DNA of 64,000 nucleotides, taken from assembly GCF_001458415.1 (NCBI RefSeq), contig NZ_CYSD01000037.1, forward strand, positions 250,501 to 314,500. Reading direction: 5' to 3'. The position numbers were made by a program, and so were the translations under genes. The notes below the pieces were generated by a model that made no database searches, was not told the DNA's origin, and saw nothing but the letters and a program-made list of their open reading frames with translations. The stretch is from Tritonibacter multivorans (GTDB lineage: Bacteria > Pseudomonadota > Alphaproteobacteria > Rhodobacterales > Rhodobacteraceae). How positions within the stretch are numbered: position 1 is the stretch's first letter; each line of letters starts with the position of its first letter. Shown one piece after another: positions 1 to 64,000 of this stretch.

Positions 1-1218
1 CGTGACCTGTGCACCACGGGAGCGCATGGAGGTAAAGGCCGCGTGGCCCGGCGTATCAAGGAACGACAGCAGCGCGCCGCTTTCGGTTTTCACCTGATAC
101 GCACCGATGTGCTGGGTGATGCCGCCGGCTTCGCCTGCCACAACCCGCGCATTACGGATCGCGTCGAGGATCGAGGTCTTACCGTGGTCAACGTGGCCCA
201 TGATGGTGATCACAGGTGCGCGCGGCTTCAGGTCTTCATCCTTGTCTTCGACGTCCTGAATGACGTCTTCAACGTCGGAGTCGGAAACACGGGTGACCTT
301 GTGGCCGAACTCTTCGATGATCAGTTCCGCGGTGTCCGCGTCGATGGTCTGGTTCTGTGTCACCATCATGCCCATTTGCATGAGAGATTTCACAACATCA
401 GCCACACGTTCCGCCATACGGTTCGCCAGCTCAGAGACCAGGATGGCCTCGGGCAGCTGAACGTCACGGATAACCTTTTCACGCTCAACGGTGCCCATTG
501 CCTTTTGGCGGGCGCGTTCCTGCTTGCGGCGCATGGACGCAACAGAGCGCTGACGACCACCTTCGCCACCGGTCGCCTGACCCAGTGTCAGCTTGCCAGA
601 GCGGCGGCCTTCGTCGCGGCCTTTGCCACCACGGCCACGCTCTTCGCGGTCGCGGTCGGTTTTGCGCGGGGTTGCAGCGCCGGTTTTGCTTGGCGTGGGA
701 CGCGAAGACGGGGCAGCAGCGCTGGGTGCGCTGGCGGTCTTCTCGGACTTCGCAGCTGCAGCTTTTTCAGCCGCAGCACGTTTGGCTGCCTCTTCGGCTT
801 CCTTGCGCTTGCGCTCTTCCTCTGCGGCCTTGGCACGGGCACGTTCTTCAGCTTCACGCTGTTCACGTTCCTTGGCTTCGGCTTCGGCACGGCGGCGCTC
901 ACGCTCGGCGGCGCGGGCTTTTTCTTCAGCTTCGCGCTGTGCAGCTTCTTCGGCCTCGCGGGCCTTTGCAGCCTGCAGCGCCTTCATGCGGCGTGCGAGT
1001 TCCGCATCCGAAATGCCTGCCGGGCGCCGGGACGCGTCCCCGCCAGCGGCAGAACCAGCACCGCCCTTGGCTGTGCTCGGTTTGGAAACGACACGCTTGC
1101 GCTTGTGCTCAACCGCGACGCTTTTGGTGCGTCCGTGGCTGAAGCTCTGTTTTACGTTCCCAGACCGGGCGCCGCCACCGCGGACACCCAGTGTCTTTTT
1201 GCCGTCACTATCGCTCAT
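1..1218 (-). CDS. infB: translation initiation factor IF-2 (N-terminal part, cut by window edge)
   Basis: IF-2 is the GTPase that places initiator tRNA on the 30S subunit and promotes 50S joining. About 406 codons are visible; the reading frame runs off the left edge. Seen in order: a basic N-terminus; a long Glu/Lys/Arg/Ala-rich, probably coiled-coil stretch (about residues 70-160) typical of alphaproteobacterial IF-2; a basic linker; the IF2_N/pre-G region (about 245-330); and the start of the G domain with the P-loop GHVDHGKTS (near 340) and DTPGH (near 387). The start ATG complements 1216-1218, 8 nt after the ylxR stop, so it is the distal gene of the rimP-nusA-ylxR-infB operon. Long open frames on the opposite strand here are shadows of this biased sequence. 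Identity is secure. Confidence 0.97.
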
Positions 1219-1226
1219 AAAGCTAC

Positions 1227-1844
1227 TTATCCTTCCGTGCGGCCGTTGCCGCCCATTTCCCGCAAACCCTGCAATCGCTGGGCTTCCTCTACAACACGTT
1301 GGCTGAGTCCACCAGAGGAGAGCGCGGCATGTATGACAGTTTCCCGCCCAAATGCCTGCCCAAGCTCATCTGCTGTCAGCCAGCCGATGTATTTTCCTCG
1401 GTGGGGCGTGCTCAATTTCGACTTCCCGCGACCAGAGCCATCTGTGGCCTGAATCAAAACACGGGCTTCTTCCTTGATCAGCCAGTCTTTCACTTTCTCG
1501 TAGCCCGCGACCGCGTCGCCGGACTTCCGGGCCAGAGAGATCAGATCCACCACGCGCTTCAGCACCTGGCGTTCGACCTCTTCCACCAGCCCATCCGGGA
1601 CCACGACCTGCGCCTTGAAGCCGCGCGCGAAGAGTTTCTTCTTCACGGCCATCTCAAGCGCCTCGCGGGTGGAGGTGACATAGACACCACGCCCCGGCAG
1701 CTTACCCATGACGTCAGGAAACACCTGCGCGTCCGGGCCCAATACAAAACGGATCAGCCCGGCTTTGGGCTGGGTCTCGCCTGTCGCAAGACACTTCCGT
1801 TCCGGGCCATCGGCCCGATCTTTAGCTGCGCCACCGCGTGCCAT
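1227..1844 (-). CDS. ylxR: YlxR (DUF448) RNA-binding protein with L7Ae-like C-terminal domain
   Basis: 205 aa. Residues about 10-85 form a YlxR/DUF448 domain (RKCLATGE near the start, then the GRGVYV signature). Residues about 95-200 look like a ribosomal L7Ae-type RNA-binding domain ([14 protein letters not shown]). Stand-alone YlxR in Firmicutes is about 90 aa and has been linked to RNase P (RnpM); the longer two-domain form is common in alphaproteobacteria. It lies between nusA (33 nt upstream) and infB (8 nt downstream), the classical place for this gene, which points to a role in RNA metabolism or translation. The precise function in this lineage is not known to me. The symbol follows the family name. 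Confidence 0.9.
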
Positions 1845-1877
1845 TCACTTAACTCCAGCAGAGGAGAGGTCTGAAAC

Positions 1878-3500
1878 TCAGACCTCGCCTTCTTCATCGC
1901 CCTCAACTGCGTCGAGGTCTTCTTCTTCATTGGCTGTCAGCTCTTCGGGGTCGACCCAACCCAGCAGGACGCGGGCGGTCATAACCATGGTCTGAGCATC
2001 TTCCAGAGACACGTCGAAAGGCTCCAGGATACCGTCATCCTTTACGCGTTCGCCGTTTTGGGTGGTCCAGCCACCAGCCAGTTCCCAATCCGCGCAGGTC
2101 GCGAAGTCATCCAGCGTTTTCACGCCGTCCTTGGCCAGTGCTTCCACCATCTGGGGTGTCAGACCGTCAAAGTCAATGAGGCTGTCTTCGGCACCCAACG
2201 CACGGGCTGCATCCAGCGCAGCTTTGGCTTGTGCTTCAAGGTAGTCACGGGCACGGGCCTGCAGTTCCTGCGCGGTGCCTTCGTCAACACCGTCAATGAC
2301 CAGCAGCTCGTCCAGTTCGACATAGGCAACCTCATCAAGGTTGGTGAACCCTTCAGAGACCAGAAGCTGGGCAAAGAATTCATCCAGATCCAGCGTGTCC
2401 ATGAACAGTTTGGTGCAAGCCTCAAACTCTTTCTGGCGACGGGCGCTTTCTTCTTCCTCGGTCATGATGTCGATGTCGAGCGCGGTCAGCTGGGATGCCA
2501 GACGCACGTTCTGACCCCGGCGACCGATCGCCAGCGACAGCTGCTCGTCAGGAACCACAACTTCGATTTTGCCCGCTTCGTCGTCCAGAACAACCTTGGA
2601 GACTTCTGCAGGCTGCAGCGCGTTCACCAGGAAGGTCGGCTGATCTTCGTTCCACGGGATAATGTCGATCTTCTCGCCCTGCAACTCGTTCACAACGGCC
2701 TGCACGCGAGAGCCGCGCATACCAACACAGGCACCAACCGGGTCGATGGAATTGTCAAAGGACACAACCGCGATCTTCGCGCGCGAACCCGGGTCACGGG
2801 CCACGGCTTTGATCTCGATAATACCGTCATAGATTTCCGGCACTTCCATCTTGAACAGCTCGGCCATGAATTCCGGTGCGGTACGCGACAGGAAGATCTG
2901 CGGACCACGGGGTTCGCGGCGCACGTCTTTGATATAGCAGCGAATACGGTCGTTCGGGCGGTAGCTTTCGCGGCCGATTTTCTCGTTGCGGCGCAGGATC
3001 GCTTCGCCGGAGCCGACGTCAACGATGACGTTGCCGTATTCTTCGCGCTTCACGACACCGTTGATAATGGTGCCGTTGCGGTCTTTAAACTCGTTGTACT
3101 GGCGGTCACGCTCGGCTTCGCGCACCTTTTGCAGGATCACCTGCTTGGCGGATTGCGCGGCGATACGGCCCATATCGACAGGGGGTACTTCGTCCACAAT
3201 GGTGTCACCCACGGTCGGGTTTTCCATGTACTGTTTGGCCTGCGCGACAGTCAGCTCTGCCTGATAGTTTTCCAGCTCTTCGTCCTCGACCACGGTACGC
3301 ACGCGGGTAAAGGTCGCCTTGCCGGTTTTGCGGTCGATGGAGACACGGATGTCCATCTCAGCGCCGTAACGGGACTTCGCCGCACGCGCCAGAGATTCTT
3401 CCATCGCTTCGACCACCAGACCGGGGTCGATCATCTTTTCACGCGCCACGGCTTCAGCGGTTTGCAACAGCTCCAGCTGGTTTGCAGAGGTAATCGCCAT
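1878..3500 (-). CDS. nusA: transcription elongation/termination factor NusA
   Basis: 540 aa. NusA binds RNA polymerase and nascent RNA, and affects pausing, termination and antitermination. Seen in order: N-terminal polymerase-binding domain (1-125), S1 domain (about 135-200, after KREEYGNVIVDVGSGEAILR), two KH modules (about 230-345, including GMRGSRVQAV and AIGRRGQNVR), then a C-terminal part with two helix-hairpin-helix-like acidic repeats (about 360-525) and a very acidic tail. Length is close to other alphaproteobacterial NusA proteins. The start ATG shares its last base with the rimP stop region (both reach 3500), so the two are translationally coupled. As NusA controls termination, it may act on the hairpin in the rimP leader. 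Confidence 0.97.
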   Translation of the reverse strand: MAITSANQLELLQTAEAVAREKMIDPGLVVEAMEESLARAAKSRYGAEMDIRVSIDRKTGKATFTRVRTVVEDEELENYQAELTVAQAKQYMENPTVGDTIVDEVPPVDMGRIAAQSAKQVILQKVREAERDRQYNEFKDRNGTIINGVVKREEYGNVIVDVGSGEAILRRNEKIGRESYRPNDRIRCYIKDVRREPRGPQIFLSRTAPEFMAELFKMEVPEIYDGIIEIKAVARDPGSRAKIAVVSFDNSIDPVGACVGMRGSRVQAVVNELQGEKIDIIPWNEDQPTFLVNALQPAEVSKVVLDDEAGKIEVVVPDEQLSLAIGRRGQNVRLASQLTALDIDIMTEEEESARRQKEFEACTKLFMDTLDLDEFFAQLLVSEGFTNLDEVAYVELDELLVIDGVDEGTAQELQARARDYLEAQAKAALDAARALGAEDSLIDFDGLTPQMVEALAKDGVKTLDDFATCADWELAGGWTTQNGERVKDDGILEPFDVSLEDAQTMVMTARVLLGWVDPEELTANEEEDLDAVEGDEEGEV

Positions 3501-4114
3501 TACTTCTTCTCCTCTTCGGCCCCTTCGGGGGTCTCTTCGGCGGACCCTTCGGTCTCGATTTCGTCAAAGGCGTCTTCGTTCAACGTGCCAGCCGCCTTGC
3601 GCTGGTTGAGCATTTCTTTGATCAGCTCGTCGGTCAGCACCAGCTTTGCATCGCTCAGCCAGTCGAATTTCAGACCGATGGTCACTTCTTCGCCCTGATC
3701 TTCAATATTGATCAGAACTTCGTCTTCTTCGACGCCCGCCAGTTCACCTTTGAAACGGCGGCGCCCTCCCACCAGCTCGGTTGTCTCCAGCTTGGCTTCA
3801 TAGCCTTCGAACATGTCGAAGTCCTTGAGGCGCGTCAGGGGACGGTCGATGCCGGGGCTGGACACTTCCAGCGCATAGGCGTCAAGAATCGGGTCTTCCA
3901 CGTCGAGAACCGCGCTCACCTCATTGGAGATTTTTGCACAGTCATCGACTTCAATACCGCCATTGGGACGGTCTGCCATGATCTGCAGCGTGGTGGTTTT
4001 GCCGGACATCAGCCGGATCCGAACCAACTCATAGCCCAGATCCTCGATCACCGGGGTGATGATCTCGGCCAGGCGCTGGTCGATTGCGGCTTTGGCGATC
4101 AGGTCATTGGTCAT
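3500..4114 (-). CDS. rimP: ribosome maturation factor RimP
   Basis: 204 aa from the ATG that complements 4112-4114 ([18 protein letters not shown]). The open frame extends 65 codons further upstream, but that part has no RimP similarity and runs through a terminator-like hairpin, so I use the internal start. RimP assists 30S subunit maturation. Seen: the N-terminal alpha/beta domain (ELVRIRLM near residue 35; the [15 protein letters not shown] helix near 75), the SPGIDRPL motif of the family, and a C-terminal SH3-like domain. The last 30 residues are Glu-rich, a lineage-specific tail. It is first in the operon with nusA, ylxR and infB. Confidence 0.93.
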
Positions 4115-4128
4115 CAGAGTTCCAAACA

Positions 4129-4152
4129 CAAAAAAACGGGCTCGCGGCCCGT
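4129..4152 (-). terminator. intrinsic terminator-like hairpin in the rimP leader
   Basis: Read on the minus strand: a 6-bp stem ACGGGC/GCCCGT around a 5-nt loop, followed directly by a run of seven T. The T-run ends 14 nt before the rimP start codon. It may end transcripts from the anti-sigma gene upstream, or attenuate the rimP-nusA-ylxR-infB operon; almost no room is left for a promoter between hairpin and gene. Confidence 0.7.
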
Positions 4153-4271
4153 CGAATAATTCCGGTGGTGCCCCGAACCTTAAGCCCGACGCGCCGCTGT
4201 TGAGAGGGGATATACGCCTCGCCCCCCTAATTTGCAAGCCTTTCGTGCAGCCGACATTGGCCGACCTACCT

Positions 4272-5027
4272 TTAGCCTTGCTGCAACTGGGCGCGAAAGG
4301 CTTCGGCATAGGCGCGCGTCAGGGCCGGGTCGTCCCCACCGATCACCAAATAGCCGACACCGTCGACGATCCAGGACGAGGCCGCCAGACCTTCGGCGAT
4401 CTGATCCTTCATCGCGCGTGCCTCGGCCCCAGATCCAATCACGCAAAGCGCAAAGGGAACCCCGCCGTCATCCAGATAAGCCATCTGCATCAGCGGCTTG
4501 CCATTGTAGCTGAGGATCTGCGCCCGTTTGAAATCGAGCCCCTGAACATCGGTCGCAGCAACCAGATCAACGCCAATGCGATCCTCAAACCCGGCCAAGG
4601 TGGCATCTGTCTGTTCCGGTGCCTGGAACTTCCCAGCCAGCGTCTCTGTCGCATAGAGCGCCTGATACGAGGCCACCGCAGCAATCCAGCCAGATTTCTG
4701 CGCCACCACAGGCGCAGGCGTATCGGGTTTGAAGCTATAGCCGCCCAGCGCACCGATTCCCAAAGCCAGCACAACAGACGCAGCCATAGCCATCGGCTGA
4801 ATCCAAGTTTGCGCAGGCAGGTCTGGCGCGGTCGGAGGCGCCAAACCCTCCACGGCAAAGGCTGCGCGAATATCATCTACCGGAATCACCAGCCTCTCGA
4901 GCCGCGCGACCAGTTGCGCATCAGACAGCAGGGCCGCATCAATGCGCGCAGACAGATCCCCTTCGGCTTCCCCATCCAGGAAAGCCGTCAGATCTTCGTC
5001 CGAAAATGTCTCATGCGCCTGCGTCAT
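4272..5027 (-). CDS. membrane anti-sigma factor paired with the upstream ECF sigma factor
   Basis: 251 aa. The N-terminal ~50 residues ([13 protein letters not shown], then an acidic helix pair) look like the cytoplasmic sigma-binding part of a ZAS-like anti-sigma factor, but the His-x3-Cys-x2-Cys zinc motif is absent. One hydrophobic segment (about residues 78-98) should span the inner membrane, leaving a ~150-residue periplasmic domain that could sense an envelope signal. The start overlaps the stop of the sigma gene by 4 nt (ATGA), the usual arrangement of such pairs. The signal is unknown. The divergent YceI-cytochrome c gene suggests a redox or envelope cue, which is inference. Confidence 0.85.
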
Positions 5028-5557
5028 GTTCCGGTCTCCGTTACGGACAACTCTGTTGCGATCCGTTTTCTCGCGGCCGCCAGTCGGCTCATTACCGTAC
5101 CAATGGGAATGTCCAACATGTCAGCCGCTTCGCGATAGGTGAGCCCTTCAACATAGACAAGCAGCACCACCACGCGCTGTCCTTCGGGAAGAGCCCCTAT
5201 CTTAGCAAACACCTCACGATGGAAAATATTCGTTTCTGCATCCACGCCGGTGTCAGGTAATTCTGTTTCCTCGAGCGGAACAAGCCCCGTGCCCTGCCGC
5301 ACCGCCTGGGCCCGCAGCTCGTTCAGCCACAGCCGGTGTGCCATGGTGAAAAGCCAGCGATCCAGATGCGTACCCGCTTGATAACTTTCGTGTTTTTCCA
5401 GTGCCCGCAGACATGTGGCCTGCGCCAGATCATCCGCGCGGTCACGTCGTCCGGTCTGCACCAAACAGAACCGCCAGAGCCGCGGATAGAGCGGGCCAAT
5501 ACCCGCGCGGATCTCTGCCAGAGCTGATTTTTTCAAAAAACCAAGAATAAATTTCAC
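5024..5557 (-). CDS. ECF-family RNA polymerase sigma factor
   Basis: 177 aa. Sigma region 2 covers about residues 17-87 (RADDLAQATCLRALEKH, then WLFTMAHRLWLNELR) and region 4 about 117-168 (LPEGQRVVVLLVYVEGLTYREAA, then a helix-turn-helix ending SRLAAARKRI). No region 3 is present, as expected for group 4 sigma factors. The likely start is GTG at 5557; its GGAG-like sequence sits almost against the start codon, so the exact start is uncertain. It is co-transcribed with the overlapping anti-sigma gene and divergent from the YceI-cytochrome c gene across 74 bp, so autoregulation and control of that gene are plausible. Confidence 0.92.
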   Translation of the reverse strand: MKFILGFLKKSALAEIRAGIGPLYPRLWRFCLVQTGRRDRADDLAQATCLRALEKHESYQAGTHLDRWLFTMAHRLWLNELRAQAVRQGTGLVPLEETELPDTGVDAETNIFHREVFAKIGALPEGQRVVVLLVYVEGLTYREAADMLDIPIGTVMSRLAAARKRIATELSVTETGT

Positions 5558-5631
5558 TCCAGCGGTGTTTCAATGGTTCAGGGTGCACGCGATTCACGCG
5601 CCAATGTAGACAGTAGGAGGAAGGAAGCAAT

Positions 5632-6582
5632 ATGCTCAACCGTTTGTTTCACGGGATGACCGCAGTCGCCACCGTATTTGCCTTATCACAGGCCGCGCAG
5701 GCCGCAGATTGGACGCTGGATGGAGAGACATCCCATCTCGCTTATGGCTCTATCAAGAAAAACAGCGTGGGCGAGGTGAACAGCTTTACCTCCCTCTCCG
5801 GCAACCTCAGCAGCGATGGCATGCTGTCGGTGTCGATCAACCTTCCCAGCCTCGAGACCTTTATCGACATCCGCAATGAACGGATGCAGGAGTTTGTCTT
5901 TCAAAACACCCCCACAGCCACGTTAAGCGGTCAGGTTGATATGGCCAAAGTCGCCGCCTTGCCGGTCGGCGGCACAATGCTTACCGATCTGGCGGCAACC
6001 CTTAGTCTGCTGGGCAAGGACATCCCGCTGGAGACCGAAGTTTTTGTTGCCCGCCTGTCCGAAACCCAAGTTCTGGCGGTGACCAATGACATGCTGTTCC
6101 TGAACGCCGAAGACGCAGGCCTGAACGCCGGTGTCGACAAGCTGAAAGAGGTCGCGAAACTCGACAGCATCACCCGCACTGTGCCGGTGACCGCGCGCAT
6201 GGTCTTTACCGCCACTGGCGATCAGGCCGCTGCGCCCAGCGCCGCGACGGCAACCGCAACGACGGTTGCCTCCGCAGGCGATGCCGCCAGGGGCAAGAAA
6301 GTCTTCCGCAAATGCAGTGCTTGTCACAAGCTCGATGCGGGCAAGAACGGCGCAGGTCCCACCCTATACGGGATCATGGGGGCACAGTCCGCATCTGTCG
6401 AAGGGTTCAAATACTCCAAAGCCTTTCAGGCAGCCAATCTGACCTGGACGCCGGACACCATGGCGGCTTTCCTGAAAGATCCCAAAGGCACCGTACCGAA
6501 AAACCGCATGGCGTTTAACGGGCTGAAAAAGGACGAAGATATTCAGAACCTGATCTCCTATTTGCAGGAAGAAACGCAGTAA
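5632..6582 (+). CDS. secreted YceI domain fused to a class I cytochrome c
   Basis: 316 aa. Seen in order: signal peptide (1-24, ending AQA), YceI-type lipocalin-like domain (about 25-195), an Ala/Thr-rich linker (about 197-215), and a mono-heme cytochrome c (about 216-316) with CSACH (C228, C231, H232) and a probable axial Met at 293 in NRMAFNG. YceI proteins bind isoprenoid-like lipids in the periplasm, and the cytochrome needs heme attachment there, so the protein should be periplasmic. AGGAGGAAGG just before the ATG is a strong ribosome site. Fusion of the two domains is uncommon compared with the single-domain forms. A role in quinone/isoprenoid handling or electron transfer under ECF control is inference. 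Confidence 0.9.
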   Translation: MLNRLFHGMTAVATVFALSQAAQAADWTLDGETSHLAYGSIKKNSVGEVNSFTSLSGNLSSDGMLSVSINLPSLETFIDIRNERMQEFVFQNTPTATLSGQVDMAKVAALPVGGTMLTDLAATLSLLGKDIPLETEVFVARLSETQVLAVTNDMLFLNAEDAGLNAGVDKLKEVAKLDSITRTVPVTARMVFTATGDQAAAPSAATATATTVASAGDAARGKKVFRKCSACHKLDAGKNGAGPTLYGIMGAQSASVEGFKYSKAFQAANLTWTPDTMAAFLKDPKGTVPKNRMAFNGLKKDEDIQNLISYLQEETQ

Positions 6583-6590
6583 GTTCTGAC

Positions 6591-6621
6591 AAAAACCGGG
6601 TCTGACCGTCTGGGTCAGACC
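6591..6621 (-). terminator. terminator of the pip/substrate-binding protein operon
   Basis: Perfect 9-bp inverted repeat GGTCTGACC/GGTCAGACC (6599-6607 and 6613-6621) with a 5-nt loop; on the minus strand it is followed by CGG and five T. The stop codon of the substrate-binding protein lies inside the stem. Confidence 0.65.
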
Positions 6622-7457
6622 ACCCACCAACGTTCGGCAATACGCCCATCATCCAAGGGTGCGTTCTGGGCAATACGGCCGGGCATCCCAATGGTCGAAG
6701 CCGCAGCCAGCGCCATCTCTGCCTCGTCAGGATGATACAGGAACGTACCCCGCCTGCGCAGCCCATCAGCGTCCGGCAAAGCCACCACATCCACATAGCC
6801 ATCACGCAGCGCCTCGGCGCGGACGGTGGCATCCGGGATGACGACAACTTCTATTGTGTCGACCCAACCAGCTGTGCCGTCCTTATAATGTTCCGCCACA
6901 CGCTGTGCGCGGAAACTGCGCCCATCCTGCGCCCGCTCCACATGATAAAGGCCGGTGCCATTCAGCGCGGACAAATCCTTGGGCATGTCACCCTGCGGGG
7001 TGATCCAACAGGCCGATTGTGCCAACAGGAAAGGAAACTGCGGGTTGCCTTCGTGCAGGGTAACCGACACTCGGTTGTGTCCATCGCAGGAGACTTCCTG
7101 GAGAAAGCCGGTTTCGAAATGACCTAAAAGGGATGCAGCCACATCCTGCGCGGTCAGAGCCTGGCCACTGTGAAATACGGCATCTTCGCGCAGGTCAAAT
7201 GTCCAGATACGCGCGTCCTCATCACTGTTCCACGCCAGCGCCAATTCGGGACGCAACACACCGTCCGGGCCGATCTCGGTCAGTTGATCCAGAACAGAGG
7301 CACGCGCCACCTGTTCGAGCACTCCGCCTTCGCGCGGAACCGCGATGCGCAAGGCGCCGCCACGACGCGGGGTCTGGGCAAAAGCGCCGCCGGTTGCCGC
7401 CAGCAACGCAGCCGCCGCACCAGACGCAAAGAGCGCACGACGATCAAGCCGCTTCAT
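6615..7457 (-). CDS. short Tat-exported family 5 (peptide-type) substrate-binding protein
   Basis: 280 aa, about half the usual ~500-540 aa of SBP_bac_5 (DppA/OppA-like) proteins. The N-terminus carries a twin-arginine-like signal (RLDRRALFASGAAAALLAATGG) ending in AFAQ. The next ~140 residues match the first lobe of the family: LRPELALAWNSDEDARIWTFDLREDAVFHSG is the usual early signature, cited here in part. The C-terminal ~90 residues resemble the return segment, so the large middle peptide-binding domain seems to be missing. No permease or ATPase genes are adjacent. It overlaps pip by 4 nt and is probably translationally coupled to it. It may be a reduced binding protein with a new use, or a decayed one; the frame is intact. 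Confidence 0.8.
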   Translation of the reverse strand: MKRLDRRALFASGAAAALLAATGGAFAQTPRRGGALRIAVPREGGVLEQVARASVLDQLTEIGPDGVLRPELALAWNSDEDARIWTFDLREDAVFHSGQALTAQDVAASLLGHFETGFLQEVSCDGHNRVSVTLHEGNPQFPFLLAQSACWITPQGDMPKDLSALNGTGLYHVERAQDGRSFRAQRVAEHYKDGTAGWVDTIEVVVIPDATVRAEALRDGYVDVVALPDADGLRRRGTFLYHPDEAEMALAAASTIGMPGRIAQNAPLDDGRIAERWWVV

Positions 7458-8431
7458 ACCAGCTCTCCTGCGATTTCATCCATCGCACGGACCAGTTCCG
7501 CACTGATTCCGGGTTCCGACAGCGCATGACCCGCGTTGCGCACCATCTGAAGGCGCGATTTTGGCCAGGCCTGATGCAAGCGATAGGCCGACACAGGCGG
7601 GCAAATCATATCATACCGCCCCTGCACGATCACACCGGGGATATGGGCAATCCGCTCCATATTGGCGAGGATCTGACCATCCATATGCAGGAAACCCTTG
7701 TTGACGAAGTAGTGATTCTCAAGACGCGCAAACGCGCGAGCATATTCGCCGGGGCTGGACCCGGAAATCCCGTTCGAATGCACCGACGCCAGCGCGTTCT
7801 CCCAGCCTGACCAGATGCGGCCAAAGAAGACCTCTTCTTCATGGTCGCCCGAAAACAGACGACGGTTGTAAGCCGCAATCATGTCATCGCGTTCTTCCAC
7901 CGGCACCGGGTCACAGAACCGCGCCCAGGCTTCGGGCCAGAAATTCCCCGCGCCCCCCGCATAGAACCAATCAAGCTCGGCCTGAGTCATCAGGAACACG
8001 CCGCGCAACACCATATGGGACACATGCGCAGGGTGGGTTTGGGCATACAGCAGCGCCAAGGTCGCCCCCCAGCTGCCGCCAAACAGGCTCCATTTGTCGA
8101 TTCCCAGCGCTTCGCGGATCAACTCCATATCCGCAATCAGGTGCCAGGTGCTATTGTCCTCGCAGGAAGCATAGGGGCGCGACCGGCCGCAACCACGCTG
8201 GTCAAACAGGATGATGCGATACACCTTGGGATCAAAATACCGGCGCATGGCCGGGCTTGACCCACCGCCGGGCCCACCATGGCAGACAATGACAGGCCAC
8301 CCCTCGGGGTTGCCGCATTGTTCCACATAAATCGAGTGCCCCTGCCCCACATCCATCATCCGCTGGTCGAAAGGTTCCAGCGGGGGATAAAGAAACTGCA
8401 CTGCGCGCTTTTGATCCGAGTATTTGTCCAT
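7454..8431 (-). CDS. pip: proline iminopeptidase (alpha/beta hydrolase)
   Basis: 325 aa, the usual length of bacterial S33 proline iminopeptidases, which release N-terminal proline from peptides in the cytoplasm. Seen: oxyanion loop HGGPGGG (51-57), DQRGCGRS, nucleophile elbow GGSWG with Ser120, the charge-relay Asp274 in GRYDMICP and His302 in NAGHAL. No signal peptide. It is the first gene of a two-gene unit with the short substrate-binding protein, and divergent from ubiG across 50 bp. A link between peptide capture and proline release is suggestive only. Confidence 0.95.
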   Translation of the reverse strand: MDKYSDQKRAVQFLYPPLEPFDQRMMDVGQGHSIYVEQCGNPEGWPVIVCHGGPGGGSSPAMRRYFDPKVYRIILFDQRGCGRSRPYASCEDNSTWHLIADMELIREALGIDKWSLFGGSWGATLALLYAQTHPAHVSHMVLRGVFLMTQAELDWFYAGGAGNFWPEAWARFCDPVPVEERDDMIAAYNRRLFSGDHEEEVFFGRIWSGWENALASVHSNGISGSSPGEYARAFARLENHYFVNKGFLHMDGQILANMERIAHIPGVIVQGRYDMICPPVSAYRLHQAWPKSRLQMVRNAGHALSEPGISAELVRAMDEIAGELV

Positions 8432-8481
8432 TACTGACCTAGATTATATCTCGACCTACAACAAAGCATACGGAGACAGGA

Positions 8482-9228
8482 ATGCAAGCGCCTCAATCCA
8501 CGGTGGACCCTTCGGAAATCGCAAAGTTCGAAGCCATGGCCGCCGAATGGTGGGACCCAAACGGGAAATTCAAGCCTCTGCATATGCTGAACCCCTGCCG
8601 TCTGGATTATATCACCCAGCAGATCGCTGCTGAATTTGACCGCGATCTTTCCGAGACTGCCCCTTTTTCGGGCCTGCGGATCCTCGATATTGGCTGCGGT
8701 GGTGGCCTGCTGAGCGAACCAATGGCGCGTCTCGGCGCTGAGGTCGTTGGCGCAGACGCCGCCGAAGGCAACCTGCCCGTGGCCCGAATCCATGCGGAAC
8801 AATCCGGCCTGACCATCGATTACCGCCACACCACAGCCGAAGCCATGGCCGAAGCCGGCGAACAATTCGATGTGGTTCTGAACATGGAAGTCGTCGAACA
8901 TGTCGCCGACCCCTTGGCCTATCTGACCGCAACCCAGCAATTGCTGAAGCCGGGCGGTTTGCAGATCTGCTCTACGATCAACCGCAACCCCAAAAGCTAT
9001 GCCATGGCGATTTTTGGGGCCGAAGTGGTCATGCGCTGGCTGCCGCGCGGCACCCATGAATGGAACAAGTTCATCACACCAGATGAGCTGTTTGACCTTC
9101 TTGGCAAGGCTGGGCTGGCTCCGGTGGACCGGAAGGGGTTCGTGTTCAACCCGATTTTGTGGAGCTGGTCCATTTCGGCCAAAGACCTGAGCGTGAACTA
9201 TGTGACCGCGAGCACCAAACCGGCCTAG
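8482..9228 (+). CDS. ubiG: ubiquinone biosynthesis O-methyltransferase UbiG
   Basis: 248 aa. UbiG carries out both O-methylations of the ubiquinone ring, using SAM. Seen: the N-terminal [19 protein letters not shown] motif typical of UbiG/COQ3, SAM motif [15 protein letters not shown] (67-80), the [11 protein letters not shown] segment and the [12 protein letters not shown] motif. The length matches the family. Divergent from pip; a GGAGACAGGA sequence precedes the ATG. A terminator-like hairpin lies about 200 bp downstream. Confidence 0.96.
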
Positions 9229-9479
9229 CCCGTTTCTGCGGGGTTGAGGGACACGACCTATCCTTTGGTATAGGTCGATCCATACCTTCGCTCGATTGAG
9301 CCTGCCGGACGGGGCGCATAGCTTCGACAAAACGGCGAATAAATCGAAATACAGCCAAATGGCCTGCCCATGCGGCGAAGGGGTACGGATCTCACTCACG
9401 CCACTCACGGATCTGTAGGGAAGGAAGCGGCGCACTGCGCCGCTCTTTTCTTTTTAGGCCCAATTAGAGCCTGAAAAGC
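9229..9479. other. intergenic region with inverted repeat and degenerate tRNA-like sequence
   Basis: About 250 bp between ubiG and the marR gene. It holds an 8-bp inverted repeat CGACCTAT/ATAGGTCG (9254-9277) without a T-run, a stretch around 9384-9416 that faintly resembles the T-arm and 3' end of a serine tRNA but has no intact T-stem, short direct repeats of ACGGATCT flanking that stretch, and the terminator at 9426-9455. I see no protein-coding potential. Confidence 0.4.
9426..9455 (+). terminator. rho-independent terminator
   Basis: 8-bp stem AGCGGCGC/GCGCCGCT with a 3-nt loop, followed on the plus strand by CTTTTCTTTTT. It would end ubiG transcripts after a ~200-nt 3' region, or a separate short RNA. 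Confidence 0.75.
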
Positions 9480-9920
9480 TTACTCTTCCGATCCCAGTTT
9501 GACGCGCAGTTCACGCAAAATGGGCAAAGCCGCTTTGACCCGGTCCGCGCCCAGTTCGTCCACCAGATCTGAAATGATTGGCACAATGCTTGCAAGCGCC
9601 GCATCGCGGGCCTGTTTGCCCGCCGGGCTGATCGCCACCATCTTGCGCCGCGCATCATCCCAATCGGGGCGGACATGAACATATCCTGCCACTTCCAGCT
9701 TGTTGATCGTATTGGTCATTGCACCGCGCGTCACATGAAAGGTTGATGCCAACTGCGCCGGTGAGCGTTCCAGCCCAGCGCGTGCCAAATGGTTCAGGAC
9801 GGAAAAATGCGACAGCTCCATGCCCTTGGGCAAAGCCTTGCCCAGACGCGACCGCGCCAGCTGGTCGGCCATAAGAATTTCACTGAAAAGAGAAATGGCG
9901 AGAGAATGGGTTTCGTCCAT
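9480..9920 (-). CDS. MarR-family transcriptional regulator
   Basis: 146 aa, normal for MarR dimers. The winged helix-turn-helix spans about residues 35-100 (FSVLNHLARAG, SPAQLASTFHVTRGAMTNTINKLEVAGY, then the wing RPDWDDARRKMVAISPAG), flanked by dimerisation helices. Its start codon touches the stop of nit2 (both at 9920), so it is the last gene of the comF-grxC-nit2-marR run. The ligand and targets cannot be read from the sequence. Confidence 0.92.
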   Translation of the reverse strand: MDETHSLAISLFSEILMADQLARSRLGKALPKGMELSHFSVLNHLARAGLERSPAQLASTFHVTRGAMTNTINKLEVAGYVHVRPDWDDARRKMVAISPAGKQARDAALASIVPIISDLVDELGADRVKAALPILRELRVKLGSEE

Positions 9921-10750
9921 CAGGGTCCGTCAAACTCCCGGTCGTGGGTTAGCGAAGGAATACGTGCCCGGGCTTTGTCTACGTCATTGAGGTTGAGGTC
10001 AACGAAGCGAATGCCCACCTCCTGCTCTGAATCCGACAAAACCTCGCCCCAAGGAGAAATTGCGAGCGCATGACCATAGGTGCTTCGGGGTTTGCCCCGG
10101 CTCAACCGATGTGATCCGGTTTGTGCTGCGGCCAGAACATAGCAGCCCGTCTCAATGGCGCGTGCCTTCAGCAGGCTGTGCCAATGCGCAGCCCCTGTCG
10201 CAGGCGAGAAAGCCGCTGGAACGGTCAAAATCTGCGCCCCCGCCTGTGCCAGACGTCGATAAAGCTGCGGAAATCGCACGTCATAACAAATGCTAAGCCC
10301 CAGAACGCCAAAAGGCGTTCGTGTCACAACGGCGCGGTCACCTGGCCTGTAGCCCGCAGATTCGCGGTAGGTCTCTGTTTCGGAAACCGCGACGTCGAAC
10401 ATATGGATCTTGTCATATCGCGCTGCGATCTCACCTTCCGGTGTGATCAGGAATTGCCGATTGGCAAACCGCCCATCCGCATCTCGGGTCTTGAGCGCCA
10501 AAGACCCGATCGACAGCCAAACCCCAAGGCGCGCGGCTGTGTCTCGCAAACCAGCGAGCGTCGGATCATCCTCTTCCAGACACAGCACATCCTGCTGGTG
10601 ACTGCGGCTGGTCGACAGGCAATTTGTGACCTCGGGCGTCAGCACGAACCCTGCGCCACCTGCGGCGGCCTCGGCCATCATGGCTTTGACCGTCCTCAGG
10701 TTCTCTTCGGGGTGATCCGAAGAGCAGATCTGCAGCAGGGCTGTGCGCAA
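9920..10750 (-). CDS. carbon-nitrogen hydrolase, Nit2/omega-amidase type
   Basis: 276 aa from a TTG start at 10750, 4 nt after the grxC stop; the open frame continues upstream through grxC but that part is not family-like. The nitrilase catalytic triad is seen as Glu40 (LTPEVTNC), Lys114 (YDKIHMFDV) and Cys155 (SICYDVRFPQLYR). The family includes Nit2 omega-amidase and Nit1 deaminated-glutathione amidase. Its place next to glutaredoxin makes the Nit1-type repair of deaminated glutathione attractive, but motif reading alone does not separate the two. Cytoplasmic, no signal peptide. Confidence 0.9.
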   Translation of the reverse strand: MRTALLQICSSDHPEENLRTVKAMMAEAAAGGAGFVLTPEVTNCLSTSRSHQQDVLCLEEDDPTLAGLRDTAARLGVWLSIGSLALKTRDADGRFANRQFLITPEGEIAARYDKIHMFDVAVSETETYRESAGYRPGDRAVVTRTPFGVLGLSICYDVRFPQLYRRLAQAGAQILTVPAAFSPATGAAHWHSLLKARAIETGCYVLAAAQTGSHRLSRGKPRSTYGHALAISPWGEVLSDSEQEVGIRFVDLNLNDVDKARARIPSLTHDREFDGP

Positions 10751-10754
10751 CGCT

Positions 10755-11012
10755 TTAGGCCGCCAGAAGCGGGTCGAGCTGCCCTGCGCGATCCAGCGCG
10801 TAAAGGTCGTCGCAACCGCCAACATGGGTTTCGCCAATGAAAATCTGCGGCACGGTATAGCCACCGTTCGCCCGCTCGATCATCTCGGCCTTGCGGTCCG
10901 GTTCCGCCCGTATGTCGATTTCGGAAAAGCTCACGCCTTTCTGATTCAGCAGTCGTTTAGCCGCGTGGCAAAAGCCGCAGAGCGGCGATGTGTAAATCTC
11001 GACGGGTTTCAT
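10755..11012 (-). CDS. grxC: glutaredoxin 3
   Basis: 85 aa from the ATG at 11012 (MKPVEIYTSPLCGFC); an upstream in-frame ATG would add 19 non-conserved residues. A dithiol glutaredoxin with active site CGFC, the cis-Pro motif TVPQIFIG and the glutathione-binding GGCDDLYAL segment. It reduces disulfides using glutathione. It lies 72 nt downstream of comF and 4 nt ahead of nit2. Confidence 0.93.
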   Translation of the reverse strand: MKPVEIYTSPLCGFCHAAKRLLNQKGVSFSEIDIRAEPDRKAEMIERANGGYTVPQIFIGETHVGGCDDLYALDRAGQLDPLLAA

Positions 11013-11084
11013 CCGTGTCTCCAAGCCGTTTAAGTTCATACTCCTGCGGGATTTGGGCCTGCGGATCAAGTATTGCTAGGCCAT

Positions 11085-11831
11085 TCACACCCCCGTGAAG
11101 CCACCATTGACCCGTGCGAGCACCAAAACCTGCACATCACGTGCACCTTCTGCCTGACAAGCCGCTGTACAGGCCCGCAAAGTGGCGCCACTGGTCATGA
11201 CATCATCGATCAGAACGACCTTGCGTCCCTGCAGACGCGAGGCCTGCCGCGGATTGGCGCGGATGACACCAGAGAGGATGTTTTGCCGATCCGCGCGCGA
11301 TTTGTGATCCAGCGCGGGTGTCTTCTTGGATCGCAGCAGCGCATCCGGGCAGCAGTCCCAATTTCCGCGCAACGCCAAAGCCTGCGCCAGCAGGGCCGCC
11401 TGATTATACCCACGGCGCAAAAGTCGCGACCAATGCAAAGGAACCGGCACCAAAAGCGGGTCATCCCGCAGCAGATCCCGCCCGGCCTTCTGTAACCAAC
11501 CTGCCGCCGGGCGGGCAAGGTCGGTACGATCGCCATGTTTGAAGGCAAGCACCAACCGCCTGCCCTGTCCGCCATAGGCCAGCGCGGCGCGCCCCCTGCT
11601 CCACGGTGGTGGATCTGCCAGGCACCCATCACATAGGTTTCGCTCTCCGTCCGGGGCGTAACCTGGCAATGCACATCCGCAGGAATCGCAGGCGGCCCCT
11701 GAAATAAACTCTGTCTCGGCCCAGCAATGGCCACAAAGTCCAAAGTCATCCTGCACCTGCGCACCGCAACTGACGCAGGCAGAGGGGTAAATCAGTGAAA
11801 CTGCTGTTTGAAACTGTTGTCGCAACATCAT
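11085..11831 (-). CDS. comF: ComF-family phosphoribosyltransferase-like protein
   Basis: 248 aa. The N-terminal third has four Cys pairs (CVSCG, CGHC, CDSCGC, CDGC) that form a zinc ribbon; the C-terminal part is a type I PRTase fold with the PRPP loop VVLIDDVMTSGATL. In naturally competent bacteria ComF helps the uptake or integration of transforming DNA; its role in other species is less clear. The start is uncertain: ATGs at 11831 and 11828 lie next to each other, and one at 11849 would overlap the divergent gene. Divergent from the NDUFAF5-like gene with about 11 bp between starts. Confidence 0.9.
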   Translation of the reverse strand: MMLRQQFQTAVSLIYPSACVSCGAQVQDDFGLCGHCWAETEFISGAACDSCGCALPGYAPDGERNLCDGCLADPPPWSRGRAALAYGGQGRRLVLAFKHGDRTDLARPAAGWLQKAGRDLLRDDPLLVPVPLHWSRLLRRGYNQAALLAQALALRGNWDCCPDALLRSKKTPALDHKSRADRQNILSGVIRANPRQASRLQGRKVVLIDDVMTSGATLRACTAACQAEGARDVQVLVLARVNGGFTGV

Positions 11832-11842
11832 AACTACGTCCC

Positions 11843-12664
11843 ATGACACAAGAGATGCCCCGGATCTTTGATCGCGAGACCTTGATTGCCCGACGTGCCC
11901 GCAGAAAACGCGAGGCCCTGTTTCTTCACGACTTGGCCCGCGATGAGGTCGAGGATCGGCTGCAATTCGTTAAGAGGTCGTTTACCAACCCTGTAATTGT
12001 CGCGCCTTTTGCGGAGGTCTGGGAGGGGCTCTTGCCCAGCGCCAAGATCACCGGCGATCAGGACCTGCTGGATCTGGAAGAAGGCGCCCATGATCTGGTT
12101 GTCCATGCGATGGGCCTTCACTGGGCCAATGACCCGGTGGGGCAGTTGATCCAGTGCCGCCGCGCGCTGCGGGAAGACGGGCTATTGCTGGTCGTCACCC
12201 TGGGCGGTCAAACCCTCCACGAGCTGCGCGCAAGCCTGGCCGAAGCGGAAACCTATGTGTCCGGCGGGCTGTCCCCGCGCGTGGCCCCGATGGGGGAAAT
12301 CCGGGATCTGGGTGCCTTGCTGCAACGGGCGGGCTTTGCGCTGCCCGTTGCGGACCTTGTGCCCATGACGGCGCAGTATCGTGACCTGAAGCACCTTATG
12401 CACGAACTGCGCGACATGGGCGAAACCAATGCGATGGCCGACCGGTTGCGCCGCCCGACCCCACGCGCCGTATTTGAACTGGCCGAACATATCTACCGAC
12501 AGAACTTTGAAACCGAAAATGGCCGTCTGGCAGCCACGTTCGAGCTGGTCTGCCTGACCGGTTGGACCCCATCCGAAAGCCAACCGCAGCCCCTGCGCCC
12601 CGGATCCGCCAAAATGCGGCTGGCCGAGGCCCTGAAGGTTCCTGAAACCAAATTGCCAGAATAA
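11843..12664 (+). CDS. NDUFAF5-like (BioC-like) methyltransferase-fold protein
   Basis: 273 aa. It resembles the alphaproteobacterial relatives of mitochondrial NDUFAF5: an N-terminal IFDRETLIARRARR segment, the HDLVVHAMGLHWANDPVGQL signature near residue 90, then VTLGGQTLHELR. The glycine-rich SAM motif I is not obvious. Human NDUFAF5 hydroxylates an arginine of the complex I subunit NDUFS7 rather than methylating it, so a complex I assembly role is plausible here; that is inference from family. BioC is the main alternative. No biotin genes are nearby. Confidence 0.78.
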   Translation: MTQEMPRIFDRETLIARRARRKREALFLHDLARDEVEDRLQFVKRSFTNPVIVAPFAEVWEGLLPSAKITGDQDLLDLEEGAHDLVVHAMGLHWANDPVGQLIQCRRALREDGLLLVVTLGGQTLHELRASLAEAETYVSGGLSPRVAPMGEIRDLGALLQRAGFALPVADLVPMTAQYRDLKHLMHELRDMGETNAMADRLRRPTPRAVFELAEHIYRQNFETENGRLAATFELVCLTGWTPSESQPQPLRPGSAKMRLAEALKVPETKLPE

Positions 12665-12724
12665 CGCGAAAATAAGCTGCGCTTATCGTCGCAACAACAT
12701 GATCCAATTGGCCCCTTTTCGCGT
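12664..12724. other. nested inverted repeats between the NDUFAF5-like gene and hemH
   Basis: Outer 9-bp arms ACGCGAAAA (12664-12672) and TTTTCGCGT (12716-12724), with an inner hairpin ATAAGC-TGC-GCTTAT (12672-12686). No T-run follows, so it is not a standard intrinsic terminator. It lies about 50 bp upstream of hemH. Confidence 0.4.
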
Positions 12725-12773
12725 AACCCTTTAGGCTTTGGCCAAATCATCTGACGCTCGACAGGACATCCCC

Positions 12774-13835
12774 ATGCTGGACGCACGCAAAACCGCCACC
12801 TGCCCTCATCACGCGCCGAAAGACCACCCGGCCGTAAAACCTGCGAAAGTGGGCATCCTGCTGGCCAACCTCGGCACGCCTGACGACTATAGCTATTGGC
12901 CCATGCGCCGCTATCTGAGCGAATTTCTGTCCGACCAACGGGTGATCGACTATCCGCGTTGGAAATGGCAGCCTTTGCTGCAGCTGATCATTCTGTCCAA
13001 ACGTCCCTTCAGCTCGGGCGCGGCCTACAAATCGATCTGGAACCACGACAAGGGCGAAAGCCCGCTGATGACGCTGACCAAGGATCAGACCGCCAAAATG
13101 ACCGAAGCACTGACCGCCAAATATGGCGATCAGGTCATGGTCGATTTCTGCATGCGCTATGGCAACCCGTCGACGAAATCCAAGGTCGATGCGATGATCG
13201 AGGCAGGCTGCCAGAAGATCCTCTTTGTGCCGCTGTATCCGCACTACGCAGGCGCAACCTCGGCCACGGCCAATGACGAATTCTTCCGCGCCTTGATGGA
13301 GGCAACCTGGCAACCGGCCGCACGCACAATCGAGCCCTATTTCGACCAGCCCGAATATATCGACGCGCTCGCCAATTCGGTTGAGGAAGCCTATGCGTCG
13401 GCAGAAAAGAAGCCGGACGTTCTGGTCTGCTCCTACCACGGGATGCCAAAGCGCTATCTGATGCAGGGCGACCCCTATCACTGCCAGTGCCAGAAGACGA
13501 CGCGCCTCTTGAAGGAACGTTTGGGATGGGACGACACCCAGATTCTCACCACGTTCCAGTCCGTCTTTGGCCCGGAAGAATGGCTGCGCCCCTATACGGT
13601 CGAGCACGTGGCAGAACTGGCCAAACAGGGGAAAAAGAACATTGCGGTGATTGCGCCTGCATTCTCGGCGGATTGCATTGAAACGCTCGAAGAGATCCAG
13701 GAAGAGATCCACGAAGCCTTCGAAGAGGCTGGGGGGGAAAGTTTTCTATATATTCCCTGTTTGAACGATCGCGATGACCATATCGCCGCTCTGACCCGAG
13801 TCGTGGCGCAAAACCTGAAAGGTTGGCTGGACTGA
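12774..13835 (+). CDS. hemH: ferrochelatase
   Basis: 353 aa from the ATG at 12774 (an upstream TTG at 12738 is in frame but has no good ribosome site; ACAGGAC precedes the chosen ATG). It inserts ferrous iron into protoporphyrin IX, the last step of protoheme synthesis. Seen: ILLANLGTPDDYSYWPMRRYL at the N-terminus, FVPLYPHYAGAT with the active-site region, VCSYHGMPKRY with the catalytic His, HCQCQKT, and APAFSADCIETLEEI with the conserved Glu cluster. hemJ and hemW, also heme-related, lie elsewhere in the window and not in an operon with it. Confidence 0.96.
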   Translation: MLDARKTATCPHHAPKDHPAVKPAKVGILLANLGTPDDYSYWPMRRYLSEFLSDQRVIDYPRWKWQPLLQLIILSKRPFSSGAAYKSIWNHDKGESPLMTLTKDQTAKMTEALTAKYGDQVMVDFCMRYGNPSTKSKVDAMIEAGCQKILFVPLYPHYAGATSATANDEFFRALMEATWQPAARTIEPYFDQPEYIDALANSVEEAYASAEKKPDVLVCSYHGMPKRYLMQGDPYHCQCQKTTRLLKERLGWDDTQILTTFQSVFGPEEWLRPYTVEHVAELAKQGKKNIAVIAPAFSADCIETLEEIQEEIHEAFEEAGGESFLYIPCLNDRDDHIAALTRVVAQNLKGWLD

Positions 13836-13920
13836 TTCGTTCGCTGATTCCCGGCGCGGCGTCCAATTTGGGGGCCGCGCACTGGCTGCATCAGGTTCCA
13901 ACCAAATCCTGCGGGCACCA

Positions 13921-13954
13921 AAAAAGGCGGCTGATTGCTCAGCCGCCTTTTCTG
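13921..13954. terminator. bidirectional terminator between hemH and the small secreted protein
   Basis: 12-bp perfect stem AAAGGCGGCTGA/TCAGCCGCCTTT with loop TTGC, A-run on the left and T-rich on the right, so it can end transcripts from both converging genes. Confidence 0.85.
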
Positions 13955-13974
13955 TATTCTTAGTATAGCAACGA

Positions 13975-14157
13975 TTAGTTGCTTGCAGCAGCAGCAGCTA
14001 CAACAACCAGCAGCAGCAGGGGCAGCAGGATACCATCGGAAGAACCAGCTGCTTCTTCGATGATAACCGGTGCTTCAACTACCGGCTCTGCCAGAGAACC
14101 TGCGGAAGCGGCGGAAGCAGCACCAACCAGAGCGGCTGCGAGAACGAGTTTTTTCAT
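13975..14157 (-). CDS. small secreted Ala-rich protein with C-terminal hydrophobic segment
   Basis: 60 aa from the ATG at 14157, which has a perfect GGAGGT ribosome site 5 nt upstream. Seen: a signal peptide (MKKLVLAAALVGAASAASA), a short acidic middle (EPVVEAPVIIEEAAGSSDG) and a C-terminal hydrophobic run (ILLPLLLLVVVAAAAASN) that could form a membrane helix. I do not recognise a named family. The strong ribosome site, the complete signal peptide and the flanking terminator support a real gene. It is probably an envelope protein; function unknown. Confidence 0.75.
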   Translation of the reverse strand: MKKLVLAAALVGAASAASAGSLAEPVVEAPVIIEEAAGSSDGILLPLLLLVVVAAAAASN

Positions 14158-14294
14158 ATTAACCTCCAGAATCAGCGCAAACCACACCTGTGGTCACGCA
14201 CCCAAGACTTACCTCGTGGTTTTTTCTAACCAGCAAAATCCCGGAATTGCAATCAGTTGTTAAGTTACAGGCGGGGTCGTGCCCCCCCCTGTGG

Positions 14295-14915
14295 TTAAAT
14301 AAGCAACACCTGTGTTCCTACTTTAGCCAACCCAAAAAGCTCTTCGATATGTTCATTATAAAGACCAATACAGCCGTTCGAAGAGCGCCGCCCGATCTTG
14401 CGCGTGTCGTGGGTTCCGTGAATCCGGTAGTACTGCCAGCTTAGGTAGAGCGCATGGGTGCCAAGCGGATTGTCGGGGCCGGGCGGGATATACTCCGGCC
14501 ACTCCGGGTTGCGTTTGCGCATCGACGGGGTCGGTGCCCAGCCGGGGCCTTCGACCTTGCGAATGATCTCCGTCCGGCCGCGTCGGGTCAGATCCTCGGT
14601 CAGTGGCACCGACGAGGGGAACAGCTTGTAGGTTGTCTCATCCTCGGACCAGTAGTGCAGCGCCCGGCTGTCGAGATCGACAAGGATCGCACCACGTTTC
14701 AGATGATCAAAATAGGGGCGCCAGTCTTTGGAGCGAAAGGCCGAGATATTGCGTGTCACCGGCGGCTCCGGCTCCGGCGGCGGACGCAGCGGATCATAGA
14801 CGGGTGCTTCAGCGTCGGCCGTTTCGTCCTGGGCCAGCGCCGGGCTGGCCAGCACGGCACCAGTGGCCGCAAGAAAGCGCCGACGTGAAAGCGATTTGAA
14901 AGTTTGGTTTGTCAT
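14295..14915 (-). CDS. L,D-transpeptidase (YkuD), Tat-exported
   Basis: 206 aa from the ATG at 14915 (another ATG at 14924 is possible, but its ribosome site would be only 2 nt away). The N-terminus is a Tat signal (LSRRRFLAATGAVLASPALA). The YkuD catalytic stretch reads HGTHDTRKIGRRSSNGCIGL: His, then Ser-x-Gly-Cys-like with the nucleophile Cys. Such enzymes make 3-3 cross-links in peptidoglycan or attach lipoproteins to it, in the periplasm. A second YkuD gene is 0.7 kb away, with a CAP lipoprotein between them. Confidence 0.92.
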   Translation of the reverse strand: MTNQTFKSLSRRRFLAATGAVLASPALAQDETADAEAPVYDPLRPPPEPEPPVTRNISAFRSKDWRPYFDHLKRGAILVDLDSRALHYWSEDETTYKLFPSSVPLTEDLTRRGRTEIIRKVEGPGWAPTPSMRKRNPEWPEYIPPGPDNPLGTHALYLSWQYYRIHGTHDTRKIGRRSSNGCIGLYNEHIEELFGLAKVGTQVLLI

Positions 14916-15079
14916 GACAAGCATTGTCCTGCAGGAGGCATATTCATGCCCGCTACTTTATGGCGCGAAAGCCGCAGTCGCAATTCAATCCCTCGACCTC
15001 GTGGCATTGTGACCTGCGCTAGTTTGCCATTCCGCAACAGGGCCGCTAAAGCAAGCAAGCAGTCCATTTTAGGTGACCG

Positions 15080-15577
15080 ATGACCCGTGTATTCCTTTCT
15101 CTGGCGGCAATGGCCTTTCTGGCCCTCGCAGCATGTACCACAACTGGCAACGACGGAACTTCGTTTGGCTCCGGGGTCTATAAGATCCGCAACCCCGACA
15201 AAGTTCAGTTTCGCATGTTGGATTCGGTCAATGCACTGCGTCAGGCTGGTGGCAAAGCGCCGCTACAGCTGAACGCCGAACTTAACGCTGCCGCAGCCAC
15301 TCACTCTAAAGACATGGCGCTGCAGAACCGCCCCTGGCACTTTGGCTCGGATGGCTCTTCGCCGCTCGACCGGGTGACACGCGCGGGATACAGCGGCACC
15401 GTACTGGGCGAAACCATCTCGGAAAGCTACGAGAACGAGGTGCAAACCCTGACCGCTTGGATGGAAGACAGCAGCACCCGCGCCGTCCTGATGGATGCCA
15501 AGGCTGTGAACATGGGCTTTTCCTGGTTTCAGGAAGAAAACGGCAAGATCTGGTGGACCCTGATCACCGCCAATTAA
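15080..15577 (+). CDS. CAP/SCP-domain lipoprotein
   Basis: 165 aa. A lipoprotein signal peptide with lipobox LAAC (Cys near residue 19) is followed by a CAP (SCP/PR-1) domain from about residue 45: LNAALQ-type helix (VNALRQAGGKAPLQLNAELN), AATHSKDMALQNRPWHFGSDG with the conserved His, and GYSGTVLGETISESYE with the conserved Glu. Bacterial CAP proteins are secreted and of mostly unknown function. It is transcribed alone between two L,D-transpeptidase genes and ends at a strong terminator. Confidence 0.88.
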   Translation: MTRVFLSLAAMAFLALAACTTTGNDGTSFGSGVYKIRNPDKVQFRMLDSVNALRQAGGKAPLQLNAELNAAAATHSKDMALQNRPWHFGSDGSSPLDRVTRAGYSGTVLGETISESYENEVQTLTAWMEDSSTRAVLMDAKAVNMGFSWFQEENGKIWWTLITAN

Positions 15578-15600
15578 AGCCCACCCTGAAATTCCGAACA

Positions 15601-15630
15601 CGAAAAAGCGCCCTTTGAGGCGCTTTTTTA
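15601..15630. terminator. bidirectional terminator after the CAP lipoprotein
   Basis: 10-bp stem AAAAAGCGCC/GGCGCTTTTT (15603-15612 and 15619-15628) with a 6-nt loop and a further T. It lies between convergent genes and suits both. Confidence 0.88.
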
Positions 15631-15649
15631 ATGGCAGAGCGGTCGTCCG

Positions 15650-16171
15650 TTAGGGGCGCAGGGTAATCACCGTGCCATTGCGCACCATTGCGTAGATTTC
15701 TTCCATCTCGGCATTTTTCACTGCAATGCAGCCTGCGGTCCAATCCTCAACCCGCTCTGCACGGCGACGGTGTTTGCTGTTGTTGGGCTGACCGTGGATG
15801 AAGATATCACCGCCCGGACGTTTCCCCAGCGCCCGTGCCTGCGCGCGGTCGCGGGCATTTGGGTACGAAATCCCCAGGGACAAATGATAGTTGCTCTCGG
15901 GATTGCGGCGGTTGATCACATAAGTGCCTTCGGGCGTGCGACCATCCCCTTCGATCCGTTTGTGGCCCGCAGGCGCGAACCCCAAATCCACACGGTAACT
16001 GCGCAAGATCTCCTCATTGTTGAGGAGATACATCTTGCGTGCCCCTTTGTTTACGACAATCGCCGTGACCTCTGGGCCGTCATAGCCCGTCGCCCCATGT
16101 GAACACCCTGCCAAACCAAAAGAGGCCGAAAGCCCCAAGGCGAAACTGCGTCTCTGCATCACTGCAACCAT
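15650..16171 (-). CDS. L,D-transpeptidase (YkuD) lipoprotein
   Basis: 173 aa from the ATG at 16171; other in-frame starts exist at 16198 and 16159. The N-terminus has a lipoprotein-like signal (RRSFALGLSASFGLAGCS). The catalytic region is DIFIHGQPNN, then DWTAGCIAVKNAEMEEI with the nucleophile Cys. The remainder (VVNKGARKMYLLNNEEILRSY, GDGRTPEGTYVINRRNP) is typical of ErfK/YbiS/YkuD proteins. Probably periplasmic and membrane-anchored. It lies 55 nt downstream of the Nav channel gene and may be co-transcribed with it. Confidence 0.92.
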   Translation of the reverse strand: MVAVMQRRSFALGLSASFGLAGCSHGATGYDGPEVTAIVVNKGARKMYLLNNEEILRSYRVDLGFAPAGHKRIEGDGRTPEGTYVINRRNPESNYHLSLGISYPNARDRAQARALGKRPGGDIFIHGQPNNSKHRRRAERVEDWTAGCIAVKNAEMEEIYAMVRNGTVITLRP

Positions 16172-16226
16172 CTTGCCTGAATTGCTTTTTTTCAGCATTA
16201 GATCAAACTTGGTTAACAAATCGTAA

Positions 16227-17030
16227 TCACTTTTTCGTCGTCTCACGAGACCCGGCTTCCGTTGCATTATGCGCAACAAGCCGTTGTTCAATCGCCTCAA
16301 GACGCGCCAGAACCTCGTCTCGGTAGGCATCGGTGCGTTCATGTTCGTCCTCGGAATGGGCATCCTGCATGGAATTCACAATCAGGCCCACAAGCAGGTT
16401 CACCACCGCAAATGTGGTGACCATGATAAAGGGCACGAAGAACAACCAGGCGTAGGGGTAGACCTCCATGACCGGGCGCACGATCCCCATGGACCAGCTT
16501 TCCAACGTCATGATCTGGAACAGCGAATATGCGCTTTTCCCAAGGGTTCCGAACCATTCGGGGAAGCTGCTGGCAAACAATTTGGTCGATATCACCGACG
16601 CAATGTAGAAAATGATCGCCATCAGCAGAAAGACCGAGGCCATGCCCGGAAGCGCGGTGATAAAGCCTTCGACCACGCGGCGCAGGCGGGGGGCCACGGA
16701 AATGACGCGCAGAACCCGCAGAATGCGCAGCGCCCGCAGGACCGACAAGCCCTGCGCGGCAGGGATCAGGGCAATACCGACGATCACGAAATCAAAAATG
16801 TTCCAGCCGCCCCGGAAAAACTTCAGCCGGTAAACGGACAGTTTCGCCAGGATTTCAGCAACAAAAACCGCCAGGCACAGATTGTCGATCAACAAAATCA
16901 CGCTGCCAAACCGTGCCATGACCTCTTTAGAAGTCTCTAACCCAAGCGTAACCGCATTGATCAGAATGATCGCAGTGATGATGCGCCCGAAACGCTCACT
17001 TTCAAGCACAGCTTTGAGTGTGTTCATCAT
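16227..17030 (-). CDS. bacterial voltage-gated sodium channel (NavBac)
   Basis: 267 aa from the ATG at 17030 (17027 is equally possible); the open frame extends upstream into the methyltransferase gene. One 6-TM subunit, so a homotetramer is expected. S4 carries Arg at every third position (LRALRILRVLRVISVAPRLRR). The selectivity filter TLESWSMGIVRP is identical to that of the structurally known NavAb and like that of NavSp1 from Silicibacter pomeroyi. S6 (FVPFIMVTTFAVVNLLVGLIV) leads into an acidic neck and a C-terminal helix (EVLARLEAIEQRL), the usual coiled-coil bundle. It conducts Na+ across the inner membrane on depolarisation; in alkaliphiles NavBac supports motility and pH homeostasis. 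Confidence 0.95.
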   Translation of the reverse strand: MMNTLKAVLESERFGRIITAIILINAVTLGLETSKEVMARFGSVILLIDNLCLAVFVAEILAKLSVYRLKFFRGGWNIFDFVIVGIALIPAAQGLSVLRALRILRVLRVISVAPRLRRVVEGFITALPGMASVFLLMAIIFYIASVISTKLFASSFPEWFGTLGKSAYSLFQIMTLESWSMGIVRPVMEVYPYAWLFFVPFIMVTTFAVVNLLVGLIVNSMQDAHSEDEHERTDAYRDEVLARLEAIEQRLVAHNATEAGSRETTKK

Positions 17031-17049
17031 GGGTCTGCCCGGGCCTCTC

Positions 17050-18297
17050 TCAGGTGTTCTTGGTGAAATTTGCAACCAGTTCGGCATGGCCGGACCAGCG
17101 GAATTGGTCGACCACCTGAACCCAGTTAAGTGCGTATCCCGCAGTGACAAGGGTTGCGGCGTCGCGAGCAAAAGTCACCGGGTTGCAGGACACATAGGCA
17201 ATGACCGGGGTGCCTGCCTGGGCAAGTTCAGCCACCTGTGCCTCGGCTCCGGCGCGCGGCGGGTCAATCACGGCGGCCTCATAGGGTGCGCCAAAGGGGT
17301 TCAGATCTTCGGGAAGAAGCGGATTGCGGAACAGATCACGCGTTTGAGCCGTAACTTTTTTAAGCCCCTGCGCCTGCCGCCAGCCCTGATCCAATGCGGC
17401 GATCATCTCGGACTCGCCCTCCAGCGCCCAAACCTCGGCTTTCTCCGCCAAAGGCAGGGTGAAGGTGCCGCAGCCTGCAAACAGGTCAACAACGCGTTTG
17501 GCGTCACCGACGATTTCTTTCACGGCGGCCACCAGCGCGGCTTCGCCTTCGTGGGTGGCCTGCAGGAAGCTGCCGGCAGGCGGGCAAACGTGACCTTTGC
17601 CAAAGGCCTGGGTCGGCGGCTGTTCCATGCCGACGGGTTCGTCATCCCAAGTCAGACGCGCCAATTTATGTTTGCCCATGACTTGTGCCAATTCAACACG
17701 CAGCTGACCATCCAGTGGCTTGCCACCGCGCACCATCACCTCCAATCCGACTTCGGACTGTGTGAGTGTCACCGACAGCTCGCCTTTGCGGCTACCGCCG
17801 GTCAGCGCCAGTTCTTCGGTCATCGGAATGGCTGAACGGATCTCGGGCAGCAACAACTGGCAGTCGGGAATTTCGGTAATCACACCGGACGCACGCCCAT
17901 GAAAACCGGCCATTGCGCCTTTTTTGGTGCGGCGCACCGACAGGGTGGCACGGCGGCGCGATTGCGCAGGCGACGTCTGGATGGCACGGAAGTCAGTCTC
18001 GAGCCCCTGCGCCTGCAGCGCACGGCGGACAAATTCCACCTTCCAGTCGGCAACAAAGCCATCACTTGCGTGCTGCAACTGGCAACCGCCACAGGCTTTG
18101 TAGTGGCGGCAGGGCGCGGCGACGCGGTCCTCGCTCGGGGTTTCCACCCGAATATCGGTCAGGTTCTGCCCCTGAAGCACACCGCTGACCTCTTCGCCCG
18201 GCAGGGTCCGCGGGGCAAAGATGGGTCCATCGGCGATGCCGTCACCTTGATGGCCAAGGCGGGAGATTACGTGGCGGGTACGAGCTGCGTCTGTCAT
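17050..18297 (-). CDS. TrmA/RumA-family RNA (uracil-5-)-methyltransferase
   Basis: 415 aa from the ATG at 18297 (MTDAARTRHVISRLGHQGDG). A TRAM-like N-terminal domain is followed by the iron-sulfur Cys set (APCRHYKACGGCQ and later PDCQLL), the Rossmann SAM motif VVDLFAGCGTFTLPLA, DPPRAGAEAQ and the catalytic Cys in AYVSCNPVTFARD. These features fit the 23S rRNA m5U enzymes RlmC/RlmD; which uridine it methylates cannot be read from motifs. It is 40 nt downstream of the ABC exporter genes and 19 nt upstream of the Nav channel, all on one strand. Confidence 0.92.
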   Translation of the reverse strand: MTDAARTRHVISRLGHQGDGIADGPIFAPRTLPGEEVSGVLQGQNLTDIRVETPSEDRVAAPCRHYKACGGCQLQHASDGFVADWKVEFVRRALQAQGLETDFRAIQTSPAQSRRRATLSVRRTKKGAMAGFHGRASGVITEIPDCQLLLPEIRSAIPMTEELALTGGSRKGELSVTLTQSEVGLEVMVRGGKPLDGQLRVELAQVMGKHKLARLTWDDEPVGMEQPPTQAFGKGHVCPPAGSFLQATHEGEAALVAAVKEIVGDAKRVVDLFAGCGTFTLPLAEKAEVWALEGESEMIAALDQGWRQAQGLKKVTAQTRDLFRNPLLPEDLNPFGAPYEAAVIDPPRAGAEAQVAELAQAGTPVIAYVSCNPVTFARDAATLVTAGYALNWVQVVDQFRWSGHAELVANFTKNT

Positions 18298-18337
18298 GCC
18301 CGTCCCATACCCCGCCTTCACATTTCCTGAAAGGTCC

Positions 18338-20197
18338 CTATTCCGCTGCCTCGGCGGATTTTGTCCCTTCATCGTCTTCTGTGCGAATAAATCCACCGGA
18401 TTGACGCGACCAGAACTGCGCGTAGCGCCCGTCTTGGGCCAGAAGCGCCTCGTGGGTGCCTTCTTCGACGATGCGGCCCTGGTCCATCACAATGATGCGG
18501 TCCATTTCGGCCAGCGTCGACAGACGGTGCGCAATAGCCAGCACGGTCTTACCTTCCATCACCCGGCCCAGCGCGGACTGAATCGCCGCCTCAACTTCGG
18601 AATCCAGCGCCGAGGTCGCCTCGTCCAACACAAGAATCGGAGCGTCTTTCAAAATGGCACGGGCCAAAGCAATACGTTGCCGCTGACCACCCGACAGTTT
18701 CACACCACGCTCCCCCAGATGCGCCGCATAGCCTTCGCGCCCCTGCCCGTCGCGCAGATCCTTGATGAAGCCATGTGCCTCCGCCTGCTCTGCTGCCGCC
18801 AACAGGTCGTCTTCTGAGGCATCAGGACGGCCATAAAGGATGTTTTCGCGGGCAGATCGGTTGAACATCGCTGTTTCCTGCGTGACCATACCAATCTGAC
18901 GCCGCAGACTGTCCTGTGTCACACGTGAAATATCCTGATCATCGATCAGAATACGCCCCTCTTCCGTCTCATAGAGCCGCAAAAGCAGGGAAACGAGCGT
19001 GGACTTGCCAGCACCAGACGCACCAACAATCCCCAGTTTTTCACCGGGCGCAACACGCAGCGAAATGCCCTGCACACCGCCGACGTCGCGCCCATAGGCA
19101 AAGCCCAATCCATCAAAGGTTATCGCGCCTTTGGGCACCTCCAGCGTGCGCGCTTCATCTGCGTCTTCCACACGTTCAGGGCGGGTCAGGGTTTTCATCC
19201 CGTTTTCAATTTCACCGACGTTGGAATAGATCGCCATCAGGGTGAAGCTCACCCAGCCCGTCATCTGCGCCACCCGGATCGCCACAGCGCCAGCAGCGAC
19301 AATGTCCCCTTCGGTTGCAGCACCCGTTTGCCAAAGGAATAGCGTTGCGCCAATAAGCAGAACCGGCAGCAGCCCCGCAAGGCTCATTAGGCAGAAGCGG
19401 AAACTGGCAGACAGATACCCAAATTCCAGCGCGCGTTCGCGGAAAGTGACCATCGCCGCCTGGGCGGCCTGCTCTTCGTGGTCGGCGTGCGCAAATAGTT
19501 TCACCGTTTTGATGTTGGTGATCGAATCCACCACCTGCCCGGTGATGTTCGCCCGCGCCCCTGCCCGCGCGGCGGACCGTTTTCGTACGCGCGGGAGAAA
19601 CCAGCGGATCAGCGCAAAATAGGCGATCAGCCAGACACCGAACAACAGCGTGATCCGCAGGTCCACCGCCCCGAGCAAGATCAACGCCCCAGCCAGCGAC
19701 GCCAGTGCAAAGGCCACGACATTGATGACCTCGGTCACAACGGATGCCATGGCGTTGGCGGTCTGCATCTGCTTTTGGGCGATGCGTCCCGCAAAATCAT
19801 CATCGAAGAATGTCACCGACTGACCAAGGGTCCACCGGTTCAGGCGCGCATTGACCATTGGGCCTATATTAGGGCCTACAATGATCGCATTACCTGCCGC
19901 GGACAGGCCGAACAACACCGGTCGAATCAGCAAAAAGAACGCCAAAGCGCCAAAGACGACGGCCATATTGCCGGGTGCAAAGAACTGCTCTGGACCGCTG
20001 GAAATCGCGGTGTCGATGACCAATCCCAGAATATAGGCTGTTCCGGCTTCCATCCCGCCGGCAAGGGCCGAAAAAACAACGGCCACTGCCAGCATCGGCC
20101 AAGCCCCTGACAGGCACCAACGCATAAAAGCACCCAAGGTATTTGGCGGCGGTCCCTCCGCCGGGCGAAACGCGTCGATCAAATAGCCGATTTTCAT
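18338..20197 (-). CDS. ABC exporter half-transporter, subunit B (ATPase + permease)
   Basis: 619 aa. A six-helix type 1 exporter membrane domain (about 30-330) is fused to a nucleotide-binding domain (about 360-600) with Walker A GASGAGKST, signature LSGGQRQR, Walker B ILVLDEATSALD and the H-loop AHRLST. All catalytic motifs look intact. The start overlaps the stop of the upstream paralogue by 4 nt, so the two probably form a heterodimeric exporter (MsbA/LmrA/TM287-288-like). The substrate could be a lipid or a drug; nothing nearby decides it. Confidence 0.93.
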   Translation of the reverse strand: MKIGYLIDAFRPAEGPPPNTLGAFMRWCLSGAWPMLAVAVVFSALAGGMEAGTAYILGLVIDTAISSGPEQFFAPGNMAVVFGALAFFLLIRPVLFGLSAAGNAIIVGPNIGPMVNARLNRWTLGQSVTFFDDDFAGRIAQKQMQTANAMASVVTEVINVVAFALASLAGALILLGAVDLRITLLFGVWLIAYFALIRWFLPRVRKRSAARAGARANITGQVVDSITNIKTVKLFAHADHEEQAAQAAMVTFRERALEFGYLSASFRFCLMSLAGLLPVLLIGATLFLWQTGAATEGDIVAAGAVAIRVAQMTGWVSFTLMAIYSNVGEIENGMKTLTRPERVEDADEARTLEVPKGAITFDGLGFAYGRDVGGVQGISLRVAPGEKLGIVGASGAGKSTLVSLLLRLYETEEGRILIDDQDISRVTQDSLRRQIGMVTQETAMFNRSARENILYGRPDASEDDLLAAAEQAEAHGFIKDLRDGQGREGYAAHLGERGVKLSGGQRQRIALARAILKDAPILVLDEATSALDSEVEAAIQSALGRVMEGKTVLAIAHRLSTLAEMDRIIVMDQGRIVEEGTHEALLAQDGRYAQFWSRQSGGFIRTEDDEGTKSAEAAE

Positions 20198-22032
20198 TCT
20201 GCTGCCTCTACATTGAGGAACCCACCAGATTGGCGGGCCCAGAAAGAAGCATATAGGCCTTCTTTTGCCAAAAGCGCCTCATGCGTGCCCTCTTCGACGA
20301 TTTTTCCCTGATCCAGCACAAGGATACGGTCCATTTGCGCAATCGTGGACAGTCTGTGAGCAATCGCAATCACGGTTTTGCCCTCCATCATCCCATAAAG
20401 GGTTTCCTGAATCGCGGCCTCCACTTCGGAATCCAGCGCCGAGGTCGCCTCGTCCAGAACAAGGATCGGTGCATCTTTCAGGATCACCCGTGCAAGTGTC
20501 ACGCGTTGGCGCTGCCCGCCAGACAGTTTCACGCCACGCTCGCCCACATGGGCATCATAGCCCTCGCGCGCTTGCGGATCCGCGAGATCCAGAATGAACT
20601 CATGTGCATGGGCCTTTTCAGCCGCTGCAATCATTTCGGCTTCGCTGGCATCAGGACGGCCATACAGCAGATTGTCACGCACCGACCGGTGCAAAAGCGC
20701 GCTGTCCTGCTGCACCATGCCAATATGGCTGCGCAAGCTGTCCTGCGTCACGCCCGCAATGTCCTGACCATCAATCAGAATTTGACCCTTTTCAGCGTCG
20801 TAAAACCGCAAGAGCAGCTTCACCAGCGTCGATTTCCCGGCACCAGAGCGGCCAATCAGCCCGACCTTTTCACCCGCGTGGATGGTCAGAGTCAGATCAT
20901 CAATGCCACCCGCCCCGCGCCCATAGTGGTGGGACAGCTTCTCAAACCGGATTTCGCCCTTGTTCAACTGCAAAGGCGCGGCATTGGCGGCATCCACCAG
21001 ATCAACCGGCTGCGCAATCGTCTCCATCCCTTCGGCCACAACACCAAGCTGGCGGAAGAACGTGGTCAGCGCCCACATGATCCAGCCTGTCATCGCATTG
21101 AGGCGCAGCGTCAGCGCTGTCGCAGCGGCCACCACACCAACCGACGCGCTGCCCTGCATCCACAAGGCAATGCCCCAACCAACAACCCCGACAATCAGCA
21201 CCCCATTCAACGCGACCAGCACCCCGTCCATAACCGTGAAAATCCGCATTTCCTTCTGGAAGGTCTGGCGCGAGGTCTCGATCGCCTCTTTGGCGTAGTC
21301 CAATTCGTGACTGTGGTGGGCAAACATCTTGACCGAGTGAATATTGGAATAGCTGTCCACCACGCGCCCGGTCACGGTCGACCGCGCATCAGACGCAGCT
21401 TGACTGGCAGGCCCGACCCGCTTCACCGTCCAGGAGGTCAACAGCCCATAAAGCACGAACCAGATGGCCAGCGGCACCAATAGGCGCGGATCCGCCGCCC
21501 ACAAGAGCACCCCCGCCCCGATCAGATAGGCCAGCGCAAAGGTGATCGCGTCAAAGATCTGAAACACCACCTCGCCTGCCGCCGGTGGGGTCTGCATGAT
21601 CCGGTTGGCGATGCGGCCTGCAAAATCATTTTCAAACCAGCCAACCGACTGCCGCAGAACATGTTTATGGGCGCGCCAACGGATCAGCGTCCCAAAGTTC
21701 GGCAGGATCGTATTGTTCAACAACAGCACGTCCAAGACCTGTAAAATGGGCCGTAGGATCAAGATGAACGCGGCCATCAGCATCAATTCCGTGCCATGCT
21801 CTGCCCAGACCTGATCGGGCGGTCCAACCAGAATATCGACGACACGGCCCATGTAGGAAATCAGCCCGATCTCTACCGCGGCCACAATCACCGACATGAC
21901 CGCAGTGAGCCAGAACACACGGTGGAACGGCTCTGCATAGGTCAGCAGAAAGGGCCAAAGACGCGTTGGCGGGCGGTCGACCTCGGGATAGTCGCAATAG
22001 GGGTCAACAAGGTTTTCGAAGAAGCGAAACAT
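20194..22032 (-). CDS. ABC exporter half-transporter, subunit A (ATPase + permease)
   Basis: 612 aa. Same architecture as its downstream partner: an N-terminal segment with PTRLWPFLLTYAEPFHRVFW, six membrane helices (about 35-320), then a nucleotide-binding domain with Walker A GRSGAGKST, LSGGQRQR, ILVLDEATSALD and AHRLST. Both ATP sites of the pair appear competent, in contrast to some heterodimeric exporters with one degenerate site. About 220 bp of non-coding DNA upstream separates it from cca and should contain the promoter. Confidence 0.93.
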   Translation of the reverse strand: MFRFFENLVDPYCDYPEVDRPPTRLWPFLLTYAEPFHRVFWLTAVMSVIVAAVEIGLISYMGRVVDILVGPPDQVWAEHGTELMLMAAFILILRPILQVLDVLLLNNTILPNFGTLIRWRAHKHVLRQSVGWFENDFAGRIANRIMQTPPAAGEVVFQIFDAITFALAYLIGAGVLLWAADPRLLVPLAIWFVLYGLLTSWTVKRVGPASQAASDARSTVTGRVVDSYSNIHSVKMFAHHSHELDYAKEAIETSRQTFQKEMRIFTVMDGVLVALNGVLIVGVVGWGIALWMQGSASVGVVAAATALTLRLNAMTGWIMWALTTFFRQLGVVAEGMETIAQPVDLVDAANAAPLQLNKGEIRFEKLSHHYGRGAGGIDDLTLTIHAGEKVGLIGRSGAGKSTLVKLLLRFYDAEKGQILIDGQDIAGVTQDSLRSHIGMVQQDSALLHRSVRDNLLYGRPDASEAEMIAAAEKAHAHEFILDLADPQAREGYDAHVGERGVKLSGGQRQRVTLARVILKDAPILVLDEATSALDSEVEAAIQETLYGMMEGKTVIAIAHRLSTIAQMDRILVLDQGKIVEEGTHEALLAKEGLYASFWARQSGGFLNVEAAE

Positions 22033-22249
22033 GCGGGTGCTCCATAGACTTGAGCAAATATAGGAATGCGATGCACAAAGTGACAGCGGCGGCCGAGGCC
22101 CCCATCACCAAAACGGGTGGGTCTCAGCAGTTAATGAAACCAGATCCCGTAAAACATCAGCATTCCTCCCGCTGTTCAGATTGCCGCCAGCATAGGCTTC
22201 AAAACGCAGACCTGTCACGCCCTGTCATCGTGAAGAGTTTGTGAAACCC

Positions 22250-23413
22250 TCACTCAGGCGGGGTATCCGGCAGCGCCAGAAGCGCCGCACGCGAAAGCTC
22301 AAAGCCCGAAGCAATCCACGCGTTTTCCAATATTCGCAGACGCTTGCCCAGTTCAGGACCGGTGTAAGCAGGCATCAGATCTTTGGCTGCCAGAGGGAAA
22401 AAGGAGGTGGCTGCACGCGCGATATCGGCTTCAAAATTCGGGGCAAGCGGCATTTCCAAGACTGCAGCGCGCAACAGAATCACATCGCGGGCAAAATCTG
22501 CGTCGTGACGATAGGCCAACTCAGCTGCACCCGCTGCGGCGCCGATGCCTTCGCGCAATTGGGCGACGCGGGTGCTCACGGATTTGGACAGCCGCAGGGT
22601 CTTTTGCAGGTCTTCACCGCCCAGCGCCGCAAGCCGTCGCGTGGCCTCTGGCCTGCGACCGCCCTCAAGATGCACCAACGGCGCAAGCGCACGGTCATCT
22701 GCGCCCGGCAAGATATGCGCCAGGACACCAATCTGGCGCATCGTGGCGACAGCAGGCGCGGGATCTGGCGCGGACAAAAGCTTCACAAGCTCTGTGCCAA
22801 CACGTTCGCGCGACAACGTGTCCAGACCCTCCAGCGTCGCAGCAATGGCGGCAAGCGCATCTGGGTCAAACCCTTCGGCATGGTTTCCATACCACGCGTG
22901 AAATCGGAAATAGCGCAGCGTACGCAGGTAATCCTCGCGAATGCGGTCTTCGGCATTGCCAATAAACCGCAGCCGTCGCGCCTGCAGGTCCGGCAGACCA
23001 CCGAGCGGGTCCACCACAGTTCCATCCGGGCGCGCATAGATCGCGTTCATCGTGAAATCGCGTCGGGCAGCGTCTTCGGCAATGTCATCGGCAAAGGCCA
23101 CAACCGCACGGCGCCCGTCGGTTTCCACATCTTTGCGAAACGTGGTGACCTCGTGCGGGATGCCATCCACGACCAATGTCACCGTGCCGTGATCAATGCC
23201 CGTTGGAATTGCCTTGATGCCCGCCGCCTTGGCCAAGGCAATGACGGTTTCAGGGCGTGCATCGGTGGCAATATCCATGTCTGAGACAGGTTCGCCCATC
23301 AGCGCATTGCGCACGCAGCCACCGACAAATAATGCCTGCGCCCCCGCTGCGGTCAGTGCGCGGCAGACGGTTTGCGTCGCCTCATTGCGGATCCAGTCCT
23401 GTTCGATCTTCAT
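22250..23413 (-). CDS. cca: CCA tRNA nucleotidyltransferase / poly(A) polymerase family
   Basis: 387 aa. Class II nucleotidyltransferase: the catalytic motif LFVGGCVRNALMGEPVSDMDIATDA holds the G-G-x-VR and D-x-D residues, followed by RRDFTMNAIYARPDG and the ERIREDYLRTLRYFRFH-like segment. The enzyme adds CCA to tRNA 3' ends; a poly(A) polymerase of the same family cannot be fully excluded. It overlaps the CoA-type Nudix gene upstream by 4 nt, so hslO, the Nudix gene and cca form one operon. Confidence 0.92.
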   Translation of the reverse strand: MKIEQDWIRNEATQTVCRALTAAGAQALFVGGCVRNALMGEPVSDMDIATDARPETVIALAKAAGIKAIPTGIDHGTVTLVVDGIPHEVTTFRKDVETDGRRAVVAFADDIAEDAARRDFTMNAIYARPDGTVVDPLGGLPDLQARRLRFIGNAEDRIREDYLRTLRYFRFHAWYGNHAEGFDPDALAAIAATLEGLDTLSRERVGTELVKLLSAPDPAPAVATMRQIGVLAHILPGADDRALAPLVHLEGGRRPEATRRLAALGGEDLQKTLRLSKSVSTRVAQLREGIGAAAGAAELAYRHDADFARDVILLRAAVLEMPLAPNFEADIARAATSFFPLAAKDLMPAYTGPELGKRLRILENAWIASGFELSRAALLALPDTPPE

Positions 23414-24021
23414 ACGCCGCCCTTTTCAGTCCCCATGGCAGCGGCAAAGCCGCGAAGCATCCGCGCCGTTGCGCCCCAGATATAGTAGGGACCATAGGGC
23501 ACAACATAAAAATACCGCCGCTGCCCCCGCCAGCGACGCGACTGCACAAGGTAGTTTTCAGGCTCTAACACATGGGAAAGCGGGGTCGAGAAGACCTCGG
23601 CCACTTCGCCCGCTTCGGGCTGAACCTTAAAAGGTTCCGGGATCAGGGCCACAACCGGTTTCGCCAGAAACCCCGTGACGGTTTCATGCGCCGGAAGCGT
23701 CCCAATCACCTGCGGCAGGTCCCGAGGTAAACCGATTTCCTCCCAGGCCTCGCGCAGGGCCGCATCGGTTTCATCCGCATCCGTCGCATCGACCTTCCCG
23801 CCCGGAAAGGCAATTTGGCCGGGATGATGCTTCAGCGCCGAAGATCGTTTGGTCAGGATCACCTGCGGCTCTGCCGTATAGGTGGTGATCCCCAATAAAA
23901 CGCCCGCCGGACGCAGGCGACGTCCGGCGGGCAATACTGTTTCAGGGTTCAGCTCAAAATCCGAAGTCCCATGATGGGCCCGGCCCAGCGCGAGGCTGAT
24001 TTGGTCTTTCAGCCCCTGCAT
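23410..24021 (-). CDS. Nudix hydrolase, CoA-pyrophosphatase type
   Basis: 203 aa from the ATG at 24021 (MQGLKDQI), 4 nt after the hslO stop. The Nudix box runs GGKVDATDADETDAALREA followed by WEEIGL, and is preceded by LKHHPGQIAFPGG, the sequence typical of CoA pyrophosphatases (NudL/YeaB). It would cleave CoA or related pyrophosphates to phosphopantetheine and ADP. No membrane segment. Co-transcribed with hslO and cca. Confidence 0.9.
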   Translation of the reverse strand: MQGLKDQISLALGRAHHGTSDFELNPETVLPAGRRLRPAGVLLGITTYTAEPQVILTKRSSALKHHPGQIAFPGGKVDATDADETDAALREAWEEIGLPRDLPQVIGTLPAHETVTGFLAKPVVALIPEPFKVQPEAGEVAEVFSTPLSHVLEPENYLVQSRRWRGQRRYFYVVPYGPYYIWGATARMLRGFAAAMGTEKGGV

Positions 24022-24025
24022 CACG

Positions 24026-25003
24026 CTAGTCCTGCTCTGCTTCAAAACCCAGCGTTGCCGGATCCATGTCGTAATGGGCACCGCAGAACTGGCAGTCTGC
24101 TGTCACGCGACCCTCGGGCGTGGTCATCTTCTCAATGTCCTTGGCCGAATAGATCGACAGGCTTTGGCGCACGCGCTCTTCGGAACAGGTGCAGCCAAAT
24201 TTCACCGACTGCGCATCATAAACGCGCGGGGCTTCTTCGTGGAACAGACGATACAGCAGATCCGTGGGCGCAATGGACGGGCCGATCAGCTCCAGATCCT
24301 CAACCGTTGCCAGCAGCGTGTTCACGCGGGTCCAGTTTTCTTCTTCATCGCCGGACACAAGATCCTTGGCAGTGACAATCTCGCCTTCACCGTCTTCCTG
24401 CGCCATCAATGGCGACGCTTTGGGCATGTGCTGCAGCATAATCCCACCCGCGCGCCAATGTTCGGCCTCGCCCGGAACGGTCGAGCGGCCAAAGCTGAGC
24501 AAGAATTTGGTCGGCAGCTGTTCAGACTGGGCGAAATAGGCTTCGGCACAGGCCGACAGAGAGCCCCCCGCCAGCGGCGTGATCCCCTGATAAGGCTGTG
24601 TGCCGGTGCCCTGATCGATCAGAATGGCAAAATACCCTTCGCCAACCTGATCAAAGATCGGCGCATCGGTCAGGCGGTCCGCATCAAAGCTTGCATAAGC
24701 CCGGATACGGGCCGGGTCGCCCTCTTTCTCCGGTGCGTAGTAATCCGTCGCGATGCGGCGCACAGCCCCTTTGGACTGCACCTGAAGCGAGAGTTTCCAG
24801 CGCAGCTTCATGGTTTGGCCGATCAGCGCGGTCAGCAGGGCCATTTCCGCCACCAAGGCTTCGACCTGCGCCGGGTAGGCGTGTTGTTTCAAAATACCGT
24901 CCAGCACACCATCGAGCCGCGCAACGCGGCCGCGCATGTCTGTGGCATCGAGTTGAAAGGGCAGGACGGTATCGTCCCACGCGATTTTCTGGGCAGCTGT
25001 CAT
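24026..25003 (-). CDS. hslO: redox-activated chaperone Hsp33
   Basis: 325 aa. Hsp33 is a cytoplasmic holdase turned on by oxidation. The zinc-binding redox switch is present near the C-terminus as CTC (KFGCTCSEERV) and CQFC (TADCQFCGAH), the family CxC-x(27-32)-CxxC pattern. The N-terminal substrate-binding domain precedes it. First gene of the hslO-Nudix-cca operon, and divergent from a second Nudix gene with about 80 bp between. Confidence 0.96.
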   Translation of the reverse strand: MTAAQKIAWDDTVLPFQLDATDMRGRVARLDGVLDGILKQHAYPAQVEALVAEMALLTALIGQTMKLRWKLSLQVQSKGAVRRIATDYYAPEKEGDPARIRAYASFDADRLTDAPIFDQVGEGYFAILIDQGTGTQPYQGITPLAGGSLSACAEAYFAQSEQLPTKFLLSFGRSTVPGEAEHWRAGGIMLQHMPKASPLMAQEDGEGEIVTAKDLVSGDEEENWTRVNTLLATVEDLELIGPSIAPTDLLYRLFHEEAPRVYDAQSVKFGCTCSEERVRQSLSIYSAKDIEKMTTPEGRVTADCQFCGAHYDMDPATLGFEAEQD

Positions 25004-25081
25004 GAGGTTTCCTTATGCGCCGACTATTGGCATACCGGAGCTATATAGGCCTTTCGGCAGCTGAGTTGAAGAGGAAGCCAA

Positions 25082-25525
25082 ATGATCCGCCGTTTCGGGG
25101 CGCCGCCGCACAAGAACCAAACTTATCGCGCCCGTCCGGGGGCTTACGCCCTGCTGCCCCACGATGGCCAATTGCTGCTGACCTGCCAGCTGCAACCGGA
25201 ACCGGATTTGCAACTGCCCGGCGGCGGTATTGATCCGGGGGAATCACCCCTGCCTGCCCTGCACCGTGAGGTCTTGGAAGAAACCGGCTGGAAGATCGCC
25301 GCGCCCAAACGCCTGGGCACCTTCCGGCGCTTTGTCTTCATGCCCGAATATGACCTCTGGGCGGAAAAGATATGCCACATCTACACCGCACGCCCCGTCA
25401 TGCCGCTGTGTGACCCATTGGAGCCACATCACGAAACGGTCTGGCTGCCGCTTGCAGACGCCGCAGCTGTTCTGGGAAATGCCGGAGATAGATATTTTGC
25501 CCGCGTGCTTGCGGGCCTGGCCTGA
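25082..25525 (+). CDS. Nudix hydrolase
   Basis: 147 aa. Nudix box GGGIDPGESPLPALHREV then LEETGW, with the conserved REx2EE residues. The N-terminal RPGAYALLPHDGQLLLTCQ strand fits MutT-like small Nudix proteins. Substrate not readable from the motif. A GAAGAGGAAG ribosome site precedes the ATG. Convergent with the phosphatase gene, only 3 nt between stops. Confidence 0.88.
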   Translation: MIRRFGAPPHKNQTYRARPGAYALLPHDGQLLLTCQLQPEPDLQLPGGGIDPGESPLPALHREVLEETGWKIAAPKRLGTFRRFVFMPEYDLWAEKICHIYTARPVMPLCDPLEPHHETVWLPLADAAAVLGNAGDRYFARVLAGLA

Positions 25526-25528
25526 CGC

Positions 25529-26806
25529 TTAGGGCCCTTGGAACTCAAACAGCGTGGCAGAGATATCATCTTCCAGCCCGCTGTCCTTGCCCATCACCTG
25601 AGTCAGGTTCCAGTAGAGGTCATCCAGAAATTCCTGACCGCTCTGGCCGGGTTTGCACTTTTTGACCAGTTCAATCAGGCCTTCGGAATCCAGCATGCTG
25701 CCATCTTCCAGATGCGCCTCGGTGAACCCATCCGAATAAAGCAGCAGGCGATCGCCCAGCTCCATCTGGAACTCTTCTTGGCTATAGCCAATGTCAGGCA
25801 CCAGCCCCACAGGTACACCGCCCTGGCCGATGAACTCCATCGAGCCATCCTTGCGCAACAGAAGCGGGTGCGGGTGGCCGGCCTGAACCATTTTCACCAG
25901 ACCAGTGCGCAGGTCGGCAATGCAGTAGGCCATGGTGAAATATTCTTCGATGCCAGTGTCGGCGATCAGACGCGCGTTCAGAAGGCTCGCCACCTCTTCC
26001 GGCGGGCGCAGCGCATAGAAGCGGTTGAATTTCTTCTCCATTCCGACGTTCTGGTCGAAATAGGTCGACGACAGATAGCCCCCCAGACGCGCGGTCATCA
26101 TCGCGGATGTGATCCCGTGACCCGAGACGTCGATGGAGTAAAAGCCCAAACGGTTCACACCCGGAGAGAACATCCCCACGAGGTCACCGCCGATATGGCC
26201 ACAGGGTTTCAGCAGCAGGCTGACAGACGACGACCCAAAGCTTTTTGACAGTTCAGGCACCAGGGATTCCTGGATCTTGCGCGCCTGCATCAGGTCTTTG
26301 TCGATTGCGTCATACACGCTTTGCAGCTCGTCCAGCGTTTCCGAGACAATGCGGTTCTTCTCGAACAATTCCCGCTGCATCCGCAGGATACGTTCCCCTG
26401 CAGAAATACGCGCACGCAGTTCATCAGAGCTGACGGGTTTGGTCAAAAAGTCGTCCGCACCGGCGTCCAGACCTTCGGCCACCTCGTTCTTTTCGCTCTT
26501 GGAGGTCAGAAGAATGAAATAGCTATAGCCATCACCGGAAGACTCGCGGAACGCGCGGCAGAATTCGATCCCGGTCATCCCCGGCATCATCCAGTCACTC
26601 AGGATCAGGTCCGGCAGTTCCTGCTGGCACATTTCCATCGCCTGTTCGCCGCTTTCGGCTTCGACGACTTCAAACCCCCATTTTTTCAGGGACGCCACGA
26701 GAATGCGCCGCTGCAGACGACTGTCGTCTACCACCAGAACACGACGAATAGACCCGCTCACGGGTGATACATCCTGTTCATCTGTAGGTTCGGGCAGCAC
26801 CGACAA
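25529..26806 (-). CDS. response regulator with PP2C (SpoIIE/RsbU-type) phosphatase output
   Basis: 425 aa. A receiver domain (about 18-135) has the phospho-acceptor Asp in LILSDWMMPGMTG and the LLTSKSEKNE and DDFLTKP positions. A helical linker (about 140-180) leads to a PP2C-type phosphatase domain (about 195-425) with GDLVGMFSPG, DVSGHGITSAMMTARL, and LLLYSDGFTEA with metal-binding Asp residues. Such proteins dephosphorylate anti-sigma-factor antagonists in partner switching, or other phosphoserine proteins. No RsbV/RsbW-like genes are adjacent. The divergent Hpt gene 166 bp away is a likely phosphate donor partner. Confidence 0.93.
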   Translation of the reverse strand: MSVLPEPTDEQDVSPVSGSIRRVLVVDDSRLQRRILVASLKKWGFEVVEAESGEQAMEMCQQELPDLILSDWMMPGMTGIEFCRAFRESSGDGYSYFILLTSKSEKNEVAEGLDAGADDFLTKPVSSDELRARISAGERILRMQRELFEKNRIVSETLDELQSVYDAIDKDLMQARKIQESLVPELSKSFGSSSVSLLLKPCGHIGGDLVGMFSPGVNRLGFYSIDVSGHGITSAMMTARLGGYLSSTYFDQNVGMEKKFNRFYALRPPEEVASLLNARLIADTGIEEYFTMAYCIADLRTGLVKMVQAGHPHPLLLRKDGSMEFIGQGGVPVGLVPDIGYSQEEFQMELGDRLLLYSDGFTEAHLEDGSMLDSEGLIELVKKCKPGQSGQEFLDDLYWNLTQVMGKDSGLEDDISATLFEFQGP

Positions 26807-26972
26807 TACCTCATTGGTTCGGCAAATTCTCTCTTGTCATCTATGATTATGGCGCGGACCTTAATAGCGGATGAAATGAACATTTTTCGAGAATTTTTTT
26901 CTATTCACTGTAACTTTACCAGTCTGACTATATAGAATGATGCGATACATCAAAGAAAACGGAATTGAGGCA

Positions 26973-27296
26973 ATGATCGATTGGGCTCGCGTACGCGAAT
27001 TGAAGGACGAAGTCGGAGCGGACGCTTTTGATGAGGTCGTGGAGCTGTTTCTCGAAGAAGTAGAAGAGGTTATCGTGCGCCTACAGGGCGGCGATCGCAG
27101 CCAGCTGGAACAGGATCTGCACTTTCTCAAGGGCAGCGCGCTGAACCTAGGGTTCCAGCACTTTTCAGATCTCTGCATGGACGGCGAACGCCTCTCCTCC
27201 GAAGGTCAGGCCGCCACAGTTGACGTTGCGCAAATTTTGCAGAGTTACGCCACCTCCAAAACGGTCTTCCTTTCGGAGATGGCAGAAAAAGCCTGA
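26973..27296 (+). CDS. Hpt-domain phosphotransfer protein
   Basis: 107 aa from the ATG at 26973, with GAGG upstream; a frame-extended start at 26937 adds 12 residues without a good ribosome site. A helical-bundle Hpt domain with the phospho-acceptor His in LHFLKGSALNLGF (about residue 49). No kinase or receiver domain is attached. The upstream DNA is AT-rich with TATATAGAAT near 26929, a possible -10. Probably passes phosphate to or from the receiver of the divergent REC-PP2C protein; the kinase must be elsewhere. Confidence 0.88.
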   Translation: MIDWARVRELKDEVGADAFDEVVELFLEEVEEVIVRLQGGDRSQLEQDLHFLKGSALNLGFQHFSDLCMDGERLSSEGQAATVDVAQILQSYATSKTVFLSEMAEKA

Positions 27297-27299
27297 TCC

Positions 27300-28526
27300 T
27301 TAAATGACGAATTGCGCCAGCGTTTCGTCATTGGTGATGTCGGTATAGGTCAGCCCCGCCTGCTCAAGCCGGGCAAACAGCGCCGGGAAATTTTCGGGGC
27401 GTTTTGTTTCCATCCCGATCAGCACCGACCCGAAATTCCGGGCAGATTTTTTCATGTATTCAAAGCGGGTGATATTGTCCTCTGGGCCCAAGTGACCCAG
27501 AAAATCCCGCAGCGCGCCCGGACGTTGCGGCAGGCGCAGGATGAAGTATTTCTGCAACCCCGCGTACCGCTGGGCCCGCTCCTTCACTTCTGGCAGACGT
27601 TCAAAATCAAAGTTCCCCCCCGACGTCAGGCAGACAATCGTCTTACCGCGAATCCAGGACCGTACCTCGCCCAGCGCTTCCAGCGCCAAAGCACCAGCGG
27701 GTTCCAGCACAATGCCTTCCACATTGAGCATTTCAACAATCGTGGCGCAAACCCGGTCTTCATCGATGGTCAGCACATCCGGCAGGGGCACATCTTTCAG
27801 GCGCGCAAAGGTCTTTGCGCCGATCTTCCCAACCGCAGCGCCGTCGACAAACGTGTCAACATGGTCCAGCGCAACCGGGGACCCGGCCGCAAGCGCCGCG
27901 CGCAGGCAGGCGCCACCGGTCGGCTCCACGTACAACGAATGCACATCTTCGCCAAAATAGCTGGCCACACCGGCAGACATGCCGCCACCACCGACAGGCA
28001 AGATCACGTGATCCGGCAAGCGTCCCAGCTGTGCCTCAATCTCTACCGCGATAGAGGCCTGGCCTTCGATCACATCATCATCGTCAAAAGGCGACAGGAA
28101 ATACCCGCCCTGCTCTGCGCACCATTTTTGCGCGGCAGCCAGCGTGTCATCGAAGTAGTCGCCAATCAGGTGCACCTCGATATTGTCACCGCCGAACATG
28201 CGGGTTTTCTGGATCTTCTGCTGCGGCGTGGTCACCGGCATGAAGATCACACCCTTCTTGCCCATCTCGCGGCACATAAAGGCCATGCCCTGTGCGTGAT
28301 TGCCGGCCGAGGCACAGACAAACAGATCCCGGTCCGGCTGTTTGCGCATGGCATTCAGCGCGCCGCGGATCTTGTAAGAGCGCACCGGGCTCAGATCCTC
28401 GCGCTTGAGGTAGATGTCCGCGCCGAAGCGTTCGGACAAAAGCACATTTTTCTGGAGCGGCGTGGGCGGAAACACATCGCGCATCGCCGCCTCGGCTCCT
28501 TGAGCCTGGGTTCGGAAGTCACTCAT
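27300..28526 (-). CDS. ilvA: threonine deaminase (biosynthetic)
   Basis: 408 aa. Converts threonine to 2-oxobutanoate, the first step to isoleucine. Fold-type II PLP enzyme: SYKIRGALNAM with the PLP Lys, SAGNHAQG, and the glycine-rich PVGGGGMSAGV. The last ~80 residues (YFILRLPQRPGALRDFLG onwards) form a single ACT-like regulatory domain, against two in the 514-aa E. coli enzyme, as in shorter bacterial IlvA. A 9-bp inverted repeat lies in its leader. Convergent with the Hpt gene, 3 nt apart. Confidence 0.94.
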   Translation of the reverse strand: MSDFRTQAQGAEAAMRDVFPPTPLQKNVLLSERFGADIYLKREDLSPVRSYKIRGALNAMRKQPDRDLFVCASAGNHAQGMAFMCREMGKKGVIFMPVTTPQQKIQKTRMFGGDNIEVHLIGDYFDDTLAAAQKWCAEQGGYFLSPFDDDDVIEGQASIAVEIEAQLGRLPDHVILPVGGGGMSAGVASYFGEDVHSLYVEPTGGACLRAALAAGSPVALDHVDTFVDGAAVGKIGAKTFARLKDVPLPDVLTIDEDRVCATIVEMLNVEGIVLEPAGALALEALGEVRSWIRGKTIVCLTSGGNFDFERLPEVKERAQRYAGLQKYFILRLPQRPGALRDFLGHLGPEDNITRFEYMKKSARNFGSVLIGMETKRPENFPALFARLEQAGLTYTDITNDETLAQFVI

Positions 28527-28544
28527 GTGTTGTACGTGCCCTAA

Positions 28545-28570
28545 GGCTGCCCCAGAGGCAAGGGGCAGCC
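28545..28570 (-). other. hairpin in the ilvA leader / after the membrane-protein gene
   Basis: 9-bp perfect arms GGCTGCCCC/GGGGCAGCC with an 8-nt loop, 19 nt upstream of the ilvA start. No T-run follows in the minus direction. It may be a weak terminator of the upstream gene or a structured leader. Confidence 0.45.
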
Positions 28571-28586
28571 GGATTTCATGCCAAGA

Positions 28587-29330
28587 TCAGCCAGTGACCG
28601 GGCGGCCTTCGACGTAATGCCCGTAGAGGGTGGTGAGGGTGGAGACATTCAAAAGACCCAATAGAACCTGCGAACCGAAAGCGAAAATAGCTGCCAACCC
28701 GGGGGAAACTGGACCCAATGCAAATGTAGCAACTAACTGTACAAAGCCCCCGATCAGCCCAAGCAAGATTACAAGCACAACGACTATCCCCATTGCGCCT
28801 TGTGTCTTGCTCCACGCTTCTTTGAGAGTAAGCGGCTGACCAATTGCTGCAGCCGGCAGAATGAGGGACAAGCGTGTCGCCACTGGAATAAGGACAAGCC
28901 AACCGACCACTATGATTGCAAAAGCAGCAATCTGCGAAACAGCCACCCCGATCACGCCGGCTACAAAGCCGAAAATTAACATGAAGACAAATCCAACAAG
29001 GAAGAGGACTAGCATCTGGCCGACATATGCGAAAATGCGATCAGATTTTGGCAGGTTCAGCCACCCGGTCGGGTATTCCTCCAACAACACATATCGGTGC
29101 CAATTCACGACTGCCCAAACCAAGAACAGCATCGAAACCAAGAAACCAGCCCCCCCGAGGATGAAGTGCTCAGCATAGTCTTGTTCGATCATCGCCTTGG
29201 TAAGCAGGTTGAGCGAATAGCTCGCCAAAACCGCATAAATCACCAGGGGAATGACCGTCAGTTTTGCTATGTCCTGCAAATTTCGCAAAATCATCTGAAC
29301 AGAATGATTGAGAATATGAAGCCCCGTCAC
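28587..29330 (-). CDS. multi-pass inner-membrane protein, unknown function, lower GC
   Basis: 247 aa from a GTG start at 29330 with GGAGAG 5 nt upstream. About six hydrophobic segments (near 22-42, 55-75, 105-135, 138-160, 185-210, 212-232). I do not recognise a named family; the pattern of long polytopic helices with a C-terminal YGHYVEGR is seen in uncharacterised proteobacterial proteins. By eye the GC content is near 50%, below the ~60% of neighbours, and codon choice is less biased, which could mean transfer or just weak selection. It lies upstream of ilvA on the same strand and divergent from argG. Confidence 0.75.
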   Translation of the reverse strand: MTGLHILNHSVQMILRNLQDIAKLTVIPLVIYAVLASYSLNLLTKAMIEQDYAEHFILGGAGFLVSMLFLVWAVVNWHRYVLLEEYPTGWLNLPKSDRIFAYVGQMLVLFLVGFVFMLIFGFVAGVIGVAVSQIAAFAIIVVGWLVLIPVATRLSLILPAAAIGQPLTLKEAWSKTQGAMGIVVVLVILLGLIGGFVQLVATFALGPVSPGLAAIFAFGSQVLLGLLNVSTLTTLYGHYVEGRPVTG

Positions 29331-29462
29331 CGCAGCTCTCCTGTATAGTCCTTAAATATTCGGCGACCATAGCAGTGCGCGGGCAGGAGAAAACCCATAT
29401 TTCCTTGCGCCCCGCCGCAAAACCCGCTACGGCGCTGTTCGTTCTGATCAAGAGGAAAACCC

Positions 29463-30689
29463 ATGTCCGCGCCCAAGAAAGTTGTGCTGGCCTACTCCGG
29501 CGGCCTTGATACATCGATCATCCTGAAATGGCTGCAGACCGAATACGGCTGCGAGGTTGTCACCTTTACTGCTGACCTCGGTCAGGGCGAAGAGCTGGAA
29601 CCGGCCCGCAAAAAGGCTGAGATGCTCGGTATCAAACCGGAAAACATCTTCATCGAAGACATCCGCGAAGAGTTCGTTCGCGATTTCGTCTTCCCGATGT
29701 TCCGCGCCAATGCGGTCTATGAAGGCCTGTACCTGCTGGGCACTTCCATTGCCCGCCCGCTGATCTCCAAACGTCTTGTTGAGATCGCAGAAGCCACCGG
29801 TGCAGACGCTGTGTCTCACGGTGCAACCGGCAAAGGCAACGATCAGGTGCGGTTCGAGCTGTCCGCTTACGCCTTGAACCCCGACATCAAAGTGATCGCG
29901 CCCTGGCGCGAGTGGGACCTGTCTTCGCGCACCAAGCTGCTGGAATTTGCCGAAGCAAACCAGATCCCGATCGCCAAGGACAAACGTGGCGAGGCGCCGT
30001 TCTCTGTGGACGCGAACCTGCTGCACACCTCCTCCGAGGGTAAGGTTCTGGAAGACCCGGCCGAAATGGCACCGGATTACGTCTACCAGCGCACCGTCAA
30101 CCCCGAGGACGCACCGGATACGCCCGAGTTCATCGAGATCACCTTTGAAAAAGGCGATGCAGTTGCCATCAATGGCGAAGCGATGAGCCCGGCGACCATC
30201 CTGACCCAGCTGAACGAATATGGCCGCAAGCACGGCATCGGTCGTCTGGATTTTGTTGAGAACCGTTTCGTTGGCATGAAGTCCCGTGGCATCTACGAGA
30301 CCCCAGGCGGCGACATCCTGCTGGAAGCACACCGCGGTATCGAACAGATCACCCTGGATTCCGGCGCAGGCCACCTGAAAGACTCGATCATGCCGCGCTA
30401 TGCAGAGCTGATCTACAACGGCTTCTGGTTCTCTCCCGAACGCGAGATGCTGCAGGCCCTGATCGACGAAAGCCAAAAGCACGTCACCGGCACCGTCCGT
30501 CTGAAGCTTTACAAAGGCTCTGCCAAGACCGTGGGCCGCTGGTCTGATCACTCGCTTTATTCCGAGGCGCATGTGACCTTTGAAGAAGACGCCGGTGCTT
30601 ACGATCAGAAAGACGCTCAAGGCTTCATCCAGCTGAACGCGCTGCGTCTGAAACTGCTGGCCGCGCGCGACAAACGCGTCAAAGGCTAA
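29463..30689 (+). CDS. argG: argininosuccinate synthase
   Basis: 408 aa, standard length. Joins citrulline and aspartate with ATP in arginine synthesis. The PP-loop reads [15 protein letters not shown] near the N-terminus; [18 protein letters not shown] and [15 protein letters not shown] are family hallmarks. AAGAGGA precedes the ATG. It is monocistronic and ends at a UUCG-loop terminator. The codon use is strongly biased, suggesting good expression. Confidence 0.97.
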
Positions 30690-30710
30690 GAGCCGGTTTA
30701 GAGACAAACA

Positions 30711-30739
30711 AAGGCCGCCCTTCGGGGTGGCCTTTTTCT
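30711..30739 (+). terminator. rho-independent terminator of argG
   Basis: Stem AAGGCCGCCC/GGGGTGGCCTT (one G-T pair) closed by a TTCG tetraloop, followed by TTTTTCTT. Confidence 0.88.
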
Positions 30740-30833
30740 TTGCCCGGACGTCACAAGCACCCTTCCCCTGCGTCAGCCTTGTCGCGGCTCAAAGGCCCTT
30801 CCTATGCAGGTCTGAAGACATTGGGAGGACACC

Positions 30834-31118
30834 ATGGCACTTGCTGAAACCTTGCACGCGATCCGCAGCGGCCTTGAGGGGCGCAGCTTTGACGGATCAT
30901 TGAAATTCGACTGCGGCGACGACGGTGTAATCGTCATTGCTGATGGCGCGGCCAGCGACGAGGACCGCGACACAGATTGCACGCTCAAGCTGTCTTCGGA
31001 CAATTTGACGAAGCTGCTGGCCGGCAAGCTGAACCCGATGACCGCTGTGATGATGGGAAAGATCAAAATCAGCGGTGATATGGGTGTGGCAATGAAGCTT
31101 AGTAAACTGATCGGCTGA
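30834..31118 (+). CDS. SCP2 sterol-transfer-like small protein
   Basis: 94 aa. It matches the compact SCP2/UbiJ-like lipid-binding fold: DGSLKFDCGDDGVIVI, DCTLKLSSDNLTKLLAGKLNPMTAVMMGKIKISGDM (cited in part) is the typical C-terminal signature. Bacterial members bind fatty acyl or isoprenoid lipids in the cytoplasm; the true ligand is unknown. TTGGGAGGAC is a good ribosome site. It stands alone between argG and msrA. Confidence 0.88.
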   Translation: MALAETLHAIRSGLEGRSFDGSLKFDCGDDGVIVIADGAASDEDRDTDCTLKLSSDNLTKLLAGKLNPMTAVMMGKIKISGDMGVAMKLSKLIG

Positions 31119-31228
31119 GGCATGATCTGAGGCCTTGCGTAAGGGCCCCAACAAAGATTTCAGCACGGTCACTTGCGCTCACTCATGCGTGACATTCGGT
31201 TTCGCCCCCTAGGCAAGCCCCCTTTGGA

Positions 31229-31267
31229 CTGGCAAAGCTCCGGTTAGACCCCGCACAGCTTTGCCAG
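31229..31267. repeat. 11-bp perfect inverted repeat in front of msrA
   Basis: Arms CTGGCAAAGCT (31229-31239) and AGCTTTGCCAG (31257-31267), 17-nt spacer. It abuts the msrA ribosome site (AAGGAGG, 31268-31274), so it could be an operator or an mRNA hairpin that affects translation. Confidence 0.6.
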
Positions 31268-31279
31268 AAGGAGGCACAC

Positions 31280-31942
31280 ATGGGACCGCTCGACACGCTC
31301 AAGAACTTGGCACTGACCGCCCTGATCGGCGCAGCTGTCTGCGTCACCAAACCCTCTGCCGCGTATGCTACAGAATATGACACCCTGACCGTCGCCGGCG
31401 GGTGTTTTTGGTGTGTGGAGAGCGACTTTGAATCCTTGCCCGGGGTGATCAAGGCCGAATCCGGCTATACCGGCGGCACAGTTGCAAACCCGACTTACAA
31501 ACAGGTCGGCAAAGGCGATACGGGCCACTATGAGGCCGTGAAAATCACCTTCGATCCGGTCAAAGTCAGCCGCAAAACGCTTCTGGAGAAATTCTTCCGC
31601 TCGATCGACCCGACAGATGTGGGCGGGCAATTCTGCGATCGCGGCGCGCCGTACCGATCCGCTGTTTTTGTCTCTACCAAACGCGATCAGGACATTGCAG
31701 AGGCGGTCAAGGCCGCCGCGCAAAAAGCCCTTGGGCAAACCATTGTCACACCAGTGCTAAAAGCGACAAAGTTCTACGCGGCCGAGGACTACCATCAGGA
31801 CTACTACAAGGGTGACAATCTGGTCATCACCCGCTTTGGTCCGCTGCGTCAATCAAAGGCCTACAAGCGCTATCGCGAGGCCTGTGGGCGTGACGCGCGC
31901 GTGCAACAGCTTTGGGGCAGCGCTGCCGCCTTTACCCATTGA
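31280..31942 (+). CDS. msrA: peptide-methionine (S)-S-oxide reductase, exported
   Basis: 220 aa. The catalytic motif GGCFWCVESDFES has the reactive Cys; GYTGGTVANPTYKQVGKGDTG and GHYEAVKITFDP are typical of MsrA. A ~30-residue signal-peptide-like N-terminus (TALIGAAVCVTKPSAAYA) is present, so this copy should act in the periplasm and repair oxidised methionine in envelope proteins, whereas most MsrA are cytoplasmic. A perfect 11-bp inverted repeat sits right before its ribosome site. Confidence 0.93.
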   Translation: MGPLDTLKNLALTALIGAAVCVTKPSAAYATEYDTLTVAGGCFWCVESDFESLPGVIKAESGYTGGTVANPTYKQVGKGDTGHYEAVKITFDPVKVSRKTLLEKFFRSIDPTDVGGQFCDRGAPYRSAVFVSTKRDQDIAEAVKAAAQKALGQTIVTPVLKATKFYAAEDYHQDYYKGDNLVITRFGPLRQSKAYKRYREACGRDARVQQLWGSAAAFTH

Positions 31943-31951
31943 TCTGAATGC

Positions 31952-31975
31952 AAAAAAGGGGCCTTTCGGCCCCTT
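31952..31975. terminator. terminator between msrA and the ribokinase gene
   Basis: 8-bp stem AAGGGGCC/GGCCCCTT, loop TTTC. Six A precede it on the plus strand, giving a T-run for the minus-strand ribokinase transcript; it is weaker for msrA. Confidence 0.78.
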
Positions 31976-31980
31976 CAAAA

Positions 31981-31996
31981 TGTTTCACGGGAAACA
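31981..31996. other. parS-like site, one mismatch
   Basis: TGTTTCACGGGAAACA differs from the parS palindrome TGTTTCACGTGAAACA by one base. It lies in the short gap between the msrA/ribokinase terminator and the ribokinase stop, about 20 kb from oriC. It may bind ParB weakly or be a decayed site. Confidence 0.5.
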
Positions 31997-31999
31997 ATT

Positions 32000-32869
32000 T
32001 CAGAAACGCGCGTCCTGGACTTCCTTGAGGTCTGGAATCGCATCCGCCGCGCCATTTCGGGTGACCATCAAAGCCCCTGCCCGCGCTGCTTGTGCCATCG
32101 CCTGCGCCATCGGTAAACCACGGTCCAAACCCGACAAAACGTAGCCAGTGAATGTGTCGCCCGCGCCTGTTGTATCCACCGGTTTAACTGGCAGCGCGGG
32201 CACGTCTGACACCGTGCCATCCGCGGCAAAATGACGGGCACCTTTCGCACCAAGCGTCACAATCACATCCGCAATACCCAGCGCTTCGGGCGCTTTGCCC
32301 GTGGCTTCGGTCAATTGCTGCGCTTCAACCTCATTGAGGAACAGCAGATCCAGGTAAGGCAAAACAGCCTGCACAGCCTCGGCATCAAAAGGAGCCGCCG
32401 CATAAGCCACACGCAGCCCCAGATCACGGCCCATTTTCGCGGCTTCGGCCTGCATATTGGTTTCGTTCTGCATCACCAAAATATCACCGGAATTTGCCGC
32501 GCTTAGCGCTTGGCCCAACTGGTCTTCGGAGATGGTGCGGTTCGCGCCCGGAAACAGGATGATCGAATTTTCGCCCGCTTTGTCCACCGCAATGATCGCA
32601 TGGCCCGTCGGCACATCCCCGGTTACCACATGACGGGTGTCGACCCCGTATTCGGTCAGACGATCCACCGCCCATTTGCCTTCGGGTCCAACTGCGCCGA
32701 TATGGCAGCAATGGGAGCCGGCCCGCGCTGCAGCCACGGACATATTTGCCCCCTTGCCACCAAGGCCCTGGTCGAGACTGTCCGCTGCAAGGGTTTCGCC
32801 GGGCGCAGGCATATGCGGCAGGGCATAAACCATATCCGCGTTGATTGATCCAAGGTTCCAAATGGCCAT
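32000..32869 (-). CDS. rbsK: ribokinase (PfkB family)
   Basis: 289 aa from the ATG at 32869, preceded by GGAGAGCGCG; the open frame starts 16 codons earlier without support. PfkB motifs: GGKGANMSVAAARAG near the N-terminus and DTTGAGDTFTGYVLSGL with the catalytic Asp near the C-terminus. Phosphorylates ribose or a related sugar. No ribose transporter or regulator genes are adjacent, so the sugar is uncertain and the symbol is given by family resemblance. Confidence 0.87.
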   Translation of the reverse strand: MAIWNLGSINADMVYALPHMPAPGETLAADSLDQGLGGKGANMSVAAARAGSHCCHIGAVGPEGKWAVDRLTEYGVDTRHVVTGDVPTGHAIIAVDKAGENSIILFPGANRTISEDQLGQALSAANSGDILVMQNETNMQAEAAKMGRDLGLRVAYAAAPFDAEAVQAVLPYLDLLFLNEVEAQQLTEATGKAPEALGIADVIVTLGAKGARHFAADGTVSDVPALPVKPVDTTGAGDTFTGYVLSGLDRGLPMAQAMAQAARAGALMVTRNGAADAIPDLKEVQDARF

Positions 32870-32951
32870 TCGCGCTCTCCTAATTCTTTGCCCTCTTGTT
32901 TCCGTTAGCGCCCCCAATCGGTCAACCGGAAAATCCCAAAAGCAGCTTCAA

Positions 32952-32980
32952 CAAAAAAGGCCCCGCGTCACCGCGAGGCC
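32952..32980 (-). terminator. terminator of maeB
   Basis: On the minus strand: stem GGCC-x-CGCG/CGCG-x-GGCC with one internal mismatch, followed by six T. It is 23 nt after the maeB stop. Confidence 0.75.
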
Positions 32981-33003
32981 CTGGATCTGGGGTTTTATTT
33001 GGC

Positions 33004-35259
33004 TCAGCCGATATTTGCAGCCGCCAGAATCGCCATGTTCACCACATCATTGGCCGTGGCAGAGGTCGAGCAGATCTGGATCGGCTTGTCGACACCGGAC
33101 AGGATCGGGCCAATCACGGTGGCGCCGCCCATTTCCTGCATCAGTTTAACCGAAATCGACGCAGAGTGGCGCGCGGGCACGATCAGAATGTTTGCCGGGC
33201 CAGTGAGGCGCTGGAAAGAATAGGCTTCCTGCGCCTTCGGGTTCAGAGCCACATCCACGGTCATTTCGCCTTCGTACTCAAAGTCGACACCGCGCTTGTC
33301 CAGAACGGCCGGCGCGATGTGCATCTTCTCGGCGCGCTCTGACACCGGGTAGCCAAATGTCGAAAAGCTGACAAAGGCCACGCGCGGATCCAGACCCATA
33401 TGGCGGGCCACGCCTGCTGCGCGCTCGGCGATATTGGCCAGATCGTTTTCATCCGGCCATTCATGCACCAGCGTATCCCCGATCAGGACGATACGACCTT
33501 TGTGCAGAAGCGCCGTAACACCCGCCGCACCGTGGGTGGCATCGGCATCAAAGACGTGGTTGATCCGGTCCAGCACATAGGCAGACTTGCGGGTCGCCCC
33601 CGTGACCAGACCATCGCCATGGCCATGCGCCAGCATCAGTGCCGAAAACACATGGCGGTCGCGGCCAACAAGACGGTGAATGTCTTTTTGGTCGAAGCCT
33701 TTGCGCTGCAAACGCTGGTACAGGAAGTTTTTGTAGGCCTCAAAATGCTGGGTGTTGGCGGCGTTCACCACCTCTAGCTCGCGGGCGGCATCGCCCATGC
33801 CTGCTTCGTCCAAACGGCTTTTGACGTCTTCGGCGCGGCCAACGACCAGCGCTTTGCCCAGACCCGACCGCTGATAAGTGACGGCGGCGCGCAGCACGCG
33901 CGGATCATCGCCTTCGGCAAAGATCATCCGGCTTTGTGCAGACCGCGCACGGGCGTTCAGGCCGCGCAAGATCGAAGCCGTCGGATCCATGCGCCCACGT
34001 AGACCCTGTTCATAGGTTTCCATGTCGATAATCGGACGACGCGCAACGCCTGTGTCCATACCCGCCTTGGCAACCGCCGGCGGGATGCGGTGGATCAGGC
34101 GCGGGTCAAAGGGGGTCGGAATGATATAGTCACGACCAAACGACAGCGTCTTGCCATAGGCCAGCGCAACCTCATCCGGGACATCTTCTCGTGCCAGACG
34201 GGCCAGCGCATGGGCACAGGCGATTTTCATCTCGTCGTTGATCGCGCGGGCATGAATGTCCAGCGCACCACGGAACAAGTAGGGGAAGCCCAGCACGTTG
34301 TTGACCTGGTTCGGATAGTCCGAACGCCCGGTTGCAACAATCGCGTCCACGCGGACCTCATGTGCCTCTTCCGGGGTGATCTCCGGATCAGGGTTTGCCA
34401 TGGCAAAAATGACCGGGTTGTCGGCCATGGATTTCACCATGTCCTGAGTCACAGCCCCTTTGACAGAGACGCCAAGGAAAACATCGGCGCCAACCATGGC
34501 GTCTTCAAGCGTCCGCAGTTCGGTTGTGACGGCATGGGCGGACTTCCACTGGTTCATGCCTTCTGTGCGGCCCTGATAAATCACGCCTTTGGTGTCGCAG
34601 ACAATACAGTTCTGGTGCTGCGCGCCCATCGCCTTGAGCAGCTCAATACAGGCAATGCCCGCCGCGCCTGCGCCGTTCAGAACAATCTTAACGTCCTCGA
34701 TCTTTTTGCCCGAAAGATGCAGCGCGTTCAGCAGGCCCGCGGCACAGATCACAGCCGTGCCGTGCTGGTCATCGTGGAAGACCGGGATGTCCATCTCTTC
34801 CTTGAGCTTCTGCTCGATGATGAAACATTCCGGCGCTTTGATGTCTTCGAGGTTGATGCCACCAAAGGTCGGGCCCATCAGCTTGACGGCTTTGATGAAT
34901 TCATCCGGGTCTTCGGTATCCAGTTCAATATCGATGGAGTTCACATCGGCAAAACGTTTGAACAGAACAGACTTGCCTTCCATCACAGGCTTAGAGCCCA
35001 GCGCGCCGAGGTTCCCCAGACCCAGAACGGCCGTACCGTTGGAAATCACCGCCACAAGGTTACCCTTGTTTGTGTAGTCATACGCCGTTTCCGGGTTGGC
35101 AGCGATCGCCTCGCAAGGCACCGCAACACCGGGGGAATAGGCCAGCGACAGATCGCGCTGTGTGGTCATCGGGACCGTGGCCTGCACCTCCCATTTGCCG
35201 GGGTTCGGCTCTAGGTGAAAGGCCAGCGCCTCTTCATTGGTGATCTTCGCTTTGGGCAT
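33004..35259 (-). CDS. maeB: NADP-dependent malic enzyme with phosphotransacetylase-like C-terminus
   Basis: 751 aa, the length of MaeB-type enzymes. Decarboxylates malate to pyruvate with NADPH formation. The N-terminal half (about 1-430) has SLAYSPGVAVPC, the metal site FHDDQHGTAV and the NAD(P) fold VLNGAGAAGIACIELL. The C-terminal half (about 430-751) resembles phosphotransacetylase (KALVVGRAEDVK, GGATVIGPIL) but in MaeB this part is not catalytic and is thought to be regulatory. Start ATG at 35259 with AGGAGAGGA upstream. Divergent from the flagellin gene. Confidence 0.96.
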   Translation of the reverse strand: MPKAKITNEEALAFHLEPNPGKWEVQATVPMTTQRDLSLAYSPGVAVPCEAIAANPETAYDYTNKGNLVAVISNGTAVLGLGNLGALGSKPVMEGKSVLFKRFADVNSIDIELDTEDPDEFIKAVKLMGPTFGGINLEDIKAPECFIIEQKLKEEMDIPVFHDDQHGTAVICAAGLLNALHLSGKKIEDVKIVLNGAGAAGIACIELLKAMGAQHQNCIVCDTKGVIYQGRTEGMNQWKSAHAVTTELRTLEDAMVGADVFLGVSVKGAVTQDMVKSMADNPVIFAMANPDPEITPEEAHEVRVDAIVATGRSDYPNQVNNVLGFPYLFRGALDIHARAINDEMKIACAHALARLAREDVPDEVALAYGKTLSFGRDYIIPTPFDPRLIHRIPPAVAKAGMDTGVARRPIIDMETYEQGLRGRMDPTASILRGLNARARSAQSRMIFAEGDDPRVLRAAVTYQRSGLGKALVVGRAEDVKSRLDEAGMGDAARELEVVNAANTQHFEAYKNFLYQRLQRKGFDQKDIHRLVGRDRHVFSALMLAHGHGDGLVTGATRKSAYVLDRINHVFDADATHGAAGVTALLHKGRIVLIGDTLVHEWPDENDLANIAERAAGVARHMGLDPRVAFVSFSTFGYPVSERAEKMHIAPAVLDKRGVDFEYEGEMTVDVALNPKAQEAYSFQRLTGPANILIVPARHSASISVKLMQEMGGATVIGPILSGVDKPIQICSTSATANDVVNMAILAAANIG

Positions 35260-35600
35260 TTTGAATGCGTCCTCTCCTAATCCAGAACGTCTTTAGCCCA
35301 GAGCAACAGGCAGCTTCAATGACATGCGTCGCTGTTAACGCTAAAGGCGTCGCAACAGCCCCTGATCCGCGATTAACGTAAAATCCACCTTATTTGCCCC
35401 GCTTTAACCGCAATTGCATCGTGGCGGGCGCAAAGGAATCTTTTACCTTTGTTAATGAGCGCAGGGTCACCTGCCGCGATCCCCTTGTGACGGTATGTGG
35501 CAAGGGCGCGCCAGAAGGGCGTGTGGCCGCTCAGAACGAGACCGGCTCAAGACTTCGAATTCCAGACGAAACCTCATGTCACGATGAATGGGAAGTACCA
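35260..35600. other. 341-bp region between maeB and flagellin
   Basis: It should contain the divergent promoters of maeB and flagellin. An open frame continues from the flagellin gene back to 35394, but shows no flagellin similarity before the ATG at 35601. I looked for sigma-28, sigma-54 and CtrA (TTAA-N7-TTAA) motifs and saw only weak partial matches. A loose hairpin GCTGTT/AACAGC lies near 35330-35360. Nothing else was recognised. Confidence 0.5.
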
Positions 35601-36449
35601 ATGTCCAGCATCAACAATAATCCCGGCGCAGCCATTGCGCTGCAAATGCTCAGTAAGAACCGCGAAGAGAAAGAAGACGTCCAAGACGATGTCTCTACCG
35701 GCAAAGAAGTAAACACCGCCAAAGACAATGCTGCTCTTTGGGCAATTTCCGAGGTGATGGAAGCCGACATCGGCGGATTTGAAGCCGCCTCGCGCACCCT
35801 GTCGATTGGCGAAGCCACCGTGGCTGTGGCCTCGGCGGGCGCAGAACAGATCACCAATGTGCTCGAGGACATGAAAGTCCTCGCAATCCAGGCCCAGTCT
35901 GGCACCGCGGACTTTGGCATGATCGAAGAACAGATGGCCGCCAAAGCAGAGCAGATCAACTCCATCGTGGGGTCGGCCCAGTTCAATGGTGTGAACCTTC
36001 TGGCGACCGATACAGATGGCAACGGCGGCACAGGTCTGACCGTCCCAACTGCACTGAACCGACAGGGCAGCGATCCTGCGACGCTCTCGACAATGACCGT
36101 TGATAGTGTCGATTTTGAGGGAGATGCCGCCTTTGATATCGGTGGTCGCACAGCGATCACAGATGCCGCCTCAGCCCGCACCGCACTGGATGAAATCAAC
36201 GGTTTCCTTGATTTCGCGATCAACGGGGCTGCCAAACTCGGCTCTGATGCGGCCCAGATGCGCGAACAGAATGAATTCCTGCACAAGCTGAACGACACCA
36301 CCAAGCAGGGTCTTGGTGAAATTCGTGATGCCAAGTTGGACGAGGCCGCCACCCGTCTGGCCGCGCTGGATGCCCAGCAGCAGCTCAGCATGTCCGGCCT
36401 GAACATTGCCAACGCAAACCCCGGCGCATTGGGCAAGCTGTTCGGCTAA
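35601..36449 (+). CDS. fliC: flagellin
   Basis: 282 aa from the ATG at 35601 (MSSINNNPGAAIALQML), with GGAAG upstream. The conserved N-terminal D0/D1 helices (DVSTGKEVNTAKDNAALWAIS) and C-terminal helices (EAATRLAALDAQQQLSMSGLNIAN) flank a short variable middle (about 130-190), so the filament surface domain is small, as in many alphaproteobacteria. Flagellins are exported by the flagellar type III system without a cleaved signal. No other flagellar gene is in the window, so this is an orphan copy. A hairpin follows the stop. Confidence 0.93.
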   Translation: MSSINNNPGAAIALQMLSKNREEKEDVQDDVSTGKEVNTAKDNAALWAISEVMEADIGGFEAASRTLSIGEATVAVASAGAEQITNVLEDMKVLAIQAQSGTADFGMIEEQMAAKAEQINSIVGSAQFNGVNLLATDTDGNGGTGLTVPTALNRQGSDPATLSTMTVDSVDFEGDAAFDIGGRTAITDAASARTALDEINGFLDFAINGAAKLGSDAAQMREQNEFLHKLNDTTKQGLGEIRDAKLDEAATRLAALDAQQQLSMSGLNIANANPGALGKLFG

Positions 36450-36457
36450 GCCGTTTG

Positions 36458-36486
36458 ACCGGGGCCGCCCCCTTGGCCCCGGTTTA
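36458..36486 (+). terminator. probable terminator of flagellin
   Basis: 9-bp stem ACCGGGGCC/GGCCCCGGT with an 8-nt loop, 8 nt after the stop. The following T-run is short (TTT), so it may need help. Confidence 0.55.
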
Positions 36487-36548
36487 CCGCCTTTCCCTTC
36501 GTGTCCCCCCATTGTAGATATCGACCAATAAACCAAGGGGGCTCGGGC

Positions 36549-39188
36549 ATGACTGTAACGCCAATGATGGCGCAATATCTCGACATCAAAGCACAATATC
36601 CGGATGCATTGCTGTTCTACCGGATGGGCGATTTCTACGAGATGTTCTTTGAGGACGCGGTCAATGCAGCCGAAGCCCTGGACATTGCGCTGACCAAACG
36701 TGGCAAACACGATGGCAATGACATTCCGATGTGTGGCGTCCCGGTGCATGCGGCCGAAGGGTATCTGCTGACCCTGATCCGCAAGGGCTTCCGTGTCGCG
36801 GTCGGCGAACAGCTGGAAAGCCCGGCTGAGGCCAAGAAACGCGGCTCTAAATCGGTGGTAAAACGCGATGTTGTGCGTCTGGTCACCCCCGGCACCCTGA
36901 CCGAGGACAGCCTGCTTGAGGCGCGCCGCCACAACTTTCTCGTGGCTTATGCAGAACTGCGCGATCAGGCGGCCCTGGCCTGGGCAGATATCTCCACCGG
37001 CGCATTTCACGTGATGCCCCTGGCGCGGGTTCGCCTGTCGCCCGAACTTGCCCGCCTTGCCCCGTCTGAACTGATTGTGGCAGATGGCCCGGCCTATGAC
37101 CTGACCCGTCCGCTCGCGGATGAATATCACATCCCTCTGACCCCTCTGGGCAAGGCCAGCTTTGACTCCACAGCCGCCGAAAAGCGGATCTGTGCCCTGT
37201 TCAATGTCGGCGCACTGGATGGGTTTGGCACCTTCACCCGCGCAGAAGTGTCGGCCATGGGGGCACTTGTCGACTATCTGGAGATCACCCAGAAAGGCAA
37301 ACTGCCGCTCTTGCAGCCGCCCCTCCAAGAAGCCGAGGACCGCACCGTTCAAATCGATGCCGCCACGCGGCGCAACCTTGAAATCACCCGCTCTTTGTCC
37401 GGTGGTCGCGCTGGATCGCTGCTGGCGGTGGTTGACCGCACCGTCACCCCCGGCGGCGCGCGTTTGCTGGAACAACGTCTATCCAGCCCCTCGCGCAGTC
37501 TAGATGTGATTGCCGCACGCCTTGAGGGTCTGGATGCAATGGTTTCAGACCACACGCTGTGCAGTGCCCTGCGCGACGACCTGCGCAAAACCCCCGATCT
37601 GGACCGCGCTCTGTCGCGTCTGGCGCTGGAACGGGGCGGGCCGCGCGATCTGGCCGCAATCCGCAATGCGCTGACACAGGGGGAAGCCATCCGGACAGGG
37701 GTTGCAGGCTTCGAACTGCCACATCTTCTGACCGACGCTGTGGCAAAGCTCGGCGGATTTGACGCACTGCTGGATCTCCTCGACGCGAGCCTCATTGCAG
37801 AACCGCCCCTGATGGCGCGAGACGGCGGCTTTATTGCCGAAGGCTATGACGCAGAGCTGGACGAAGCCCGCACCCTGCGCGACGAAGGCCGATCCGTGAT
37901 CGCCGGGCTGCAAAAACAATACGCAGAACAAACCGGCATCACCTCGCTCAAGATCAAGCACAACAATGTGCTGGGCTATTTTATTGAAACCACAGCGACC
38001 CATTCCGAGAAAATGCTCTCTGCGCCACTGTCGGAAACCTTTATCCATCGCCAGACCACCGCAAACCAAGTGCGTTTCACCACGGTGGAGCTGAGCGAGC
38101 TGGAAACCAAGATCCTGAACGCCGGAAATCTGGCGCTGGAGATCGAAAAGCGGCTCTATCAAAGCCTTTCTACAGCCATCCTCGACATGGCTGCGCGCCT
38201 GAACCAGGCCGCGCGTGGCTTTGCAGAGCTTGATTTGATCACTGCATTGGCCGATTTGGCCCGCGCCGAAAACTGGTCTCGCCCCCGTGTCGATACGTCC
38301 CGCACGTTTCACGTGGAAGGCGGCCGCCACCCGGTTGTGGAACAGGCCCTGCGCCAACAAGGCGGAGAGGCTTTTGTGGCCAATGACTGCGACCTCTCCG
38401 CTCAGGATGGCGCTGCGGTCTGGCTGCTGACTGGTCCGAACATGGCTGGTAAATCGACCTTCCTGCGCCAGAATGCCCTCATCGCGATTCTTGCACAAAT
38501 GGGCAGCTATGTCCCAGCTGAGGTCGCACATATCGGCATGGTCAGTCAGGTGTTCAGCCGCGTGGGTGCCTCGGATGATCTGGCCCGCGGCCGGTCAACC
38601 TTCATGGTCGAAATGGTGGAAACAGCCGCGATCCTGAATCAAGCCGACAATCGCGCAATGGTGATCCTGGATGAGATCGGCCGCGGCACGGCGACCTATG
38701 ATGGCCTGTCGATTGCCTGGGCCACACTTGAACACCTGCATGAAGTGAACCAATCCCGCGCCCTCTTTGCGACGCATTACCACGAACTGACCCAATTGGC
38801 CGCGAAACTTGACGGTGTGGAAAATGCCACCGTGGCCGTGAAAGAATGGGAAGGGGAAGTCATCTTCCTGCACGAGGTCCGCAAAGGCGCGGCTGACCGC
38901 TCATACGGCGTGCAAGTGGCGCAGCTTGCGGGCCTGCCGACAGCCGTTGTCGAACGTGCCCGCGATGTTCTGGACATGCTGGAACAGGGAGCCCGCGATC
39001 ATGGTGCCGCTAAAATCCAGATCGATGACCTACCTCTGTTTGCCGCAAGCCCTGCCCCACAGCCCCGCGCACCGGCTGGCCCGTCACCGCTTGAATCGCT
39101 TCTCGCGGAGATCCACCCAGACGACCTGTCCCCCCGCGAGGCGCTGGACGCGCTCTATCAGCTGAAAGACGCAGCCAAGGCACAATAA
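36549..39188 (+). CDS. mutS: DNA mismatch repair protein MutS
   Basis: 879 aa from the ATG at 36549 (MTVTPMMAQYLDIK); the open frame starts 16 codons earlier. Binds mismatches and recruits MutL. Seen: the mismatch-recognition Phe-x-Glu region MGDFYEMFFEDA, connector, core/lever, clamp (ITSLKIKHNNVLGYFIE), Walker A TGPNMAGKSTFLRQ, Walker B MVILDEIGRGTATYDG, the THYHELT motif and a C-terminal helix-turn-helix end. Normal length. It stands alone and ends at a good terminator. Confidence 0.97.
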   Translation: MTVTPMMAQYLDIKAQYPDALLFYRMGDFYEMFFEDAVNAAEALDIALTKRGKHDGNDIPMCGVPVHAAEGYLLTLIRKGFRVAVGEQLESPAEAKKRGSKSVVKRDVVRLVTPGTLTEDSLLEARRHNFLVAYAELRDQAALAWADISTGAFHVMPLARVRLSPELARLAPSELIVADGPAYDLTRPLADEYHIPLTPLGKASFDSTAAEKRICALFNVGALDGFGTFTRAEVSAMGALVDYLEITQKGKLPLLQPPLQEAEDRTVQIDAATRRNLEITRSLSGGRAGSLLAVVDRTVTPGGARLLEQRLSSPSRSLDVIAARLEGLDAMVSDHTLCSALRDDLRKTPDLDRALSRLALERGGPRDLAAIRNALTQGEAIRTGVAGFELPHLLTDAVAKLGGFDALLDLLDASLIAEPPLMARDGGFIAEGYDAELDEARTLRDEGRSVIAGLQKQYAEQTGITSLKIKHNNVLGYFIETTATHSEKMLSAPLSETFIHRQTTANQVRFTTVELSELETKILNAGNLALEIEKRLYQSLSTAILDMAARLNQAARGFAELDLITALADLARAENWSRPRVDTSRTFHVEGGRHPVVEQALRQQGGEAFVANDCDLSAQDGAAVWLLTGPNMAGKSTFLRQNALIAILAQMGSYVPAEVAHIGMVSQVFSRVGASDDLARGRSTFMVEMVETAAILNQADNRAMVILDEIGRGTATYDGLSIAWATLEHLHEVNQSRALFATHYHELTQLAAKLDGVENATVAVKEWEGEVIFLHEVRKGAADRSYGVQVAQLAGLPTAVVERARDVLDMLEQGARDHGAAKIQIDDLPLFAASPAPQPRAPAGPSPLESLLAEIHPDDLSPREALDALYQLKDAAKAQ

Positions 39189-39194
39189 AAAAAC

Positions 39195-39236
39195 AAAGGG
39201 CGACGCTTAAAACAGCATCGCCCTTTCATCTTTTCC
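39195..39236 (+). terminator. terminator of mutS
   Basis: 9-bp stem AAAGGGCGA/TCGCCCTTT (39195-39203 and 39218-39226), followed by CATCTTTT on the plus strand; preceded by an A-rich run, so partly bidirectional. Confidence 0.75.
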
Positions 39237-39296
39237 CAAATATCCCCGCCGGAGGCACGGGCCCAAAGGCCCGTCCCCAAACAGGACCTCTATCGC

Positions 39297-39857
39297 TTAG
39301 CCCGGATTGGAAGAGACCCCAACCTGCGCCGGGCGCAGCAGGCGATCATGCAGCATGAAACCGTCTGCAGAGACCTGGATAATGTCGCCGGCTTTGGTGC
39401 CGGGCACCGGTGCCTCGAACATGGCTTCGTGTTCTTTGGGATCAAATTTGTCCCCCACTTTCGGAGACACAATAATGATGCCGTGCTTGTTGAAGATATC
39501 CAGCAGCGAACGCAGTGTCAGTTCCACGCCTTCGATCAGCGCGCCGGACACTTCTTTCTGCTCGTCTGTTGCGGCCTCAACAGCGCGCTTCAGATTGTCA
39601 TAGACCGGCAGCAGGTCGCGGGACAGCTTGGAGCCGCCGTATTGCTCTGCTTCGCGGCGCGCCTTGTCGCCACGCTTGCGGGCGTTCTCGGCATCGGCCA
39701 GCGCGCGCATAAAGCGGTCTTTATACTCATCGCGCTCAGCCCGCAGCGTTTCCAGCTCCAGCGCTTCACCATCAATTTCTTCCATTTCAGCCGCCAGCTC
39801 TTCGGCTTCCGCGTCTGCGATATCGTCCAGAAATTCGTCGTTTTTGGGCTCTGCCAT
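39297..39857 (-). CDS. grpE: nucleotide exchange factor GrpE
   Basis: 186 aa. GrpE releases ADP from DnaK. The N-terminal ~45 residues are acidic (DEFLDDIADAEAEELAAEMEE), followed by the long dimerising helix (LRAERDEYKDRFMRALADAENARKR), a four-helix part and the C-terminal beta domain (KFDPKEHEAMFEAPVPG then GDIIQV). Last gene of the hrcA-grpE unit, 9 nt after hrcA. dnaK is not in the window. Confidence 0.96.
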   Translation of the reverse strand: MAEPKNDEFLDDIADAEAEELAAEMEEIDGEALELETLRAERDEYKDRFMRALADAENARKRGDKARREAEQYGGSKLSRDLLPVYDNLKRAVEAATDEQKEVSGALIEGVELTLRSLLDIFNKHGIIIVSPKVGDKFDPKEHEAMFEAPVPGTKAGDIIQVSADGFMLHDRLLRPAQVGVSSNPG

Positions 39858-39866
39858 GTTTCACCT

Positions 39867-40931
39867 CTAACTCCGGTCGGAGACCAGCTTCCCGACCAGC
39901 TGTGCCGTGTAGTCTACAATCGGCACGATCCTTCCGTAATTCAGGCGCGTCGGGCCGATCACGCCCACCGCACCGATGATCTTTCGATCAGCGTTCATAT
40001 AAGGAGACACCACCAAAGAGGAACCCGAAAGTGAGAAAAGTTTGTTCTCTGAGCCAATAAAAATGCGCACACCGTCGCCGTCTTCGGTGAGCTGCAGGAA
40101 TTCGGCAATGTCTCGCTTGCGTTCAAGGTCGTCAAACAGCTCTCTGATCTTGTCGAGTTCCTCAACAGAACCCTCTTCGGCCAGAAGATTCGACCGCCCT
40201 CGTACGATCAGTCGCGCCTGATCTGCGCCCTGATCTTCCCAGGCCGCCAAACCGCTTTCGATCAGATCCGAGGCCAGCGTATCAATCTCTTGGCGCCGTT
40301 TTTCAATCTCGCTCTGCATGGTGCGCCGCACATCGCTTAACGTGCGCCCTTCGATCAGCGCGTTCAGGAAATTCGCAGCCTCACGCATGGAACTTGGCGT
40401 CTGCCCCGGCGGAGGTGTGAACAGACGGTTCTCCACGTGACCGTCCGAGAACACAAGAACAACCAACGCCCGATCCGCAGCCAGGCTGACAAATTCAATA
40501 TGGCGAATCTCGGCCTCGTGTTTGGGTGTCAGGACCAGCGATGCGCCTTGTGTCACGCCAGACAACGCCGCGCCAACGCGGTTCAGCACACGTTCCACGT
40601 CCCCCGAATTTTCCCCCAATGTTGCATCAATCCGGTCGCGGTCCGTGGCACTGGGATCGCCCATCTGCAACAAGCCATCCACGAACAGCCGAAGGCCGGC
40701 CTGCGTTGGAATGCGACCGGCACTGACATGGGGGCTATCGAGCAGACCAAGGTATTCCAGATCCTGCATGACATTGCGCACAGTGGCCGCCGAAACCTTT
40801 TCGCTCAGGGATCGTGTCAGCGTGCGGCTCCCGACGGGCCCGCCTGTATCCAGATAATTTTCGACAACCACGCGGAACACTTCCCGCGAACGGTCGTTCA
40901 TCTCCTCCAGAATGGATTTGGGGTCTGTCAT
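39867..40931 (-). CDS. hrcA: heat-inducible transcription repressor HrcA
   Basis: 354 aa from the ATG at 40931 ([19 protein letters not shown]); the 141 codons of open frame before it overlap the rph gene on the other strand. HrcA represses groESL-type genes by binding CIRCE elements. Seen: N-terminal winged helix ([26 protein letters not shown]), [18 protein letters not shown], then the GAF-like part and the [26 protein letters not shown]-like end. No CIRCE palindrome is visible near it, so it is not obviously autoregulated here. Confidence 0.95.
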
Positions 40932-41073
40932 GGATCTCTCGCTTTGGCCCGAAGACACCATAGGGTTAGCAGCTTTCGATGTCACTAAAGCGCATCTGCG
41001 CAAATGGTCAATCGCCCTTGCGTCGCGCCCCTTGCGGGCGGTATCCCGGGGCCAAGCTACAAAGGATATTCCC

Positions 41074-41787
41074 ATGCGACCCTCTGGACGTGCCCTGAAC
41101 GAAATGCGGCCTGTGTCGATCGAGACCGGCTTTACCAAACACGCAGAAGGCTCTTGCCTGATCAAGATGGGGGACACCCATGTTCTGTGTACCGCAACCA
41201 TCGATGAACGCGTTCCCCCGTTTATCAAAGGATCGGGTCTGGGTTGGGTGACGGCGGAATACGGCATGCTGCCCCGCGCCACCAACACGCGCATGCGTCG
41301 CGAAGCTGCCTCTGGCAAACAAGGTGGCCGCACCGTGGAAATCCAGCGTCTCATCGGTCGGGCCCTGCGCGCAGGCGTGGACCGCGTTGCGCTCGGCGAA
41401 CGTCAGATCACTGTCGACTGTGACGTGCTGCAAGCCGACGGCGGCACCCGTTGTGCATCGATCACCGGTGGCTGGGTGGCCCTGCGTCTGGCCGTGAACA
41501 AGCTGATGAAAGCGGGCGTCGTGAAGATGGATCCGCTGGTAGACCCTGTGTCTGCGATTTCCTGCGGTATCTACGCAGGCCAGCCGGTGCTGGATCTGGA
41601 CTATCCCGAAGACTCTGAAGCCGGCGTTGACGGCAACTTCATCATGACCGGCTCTGGCAAGCTGATCGAAATCCAGATGTCTGCCGAAGGCTCTGTCTTC
41701 TCGCGCGAGCAGATGAACGAACTGATGGATCTGGCCGCCAAAGGCACATCCGAACTGGCCGAAATCCAAAAGGCAGCCTGCGCATGA
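41074..41787 (+). CDS. rph: ribonuclease PH
   Basis: 237 aa from the ATG at 41074 ([20 protein letters not shown]). A phosphate-dependent 3'-5' exonuclease that trims tRNA precursors. Seen: [47 protein letters not shown] and the catalytic-region [12 protein letters not shown]. The full-length C-terminus is present. Divergent from hrcA across 142 bp and overlapping rdgB by 4 nt, the usual rph-rdgB-hemW order of alphaproteobacteria. Confidence 0.97.
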
Positions 41788-42398
41788 CCCGCAAATTCGA
41801 AGGCGACACTCTGCTGGTCGCGACCCACAACAAGGGCAAGCTGGGCGAGATCACAGAGATCCTCGCCCCCTTTGGTGTCAAAGTCATCGGCGCCGGCGAG
41901 ATGGATCTGCCGGAACCGGAAGAGACCGAAGACACCTTTGTCGGCAATGCCCGTATCAAGGCCCATGCGGCAGCTAAGGCCACCGGCCTGCCGGCCCTGT
42001 CTGATGACAGCGGTATCACCATCGACGCGCTGGATGGTGCGCCCGGCGTATACACCGCTGACTGGGCCGAAACCGGCAACGGTCGTGACTTCATGCAGGC
42101 CATGACCCGCGCCAATGATGAGATCACCGCCAAAGGCCCCGACGCCCCACGTACAGCCCAATTCCGCTGCACGCTGGTCATCGCTTGGCCCGATGGCCAT
42201 GATGAGGTGTTCGAAGGCGTCATGCCCGGTTCCCTCATCTGGCCCATTCGTGGCGAAGGCGGTTTTGGCTATGACCCGATGTTCATGCCCGAGGGCCTGG
42301 ATGTGACCTGCGCACAGATGCCCAAAGACGAGAAGAACAAAATCTCGCATCGCGGTCGCGCCGTCGCGCAGTTTGTGGCAGGCTGCTTCGGTGCTTGA
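41784..42398 (+). CDS. rdgB: RdgB/HAM1 non-canonical purine NTP pyrophosphatase
   Basis: 204 aa. Hydrolyses dITP, XTP and related nucleotides to monophosphates so that they do not enter DNA or RNA. Seen: [14 protein letters not shown] at the N-terminus, the catalytic [17 protein letters not shown] and [21 protein letters not shown] near the end. The start overlaps the rph stop by 4 nt. Confidence 0.96.
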
Positions 42399-43548
42399 GG
42401 ACTGGCGCAACGGGGGGTTTGGCCTCTACGTCCACTGGCCGTTCTGTCAGGCCAAATGCCCCTACTGCGACTTTAACAGCCATGTGGTTTCCCGGATCGA
42501 TCAAAAGGACTGGGTGACCGCTTACAAAGCAGAGCTCGCCCGCGTGGCAGAGCTTGCGCCAGGCCGGGTGTTGAACGCCATCTTCTTTGGTGGTGGCACC
42601 CCGTCCTTGATGCATCCAGACACTGTTGCAGCGGTTATTGAGTCTGCGCAAGATATCTGGACCTTTGCCAATGACATTGAGATCACCCTGGAAGCCAACC
42701 CAGGATCTGTCGAGGCCGGCCGGTTCGCAGGATACCGGGATGGCGGGGTCAACCGTATCTCTATGGGCTTTCAGGCGCTCAATGACGACGACCTGCGCCG
42801 ACTGGGCCGCATCCACACCGTGGCCGAAGGCAAAGCCGCCTTTGACATCGCCCGCAATTGCTTTGACCGCGTCAGTTTTGACCTGATCTATGCCCGTCAG
42901 GGACAGTCCCTGGACCACTGGCAGGCAGAGCTGCGCGAGGCGTTATCAATGGCGATTGACCACCTGTCGCTTTATCAGCTGACGATCGAGGAAGGCACCG
43001 CCTTTGGTGATCGCTATGCCCGCGGCAAACTGCGCGACCTTCCCACCGATGACACCGCCGCCGATATGTATCTGGCCACGCAGGAGATCTGCACCGACTT
43101 CGGCATGCCCGGTTACGAAATTTCCAACCACGCACGTCCCGGCGCCGAGAGCCGCCACAATCAGATCTACTGGCGCTATGGAGACTATATTGGCATCGGC
43201 CCCGGAGCGCACGGGCGGATCACATCCAATGGCACCCGCTATGCCACCGAAGCCATTCGCGCCCCTGGCGCATGGATGCAAGCTGTCAAGGACGGCTCAG
43301 GAGAGTTGCCCACCACGGCCCTCACCCGCGAAGACGAGATTGCCGAATATCTGATGATGGGCATGCGTCTGTACGAAGGTCTCGATCTGCGGCGCTATGA
43401 AATGCTCGCCGGCGCGGAAATGGATGCAGACAAAATCGCGCACCTCCAATCCATCGGCATGATTGCGCTGGACGGCCCCTACATGCGCGCTACAAATGAG
43501 GGACGCGCGGTTCTGAATGCGGTGTTGCGCGAACTTTTGACGGATTGA
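42391..43548 (+). CDS. hemW: HemW, radical SAM heme chaperone-like protein
   Basis: 385 aa from a GTG at 42391 overlapping the rdgB stop by 8 nt; a TTG at 42373 is also in frame. The radical SAM motif is WPFCQAKCPYCDFNS (Cx3Cx2C). GGGTPSLM and the C-terminal HemN-like wing (AEYLMMGMRLYEGLDL) are present. Older annotation calls it oxygen-independent coproporphyrinogen oxidase, but the extra Cys motif of true HemN is not seen; HemW members bind heme and are thought to deliver it. The third gene of the rph-rdgB-hemW run. Confidence 0.92.
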   Translation: MLEDWRNGGFGLYVHWPFCQAKCPYCDFNSHVVSRIDQKDWVTAYKAELARVAELAPGRVLNAIFFGGGTPSLMHPDTVAAVIESAQDIWTFANDIEITLEANPGSVEAGRFAGYRDGGVNRISMGFQALNDDDLRRLGRIHTVAEGKAAFDIARNCFDRVSFDLIYARQGQSLDHWQAELREALSMAIDHLSLYQLTIEEGTAFGDRYARGKLRDLPTDDTAADMYLATQEICTDFGMPGYEISNHARPGAESRHNQIYWRYGDYIGIGPGAHGRITSNGTRYATEAIRAPGAWMQAVKDGSGELPTTALTREDEIAEYLMMGMRLYEGLDLRRYEMLAGAEMDADKIAHLQSIGMIALDGPYMRATNEGRAVLNAVLRELLTD

Positions 43549-43552
43549 TTTA

Positions 43553-43906
43553 ATGCGATACCTCTTTGCCAGCTTTGGACTGATTTCAATCGGGCTGGCC
43601 TTGATAGGTGTCATCCTTCCCCTCGTGCCAACTGTGCCATTCCTGCTGCTGGCTGCCTTCTTTTTTGCGCGCTCTTCCACGCGGCTGCACCATTGGCTGA
43701 TGTCGCACCAGACCTTTGGACCGATGATCGAAGACTGGCAGGACCACGGCGCCATTCGCCCAAGCGCAAAAAAGGCGGCCACCCTGTCGGTCGCCGCCGT
43801 TTTCGCGATCTCTCTTGCCCTGCAATTGCCTGTCCACGTCTTGGGAATTCAGGCCGTCACGCTGGGCTGTGTCATGATCTTCATCTGGACCCGCCCTAAC
43901 GGCTGA
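43553..43906 (+). CDS. DUF454 (YbaN-like) inner-membrane protein
   Basis: 117 aa. Two or three hydrophobic segments: residues about 5-40 (GLISIGLALIGVILPLVPTV), and 85-115. The signature PLVPTVPFLLLAAFFFARSS followed by HHWLMSHQTFGPMIEDW is that of DUF454/YbaN. Function unknown. It starts 4 nt after hemW and so may be the last gene of the rph run. It ends convergently with parB, the two coding ends overlapping by 11 nt. Confidence 0.88.
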   Translation: MRYLFASFGLISIGLALIGVILPLVPTVPFLLLAAFFFARSSTRLHHWLMSHQTFGPMIEDWQDHGAIRPSAKKAATLSVAAVFAISLALQLPVHVLGIQAVTLGCVMIFIWTRPNG

Positions 43907-44804
43907 GCAGATTGCACAGTTCGTCCAGCTGGTCGAGGTTGTCATAGCTGATCGTAATCGAACCAGCCTCTCCCCCAGGCTTGTGATCGATCGACACCTT
44001 CATCCGCAGCATGGCAGACAGATCGCCTTCCAACGCGCGCGTATCAGCATCTTTGTCGCCAGCTGGTTTTGCCTTTTTCGGGGCCGCATTGGTGTTCACG
44101 CCGGCCGCGTCTTTCTTCACCAATGCTTCCGTTGCACGAACAGAAAGACCACCTTTGACGATCTTCTTTGCCAGATCAGACGCGTTGTCGGACGTGATCA
44201 GCGCGCGTGCATGACCGGCAGAGAGCTTGCGCTCCATCACCAGATCCTGCACGTCATCCGGCAGGTGCAGCAAACGCACGAGATTGGCGATGTGACTGCG
44301 GCTTTTGCCAAGCGCCTCGGCCATCTTTTCCTGCGTGTGGCCGAATTTGTCCATGAGCTGCTTATAGCTCTGCGCTTCTTCCAAAGCATTCAGGTCAGAA
44401 CGCTGAATGTTTTCGATGATGGCAACTTCCATCATCTCCAGATCGGAGTAGTCGCGGATCAGGACCGGAACTTCGTGCAAACGCGCAGCTTGCGCGGCAC
44501 GCCAACGGCGTTCACCGGCAACGATCTCGTAGACGCCCTCTTTGTTGGGGCGGACGATCAGCGGCTGAAGAACGCCCTTTTCTTTGATGGAAGCCGTCAG
44601 GTCATCCAGATCTTCTTGCAGAAACTGGCGACGGGGCTGATCCGGGTTGGCCCGGACTTTTTCTATTGGTACTAGCACTTCTGCATTTCGCGGAGCGGTT
44701 CCTGCGGCAGGTTCAGATGTGCTGACGGGATCCGCCGTCACATCCGCCATCAGGGCCGAAAGGCCACGCCCCAATCCTCTTGGCTTGTTTTTCTTGTCTG
44801 CCAT
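43896..44804 (-). CDS. parB: chromosome partitioning protein ParB
   Basis: 302 aa from the ATG at 44804 (MADKKNKPRGLGRGLSALM). ParB binds parS, loads as a CTP-dependent clamp and spreads to build the partition complex. Seen: the ParA-stimulating N-terminus (GLGRGLSALM), the CTPase-region GERRWRAAQAARL, the helix-turn-helix (QEKMAEALGKSRSHIANLVRLL, cited for position near residue 150) and the C-terminal dimerisation end. 19 nt downstream of parA. Its sites are visible at 46199 and 48095. Confidence 0.97.
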   Translation of the reverse strand: MADKKNKPRGLGRGLSALMADVTADPVSTSEPAAGTAPRNAEVLVPIEKVRANPDQPRRQFLQEDLDDLTASIKEKGVLQPLIVRPNKEGVYEIVAGERRWRAAQAARLHEVPVLIRDYSDLEMMEVAIIENIQRSDLNALEEAQSYKQLMDKFGHTQEKMAEALGKSRSHIANLVRLLHLPDDVQDLVMERKLSAGHARALITSDNASDLAKKIVKGGLSVRATEALVKKDAAGVNTNAAPKKAKPAGDKDADTRALEGDLSAMLRMKVSIDHKPGGEAGSITISYDNLDQLDELCNLLSR

Positions 44805-44823
44805 TTCTTGACCTTTGACTTTC

Positions 44824-45633
44824 TTAAGCTGCGACCTTTTCGTGGTTCGCAATTACCTCGGCGGCGAGCTGGCGGTATGCCTTAGCACCAAGTGACATCG
44901 GATCATAGCTCAGAACCGGCATTGCATAAGACGGCGCTTCGCTGACACGTACATTACGTGGAATTTTGGTCCGGAACACCAATTCACCTAGGTTATCACG
45001 TGCATCCTGTTCGACTTGAAGCGACAGGTTATTGCGGCGATCATACATGGTCAGAACCACGCCTTCGATCCGCAAATGTGGATTGGCCGCCTGGCGTACT
45101 TCGCGCACCGACAGCATCAGCTGCGACAGGCCTTCGAGCGCAAAGAACTCGCTCTGAAGCGGGATCAGAACGGAATCGGCCGCAACCATTGCATTCACAG
45201 TCAGAAGGTTCAGCGAAGGCGGACAATCAATCAGGATGTAATCCCAGTCGTATTCTTCCATCCCCCGCTGGCGCAAAGCGGTATGCAGTAGGAAGCTGCG
45301 GCGTTCATTGGCAATCAGCTCAATATCCGCGGAACTCAGATCCACTGTGGCCGGCACAATGCACAGATCTTCAGTATCCGTTGTGTGAATGACCTGTTGC
45401 AACGTCGACTGCTGGGTCAGTAGCTCATATGTCGTATGTTCACGCTGGTCGAGATCAATACCTAGGCCGGTGGAGGCGTTGCCTTGCGGATCCAGATCGA
45501 CAATCAAAACCCGCATACCTTCTTCGACCAAAGCGGCTGCAAGATTAATGGTTGTTGTTGTCTTTCCTACCCCACCTTTTTGGTTAGCGATCGCAATAAT
45601 ACGAGGTCCTTCCGGACGGGACATGTCAGACAC
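44824..45633 (-). CDS. parA: chromosome partitioning ATPase ParA
   Basis: 269 aa from a GTG at 45633, chosen because GGGAG lies 6 nt upstream; a TTG at 45639 and an ATG at 45624 are alternatives. Deviant Walker A QKGGVGKTTTTINLAAAL, Walker A' VLIVDLDPQGNAS, Walker B ILIDCPPSLNLLTVNA. It moves ParB-bound origins on the nucleoid. Its start overlaps the rsmG stop by 8 nt, so it is the continuation of the mnmE-mnmG-rsmG run. Confidence 0.96.
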   Translation of the reverse strand: MSDMSRPEGPRIIAIANQKGGVGKTTTTINLAAALVEEGMRVLIVDLDPQGNASTGLGIDLDQREHTTYELLTQQSTLQQVIHTTDTEDLCIVPATVDLSSADIELIANERRSFLLHTALRQRGMEEYDWDYILIDCPPSLNLLTVNAMVAADSVLIPLQSEFFALEGLSQLMLSVREVRQAANPHLRIEGVVLTMYDRRNNLSLQVEQDARDNLGELVFRTKIPRNVRVSEAPSYAMPVLSYDPMSLGAKAYRQLAAEVIANHEKVAA

Positions 45634-46231
45634 GCTCAACTCCCTTCATCTTGAGAATAACAGCCTGGGGCTCAGTAAGACTTGTAATCGCTTCCCACTC
45701 AAACCGCCATTGCTGCAATGCGTTATCCACTTCTTTTTTCCAATTTCCGCCCTTCGGGAAGATGCAGACGCCATCCTTTTTAAGATGCCGCTCGGAAAAT
45801 TCGCACAGTTGCGAAAGATCCGCCAACGCCCTGGCAGACAGGATGTCTGCGGACTGCGCAGCGGCGGCTTCAATGCGTTCTGAAATCACATTGATTTTGA
45901 CACCGCATTCACGTGCTGCGGTCCGCAAAAAGGCCGATTTTCGTTGGTCGCTTTCGATAAGCGTCACACTTAGGTCCGGTGCCTTATCCGCCGCGCAGAT
46001 CGCAACAATCACGCCAGGCAAACCACCGCCGCTGCCTATATCAACCCAGTGACCTTTGGGGTCGGTAATGGCCTCGAAAACTTGAATCGAATCCAAGATA
46101 TGTCGCGTCCAAAGATCCGGAATGGTGGATTTGGAAACCAGATTGATCCGCGGGTTCCACTTCTGCAATGTTGCGTCGAAGGTTTTCAGGCGCTCCATTG
46201 TTTCACGTGAAACATTCAACGCCGCGGTCAT
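45626..46231 (-). CDS. rsmG: 16S rRNA (guanine-527-N7)-methyltransferase RsmG
   Basis: 201 aa. Methylates G527 of 16S rRNA (formerly GidB). Seen: [20 protein letters not shown] near residue 35, SAM motif [16 protein letters not shown], and [14 protein letters not shown]. Residues 6-11 (NVSRET) are encoded by a perfect parS site, so this N-terminus serves both protein and partition DNA. It overlaps mnmG by 4 nt and parA by 8 nt. Confidence 0.96.
46199..46214. other. parS partition site within rsmG
   Basis: Perfect 16-bp palindrome TGTTTCACGTGAAACA, the ParB-binding consensus. It lies in codons about 6-11 of rsmG, 1.4 kb from the parAB genes and about 5.2 kb from oriC. Confidence 0.95.
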
Positions 46232-48111
46232 GCGGTTTTTCCCTTTTGCAAAGAACCCCGCTTGACGCGGCCAAGGATGAGCGCAAGCGCTGCCGGCGTC
46301 ATGCCCTCAATCCGCGCAGCTTGTGCAAGGTTGGCAGGCTTAATGCGATTCAGCTTTTGCTGAAGCTCGTTGGACAAACCGTCTATGGCGTAATCAAAAT
46401 CACTCGGAATGACATGCGCTTCGTCTTTGCGCATTGCCTCCACTTCTTTCCGCTGACGCTCAATGTAATTTGCATAAAGCGCATCCCGTTCCAGCTGTGA
46501 CGTAATCTCCTGCGACAGGTCACTAAGTTCCGGGAACAAAGGCGCAATGGATGCAAAGTCGACATCAGGGAAGGCCAGAACCTCAATGCCATCACGACGG
46601 TTGCCATCTTGGTTCACCGCAATGCCGGTTTCCAAAATCTGCTTTGGCGTGAAGTGACGCGACTTCATAAGCGACACCGCCTTATTGAGGTGACCGATCT
46701 TATCCTCGAAATGCTCTCGCCGTTCATCCCCGACACAACCCAACTCCATCGCAAGCGGCGTCAAACGCTGATCCGCATTGTCCGCCCGCAGCGACAAGCG
46801 GAACTCCGCACGTGACGTGAACATTCGATAAGGTTCCGAGACACCATGGGTGGTGAGGTCGTCGATCATCACCCCAATATAGGAGGTCGCCCTGCTGAAC
46901 AGCAGCGGATCCCTTCCCTGACAGGACAAGGCAGCATTAAACCCGGCGACCATGCCTTGGGCAGCTGCCTCCTCATATCCTGTTGTGCCATTGATCTGAC
47001 CAGCGAGGTACAGGCCCTTCACATCACGAAGTTCCAGCGTCTGCGACAAAGCGCGGGGATCGACATAGTCGTATTCAATCGCATAGCCGGGCTGAAGAAT
47101 GACGGCCTCTTCCAGACCAAAGATAGACCGGACGTAAGCGACCTGCACATCTTCCGGCAAACTGGTGGAAATACCGTTTGGATAGACGGTGTCATCCGTC
47201 ACCCCTTCCGGCTCGAGGAAGATCTGATGAGACAGCTTATCGGCGAAACGCACAATCTTGTCTTCAATAGAGGGACAGTAACGGGGACCGACACCTTCGA
47301 TGTGCCCACCGTACATCGCAGACCGATCCAAATTCGCACGGATGATATCGTGCGTTTTCTCATTTGTATGGGTGATCCCACAGGCAATTTGCTGGGCAAA
47401 CGTGCCTTTGGTCAAAAACGAGAAGAACGTCGGATCTTCGTCTCCGGGTTGTTCATCCAGATCTGCCCAACGAATGGTTTTGCCATCAAGACGAGGTGGT
47501 GTTCCTGTTTTCAGACGGCCAAGCGGCAAATCAAAGCTCGCCAGACGTTCCGCCAGTTTGATCGACGGACGATCTCCGATCCGCCCTCCTGGCCGGGACA
47601 CATCACCGATGTGAATAATGCCGTTCAGGAAGGTCCCAGATGTCAGAATGACCGCGCCGGCATTGATTTCTCGCCCATCCGCCAATACCACGCCGGCGAC
47701 ATGTTTTTCCTCGGAAAACGAAAAATCTGTGACCTCTCCTTCGACAATGTCGAGGTTCGGTTGCGCTTTGGTCGCTTTCAACATCTCAGTGCGATAGATT
47801 GCACGATCTGCTTGTGCCCGGGGCCCTTGGACCGCCGGCCCCTTGCGTCGGTTCAGCAGACGAAACTGAATGCCAGCGAGGTCCGCAACGCGCCCCATAA
47901 CCCCGTCCATGGCGTCAATCTCGCGCACGAGGTGCCCCTTGCCGAGCCCCCCGATAGCAGGATTACATGACATCACACCGATGCCGTCTTCATGAAGGGT
48001 TACCAAGGCGGTCGACGCCCCCATACGGGCCGCAGCGTGCGCCGCTTCCGAGCCGGCATGCCCGCCGCCGACAACCACTACGTCATAGGCCGAATGTTTC
48101 ACGTGAAACAA
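46228..48111 (-). CDS. mnmG: tRNA modification enzyme MnmG (GidA)
   Basis: 627 aa. With MnmE makes the 5-(carboxymethyl)aminomethyl group on wobble uridine 34. Seen: the FAD-binding [20 protein letters not shown] at the N-terminus, [24 protein letters not shown] and the C-terminal [11 protein letters not shown]-like helical domain that contacts MnmE. The start is a TTG at 48111 (with GAGGA close by) or a GTG at 48102; a perfect parS site covers exactly these codons. 3 nt downstream of mnmE, 4-nt overlap with rsmG. Confidence 0.96.
48095..48110. other. parS partition site at the mnmG start
   Basis: Perfect palindrome TGTTTCACGTGAAACA. Read on the minus strand it makes the first codons of mnmG (encoding FHVKH after the TTG start). 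About 3.3 kb from oriC and 1.9 kb from the other perfect site. Confidence 0.95.
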
Positions 48112-48114
48112 TCC

Positions 48115-49401
48115 TCATTTTCCAAGACAAAAACTGGAGAAAATTTCATCCAGCAAGTTTTCTACACCCACACGGCCAACCAGCGCTTCAAGCGACCGAA
48201 TGGCAGATCGCATGTCTTCTGCTGCTATATCATAAAATTCGGGGCCACGCGCCAGGATCTGTCGTGCCGAGGTAAGGCTGGTCTGCGCCGCCTGCATTGC
48301 ATCCCGGTGCCGCGCGCGTGTTGCAATGCCGGCTTGTGTTGATCGCTCTTTGAGTTGTTCGGACACAAGGGACACCAACTGGTCCACCCCCTGCCCTGTC
48401 ACCCCAGAAATTGCGCCGCTTGCATCAGCTCGTTGGTCAGCCTTTGGAAAGAAACGCAGATCGCCCTCTTGATACAGGTCCTCAATGTCCTGAAAGTCCT
48501 CGGACAGAAAGATACGAAGATCCGCTTTCTCTGCACGCTGACGGGCCCGTTCGATGCCGATACCTTCCACATGGTCTTCGGTTTCGCGCAGCCCAGCTGT
48601 ATCCAGCAAAGTGACCGGCAGCCCAGCAAGGTCCATACGAACTTCAATAACATCTCGGGTGGTGCCGGCAAATTCTGACGTGATCGCGGCCTCACGGCCG
48701 GCAAGCGCATTCAATAACGTGGATTTACCAACATTGGGTGCGCCTACGATTGCGACCTCGAATCCATTGCGAATGCGTTCCGCAATTTTGACACCAGCGG
48801 TTTCCTTCTCCAGATCCGACGCCACGCCGGCGAGAAGGCTTTCAACCTCGGGTGTCACATCAACGGGGACGTCTTCATCGGCAAAATCAATGGTCACTTC
48901 GATCAGAGAGGCTGCACGGATCAGATCCGCGCGCCAGCGCTCCGCCAGATCGCCAAGCTCGCCGGCAAGGATCACCTGCGCTTGTTTGCGCTGTGCCTCG
49001 GTCTCTGCATCTATCAAGTCTGCCAGACCTTCGACCTGCGCAAGATCAAGCTTCCCGTTTTCCAACGCACGTCGGGTGAATTCACCGGGTTCTGCCAGGC
49101 GTAGACCGTCTTGGCGGCCCAGCTCTTCCAGCATCGCGCCTACGACCGCAGTACTTCCATGCAATTGAAATTCAACAACATTTTCACCGGTGAAGCTGTT
49201 TGGTGCGGAAAACGACAGGACCAGTGCATCGTCAATGACCTCCCCTGCCCCATCCTTCAGCTGCGCCATACGCATACCGCGGGCCGGCAGGGATTTAGCA
49301 GCCAATCTCGCCCCACACTCCAATGCCAAAGGACCGGAGACGCGAATAACCGCGACCCCGGCCTTACCATGAGCGGTTGCCAGTGCAAAAATTGTGTCCA
49401 T
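48115..49401 (-). CDS. mnmE: tRNA modification GTPase MnmE (TrmE)
   Basis: 428 aa. Partner of MnmG. Seen: N-terminal formyl-THF-binding domain ([20 protein letters not shown]), G domain with P-loop [14 protein letters not shown], switch region [18 protein letters not shown], and the C-terminal CLGK (the conserved CxGK of the helical domain). 26 nt downstream of rho, 3 nt before mnmG. Confidence 0.96.
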
Positions 49402-49427
49402 GGTGGCCTCCTGGGCCGGCGTGAACG

Positions 49428-50699
49428 TTAGGCGTTCATCGAATCGAAGAACTCACCGTTGGTTTTGGTTTGCTTAAGCTTCGACAGCAAGAACTCGATC
49501 GCATCTGTGGTGCCCATCGGGTTGAGGATACGGCGCAGAACAAAGGTCTTGGCCAGATCCCCTTTGTCGACCAGCAGATCCTCTTTCCGGGTGCCGGACT
49601 TGAGGATGTCGATTGCGGGGAACACGCGCTTGTCTGCGATCTTGCGATCCAGAACGATTTCAGAGTTACCGGTGCCTTTGAATTCTTCAAAGATGACCTC
49701 ATCCATACGCGAGCCGGTGTCGATCAGCGCGGTCGCGATAATGGTTAGCGAGCCACCCTCTTCGATGTTACGGGCTGCACCAAAGAAACGCTTCGGGCGT
49801 TGCAGCGCGTTTGCATCAACACCACCGGTCAGAACCTTACCCGAAGACGGGACAACAGTGTTGAAGGCCCTACCAAGTCTTGTGATGGAATCGAGAAGAA
49901 TCACAACATCTCGTTTATGTTCCACCAGGCGCTTGGCCTTTTCGATGACCATTTCGGACACAGCCACGTGGCGGGTCGCGGGTTCATCAAAGGTCGAAGA
50001 CACCACCTCGCCCTGTACAGAGCGCTGCATGTCGGTGACTTCTTCCGGGCGTTCGTCGATCAGCAGAACGATCAGATAGCACTCTGGGTGGTTCTGTTCG
50101 ATCGAATGCGCGATGTTCTGCAGCAGCACGGTTTTACCGGTCCGCGGTGGCGCCACGATCAAAGACCGCTGGCCCTTACCAATCGGCGCAACCAGGTCGA
50201 TCACACGGGCCGAACGGTCTTTGACGGTGGGATCTTCGATCTCCATCTTCAGGCGTTCTTCCGGGTAAAGCGGTGTCAGGTTGTCAAAAGCAATCTTGTG
50301 ACGCGCTTTTTCCGGTTCTTCAAAGTTGATCTTGGTCACTTTGGTCAGTGCAAAGTAACGCTCGTTTTCCAGCGGTGCTTTGATCTGACCTTCGACAGTA
50401 TCGCCTGTACGCAGCGACCACTGACGGATCTGATCCGGAGAAACGTAGATGTCATCGGGACCCGGCAGGTAGTTTGCTTCGGGGGAACGCAGGAAGCCAA
50501 AACCGTCCTGCAGCACCTCGAGCACACCATCGCCGCCGATTTCCCAGCCCTCATCCGCGCGTTCGCGCAGAATTTGGAACATCATCTCGCCTTTGCGCAT
50601 GGTGGAGGCGTTTTCGATCTCCAGCTCTTCCGCCATGGAGAGCAGATCTTTGGGGCTTTTTGCCTTCAGATCGGACAGATTCAAAGATTGGACAGTCAT
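49428..50699 (-). CDS. rho: transcription termination factor Rho
   Basis: 423 aa from the ATG at 50699 ([14 protein letters not shown]); the open frame extends 12 codons upstream. The hexameric RNA helicase has the N-terminal helix bundle, the cold-shock-like primary RNA site ([15 protein letters not shown]), P-loop [12 protein letters not shown], the [11 protein letters not shown] Walker B and the Q-loop and R-loop region near [10 protein letters not shown]. Length as usual. Its leader has two inverted repeats, one right beside the ribosome site. Confidence 0.97.
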
Positions 50700-50713
50700 A
50701 GCACAGGGCCCTT

Positions 50714-50813
50714 TAGCCCCATTGGGGCATCGCACACATAAAAATGGAGAATACGGAATCCCGGACGGGCCCGTTTGAGCCCTAGTTACTCAGTCCCCGA
50801 GGGTGAGTCAAAC
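50714..50813 (-). promoter_or_regulatory. structured leader of rho
   Basis: Hairpin GCCCC-AAT-GGGGC (50716-50728, read on minus) ends about 16 nt upstream of the rho start, next to its AAGGG ribosome site. A second inverted repeat GTTTGA/TCAAAC (50773-50778 and 50808-50813) with an inner CCCT/AGGG pair lies further up. Neither has a T-run. Rho is autoregulated by attenuation in other bacteria; that this leader does so is inference. Confidence 0.4.
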
Positions 50814-50854
50814 CCACTCTCAGCCCCCTGCCCGCTTTTCCGCGATTTGTTGCG

Positions 50855-51310
50855 TCAGAATTTGAAAATGACCGAAACCACAATGATCACCATCAGCAAA
50901 GTCGGCACTTCGTTCATCAGCCGATACTGACGACCGGTCAGTCGGTTTGCGCCTTTTTCAAAGCCTTTGTGGCGCGCCATCAGCCAATGATGGAACCAGG
51001 TCATGCCAATGACGCTAGCGCCCTTCATCCAGGGCCACAGAGCGCCCCAATCAACAATCCCTGGGGTCAGCACCAGAAACAGCCCAGCAAGCCACGTAAC
51101 GACGCTTGCTGGGCCCATGATCAGTTTAAGAAGCTTCCGCTCCATGACGAGGAAGATCGGGCTGACACCTTCCACATTCTCAGCCTGCTCCACGTGATAC
51201 ACAAACAGGCGTGGCAAATAGAAGAGCCCTGCCATCCAACTGATCACGGCCATGATGTGCAGTGATTTCGCGTATGGGTAGAGCGTGTGCATGAGATCAA
51301 CCAGATCCAT
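50855..51310 (-). CDS. hemJ: HemJ-type protoporphyrinogen oxidase (UPF0093)
   Basis: 151 aa. A membrane protein of four hydrophobic helices; oxidises protoporphyrinogen IX in bacteria without HemG or HemY. The conserved His-containing LHIMAVISWMAGLFYLPRLFVYH stretch (cited in part near residue 18) and KLLKLIMGP, WFHHWLMARHKGF are typical. Start ATG at 51310 with AAGGA 8 nt upstream. First gene left of oriC, transcribed away from it. Confidence 0.93.
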   Translation of the reverse strand: MDLVDLMHTLYPYAKSLHIMAVISWMAGLFYLPRLFVYHVEQAENVEGVSPIFLVMERKLLKLIMGPASVVTWLAGLFLVLTPGIVDWGALWPWMKGASVIGMTWFHHWLMARHKGFEKGANRLTGRQYRLMNEVPTLLMVIIVVSVIFKF

Positions 51311-51350
51311 TCCAGATATCCTTGGTCCGGAGTTCGAGGGTCATAACCCC

Positions 51351-51390
51351 ATATATAATAAAAAGTTTTATAAGGATGATGATTATGTAG
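51351..51390. other. AT-rich unwinding tract of oriC
   Basis: A 40-bp stretch made of ATATATAATAAAAAG followed by TTTTATAAGGATGATGATT; strongly AT-rich compared with the ~60% GC around it. Candidate DNA unwinding element. Confidence 0.55.
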
Positions 51391-51404
51391 TGCACCCCAA
51401 AAAC

Positions 51405-51413
51405 GGTGGATTA
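51405..51413 (-). other. weak DnaA-box-like site
   Basis: TAATCCACC on the minus strand, 7 of 9 matches to TTATCCACA, next to the AT-rich tract. Confidence 0.4.
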
Positions 51414-51440
51414 ATGAGTCGCCGGCTGAGTCGTGCACAG

Positions 51441-51449
51441 GGTGGATAA
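51441..51449 (-). other. DnaA box
   Basis: TTATCCACC on the minus strand, 8 of 9 matches to TTATCCACA. Confidence 0.65.
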
Positions 51450-51538
51450 AAATAGCGCTCTTTCTGGTGATTCTGTAGAGAAACGGTAATGCGCCATAAA
51501 AATAAGGCATCCAAGCCGTGTTGTAACCAGTTTGGGAT

Positions 51539-51547
51539 TGTGGATAT
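51539..51547 (-). other. DnaA box
   Basis: ATATCCACA on the minus strand, 8 of 9 matches. Confidence 0.6.
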
Positions 51548-51574
51548 GTCTGGGAGAAACTTGAGTAACTGAGT

Positions 51575-51583
51575 TTATCCCCG
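51575..51583 (+). other. weak DnaA-box-like site
   Basis: TTATCCCCG, 7 of 9 matches; 18 bp from the next box in the same orientation. Confidence 0.45.
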
Positions 51584-51592
51584 CCGGCAGAG

Positions 51593-51601
51593 TTATCCAT
51601 A
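51593..51601 (+). other. DnaA box
   Basis: TTATCCATA, 8 of 9 matches to TTATCCACA. Confidence 0.65.
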
Positions 51602-51728
51602 TCCCCTCTGATGGAATCGGTGAATGGATGGGACGACTCAGGGGGGTTACTCCCACCCTTGCCTTCGAGGTGGAAAACCATACAAACCGTCCAAAGACCA
51701 TCGTCAGCTTACTCATAGGGTTTCCCAC

Positions 51729-52328
51729 ATGCCTACCCACATCGTACTTGCCTCAGGATCCGAGATCCGCGCCCAACTTCTGCGTCAGGCGGGGATTGAA
51801 TTCGTGGTAGATGTGGCGCGCGTGGACGAGGATGCGATCAAATCTGCGCTCTTGGCAGAGGAGGCCTCACCGCGGGACATTGCTGATGCGCTGGCCGAAT
51901 CCAAAGCGCGCCGGGTGAGCCACAAACACCCCGGTCACCTCGTTATGGGATGCGATCAGGTGCTGGATTTCAACGGCGAATTGCTGTCGAAACCCAAAAC
52001 ACCGGAAGAGGCGCAGGAACAATTAAAGCGCATGCGCGGCAAGCGGCACATGTTGTTGTCGGCGGCGGTGATTTACCGCGATGGGGAACCGATCTGGCGT
52101 CATGTTGGACAAGTACGCCTGTCCATGCGCATGTTCTCAGACGCCTATATTGAAACTTACGTGGAGCGGAACTGGGACAGTATCCGCCACGCGGTTGGGG
52201 CCTATAAACTGGAAGAAGAGGGCGTGCGCCTGTTCACCACGGTTGACGGCAGCTACTTTAATGTTCTGGGATTGCCCCTGCTGGAACTGATAAATTACCT
52301 GGGGCTGCAAGGGATCATCGAGCAATGA
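51729..52328 (+). CDS. Maf-like nucleotide pyrophosphatase
   Basis: 199 aa from the ATG at 51729 ([20 protein letters not shown]); the open frame reaches back into oriC without support. Maf proteins hydrolyse NTPs, often modified ones, to monophosphates. Seen: [31 protein letters not shown] with catalytic Asp, and [16 protein letters not shown]. The first residue window differs slightly from E. coli YhdE (SxxR motif kept as SEIR), so the YceF-like subfamily is possible. First gene right of oriC, with overlapping aroE. Confidence 0.92.
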
Positions 52329-53158
52329 GTGAGGCAAAAATTCCTCTGGCTGGCGTCATCGGATGCCCGATCGCGCATTCTAAATCACCGCAGATCCATG
52401 GCCATTGGCTGAAAACCTATGGCATCAAAGGACACTACGTGCCGATGCATGTGGAACCCGAAGATCTGGAAGCGACCCTGCGCCAGATGCCCAAGATGGG
52501 CTTTGTGGGCGCAAATGTGACGATCCCGCATAAAGAAGCGGTGATGGAGATCGCGGATCTGGTCACTGACCGTGCCAAACTGATCGGGGCTGCCAATACG
52601 CTGATTTTCCGCGAAGATGGCTCAATCGTCGCGGACAATACCGATGGCTATGGTTTTATCTTCAATCTCCACCAGGGCGCACCCGATTGGGACCCCAAGG
52701 CCGGGCCGGCAACGGTGATCGGGGCAGGGGGCGCGGCACGGGCTGTTGTGGCCTCGCTGCTGGAGGCTGGTACGCCGGAAATCCGTGTGACGAACAGAAC
52801 GCGCGCACGCGCTGATCAGTTCCGCGAGGAATTTGGCGAGAAAATCACTGTGGTCGATTGGATTGAGGCCGGCCTGATCATTGAGGACGCAGGGCTGGTG
52901 GTGAACACCACGTCATTGGGGATGCAGGGGCAGAAACGCCTGCGGGTGCCGCTGGACGGGCTGCACAAGGGGATTGTTGTGACCGATCTGGTCTATGCGC
53001 CGCTGAAAACTGAACTGCTCGAGGTGGCAGAGGCCAAAGGCTGCACCACGGTGGATGGTCTTGGCATGTTGCTGCATCAGGCGGTGCCGGGGTTTGAGCG
53101 CTGGTTTGGTCAGCGACCCGAAGTTGACGAGGCCACGCGCGCGGCGGCGTTGGCATGA
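52325..53158 (+). CDS. aroE: shikimate dehydrogenase
   Basis: 277 aa. NADPH-dependent reduction of 3-dehydroshikimate. Seen: [20 protein letters not shown] at the N-terminus, [13 protein letters not shown] with the catalytic Lys, DNTDGYGF with the Asp, the NADP motif [15 protein letters not shown] and NTTSLGM. Overlaps maf and coaE by 4 nt each. Confidence 0.96.
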
Positions 53159-53748
53159 GGTTTGCGCTTGGGCTTACGGGCTCTATCGGGATGGGGAAAT
53201 CCACCACCGCCAAGATGTTTGCGGCGGCGGGCTGTGCCGTGTGGGACGCAGATGCGGCTGTGCACCGGCTTTATGGGGCAGGGGGCGCGGCTGTCGAACC
53301 TATGCGGGCGGCCTTTCCTGACGCCATTGTCGACGGTGCGGTGAGCCGCGCGGCGCTCAAAACGCTGATCGGCGCAGATCCCAGTGTTCTGAAGCGGATC
53401 GAGGCAATTGTGCACCCGCTGGTTGCCGCCGACCGGGCGCAATTCCGCGAAACCGCGACGGCTGATGTTCTTGTCTTTGATATTCCACTGCTTTTTGAGG
53501 CCGGCGGGGCGTCTGAAATGGATGCGATTGCCTGTGTTCATGTGGATGCAGAGACCCAGAAAGCCCGCGTCATGGCACGTGGCACCATGTCCGAAGCGCA
53601 GTTTGAGCAGATCCGCGCAAAACAGATGCCTATCGCCGACAAGCTGGCGCAAAGCGACTATCATATAGAGACGGACACCCTGGCCCATGCAGAGGCGCAG
53701 GTGGCAGAAATCCTGGCTGACATTCGGGGGAAGCAAACCCATGCGTGA
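53155..53748 (+). CDS. coaE: dephospho-CoA kinase
   Basis: 197 aa. Final step of CoA synthesis. P-loop GLTGSIGMGKSTTAKMF, then VWDADAAVHRLY, the lid VHPLV and the DIPLLFEAGG motif. Overlaps aroE by 4 nt and dnaQ by 8 nt. Confidence 0.96.
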   Translation: MRFALGLTGSIGMGKSTTAKMFAAAGCAVWDADAAVHRLYGAGGAAVEPMRAAFPDAIVDGAVSRAALKTLIGADPSVLKRIEAIVHPLVAADRAQFRETATADVLVFDIPLLFEAGGASEMDAIACVHVDAETQKARVMARGTMSEAQFEQIRAKQMPIADKLAQSDYHIETDTLAHAEAQVAEILADIRGKQTHA

Positions 53749-54466
53749 GATTGTTCTCGATACGGAAACAACGGGGTTTGATCCGTTTTCCGGTGATCGC
53801 ATTGTTGAAATTGGTGCGGTTGAATTGTTCAATCATATGCCAACCGGCGAAACGTTCCACGTCTATATCAACCCGCAGCGCTCCATGCCGCACGAGGCCT
53901 TTGGTGTGCATGGGATTGGTCCTGACCTGCTGGAGCCGCCGCAGCCCCCTGAACCCGGTCAGGTAACGTTGAAAGACAAGCCGTTGTTTGCTGCCGTTGG
54001 TCAGGCATTTCTGGATTTTGTGCGTGATTCCAAGATGATCATTCACAACGCAAGCTTCGATATGAAGTTCCTGAATGCAGAGCTTGATTGGATGGGGCTG
54101 CCGAAATTGCCGATGGATCAGGCGGTGGATACGCTTGCCATGGCCCGGAAGAAGTTTCCGGGCTCGCCGGCGACGCTGGACGCGCTGTGCCGCCGGTTTA
54201 GCATCGACAACTCCAACCGGACCCTGCACGGGGCGCTTCTTGACTCTGAAATCCTCGCGGATGTGTACCTCGAGCTGATCGGCGGCCGTCAGCCCGACTT
54301 TGGTCTGGCCAACGTTGCGGAAACCGGTGGGGCTACCTCTGCGGATGATTGGCGCCCTGTTCCACGTGCAACGCCTCTGTCGTCGCGCCTGTCCGCTGAT
54401 GAACAGGCTGCTCATGAGGCTTTTGTCGATAAACTGGGGGACGAGGCCCTTTGGAAGCAGGCCTGA
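53741..54466 (+). CDS. dnaQ: DNA polymerase III epsilon subunit (proofreading)
   Basis: 241 aa from the ATG at 53741 (MREIVLDTETTGFDP), inside the end of coaE. 3'-5' exonuclease of the replicative polymerase. Exo I LDTETTGFDP, Exo II HNASFDMKFLN, and Exo III HGALLDSEILADVYLEL, the DEDDh set with His. A C-terminal ~60 residues should contact the alpha subunit. It is placed with aroE and coaE in a replication-adjacent operon and ends at a strong terminator. Confidence 0.95.
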   Translation: MREIVLDTETTGFDPFSGDRIVEIGAVELFNHMPTGETFHVYINPQRSMPHEAFGVHGIGPDLLEPPQPPEPGQVTLKDKPLFAAVGQAFLDFVRDSKMIIHNASFDMKFLNAELDWMGLPKLPMDQAVDTLAMARKKFPGSPATLDALCRRFSIDNSNRTLHGALLDSEILADVYLELIGGRQPDFGLANVAETGGATSADDWRPVPRATPLSSRLSADEQAAHEAFVDKLGDEALWKQA

Positions 54467-54470
54467 ACGA

Positions 54471-54498
54471 AAAACGCCGCCCCAAGAGGCGGCGTTTT
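54471..54498. terminator. bidirectional terminator between dnaQ and secB
   Basis: 11-bp stem AAAACGCCGCC/GGCGGCGTTTT with a 6-nt loop, A-run left and T-run right, between convergent genes. Confidence 0.9.
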
Positions 54499-54518
54499 CG
54501 ATTTGATCTGAACCGGAC

Positions 54519-55010
54519 TTAGTTCGCGATTTCTGCGGCAGCAGCCTGACGGCGGGCCAGCTCGTTGCGGTAGATCGCAACAAAGTCGATATTGTCGAGG
54601 TTCAGCGGCGGGAAACCACCGTCGCGGGTCACGTCAGACACGATGCGACGCAGGAAGGGGAACAGCATCCGCGGGCATTCGATCATCAGGAAGGGGTGCA
54701 TTTGCTCTTCCGGGATGCCTTGGATGTTGAAGATGCCAACATAGTCGAGTTCCAGAACAAACAGCGGCTCACCGTCGTTTGCTTTGTTCTTGGATTCGAC
54801 GTTCAGCTTGGTCATCACCTCGTACTGGTGTTCTGCGGAACGTTTTTTGGCGTCCAGAGCAACCTGAACATTGACGTCGGGCTGAACTTCGCCTGCAACG
54901 CCTTTTTGGGCCATAATGTTTTCAAAAGACAGATCGCGGATGAACTGTCCGAGGATGTTCATTTGAACTTGCGGCTGCTGTGCGCCTTCAGTTGCGCCAT
55001 TCTCGGCCAT
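54519..55010 (-). CDS. secB: protein export chaperone SecB
   Basis: 163 aa from the ATG at 55010, with GGAG 6 nt upstream; a TTG start at 55022 is unlikely. A cytoplasmic tetramer that keeps preproteins unfolded for SecA. Seen: NILGQFIRDLSFENIMAQKG near residue 20, VMTKLNVESKN, the LELDYVGIFNIQGIPEEQMHPFLMIECPRMLFPFLR stretch (cited for position about 80-115) and GGFPPLNLDNIDFVAIY. Located next to dnaQ as in many alphaproteobacteria. Confidence 0.96.
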   Translation of the reverse strand: MAENGATEGAQQPQVQMNILGQFIRDLSFENIMAQKGVAGEVQPDVNVQVALDAKKRSAEHQYEVMTKLNVESKNKANDGEPLFVLELDYVGIFNIQGIPEEQMHPFLMIECPRMLFPFLRRIVSDVTRDGGFPPLNLDNIDFVAIYRNELARRQAAAAEIAN

Positions 55011-55076
55011 GGAAATCTCCAAAATTATCGGTTTCGCTTGTGCTTATCAGTTTGGGCGGCTTGGCTCAAAGTTATT

Positions 55077-55574
55077 TTAGCCCTTATCCGGACCATCGAC
55101 CCAACCAGACGGCCCCTGACGTGGATTGCGGGGTGCAACCTCTTCGAAGTCGCCGTCAATGACATCATCCTGCGCAGGTCGATGTGGCGCGCCGTAGCTG
55201 TGGCTGCCCCCCATTTGGAAGGAGGCCACAGTCATACGATTGCGCAGATAGGCAAACGCCCGCGACCGCACAGCCGGCACCAGCAATAGAAACCCGACCG
55301 CATCTGTGAAAAAGCCAGGCGTCAGCAACAATGCACCGGCAAACAGGATCATTGCACCATGCGCCAGAGGTTCGGTTGGGTCTGACAGACGCTCAAAGCT
55401 GCCACGCAATTGGCCCAGTGCCATCATACCCTGTGTCCGCACCAGCCAGGTGCCCAGAATCGCTGTAATCACGACGATTGCCAGCGTTGGAAGCAAGCCA
55501 ATTGCGCCGCCGACCTGTATGAACAGTGCGATCTCGATGATGGGAACCATTAGAAAGGCCAGAAAAAGCGGCAT
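55077..55574 (-). CDS. fxsA: FxsA-family membrane protein
   Basis: 165 aa. The N-terminus is MPLFLAFLMVPIIEIALFIQ, the FxsA signature, followed by ILGTWLVRTQG and a second hydrophobic pair (about 70-105, GAMILFAGALLLTPGFFTDAVGF). In E. coli FxsA suppresses F-exclusion of phage T7; its normal role is unknown. The C-terminal 50 residues are polar. 66 nt upstream of secB on the same strand; divergent from timA. Confidence 0.9.
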   Translation of the reverse strand: MPLFLAFLMVPIIEIALFIQVGGAIGLLPTLAIVVITAILGTWLVRTQGMMALGQLRGSFERLSDPTEPLAHGAMILFAGALLLTPGFFTDAVGFLLLVPAVRSRAFAYLRNRMTVASFQMGGSHSYGAPHRPAQDDVIDGDFEEVAPRNPRQGPSGWVDGPDKG

Positions 55575-55686
55575 GAATTCAATCCTTATAGCTGGGCTGA
55601 GCAGTAGACTTGCCCTAACCTAACACCTACATAAGAGCAGAAGGGGCTGGTTTCAAACCAGCCTGACAGTCTAGCGAGAGGTAGAA

Positions 55687-56343
55687 ATGGAGTCCCCCTT
55701 GATCCAGCTTTTGGTATTGGCCGGTATCGCCGTCTTTTTGATCCTGCGCCTGAAAAGCGTTCTTGGGACCCGAGAAGGATTTGAAAAGCCACCTCTTTCG
55801 CCCAGCGAAACCCAACGGCCGGAACGCAAGTTCGAAGTGATCGATGGCGCGCCGGATCCCGATATCGTCCACTATGTGGCGGAAGATAGCGACGAGGCCA
55901 AAGCGCTGGCGGATATGAAGCGGGTTGAGCCCGATTTTGGTGTCGCTGATTTTGTTCAGGGCGCGCGTGGCGCTTATGAAATGATCCTTATGGGTTTTGA
56001 GACCGGCGAACTGGATGGTATTCAGCCCTTCCTGTCCGAAGAAGTGTTCCAAAGCTTTGTGGATGCGGTGTCGCATCGTGAAGATCAGGGCCTGACAATT
56101 GAAGCAGACTTCATTGGTGTCCGTGAAACCAATCTGGTCGGTGCAAAATACGATCCGGTGACCGGTCTTGCGGAAATCTCCATGCAGTTTGTCGGAGAGC
56201 TTACCTCGGCGGTGCGTAACCGTGAGGGGGAAATCGTCGAAGGCGACCCCAAGGCTATTAAACGCCAGAAGGACACATGGACCTTCGCCCGTACAATGGG
56301 CGCAGACGATCCGAACTGGCAGCTTGTCGCCACGGACGTTTGA
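55687..56343 (+). CDS. timA: TimA, Tim44-like domain protein
   Basis: 218 aa. A single N-terminal membrane helix (LIQLLVLAGIAVFLILRL, about residues 6-24) followed by a linker and a Tim44/Tim44-like domain (about 75-215: VADFVQGARGAYEMILMGFETGELDGIQPFLSEEVFQSF, cited for position). Alphaproteobacterial TimA is the proposed ancestor of mitochondrial Tim44 and sits in the inner membrane; the native role is not settled. Start of the timA-mltA-smr run. Name from family. Confidence 0.85.
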   Translation: MESPLIQLLVLAGIAVFLILRLKSVLGTREGFEKPPLSPSETQRPERKFEVIDGAPDPDIVHYVAEDSDEAKALADMKRVEPDFGVADFVQGARGAYEMILMGFETGELDGIQPFLSEEVFQSFVDAVSHREDQGLTIEADFIGVRETNLVGAKYDPVTGLAEISMQFVGELTSAVRNREGEIVEGDPKAIKRQKDTWTFARTMGADDPNWQLVATDV

Positions 56344-56350
56344 TGTCGTC

Positions 56351-57400
56351 ATGTCGGTGGCGCGCTTAGCACCCCTCAAAGCCGCGGCTTTTGTCGCGGC
56401 TTTATGCTGTCCAAAAGGCGCAGGAGCCGAGGTCACGCATCGGGTTCTTGGCTTTCCTGAACTGCCGGGCTGGGTGGGCGATGACCATGCTGCTGCGCTT
56501 GATGTGTTCAAATCGACCTGCATCGATATGGATGGCGCGGATTGGCAATCGCTCTGTGCTGTGGCGCATAATCAGGAACCAGATGGCGCGCGCAGTTTTT
56601 TTGAGCTGTTCTTTCGCCCCGTTTTGATCGAGGACGGCAAGCAGGGGCTTTTTACCGGCTATTTTGAACCCGAACTCAGGGGCTCTCGTCGGCGCAGCAG
56701 CCGCTACCGTTACCCCGTGTATCGCATGCCGCCCGAGGCCCGTGGGGCCCAATGGCTGACCCGGCGCGAGATTCTGACCAGCAATGTAATGCAAGGCCGA
56801 GGCCTGGAGATCGCCTGGGTCGACGATCCGGTTGAGCTGTTTTTCCTGCAAATCCAAGGCTCGGGGCGTATTCGTTTGCCTGATGGCAGTGTGATCCGCG
56901 TGGGCTACGGTGGCGCCAATGGGCACCCTTATCGGTCGATCGGGCAGGAGTTGGTGCGGCGGGGCATTTTCAATATCCATCAAGTCAGTGCTGATGTCAT
57001 TGGCAATTGGGTGCGCCGCAACCCGCAAGCAGGGCAAGAGCTTCTGATGCACAGCCCGTCTTATGTCTTCTTCCGCGAAGTGCGCCGTGTCAGCCAGACG
57101 GATGGCCCCTTGGGGGCAATGAACCGATCCATCACACCAATGCGGTCAATTGCGGTGGACCCAAAGTTCACGCCACTTGGTGCGCCTGTCTGGGTTGAAA
57201 AATCAGGGGCCACTCCGATGAACCGTCTGATGGTGGCGCAGGATACGGGGTCTGCGATCAAGGGCGCGCAGCGCGCAGATATTTTCTTTGGTCCGGGTGA
57301 CAAAGCCGGCAAGGCCGCAGGACGGCTGAAAGATCCGGGTCGAATGCTGGTGTTATTGCCGATACAACGCGCCTATTCGCTTCTCTCGGAAGACATCTAA
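56351..57400 (+). CDS. mltA: membrane-bound lytic murein transglycosylase A
   Basis: 349 aa from the ATG at 56351, 7 nt after timA. A signal peptide (PLKAAAFVAALCCPKGAGA) is followed by the MltA barrel: LFTGYFEPELRGS, IQGSGRIRLPDGSVIRVGYGG and the C-terminal 3D domain AQDTGSAIKGAQRADIFFG with catalytic Asp. Cuts peptidoglycan glycan strands to 1,6-anhydro ends. It overlaps the smr gene by one base at 57400. Confidence 0.94.
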   Translation: MSVARLAPLKAAAFVAALCCPKGAGAEVTHRVLGFPELPGWVGDDHAAALDVFKSTCIDMDGADWQSLCAVAHNQEPDGARSFFELFFRPVLIEDGKQGLFTGYFEPELRGSRRRSSRYRYPVYRMPPEARGAQWLTRREILTSNVMQGRGLEIAWVDDPVELFFLQIQGSGRIRLPDGSVIRVGYGGANGHPYRSIGQELVRRGIFNIHQVSADVIGNWVRRNPQAGQELLMHSPSYVFFREVRRVSQTDGPLGAMNRSITPMRSIAVDPKFTPLGAPVWVEKSGATPMNRLMVAQDTGSAIKGAQRADIFFGPGDKAGKAAGRLKDPGRMLVLLPIQRAYSLLSEDI

Positions 57401-57999
57401 TGACCCGGCGCAAATTATCAAAAGACGAAATCGAGCTTTGGCACAAAGTGGTCGAACATGCCGAACGCATGCCCAAAGCCCGTGTCCTGCCCGAGGATGG
57501 CAGTACGCCGGATCGCCCCTTGCCCAAGCCAAAACCGAAACGCGAAGTGCGCCCGGGCCTTGAACCTTTTACGGTTGGCAGCCGCGCGGCATTGCCACCG
57601 CATCCCCACGATCTGAAACCCTCGCCGGCCCGGAAGCTGGCCAGTGATCCCCTGCGCATGGATGAAAAAGCCTATCGCCGGATGAAGCGCGGCAAGCTGA
57701 AGCCGGAAGGCAAGCTGGACCTGCATGGGATGCGCGTCGATGCGGCCCATGGTGCGCTGAACCGGTTTATCCTGTCGGCGCAGGCCTCGGGCAAACGCCT
57801 GGTGCTGGTAATCACTGGCAAAGGCAAAGACCGGGACGAGCCGGGCCCGATGCCCGTTCCGCGTGGCGTTCTTCGTCATCAGGTGCCGCAGTGGCTGGCG
57901 CTGCCGCCTTTGTCGCAGGCAGTTCTGCAGGTGACCCCAGCCCATATCAGCCATGGCGGTGAAGGCGCTTATTACGTCTATCTGCGCCGTGGCCGCTAG
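57400..57999 (+). CDS. Smr-domain protein
   Basis: 199 aa. A basic N-terminal part (about 1-100, KPKPKREVRPG) is followed by an Smr (MutS2 C-terminal) domain: LDLHGMRVDAAHGALNRFI, then LVLVITGKGKDRDEPGP and QVPQWLALPPL. The DLHG and TGKG motifs are the nuclease-type Smr motifs, so RNA or DNA nicking is possible; function in this family is not well fixed. Last of the timA-mltA-smr run; convergent with the next gene. Confidence 0.9.
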   Translation: MTRRKLSKDEIELWHKVVEHAERMPKARVLPEDGSTPDRPLPKPKPKREVRPGLEPFTVGSRAALPPHPHDLKPSPARKLASDPLRMDEKAYRRMKRGKLKPEGKLDLHGMRVDAAHGALNRFILSAQASGKRLVLVITGKGKDRDEPGPMPVPRGVLRHQVPQWLALPPLSQAVLQVTPAHISHGGEGAYYVYLRRGR

Positions 58000-58018
58000 T
58001 TGGGTGTTTCACCTATAA

Positions 58019-59143
58019 TCAACGCTCTTCTGAGCGCGATATCCGAATTTTCCCATTTTGCAACAATGATGTCTGGCTGGGTGGGAAGAGCTGTCCAAAG
58101 AAGGTTTCTCGTGGCCCTTCAAAACTCTGGGTGATCTGGTCGGTGGACCGGATCATGGCGATCAGACTGGGCGATGTGGCGGCTACAAAGTGGCCGACAG
58201 TGGCGTCAGATGCGAATTCGGTAATGTCGATAACCTCAACAGGGAGATCTTCCAAACGCTCTGCCGAGGCAATATTGCCCAGACGTCCGGTGGTGACATT
58301 GCCCCGAAGCATGGCTGACACGCTCAATACAGCGTCTTTTTCAGACACCATGACGCCAAAGGGCTGCGGCACGCGGGACAGGTCGCGGATCTGGCTTTCG
58401 AACAAATCGACACTCAGATCCGGTGCGATCAGAAGAACCGAATCCAGCGTCCGCGCGGCCCAGCCGGGATCTTTGAAATCGCTTTGTCGCAGCATTTCCA
58501 TTGCCAGTGCTGTTCCCATGGAATGGGCAACAAGGATGATACGTTTGGCGCCCGCTGCCTTGGTGTCCCGGATGACCTGTTCCAAGCCGTTTCGCGCAAA
58601 GAGCATGCTTTCGAGATCGTAGGCGTAACCAAACGCGCGGCCGCGGCTGGGCCAGGCGTACATCAGCAAGGATCCGGGCAAATCCACGTCATGGGCAATC
58701 TGAGCAGCCCGGTACGCCACTTCAGGCAGGGTGCTGTTGTAACCATGCACAAAAATGGTGACTTCTCGCTCTGACCAGTTGTTCTGACGCTGTTCGCGGA
58801 CTAGCCGCCCGGCAAGGTCGCGAACACCTGTAACTGGGGTAAGATCGGCAAGCGCAAAGTCACGTTCAGGGTCGGGATTGCGATGGCGGTAAGACAGATC
58901 GCCGGGAACGTGGTTTGGCGGGATGGAAACCGTCGCTTCCATCAAGTTCAATGTCTCACTGCGACCGGGACCGAATGTGCCGTCATCAGCCTGTTCGCGG
59001 TTGGTTGCAATGAAAACCGTATGCGGCGTTCCGATTGCCTGTGCCTCGGGGAGAATGGGCATCTGATTTCGGTCTGCACAGCCCGCCATGGCGAAACAAA
59101 GCACGAAGCTTGTGAAAATGCGCCATAGGAAGTGGCTGCGCAT
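58019..59143 (-). CDS. alpha/beta-hydrolase lipoprotein (DUF900-like)
   Basis: 374 aa from the ATG at 59143 (GGGGGA 7 nt before). The signal ends in the lipobox AGCA (FVLCFAMAGCAD). VFIATNREQADDG, EVTIFVHGYNSTLPEVAYR and the nucleophile elbow VAHSMGTALAME are typical of DUF900 esterase-like proteins; the catalytic His is probably near residue 320 (TVGHFVAATSP). Envelope-anchored; substrate unknown. It stands alone. Confidence 0.88.
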   Translation of the reverse strand: MRSHFLWRIFTSFVLCFAMAGCADRNQMPILPEAQAIGTPHTVFIATNREQADDGTFGPGRSETLNLMEATVSIPPNHVPGDLSYRHRNPDPERDFALADLTPVTGVRDLAGRLVREQRQNNWSEREVTIFVHGYNSTLPEVAYRAAQIAHDVDLPGSLLMYAWPSRGRAFGYAYDLESMLFARNGLEQVIRDTKAAGAKRIILVAHSMGTALAMEMLRQSDFKDPGWAARTLDSVLLIAPDLSVDLFESQIRDLSRVPQPFGVMVSEKDAVLSVSAMLRGNVTTGRLGNIASAERLEDLPVEVIDITEFASDATVGHFVAATSPSLIAMIRSTDQITQSFEGPRETFFGQLFPPSQTSLLQNGKIRISRSEER

Positions 59144-59207
59144 GTGCTTTCCCCCGAACATGTAATGTCAGGAGAAAGCTATTCTATCTGGAGTCGCTGT
59201 CTAGTGT

Positions 59208-60518
59208 TTAAAGAACGTAGCGGCTGACGTCGGTGGACCGGGTCAGCTCGCCGAGGTTCTTTGCCACAAAGGCCTCATCCACCACAATTTTGTCACCGCC
59301 GCGATCTGGGGCGGTGAAGGACAGCTCCTCGAACACACGTTCCATAACGGTATAGAGACGACGTGCACCGATGTTTTCGACCGTCTGGTTCACCTCGGCT
59401 GCGATCTTAGCCAGCGCCTTGATGCCACCCGGAGTGAATTCCACCACCACCTGTTCGGTGCCCATCAGGGCTTCGTACTGGCGGGTCAGCGCGTTGTCTG
59501 TCTCAGTGAGGATCCGGACAAAGTCGTCCTCGGTCAGCGCAGACAGGCTGACGCGGATCGGCAGACGGCCCTGCAGTTCCGGCAGCAGATCCGAGGGCTT
59601 TGCAATGTGGAACGCACCCGATGCAATAAACAGGATGTGGTCGGTTTTCACCGGGCCGTGCTTGGTGCTGACGGTTGTACCTTCGATCAGCGGCAGCAGG
59701 TCGCGCTGCACACCTTCCCGGCTGACATCGCCGCCGCGGGCGTCCGAGCGGGCACAGACCTTGTCGATCTCATCGAGGAAGACAATGCCGTTCTGCTCCA
59801 CGCTTTCGAGTGCGGCGCGGGTCACGTTTTCGTCGTCCAGCAGCTTGTCCGCTTCTTCGCCAATCAGGATCTCGTAGCTGTCCGCTACAGAGAGCTTCTT
59901 GCGCGTGGTGCGCCCGCCCATGGCTTTGCCGAACAGATCGCCAAGGTTCATCATGCCCATATTGCCGCCGGGTTGGCCGGGGATTTCGAACATGCCGCCC
60001 ATTGGGTTGGAGGTGTCCGTGATATCCAGTTCAATCACGGTGTCATCCAGCTCGCCAGATTTGAGCTTCTTGCGGAACATCTCGAGCGTCGCGGGGCGCG
60101 CATCCTCGCCGGCGATTGCGGCCAGAACACGATCCTCAGCCGCCTTATGGGCCTTGGCTTTGACGTCTTCGCGCATGTGTTCGCGGGTCTGGATGATTGC
60201 GGTGTCAACCAGATCGCGGACGATCTGCTCCACGTCGCGGCCAACATAACCCACTTCGGTGAATTTGGTCGCTTCGACCTTGATGAAGGGCGCGCGCGCC
60301 AGCTTTGCCAGCCGGCGGGAGATTTCGGTTTTGCCGACGCCGGTGGGGCCGATCATCAGGATGTTTTTGGGATAAACCTCGTCGCGCAGGTCATCCGACA
60401 GCTGTTTGCGGCGCCAGCGATTGCGCAGGGCCACGGCCACGGCGCGCTTGGCGTCCTTCTGGCCGATAATGAAACGGTCGAGTTCCGAGACGATTTCGCG
60501 GGGTGTCAGATCAGTCAT
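59208..60518 (-). CDS. hslU: HslU ATPase subunit of HslVU protease
   Basis: 436 aa. AAA+ unfoldase with Walker [15 protein letters not shown], the intermediate I domain (about 105-240, Gly/Met-rich), Walker [12 protein letters not shown], sensor and the C-terminal RYVL that docks HslV. 9 nt downstream of the DUF2157-like membrane gene that separates it from hslV. Confidence 0.96.
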
Positions 60519-60527
60519 ATTTATCCG

Positions 60528-61586
60528 TCACTGGTGGGAGGGCGGCAGCCGGTGAAGCGGCAGGACGCCCGAAAGAAGGGAGAGAAGCGCGGCGCGGATG
60601 CGGGCCCAGAAGGCCCCCAGCGCCACAAGGAAAAGGCCAAGGCCCAGCACAAAAAGGCCTGCGCTTTCGCCGTCGAACACGGTCGAGGCCAGCGCCACAA
60701 TGTAGCCGATGGCGGTGATCAGGAACGACCGGCGGTCGATCACAATGGCAACCAGCGCAAAGAACAGCAGCACAACAACCAAAAGGGTGTCTTGGCTGCG
60801 TTCCATCAGGCTCAGCGCGATGGTGTTTACCAGCGCCGGTGCGGCCACAACATGCAGCCAGAACCCCTGCGCAGACCGTCGCGTGACGCGGTGCGGATCA
60901 GAGAGGTCAAACGCCATGGCCATCGCAAACACAGCGAGGCCAACAGCCAGTGTGATCCAGGCAAAGGGCCCCTGCGCGCTGAGCCGGAACAGGTCAGCGA
61001 ACCCGCTGGGCACGCCGGCCCGGTCCGCACCGATGATCAGCGCAACGGCAAATAGACCCAGCGCCATCAACGCCATGGTGAAGGGCACGCGGAAGCGGAT
61101 CCAATAGATCGCCAGCGCAACAATCGACAACCCCAGCGCAATCGGCAGAGAGGAATAGTCGTTCTGCGCGATCATAAAGGGTTGCGCCCGCCATGCGGCA
61201 AACCCTGCAAGCGCATTGCCTGCAAACATGATCGACAGGGCAATTGCCGGCCCGACCATACGGCGGTGGCGAATGAAATACTCTGAGACGCCCCAAAGGA
61301 AGACTGCGCCAATGCCGGCAGCCCCCATCAGATGGGTTTTGTAATTGCCAAAATCCGCGGCCAGCGCGACCGAGTTCATGGTGATCCAGCCGGAACACAG
61401 GATGATCAGGCCGATCACAATGAAGATCTCGTTGAAGCCTTTGAACAGCTCAAACGGCTCATCGCCGGGCGCTAGATCTTCGCGCGCGCCCCGGCGGCTG
61501 TCGGACAGCGCTTTTAGCGAGGCAGCCTGCGCCTCGCTCAAGAGGCCCGAGCCAACAGCGGCGCGAAGATCATCCGCAGAGATCAT
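60528..61586 (-). CDS. multi-pass membrane protein (DUF2157-like) inside hslVU
   Basis: 352 aa. A short cytoplasmic N-terminus ([24 protein letters not shown]) with the pattern of DUF2157 N-terminal segments, then about ten hydrophobic segments. I do not recognise a catalytic motif. It overlaps the hslV stop by 4 nt and ends 9 nt before hslU, so it is transcribed within the protease operon. Function unknown. Its position suggests a conserved placement rather than a recent insertion, which is inference. Confidence 0.82.
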
Positions 61587-62140
61587 TTTGCGATCCGCTC
61601 CACGGTCAGGCGGCCGTTGGTATAGACACAGATGTCAGCGGCAATCGCCATTGCATCGCGGGCAATGGTTTCGGCGTCGCGGTCGCTGTCCATCATGCCC
61701 CGGGCGGCGGCCAGTGCGAAGTTGCCGCCGGATCCAATGGCGGTCACGTCATGTTCCGGCTCCAGCACGTCGCCGGCACCGGTGATGACAAACAGGTCTT
61801 CGCCATCCGTCACAATCAGCATCGCCTCGAGCTTCTGCAGGTATTTGTCGGTGCGCCAGTCTTTGGCCAGTTCCACGCTGGCGCGGGCCAGTTGGCCTGG
61901 GGTGGCTTCCAGTTTGACCTCGAGACGTTCCAGCAGGGTGAAGGCATCGGCGGTGGAGCCTGCAAACCCCGCCACAACATCATAGCCGCCGGGCGATAGT
62001 TTGCGCACCTTGCGCGCGGTGCCTTTGATCACAGTTTGACCCAGAGAAACCTGCCCGTCGCCGGCGATGACGACCTCGCCGCCTTTGCGGACCCCAATAA
62101 TGGTCGTGCCGTGCCAGCCCGGAAATTGATCTTCTGCCAT
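61583..62140 (-). CDS. hslV: HslV proteolytic subunit of HslVU protease
   Basis: 185 aa. N-terminal threonine peptidase; an 11-residue propeptide ([11 protein letters not shown]) precedes the catalytic Thr12 of [27 protein letters not shown], and [28 protein letters not shown] are typical. Double ring around which HslU hexamers dock. First gene of the hslV-membrane-hslU operon; the overlap of 4 nt suggests coupling. Confidence 0.96.
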
Positions 62141-62401
62141 TTGTTACTCCGTATTCAGCGGCTGTCAGTTGGTTCCCTATATGGAAGCAAGCCCGGTTCG
62201 GCACAAGAGGTGCGCGCGCGGGGGGACAACCCCGGCCAAGATTAACGTGGCTCTGGCTGCGTTATTATTTTGCTTACTTGCTATGCATTCAGCGCAAATC
62301 GGGGCTGAAAAACGGGCAGTTGTGAGACTCAGGGGCGGGGCTTACATGGGGCTTACGCGGCGACATTGGGTCAGCCGCACCAACTTAAAGGATTGCGCCA
62401 A

Positions 62402-62593
62402 ATGGCAAATGTAAACGTTTCCGCGCCGGTCGGCGCCGTCTCCATCCTCCGCGTCGTGGATTTCGCACTGGCTCTGAAAAACCAGCTGGTTGCTTGGAAT
62501 GAAATGCGCCTGACGCGCCGCGCTCTGTCCGAGCTGAGCGACGCACAGCTGGCCGATATTGGTCTGTCCCGCCACCAGACCTTCGACATCTAA
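62402..62593 (+). CDS. DUF1127 small protein
   Basis: 63 aa from the ATG at 62402; an upstream in-frame ATG at 62366 is less likely. The C-terminal pattern RALSELSDAQLADIGLSR is the DUF1127 signature (conserved Leu, then DIGLSR). In several alphaproteobacteria these short Arg-rich proteins affect phosphate or RNA metabolism and stress; here the function is unknown. Flanked by an intrinsic terminator. Confidence 0.88.
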   Translation: MANVNVSAPVGAVSILRVVDFALALKNQLVAWNEMRLTRRALSELSDAQLADIGLSRHQTFDI

Positions 62594-62617
62594 GTCGACA
62601 GCTCAGCTGTGAAGATG

Positions 62618-62646
62618 AAAAGCCGTCCTAATGGGCGGCTTTTGTC
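62618..62646. terminator. terminator between the DUF1127 gene and the Lin0512 pair
   Basis: Stem AAAAGCCGTCC/GGGCGGCTTTT (one G-T pair) with loop TAAT; A-run and T-run on either side, so it serves both converging units. Confidence 0.85.
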
Positions 62647-62649
62647 GTT

Positions 62650-63015
62650 TCAGGACGATTGCTTAAACTGCCCGGCGAGAGAGGGCAGATAAGCCTCGAC
62701 CGCTGCGGTGGCGATAACGTGTTTTCCGTCGCTGTGTGGATCCAGCACGTCTTGGCCACCAAAGACCGCGCGCACGCTGGCCCGGCCGCGCGGCAGCGAG
62801 GCGGCGACCTTTTCGCAATCCACTGCGTCGGGCTGTTGCACCCCGATCGTCACCTCCACGCGCATTTCGGTGTGGTCGATGCCCAGATTGGAAAACAATG
62901 TGATCGAGGAATGATGCAACGCATCCTGCACCGCCCGCAGGGCCGCCTTGGTGTAATCCTGCCCGTACAGATCATTGCCTGTTCCCATTTCAAGAATAAT
63001 GCGCTGATCGCTCAT
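62650..63015 (-). CDS. Lin0512-family protein, second copy
   Basis: 121 aa. Matches the Lin0512 uncharacterised family: EMGTGNDLYGQDYTKAALRA followed by QDALHHSSI, then a central acidic region and DSDGKHVIATAAVEAYL-like end. About a third of positions match the upstream paralogue. Its start overlaps that gene's stop by 4 nt. Cytoplasmic, no signal; function unknown. The DYTKAALRA-x-DALHHSSI pattern with conserved His may be part of an active or binding site, which is speculation. Confidence 0.85.
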   Translation of the reverse strand: MSDQRIILEMGTGNDLYGQDYTKAALRAVQDALHHSSITLFSNLGIDHTEMRVEVTIGVQQPDAVDCEKVAASLPRGRASVRAVFGGQDVLDPHSDGKHVIATAAVEAYLPSLAGQFKQSS

Positions 63016-63359
63016 GTTGCGGGCTCCATTTCAAAGGACACGGACAGAGCGGCATTGGCGATGACCGTCACGCCGCCCCCCGGTTTTTCGACATCCAGGC
63101 CGCCGCGTTTCACGTGAATTTCAGCCTGCCCATAGGGGAAGATCGCCTTCAGCTTGTCCTGGTCCACCGCATCCGGGTTTTGCACCGCAACTTCGGCGTC
63201 GATGATCATGGCTTCTTTTGGGAAGCCGAACAGCTCTGCCATATTGATTGAGTTGTGCCACAGCGCATCGCGGATTGCGCGGTCTGCGGCGGCTGTGTAA
63301 TCGGCCCGACGCAGGGATGTGCCCATGCCGAACTCTACCAACACTCGTGTTTTTGCCAT
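63012..63359 (-). CDS. Lin0512-family protein, first copy
   Basis: 115 aa. Paralogue of the overlapping downstream gene: EFGMGTSLRRADYTAAADRA followed by RDALWHNSI. Shared pattern is E-x-G-x-G, DYTxAAxRA, DALxHxSI. Such pairs occur together in several proteobacteria, so they may form a heteromer. No enzyme function is established to my knowledge. Upstream neighbour on the same strand is trxA, with a terminator between. Confidence 0.85.
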   Translation of the reverse strand: MAKTRVLVEFGMGTSLRRADYTAAADRAIRDALWHNSINMAELFGFPKEAMIIDAEVAVQNPDAVDQDKLKAIFPYGQAEIHVKRGGLDVEKPGGGVTVIANAALSVSFEMEPAT

Positions 63360-63444
63360 TCTTGGGCCTCTTGTTGCTGATGGTGCGACAGTCTCTGAAA
63401 CGGTTGTTTAATCCAAGACCCAGATTGCGCCGGTGCTTCAGACC

Positions 63445-63472
63445 AAAAAAGGCGCCCCAAAGGACGCCTTTT
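63445..63472 (-). terminator. terminator of trxA
   Basis: On the minus strand: stem AAAAGGCG/CGCCTTTT (with a further CC/GG pair past one mismatch) followed by TTTTTT; 23 nt after the trxA stop. Confidence 0.8.
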
Positions 63473-63495
63473 GGAAAATCTGGTTTGCTCAGATC

Positions 63496-63816
63496 TTAGA
63501 TGGATTCGTCGATCCAGCTTTGCAGGGCCGCTTTCGGAGCTGCGCCTGCGCGGTTGGAGACAACCTGACCGTCTTTGAAGATGAACAGCGCCGGAATACC
63601 GCGCACGCCCATGGCGGCGGCAGCGTTCGGGTTGCTGTCGACATCAACTTTGGCGATTTTCACTTTGTCGCCGTATTCAGCCGCCAGCTCTTCGAGCGCC
63701 GGGCCGATTTGTTTACACGGGCCACACCATTCGGCCCAGAAGTCCACGACAACGGGGACGGTGGAGTTTTTGACTTCTGCGTCAAATGTTTCGTCGGTGA
63801 CGGCTACGGTGGACAT
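63496..63816 (-). CDS. trxA: thioredoxin 1
   Basis: 106 aa. Active site WCGPCKQIG; cis-Pro motif [12 protein letters not shown]. Reduces protein disulfides in the cytoplasm. AGGAGACATCCAA precedes the ATG. It follows addA on the same strand with 61 nt between, the usual addB-addA-trxA order of this group, and ends at its own terminator. Confidence 0.97.
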
Positions 63817-63877
63817 TTGGATGTCTCCTGAAGGGTTGGCAACTGGACTTGGAACCTATGAACCGCATGGGCTGTCG

Positions 63878-64000
63878 TCAAGGTTCCAGCCTTTGGAATG
63901 TGGCTCTTTCACAGGCCTGTGACACCAGGTCGTGCGGAAGCGGCATAAGCGTCGCTGTGCGGGTCCACAAGAGCGCGGTGTCGATCTGACGATCCGGGTA
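63878..64000 (-). CDS. addA: AddA helicase-nuclease, C-terminal end (cut by window edge)
   Basis: Only the last 40 codons and the stop are in the window: residues read YPDRQIDTALLWTRTATLMP and on to ATFQRLEP. This short stretch matches the PD-(D/E)xK nuclease-domain end of AddA (RQIDTALLWT is typical). AddAB processes double-strand breaks. The call leans on context (trxA downstream) as much as on the peptide. Confidence 0.75.
   Translation of the reverse strand, partial: YPDRQIDTALLWTRTATLMPLPHDLVSQACERATFQRLEP

Follow-up and report, generated by a model that had tools for sequence, protein, structure and literature searches.

The intergenic region between hemJ and maf of Tritonibacter multivorans, together with the maf start codon (positions 51311–51731), is almost certainly the replication origin (oriC) of the main chromosome, and it is predicted to be a DnaA-dependent origin of the Rhodobacteraceae (roseobacter) type. 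Positions refer to the window, the whole 64,000-nucleotide stretch of DNA that was analysed (C37:250501–314500). The placement of a chromosomal oriC between these two genes, as made in the original prediction, is supported by the GC-skew minimum, a cluster of DnaA boxes, the least stable DNA of the contig, the proximity of parABS and the conservation of the site and its elements. Computation established the location of the origin as well as the box cluster, the duplex instability, the conservation and the skew, each of which is described below.

The gap itself comprises 418 bp (51311–51728), bounded by the start of hemJ at 51310 on the minus strand and by the ATG of maf at 51729 on the plus strand, so that the interval originally given was exact. 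It is 53% AT against 42% in the 64-kb window, and the two genes are divergent; the AT-richness and the outward transcription on both sides had each been recognized correctly. The left flank, hemJ (50855–51310, minus strand), matched TIGR00701 with 126.7 bits, below the cut-off of 138.05. The right flank, maf (51729–52328, plus strand), matched TIGR00172 above the cut-off; the scan used a longer ORF starting at 51624, in which the match begins at residue 36. Two minus-strand ORFs overlap the gap in the window (51244–51681 and 51411–51740). A gene in the gap was rejected because a frame is fully open across it in just 2 of 79 relatives, and a structured RNA because the single Rfam match scored 18.7 bits, far below the gathering score of 40. 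A conserved stretch, GGAAAACCATACAAACC (51664–51694), lies approximately 35–60 bp upstream of maf and is perhaps the maf promoter or another element of the origin.

For the comparison, 80 close relatives were picked by HemJ similarity, the named ones being mainly Tritonibacter, Leisingera and Ruegeria. The order hemJ–gap–maf was found in 79 of these; the remaining locus (L065) ends before maf and was dropped. Gap length in the 79 relatives was 353–434 bp. A wider draw of 61 genomes from the family gave a HemJ match in 53 (the genome under study among them) and none in 8. The analysis covered 48 of the others with a match, leaving out 4 whose matches were all weak (E 6e-7 or worse). The same order was present in 45 of the 48 family-wide loci, the other 3 having no maf in reach. 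In 39 family loci the gaps measured 351–474 bp and held 7.41 boxes per kb. Six of the 45 (L224, L232, L244, L247, L250 and L252) have 1.2–2.3 kb between hemJ and maf, with open frames of around 300–420 codons; these perhaps represent an older gene order and were omitted from the box statistics. A Leisingera-like hemJ–maf locus with 77% HemJ identity (L009) was also met on a contig whose record bears the name Nocardioides marinus, and it looks as though either the title of the record is wrong or the assembly is mixed.

The GC-skew profile, proposed originally as a check, was calculated for the whole of contig C37 (510 kb, with 2,500 bases unread), which is one of 45 contigs. Cumulative skew falls along the contig, rises locally at approximately 45–75 kb, reaches its minimum at window position 51247, only 64 bp left of the gap, and rises thereafter. 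On the one contig profiled of the 45, the predicted oriC therefore lies at the skew minimum, and the check was passed. A single dnaA match was found in the genome (PF00308, 231.1 bits, in a 472-codon frame with no internal stops), showing that DnaA is encoded; the gene is located at C37:417790–419190, approximately 115.6 kb right of the gap. An origin at dnaA was rejected on the skew, which is positive on either side of that gene. In one relative (G213), hemJ lies near 1.21 Mb on a 3.12-Mb contig (C6), and skew was negative in 8 of the 10 stretches sampled ahead of it. The stretch from 1.22 Mb, past hemJ, was still slightly negative (−0.014); skew was positive in all 8 stretches from 1.26 to 2.72 Mb and negative in the final one, at 2.96 Mb. 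The skew of a closed relative (G154) was noisy: when the terminus is assumed to lie opposite hemJ (at ∼2.2 Mb), one side shows the expected sign in 9 of its 10 sampled stretches, the other in only 5 of 10. In this genome the stretch nearest hemJ on the 5-of-10 side has the wrong sign, which counts against the assignment.

Nine-mers resembling the DnaA box TTATCCACA were then counted in the gap. No perfect box was found, in line with the original prediction, whereas three matched at 8/9 and four at 7/9. Five such 9-mers had been claimed; the three with 8/9 matches (51441 and 51539 on the minus strand, 51593 on the plus strand) were recovered, but the total proved to be seven. In 2000 Markov shuffles of the gap, the chance expectation was 0.15 for boxes at 8/9 or better (p = 0.002) and 1.65 at 7/9 or better (p = 0.0015), so the cluster is above chance. 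The densest 420-bp box windows of the 510-kb contig also fall on the gap. Three boxes at 8/9 or better are found there against 2 in the next best window elsewhere, and at 7/9 or better the 420-bp window from 51401, which extends into maf, holds 9 against 5. In the 79 relatives, the density of boxes at 8/9 or better is 6.78 per kb in the gaps compared with 0.222 per kb in the flanks.

Conservation of the individual boxes was uneven. Box A (TAATCCACC, 51405–51413, minus strand, 7/9) adjoins the unwinding module described below, and 75 of 79 relatives have it at 7/9 or better. For box C (ATATCCACA, 51539–51547, minus strand, 8/9), 66 of 79 reach this level and 63 have 8/9 or better. Corresponding counts are 37 of 79 for box B (TTATCCACC, 51441–51449, minus strand, 8/9), 33 of 79 for box D (TTATCCCCG, 51575–51583, plus strand, 7/9), and 24 of 79 for box E (TTATCCATA, 51593–51601, plus strand, 8/9). 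Two further weak box-like sites, both 7/9 and on the minus strand, are unconserved: TTCTCTACA at 51474–51482 (13 of 79) and TTTTCCACC at 51669–51677 (4 of 79). Box F (TTTCCCACA, 51721–51729, plus strand, 7/9) overlaps the maf ATG and extends one base beyond 51728. Among the 79 near relatives, 77 have it at 7/9 or better and 76 at 8/9 or better, and because it is kept there and overlaps the maf start, the origin interval should reach at least 51731. An exact TTTTCCAC closes the gap before the maf ATG in 57 of 79 near relatives, compared with 5 of 39 family-wide (12 of 39 for a relaxed form), and box F is therefore a feature of the nearer relatives. In a control with 31 random positions, the mean conservation was 3.3 of 79, with one value of 74; a plus-strand box at 51431–51439 is conserved among 74 of the 79 relatives and lost here (6/9). 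Its loss in the window was counted against an oriC, as were the lack of a perfect box, the weakness of several boxes and the poor conservation of two of the seven.

By nearest-neighbour energies, the least stable duplex, and hence the predicted DNA unwinding element, spans 51340–51390. No window of 50 steps among the 509,950 on the contig was less stable than that from 51340, and the same was true for 30 steps from 51350 (∼510,000 windows); at 80 steps, however, 43 contig windows were less stable than the gap, which counts against it. An A/T-rich, readily melted element is thus present at the 30- and 50-step scales, and the unwinding end of the predicted origin can be assigned to the hemJ side. 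Comparison with relatives revealed a conserved unwinding module here, consisting of an A/T-rich tract, GATGATG-NTNTGTAG and DnaA box A. Its element AAGGATGATGATTATGTAG (51372–51390, plus strand) lies partly inside the least stable DNA and partly next to it. The alignment of 80 gaps gave the consensus AAGGATGATG-N-TTTTGTAG, in which conservation reaches 90% or more at 15 of 19 columns. The candidate melting site can be narrowed to a few dozen bases and is well conserved. Leftwards from box A on the plus strand, six DnaA-trio-like NAN trinucleotides could be followed, with A at 51385, 51382, 51379, 51376, 51373, and 51370; the two A's closest to the box are rarely shared (51385 in 7 of 80, 51382 in 16 of 80), which counts against this reading.

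In many loci across the family, the left end of the gap shows a tract rich in purines or A, followed by GATGATG repeats, then GTAG and then a GTGGA box. The module was found in 99 of 119 gaps, the window included. Spacing from GTAG to the first box was 14–15 bp in 71 of the 99 and 5 bp in 15, with another value in 10 and no box in 3; a cruder regular expression applied to 80 sequences gave 63 and 8 for the two main spacings. Both spacings, with a second box in tandem, occurred in 10 of the 99 gaps with the module, and the difference between the two roughly equals the length of a box or a turn of the helix. The pattern of the 19-bp element has its sole zero-mismatch copy in the 4.17-Mb genome at this site. 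A class-wide element was rejected, as matches with at most two mismatches were seen in 36 of 190 genomes compared with 17 for a reversed control pattern; of two other family members in that draw, one matched (G022) and one did not (G154). Within the family, 67 of 295 genomes matched, at any genome position, compared with 9 for the control. On these two sets of counts, the exact 19-mer is typical of no more than a part of the family. A regular expression for the module found no copy beside hemJ in the best 28 other-family matches; this expression is overstrict, as it also overlooks the copy in the window, 30 of the 48 loci from the family and 16 of the 80 near ones.

Partitioning genes and sites had been placed 3–5 kb to the left. 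This held for the two perfect parS sites (TGTTTCACGTGAAACA), at 46199–46214 and 48095–48110 (5.1 and 3.2 kb from the gap), which are the only two on the 510-kb contig, but not for parAB, which lies further off at 43896–45639 (5.7–7.4 kb left). The product of parB (43896–44852, minus strand) has a ParB domain above the cut-off (TIGR00180). That of parA (44824–45639, minus strand) matched ParA-type ATPases, with the 25 listed of 31 matches each below the family cut-off. A parS-like site with one mismatch was also noted at 31981–31996, ∼19 kb left of the origin, and one more on the contig outside the window.

From this arrangement we infer DnaA binding, filament polarity and unwinding as follows. 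DnaA-ATP would occupy the weak boxes across 51405–51729 and nucleate on box A (51405–51413), from which a filament would extend leftwards on the plus strand. Running through the NAN tract of the GATGATG repeats (51369–51386), the filament would melt the least stable DNA of the contig (51340–51390) and allow helicase entry. Forks departing both ways would account for the switch in skew, and ParB on the two nearby parS sites would, with ParA, segregate the new origins. Precise parts that can be tested emerge from the comparison, namely box A, the 19-bp element of the unwinding module and the box (F) that overlaps the start codon of maf.

The gap contains five GANTC (CcrM) sites, whose first bases are at 51416, 51428, 51469, 51614, and 51635 (overall 51416–51639), an excess of methylation sites where ∼0.5 would be expected per 418 bp. 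At least five are found in 0.2% of the 420-bp windows of the contig, at the gap and four other places. The densest cluster of the contig, 10 sites in a 420-bp window, lies before dnaA; these ten occupy ∼280 bp that begin in the last part of rpsT and run into the rpsT–dnaA intergenic region (C37:417148–417429, outside the window). Any effect of methylation on the five sites of the gap is inferred. One reading is that full or hemimethylation by CcrM times the loading of DnaA, in parallel with methylation of the promoter of dnaA, much as E. coli relies on Dam and SeqA; we regard this as doubtful, if conceivable, and a link between methylation and initiation at the gap as possible. Alongside the two clusters, enrichment in relatives is consistent with it: GANTC occurs at 14.12 per kb in gaps and 2.08 in flanks in a near group of 17 loci that was defined post hoc from the counts, and at 4.94 compared with 2.30 per kb in the other 62 loci. 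Before dnaA, 3–7 sites were found in all 30 relatives searched (30 of the 80 close loci were used). The genome also has a gene for GcrA and one with a RAMA domain, which we take to be that of CcrM; among 14 control genomes, the domain was seen in Caulobacter only. Against such timing, three further places on the contig have five GANTC in 420 bp, and many relatives have as few as 0–3 at oriC. Counts at oriC and dnaA are uncorrelated (Spearman 0.06, 30 genomes), on which ground a coupling of the two through GANTC was rejected. Caulobacter lacking CcrM, moreover, is described as keeping normal replication control (PMC3973325). Enrichment of GANTC in the ori and ter regions was already reported for Dinoroseobacter (PMC6473078), and the clusters at oriC and dnaA are of interest in an order where a minor gene-regulatory role of replication-driven methylation has been suggested (PMC8116508).

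A more elaborate proposal, which we put forward as a speculation that is unlikely to hold in full, combines a Rhodobacteraceae-specific unwinding module with such a methylation lock. DnaA would read 3′-TAG-5′ trios, in place of the usual 3′-GAT-5′, starting at a box that stands at either or both of two fixed distances (5 and 14–15 bp, about one helical turn apart), and hemimethylation of the dense GANTC sites in oriC and before dnaA in the neighbourhood of Tritonibacter and Leisingera would block re-initiation, convergent with Dam/SeqA.

Caulobacter and other alphaproteobacteria have a related gene neighbourhood at oriC, and parABS lies near Caulobacter Cori, as it does here. With the same class and this related neighbourhood in mind, an origin of the Caulobacter type, in which CtrA sites overlapping the DnaA boxes act as a gate, was considered, and it appears very improbable. 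Low-affinity DnaA boxes, as in Cori (PMC4468827), would fit it, but Cori has five CtrA sites (PMC4468827) whereas no full CtrA site (TTAA-N7-TTAA) was found in the gap; three are present on the 510-kb contig, the nearest ∼22 kb off. Nor was a strict IHF consensus, degenerate sites aside, found in 51000–52000. Weak boxes and several GANTC sites are features that Cori shares (PMC4468827, PMC3973325), and the likeness of the predicted origin to that of Caulobacter is one of neighbourhood. That the gap is merely the divergent hemJ/maf promoter region under transcriptional control by DnaA, with the true origin elsewhere, for example at dnaA, is hardly credible, since the skew switches at the gap and not at dnaA, three boxes at 8/9 or better occur in no other 420-bp window of the contig, and the gap holds the contig's lowest duplex stability over 30 and 50 steps. 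In favour of this reading, both promoters probably lie there, the conserved 51664–51694 stretch could be that of maf, some conservation would be expected of divergent promoters too, and between rpsT and dnaA two boxes at 8/9 or better fall within 420 bp.

The predicted hemJ–maf origin was finally compared with known systems. E. coli oriC has an unwinding element at one end, beside box R1, and GATC methylation sites. The origin described here likewise has its unwinding element at one end, with the adjoining box oriented as R1; it differs in having no perfect box and in carrying GANTC rather than GATC sites. The basal unwinding system (BUS) offers a further parallel. DnaA-trios take the form of successive trinucleotides with a central A, and the published rule asks for a box with at most two mismatches, a spacer of at most 16 bp and at least three NAN trinucleotides (PMC8287927). 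Here six NAN steps are present but the spacer is 18 bp, for which reason strict membership fails. The rule held in 96 of 119 gaps, the window included, compared with 26.4% of Markov shuffles, and with at least five steps in 16 of 119 compared with 2.8%. As in the BUS described for the B. subtilis origin and in the systems predicted to be related to it, a box is followed by a NAN run into unstable DNA, and the tandem second box of 10 of the 99 gaps is a further likeness, with the difference that the repeated trinucleotide is 3′-TAG-5′ and not the usual 3′-GAT-5′ (PMC8287927). We propose that the predicted origin would work like a BUS, short of strict membership.

Within the family, Kopejtka et al. 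(2019) predicted oriC in 101 Rhodobacteraceae strains using Ori-Finder with curation (PMC6699656). In a non-exhaustive literature search, no marker-frequency or footprint proof was found for origins of this family, which in the sources seen were assigned by skew, software and ParB foci. The present site resembles those predictions in its skew minimum, DnaA boxes and closeness to parAB, and departs from them in that its internal anatomy was derived from the comparison of relatives (PMC6699656). Rhodobacteraceae origins having been predicted before, this one is of a known kind, and its internal anatomy is useful and testable rather than a new class of system.
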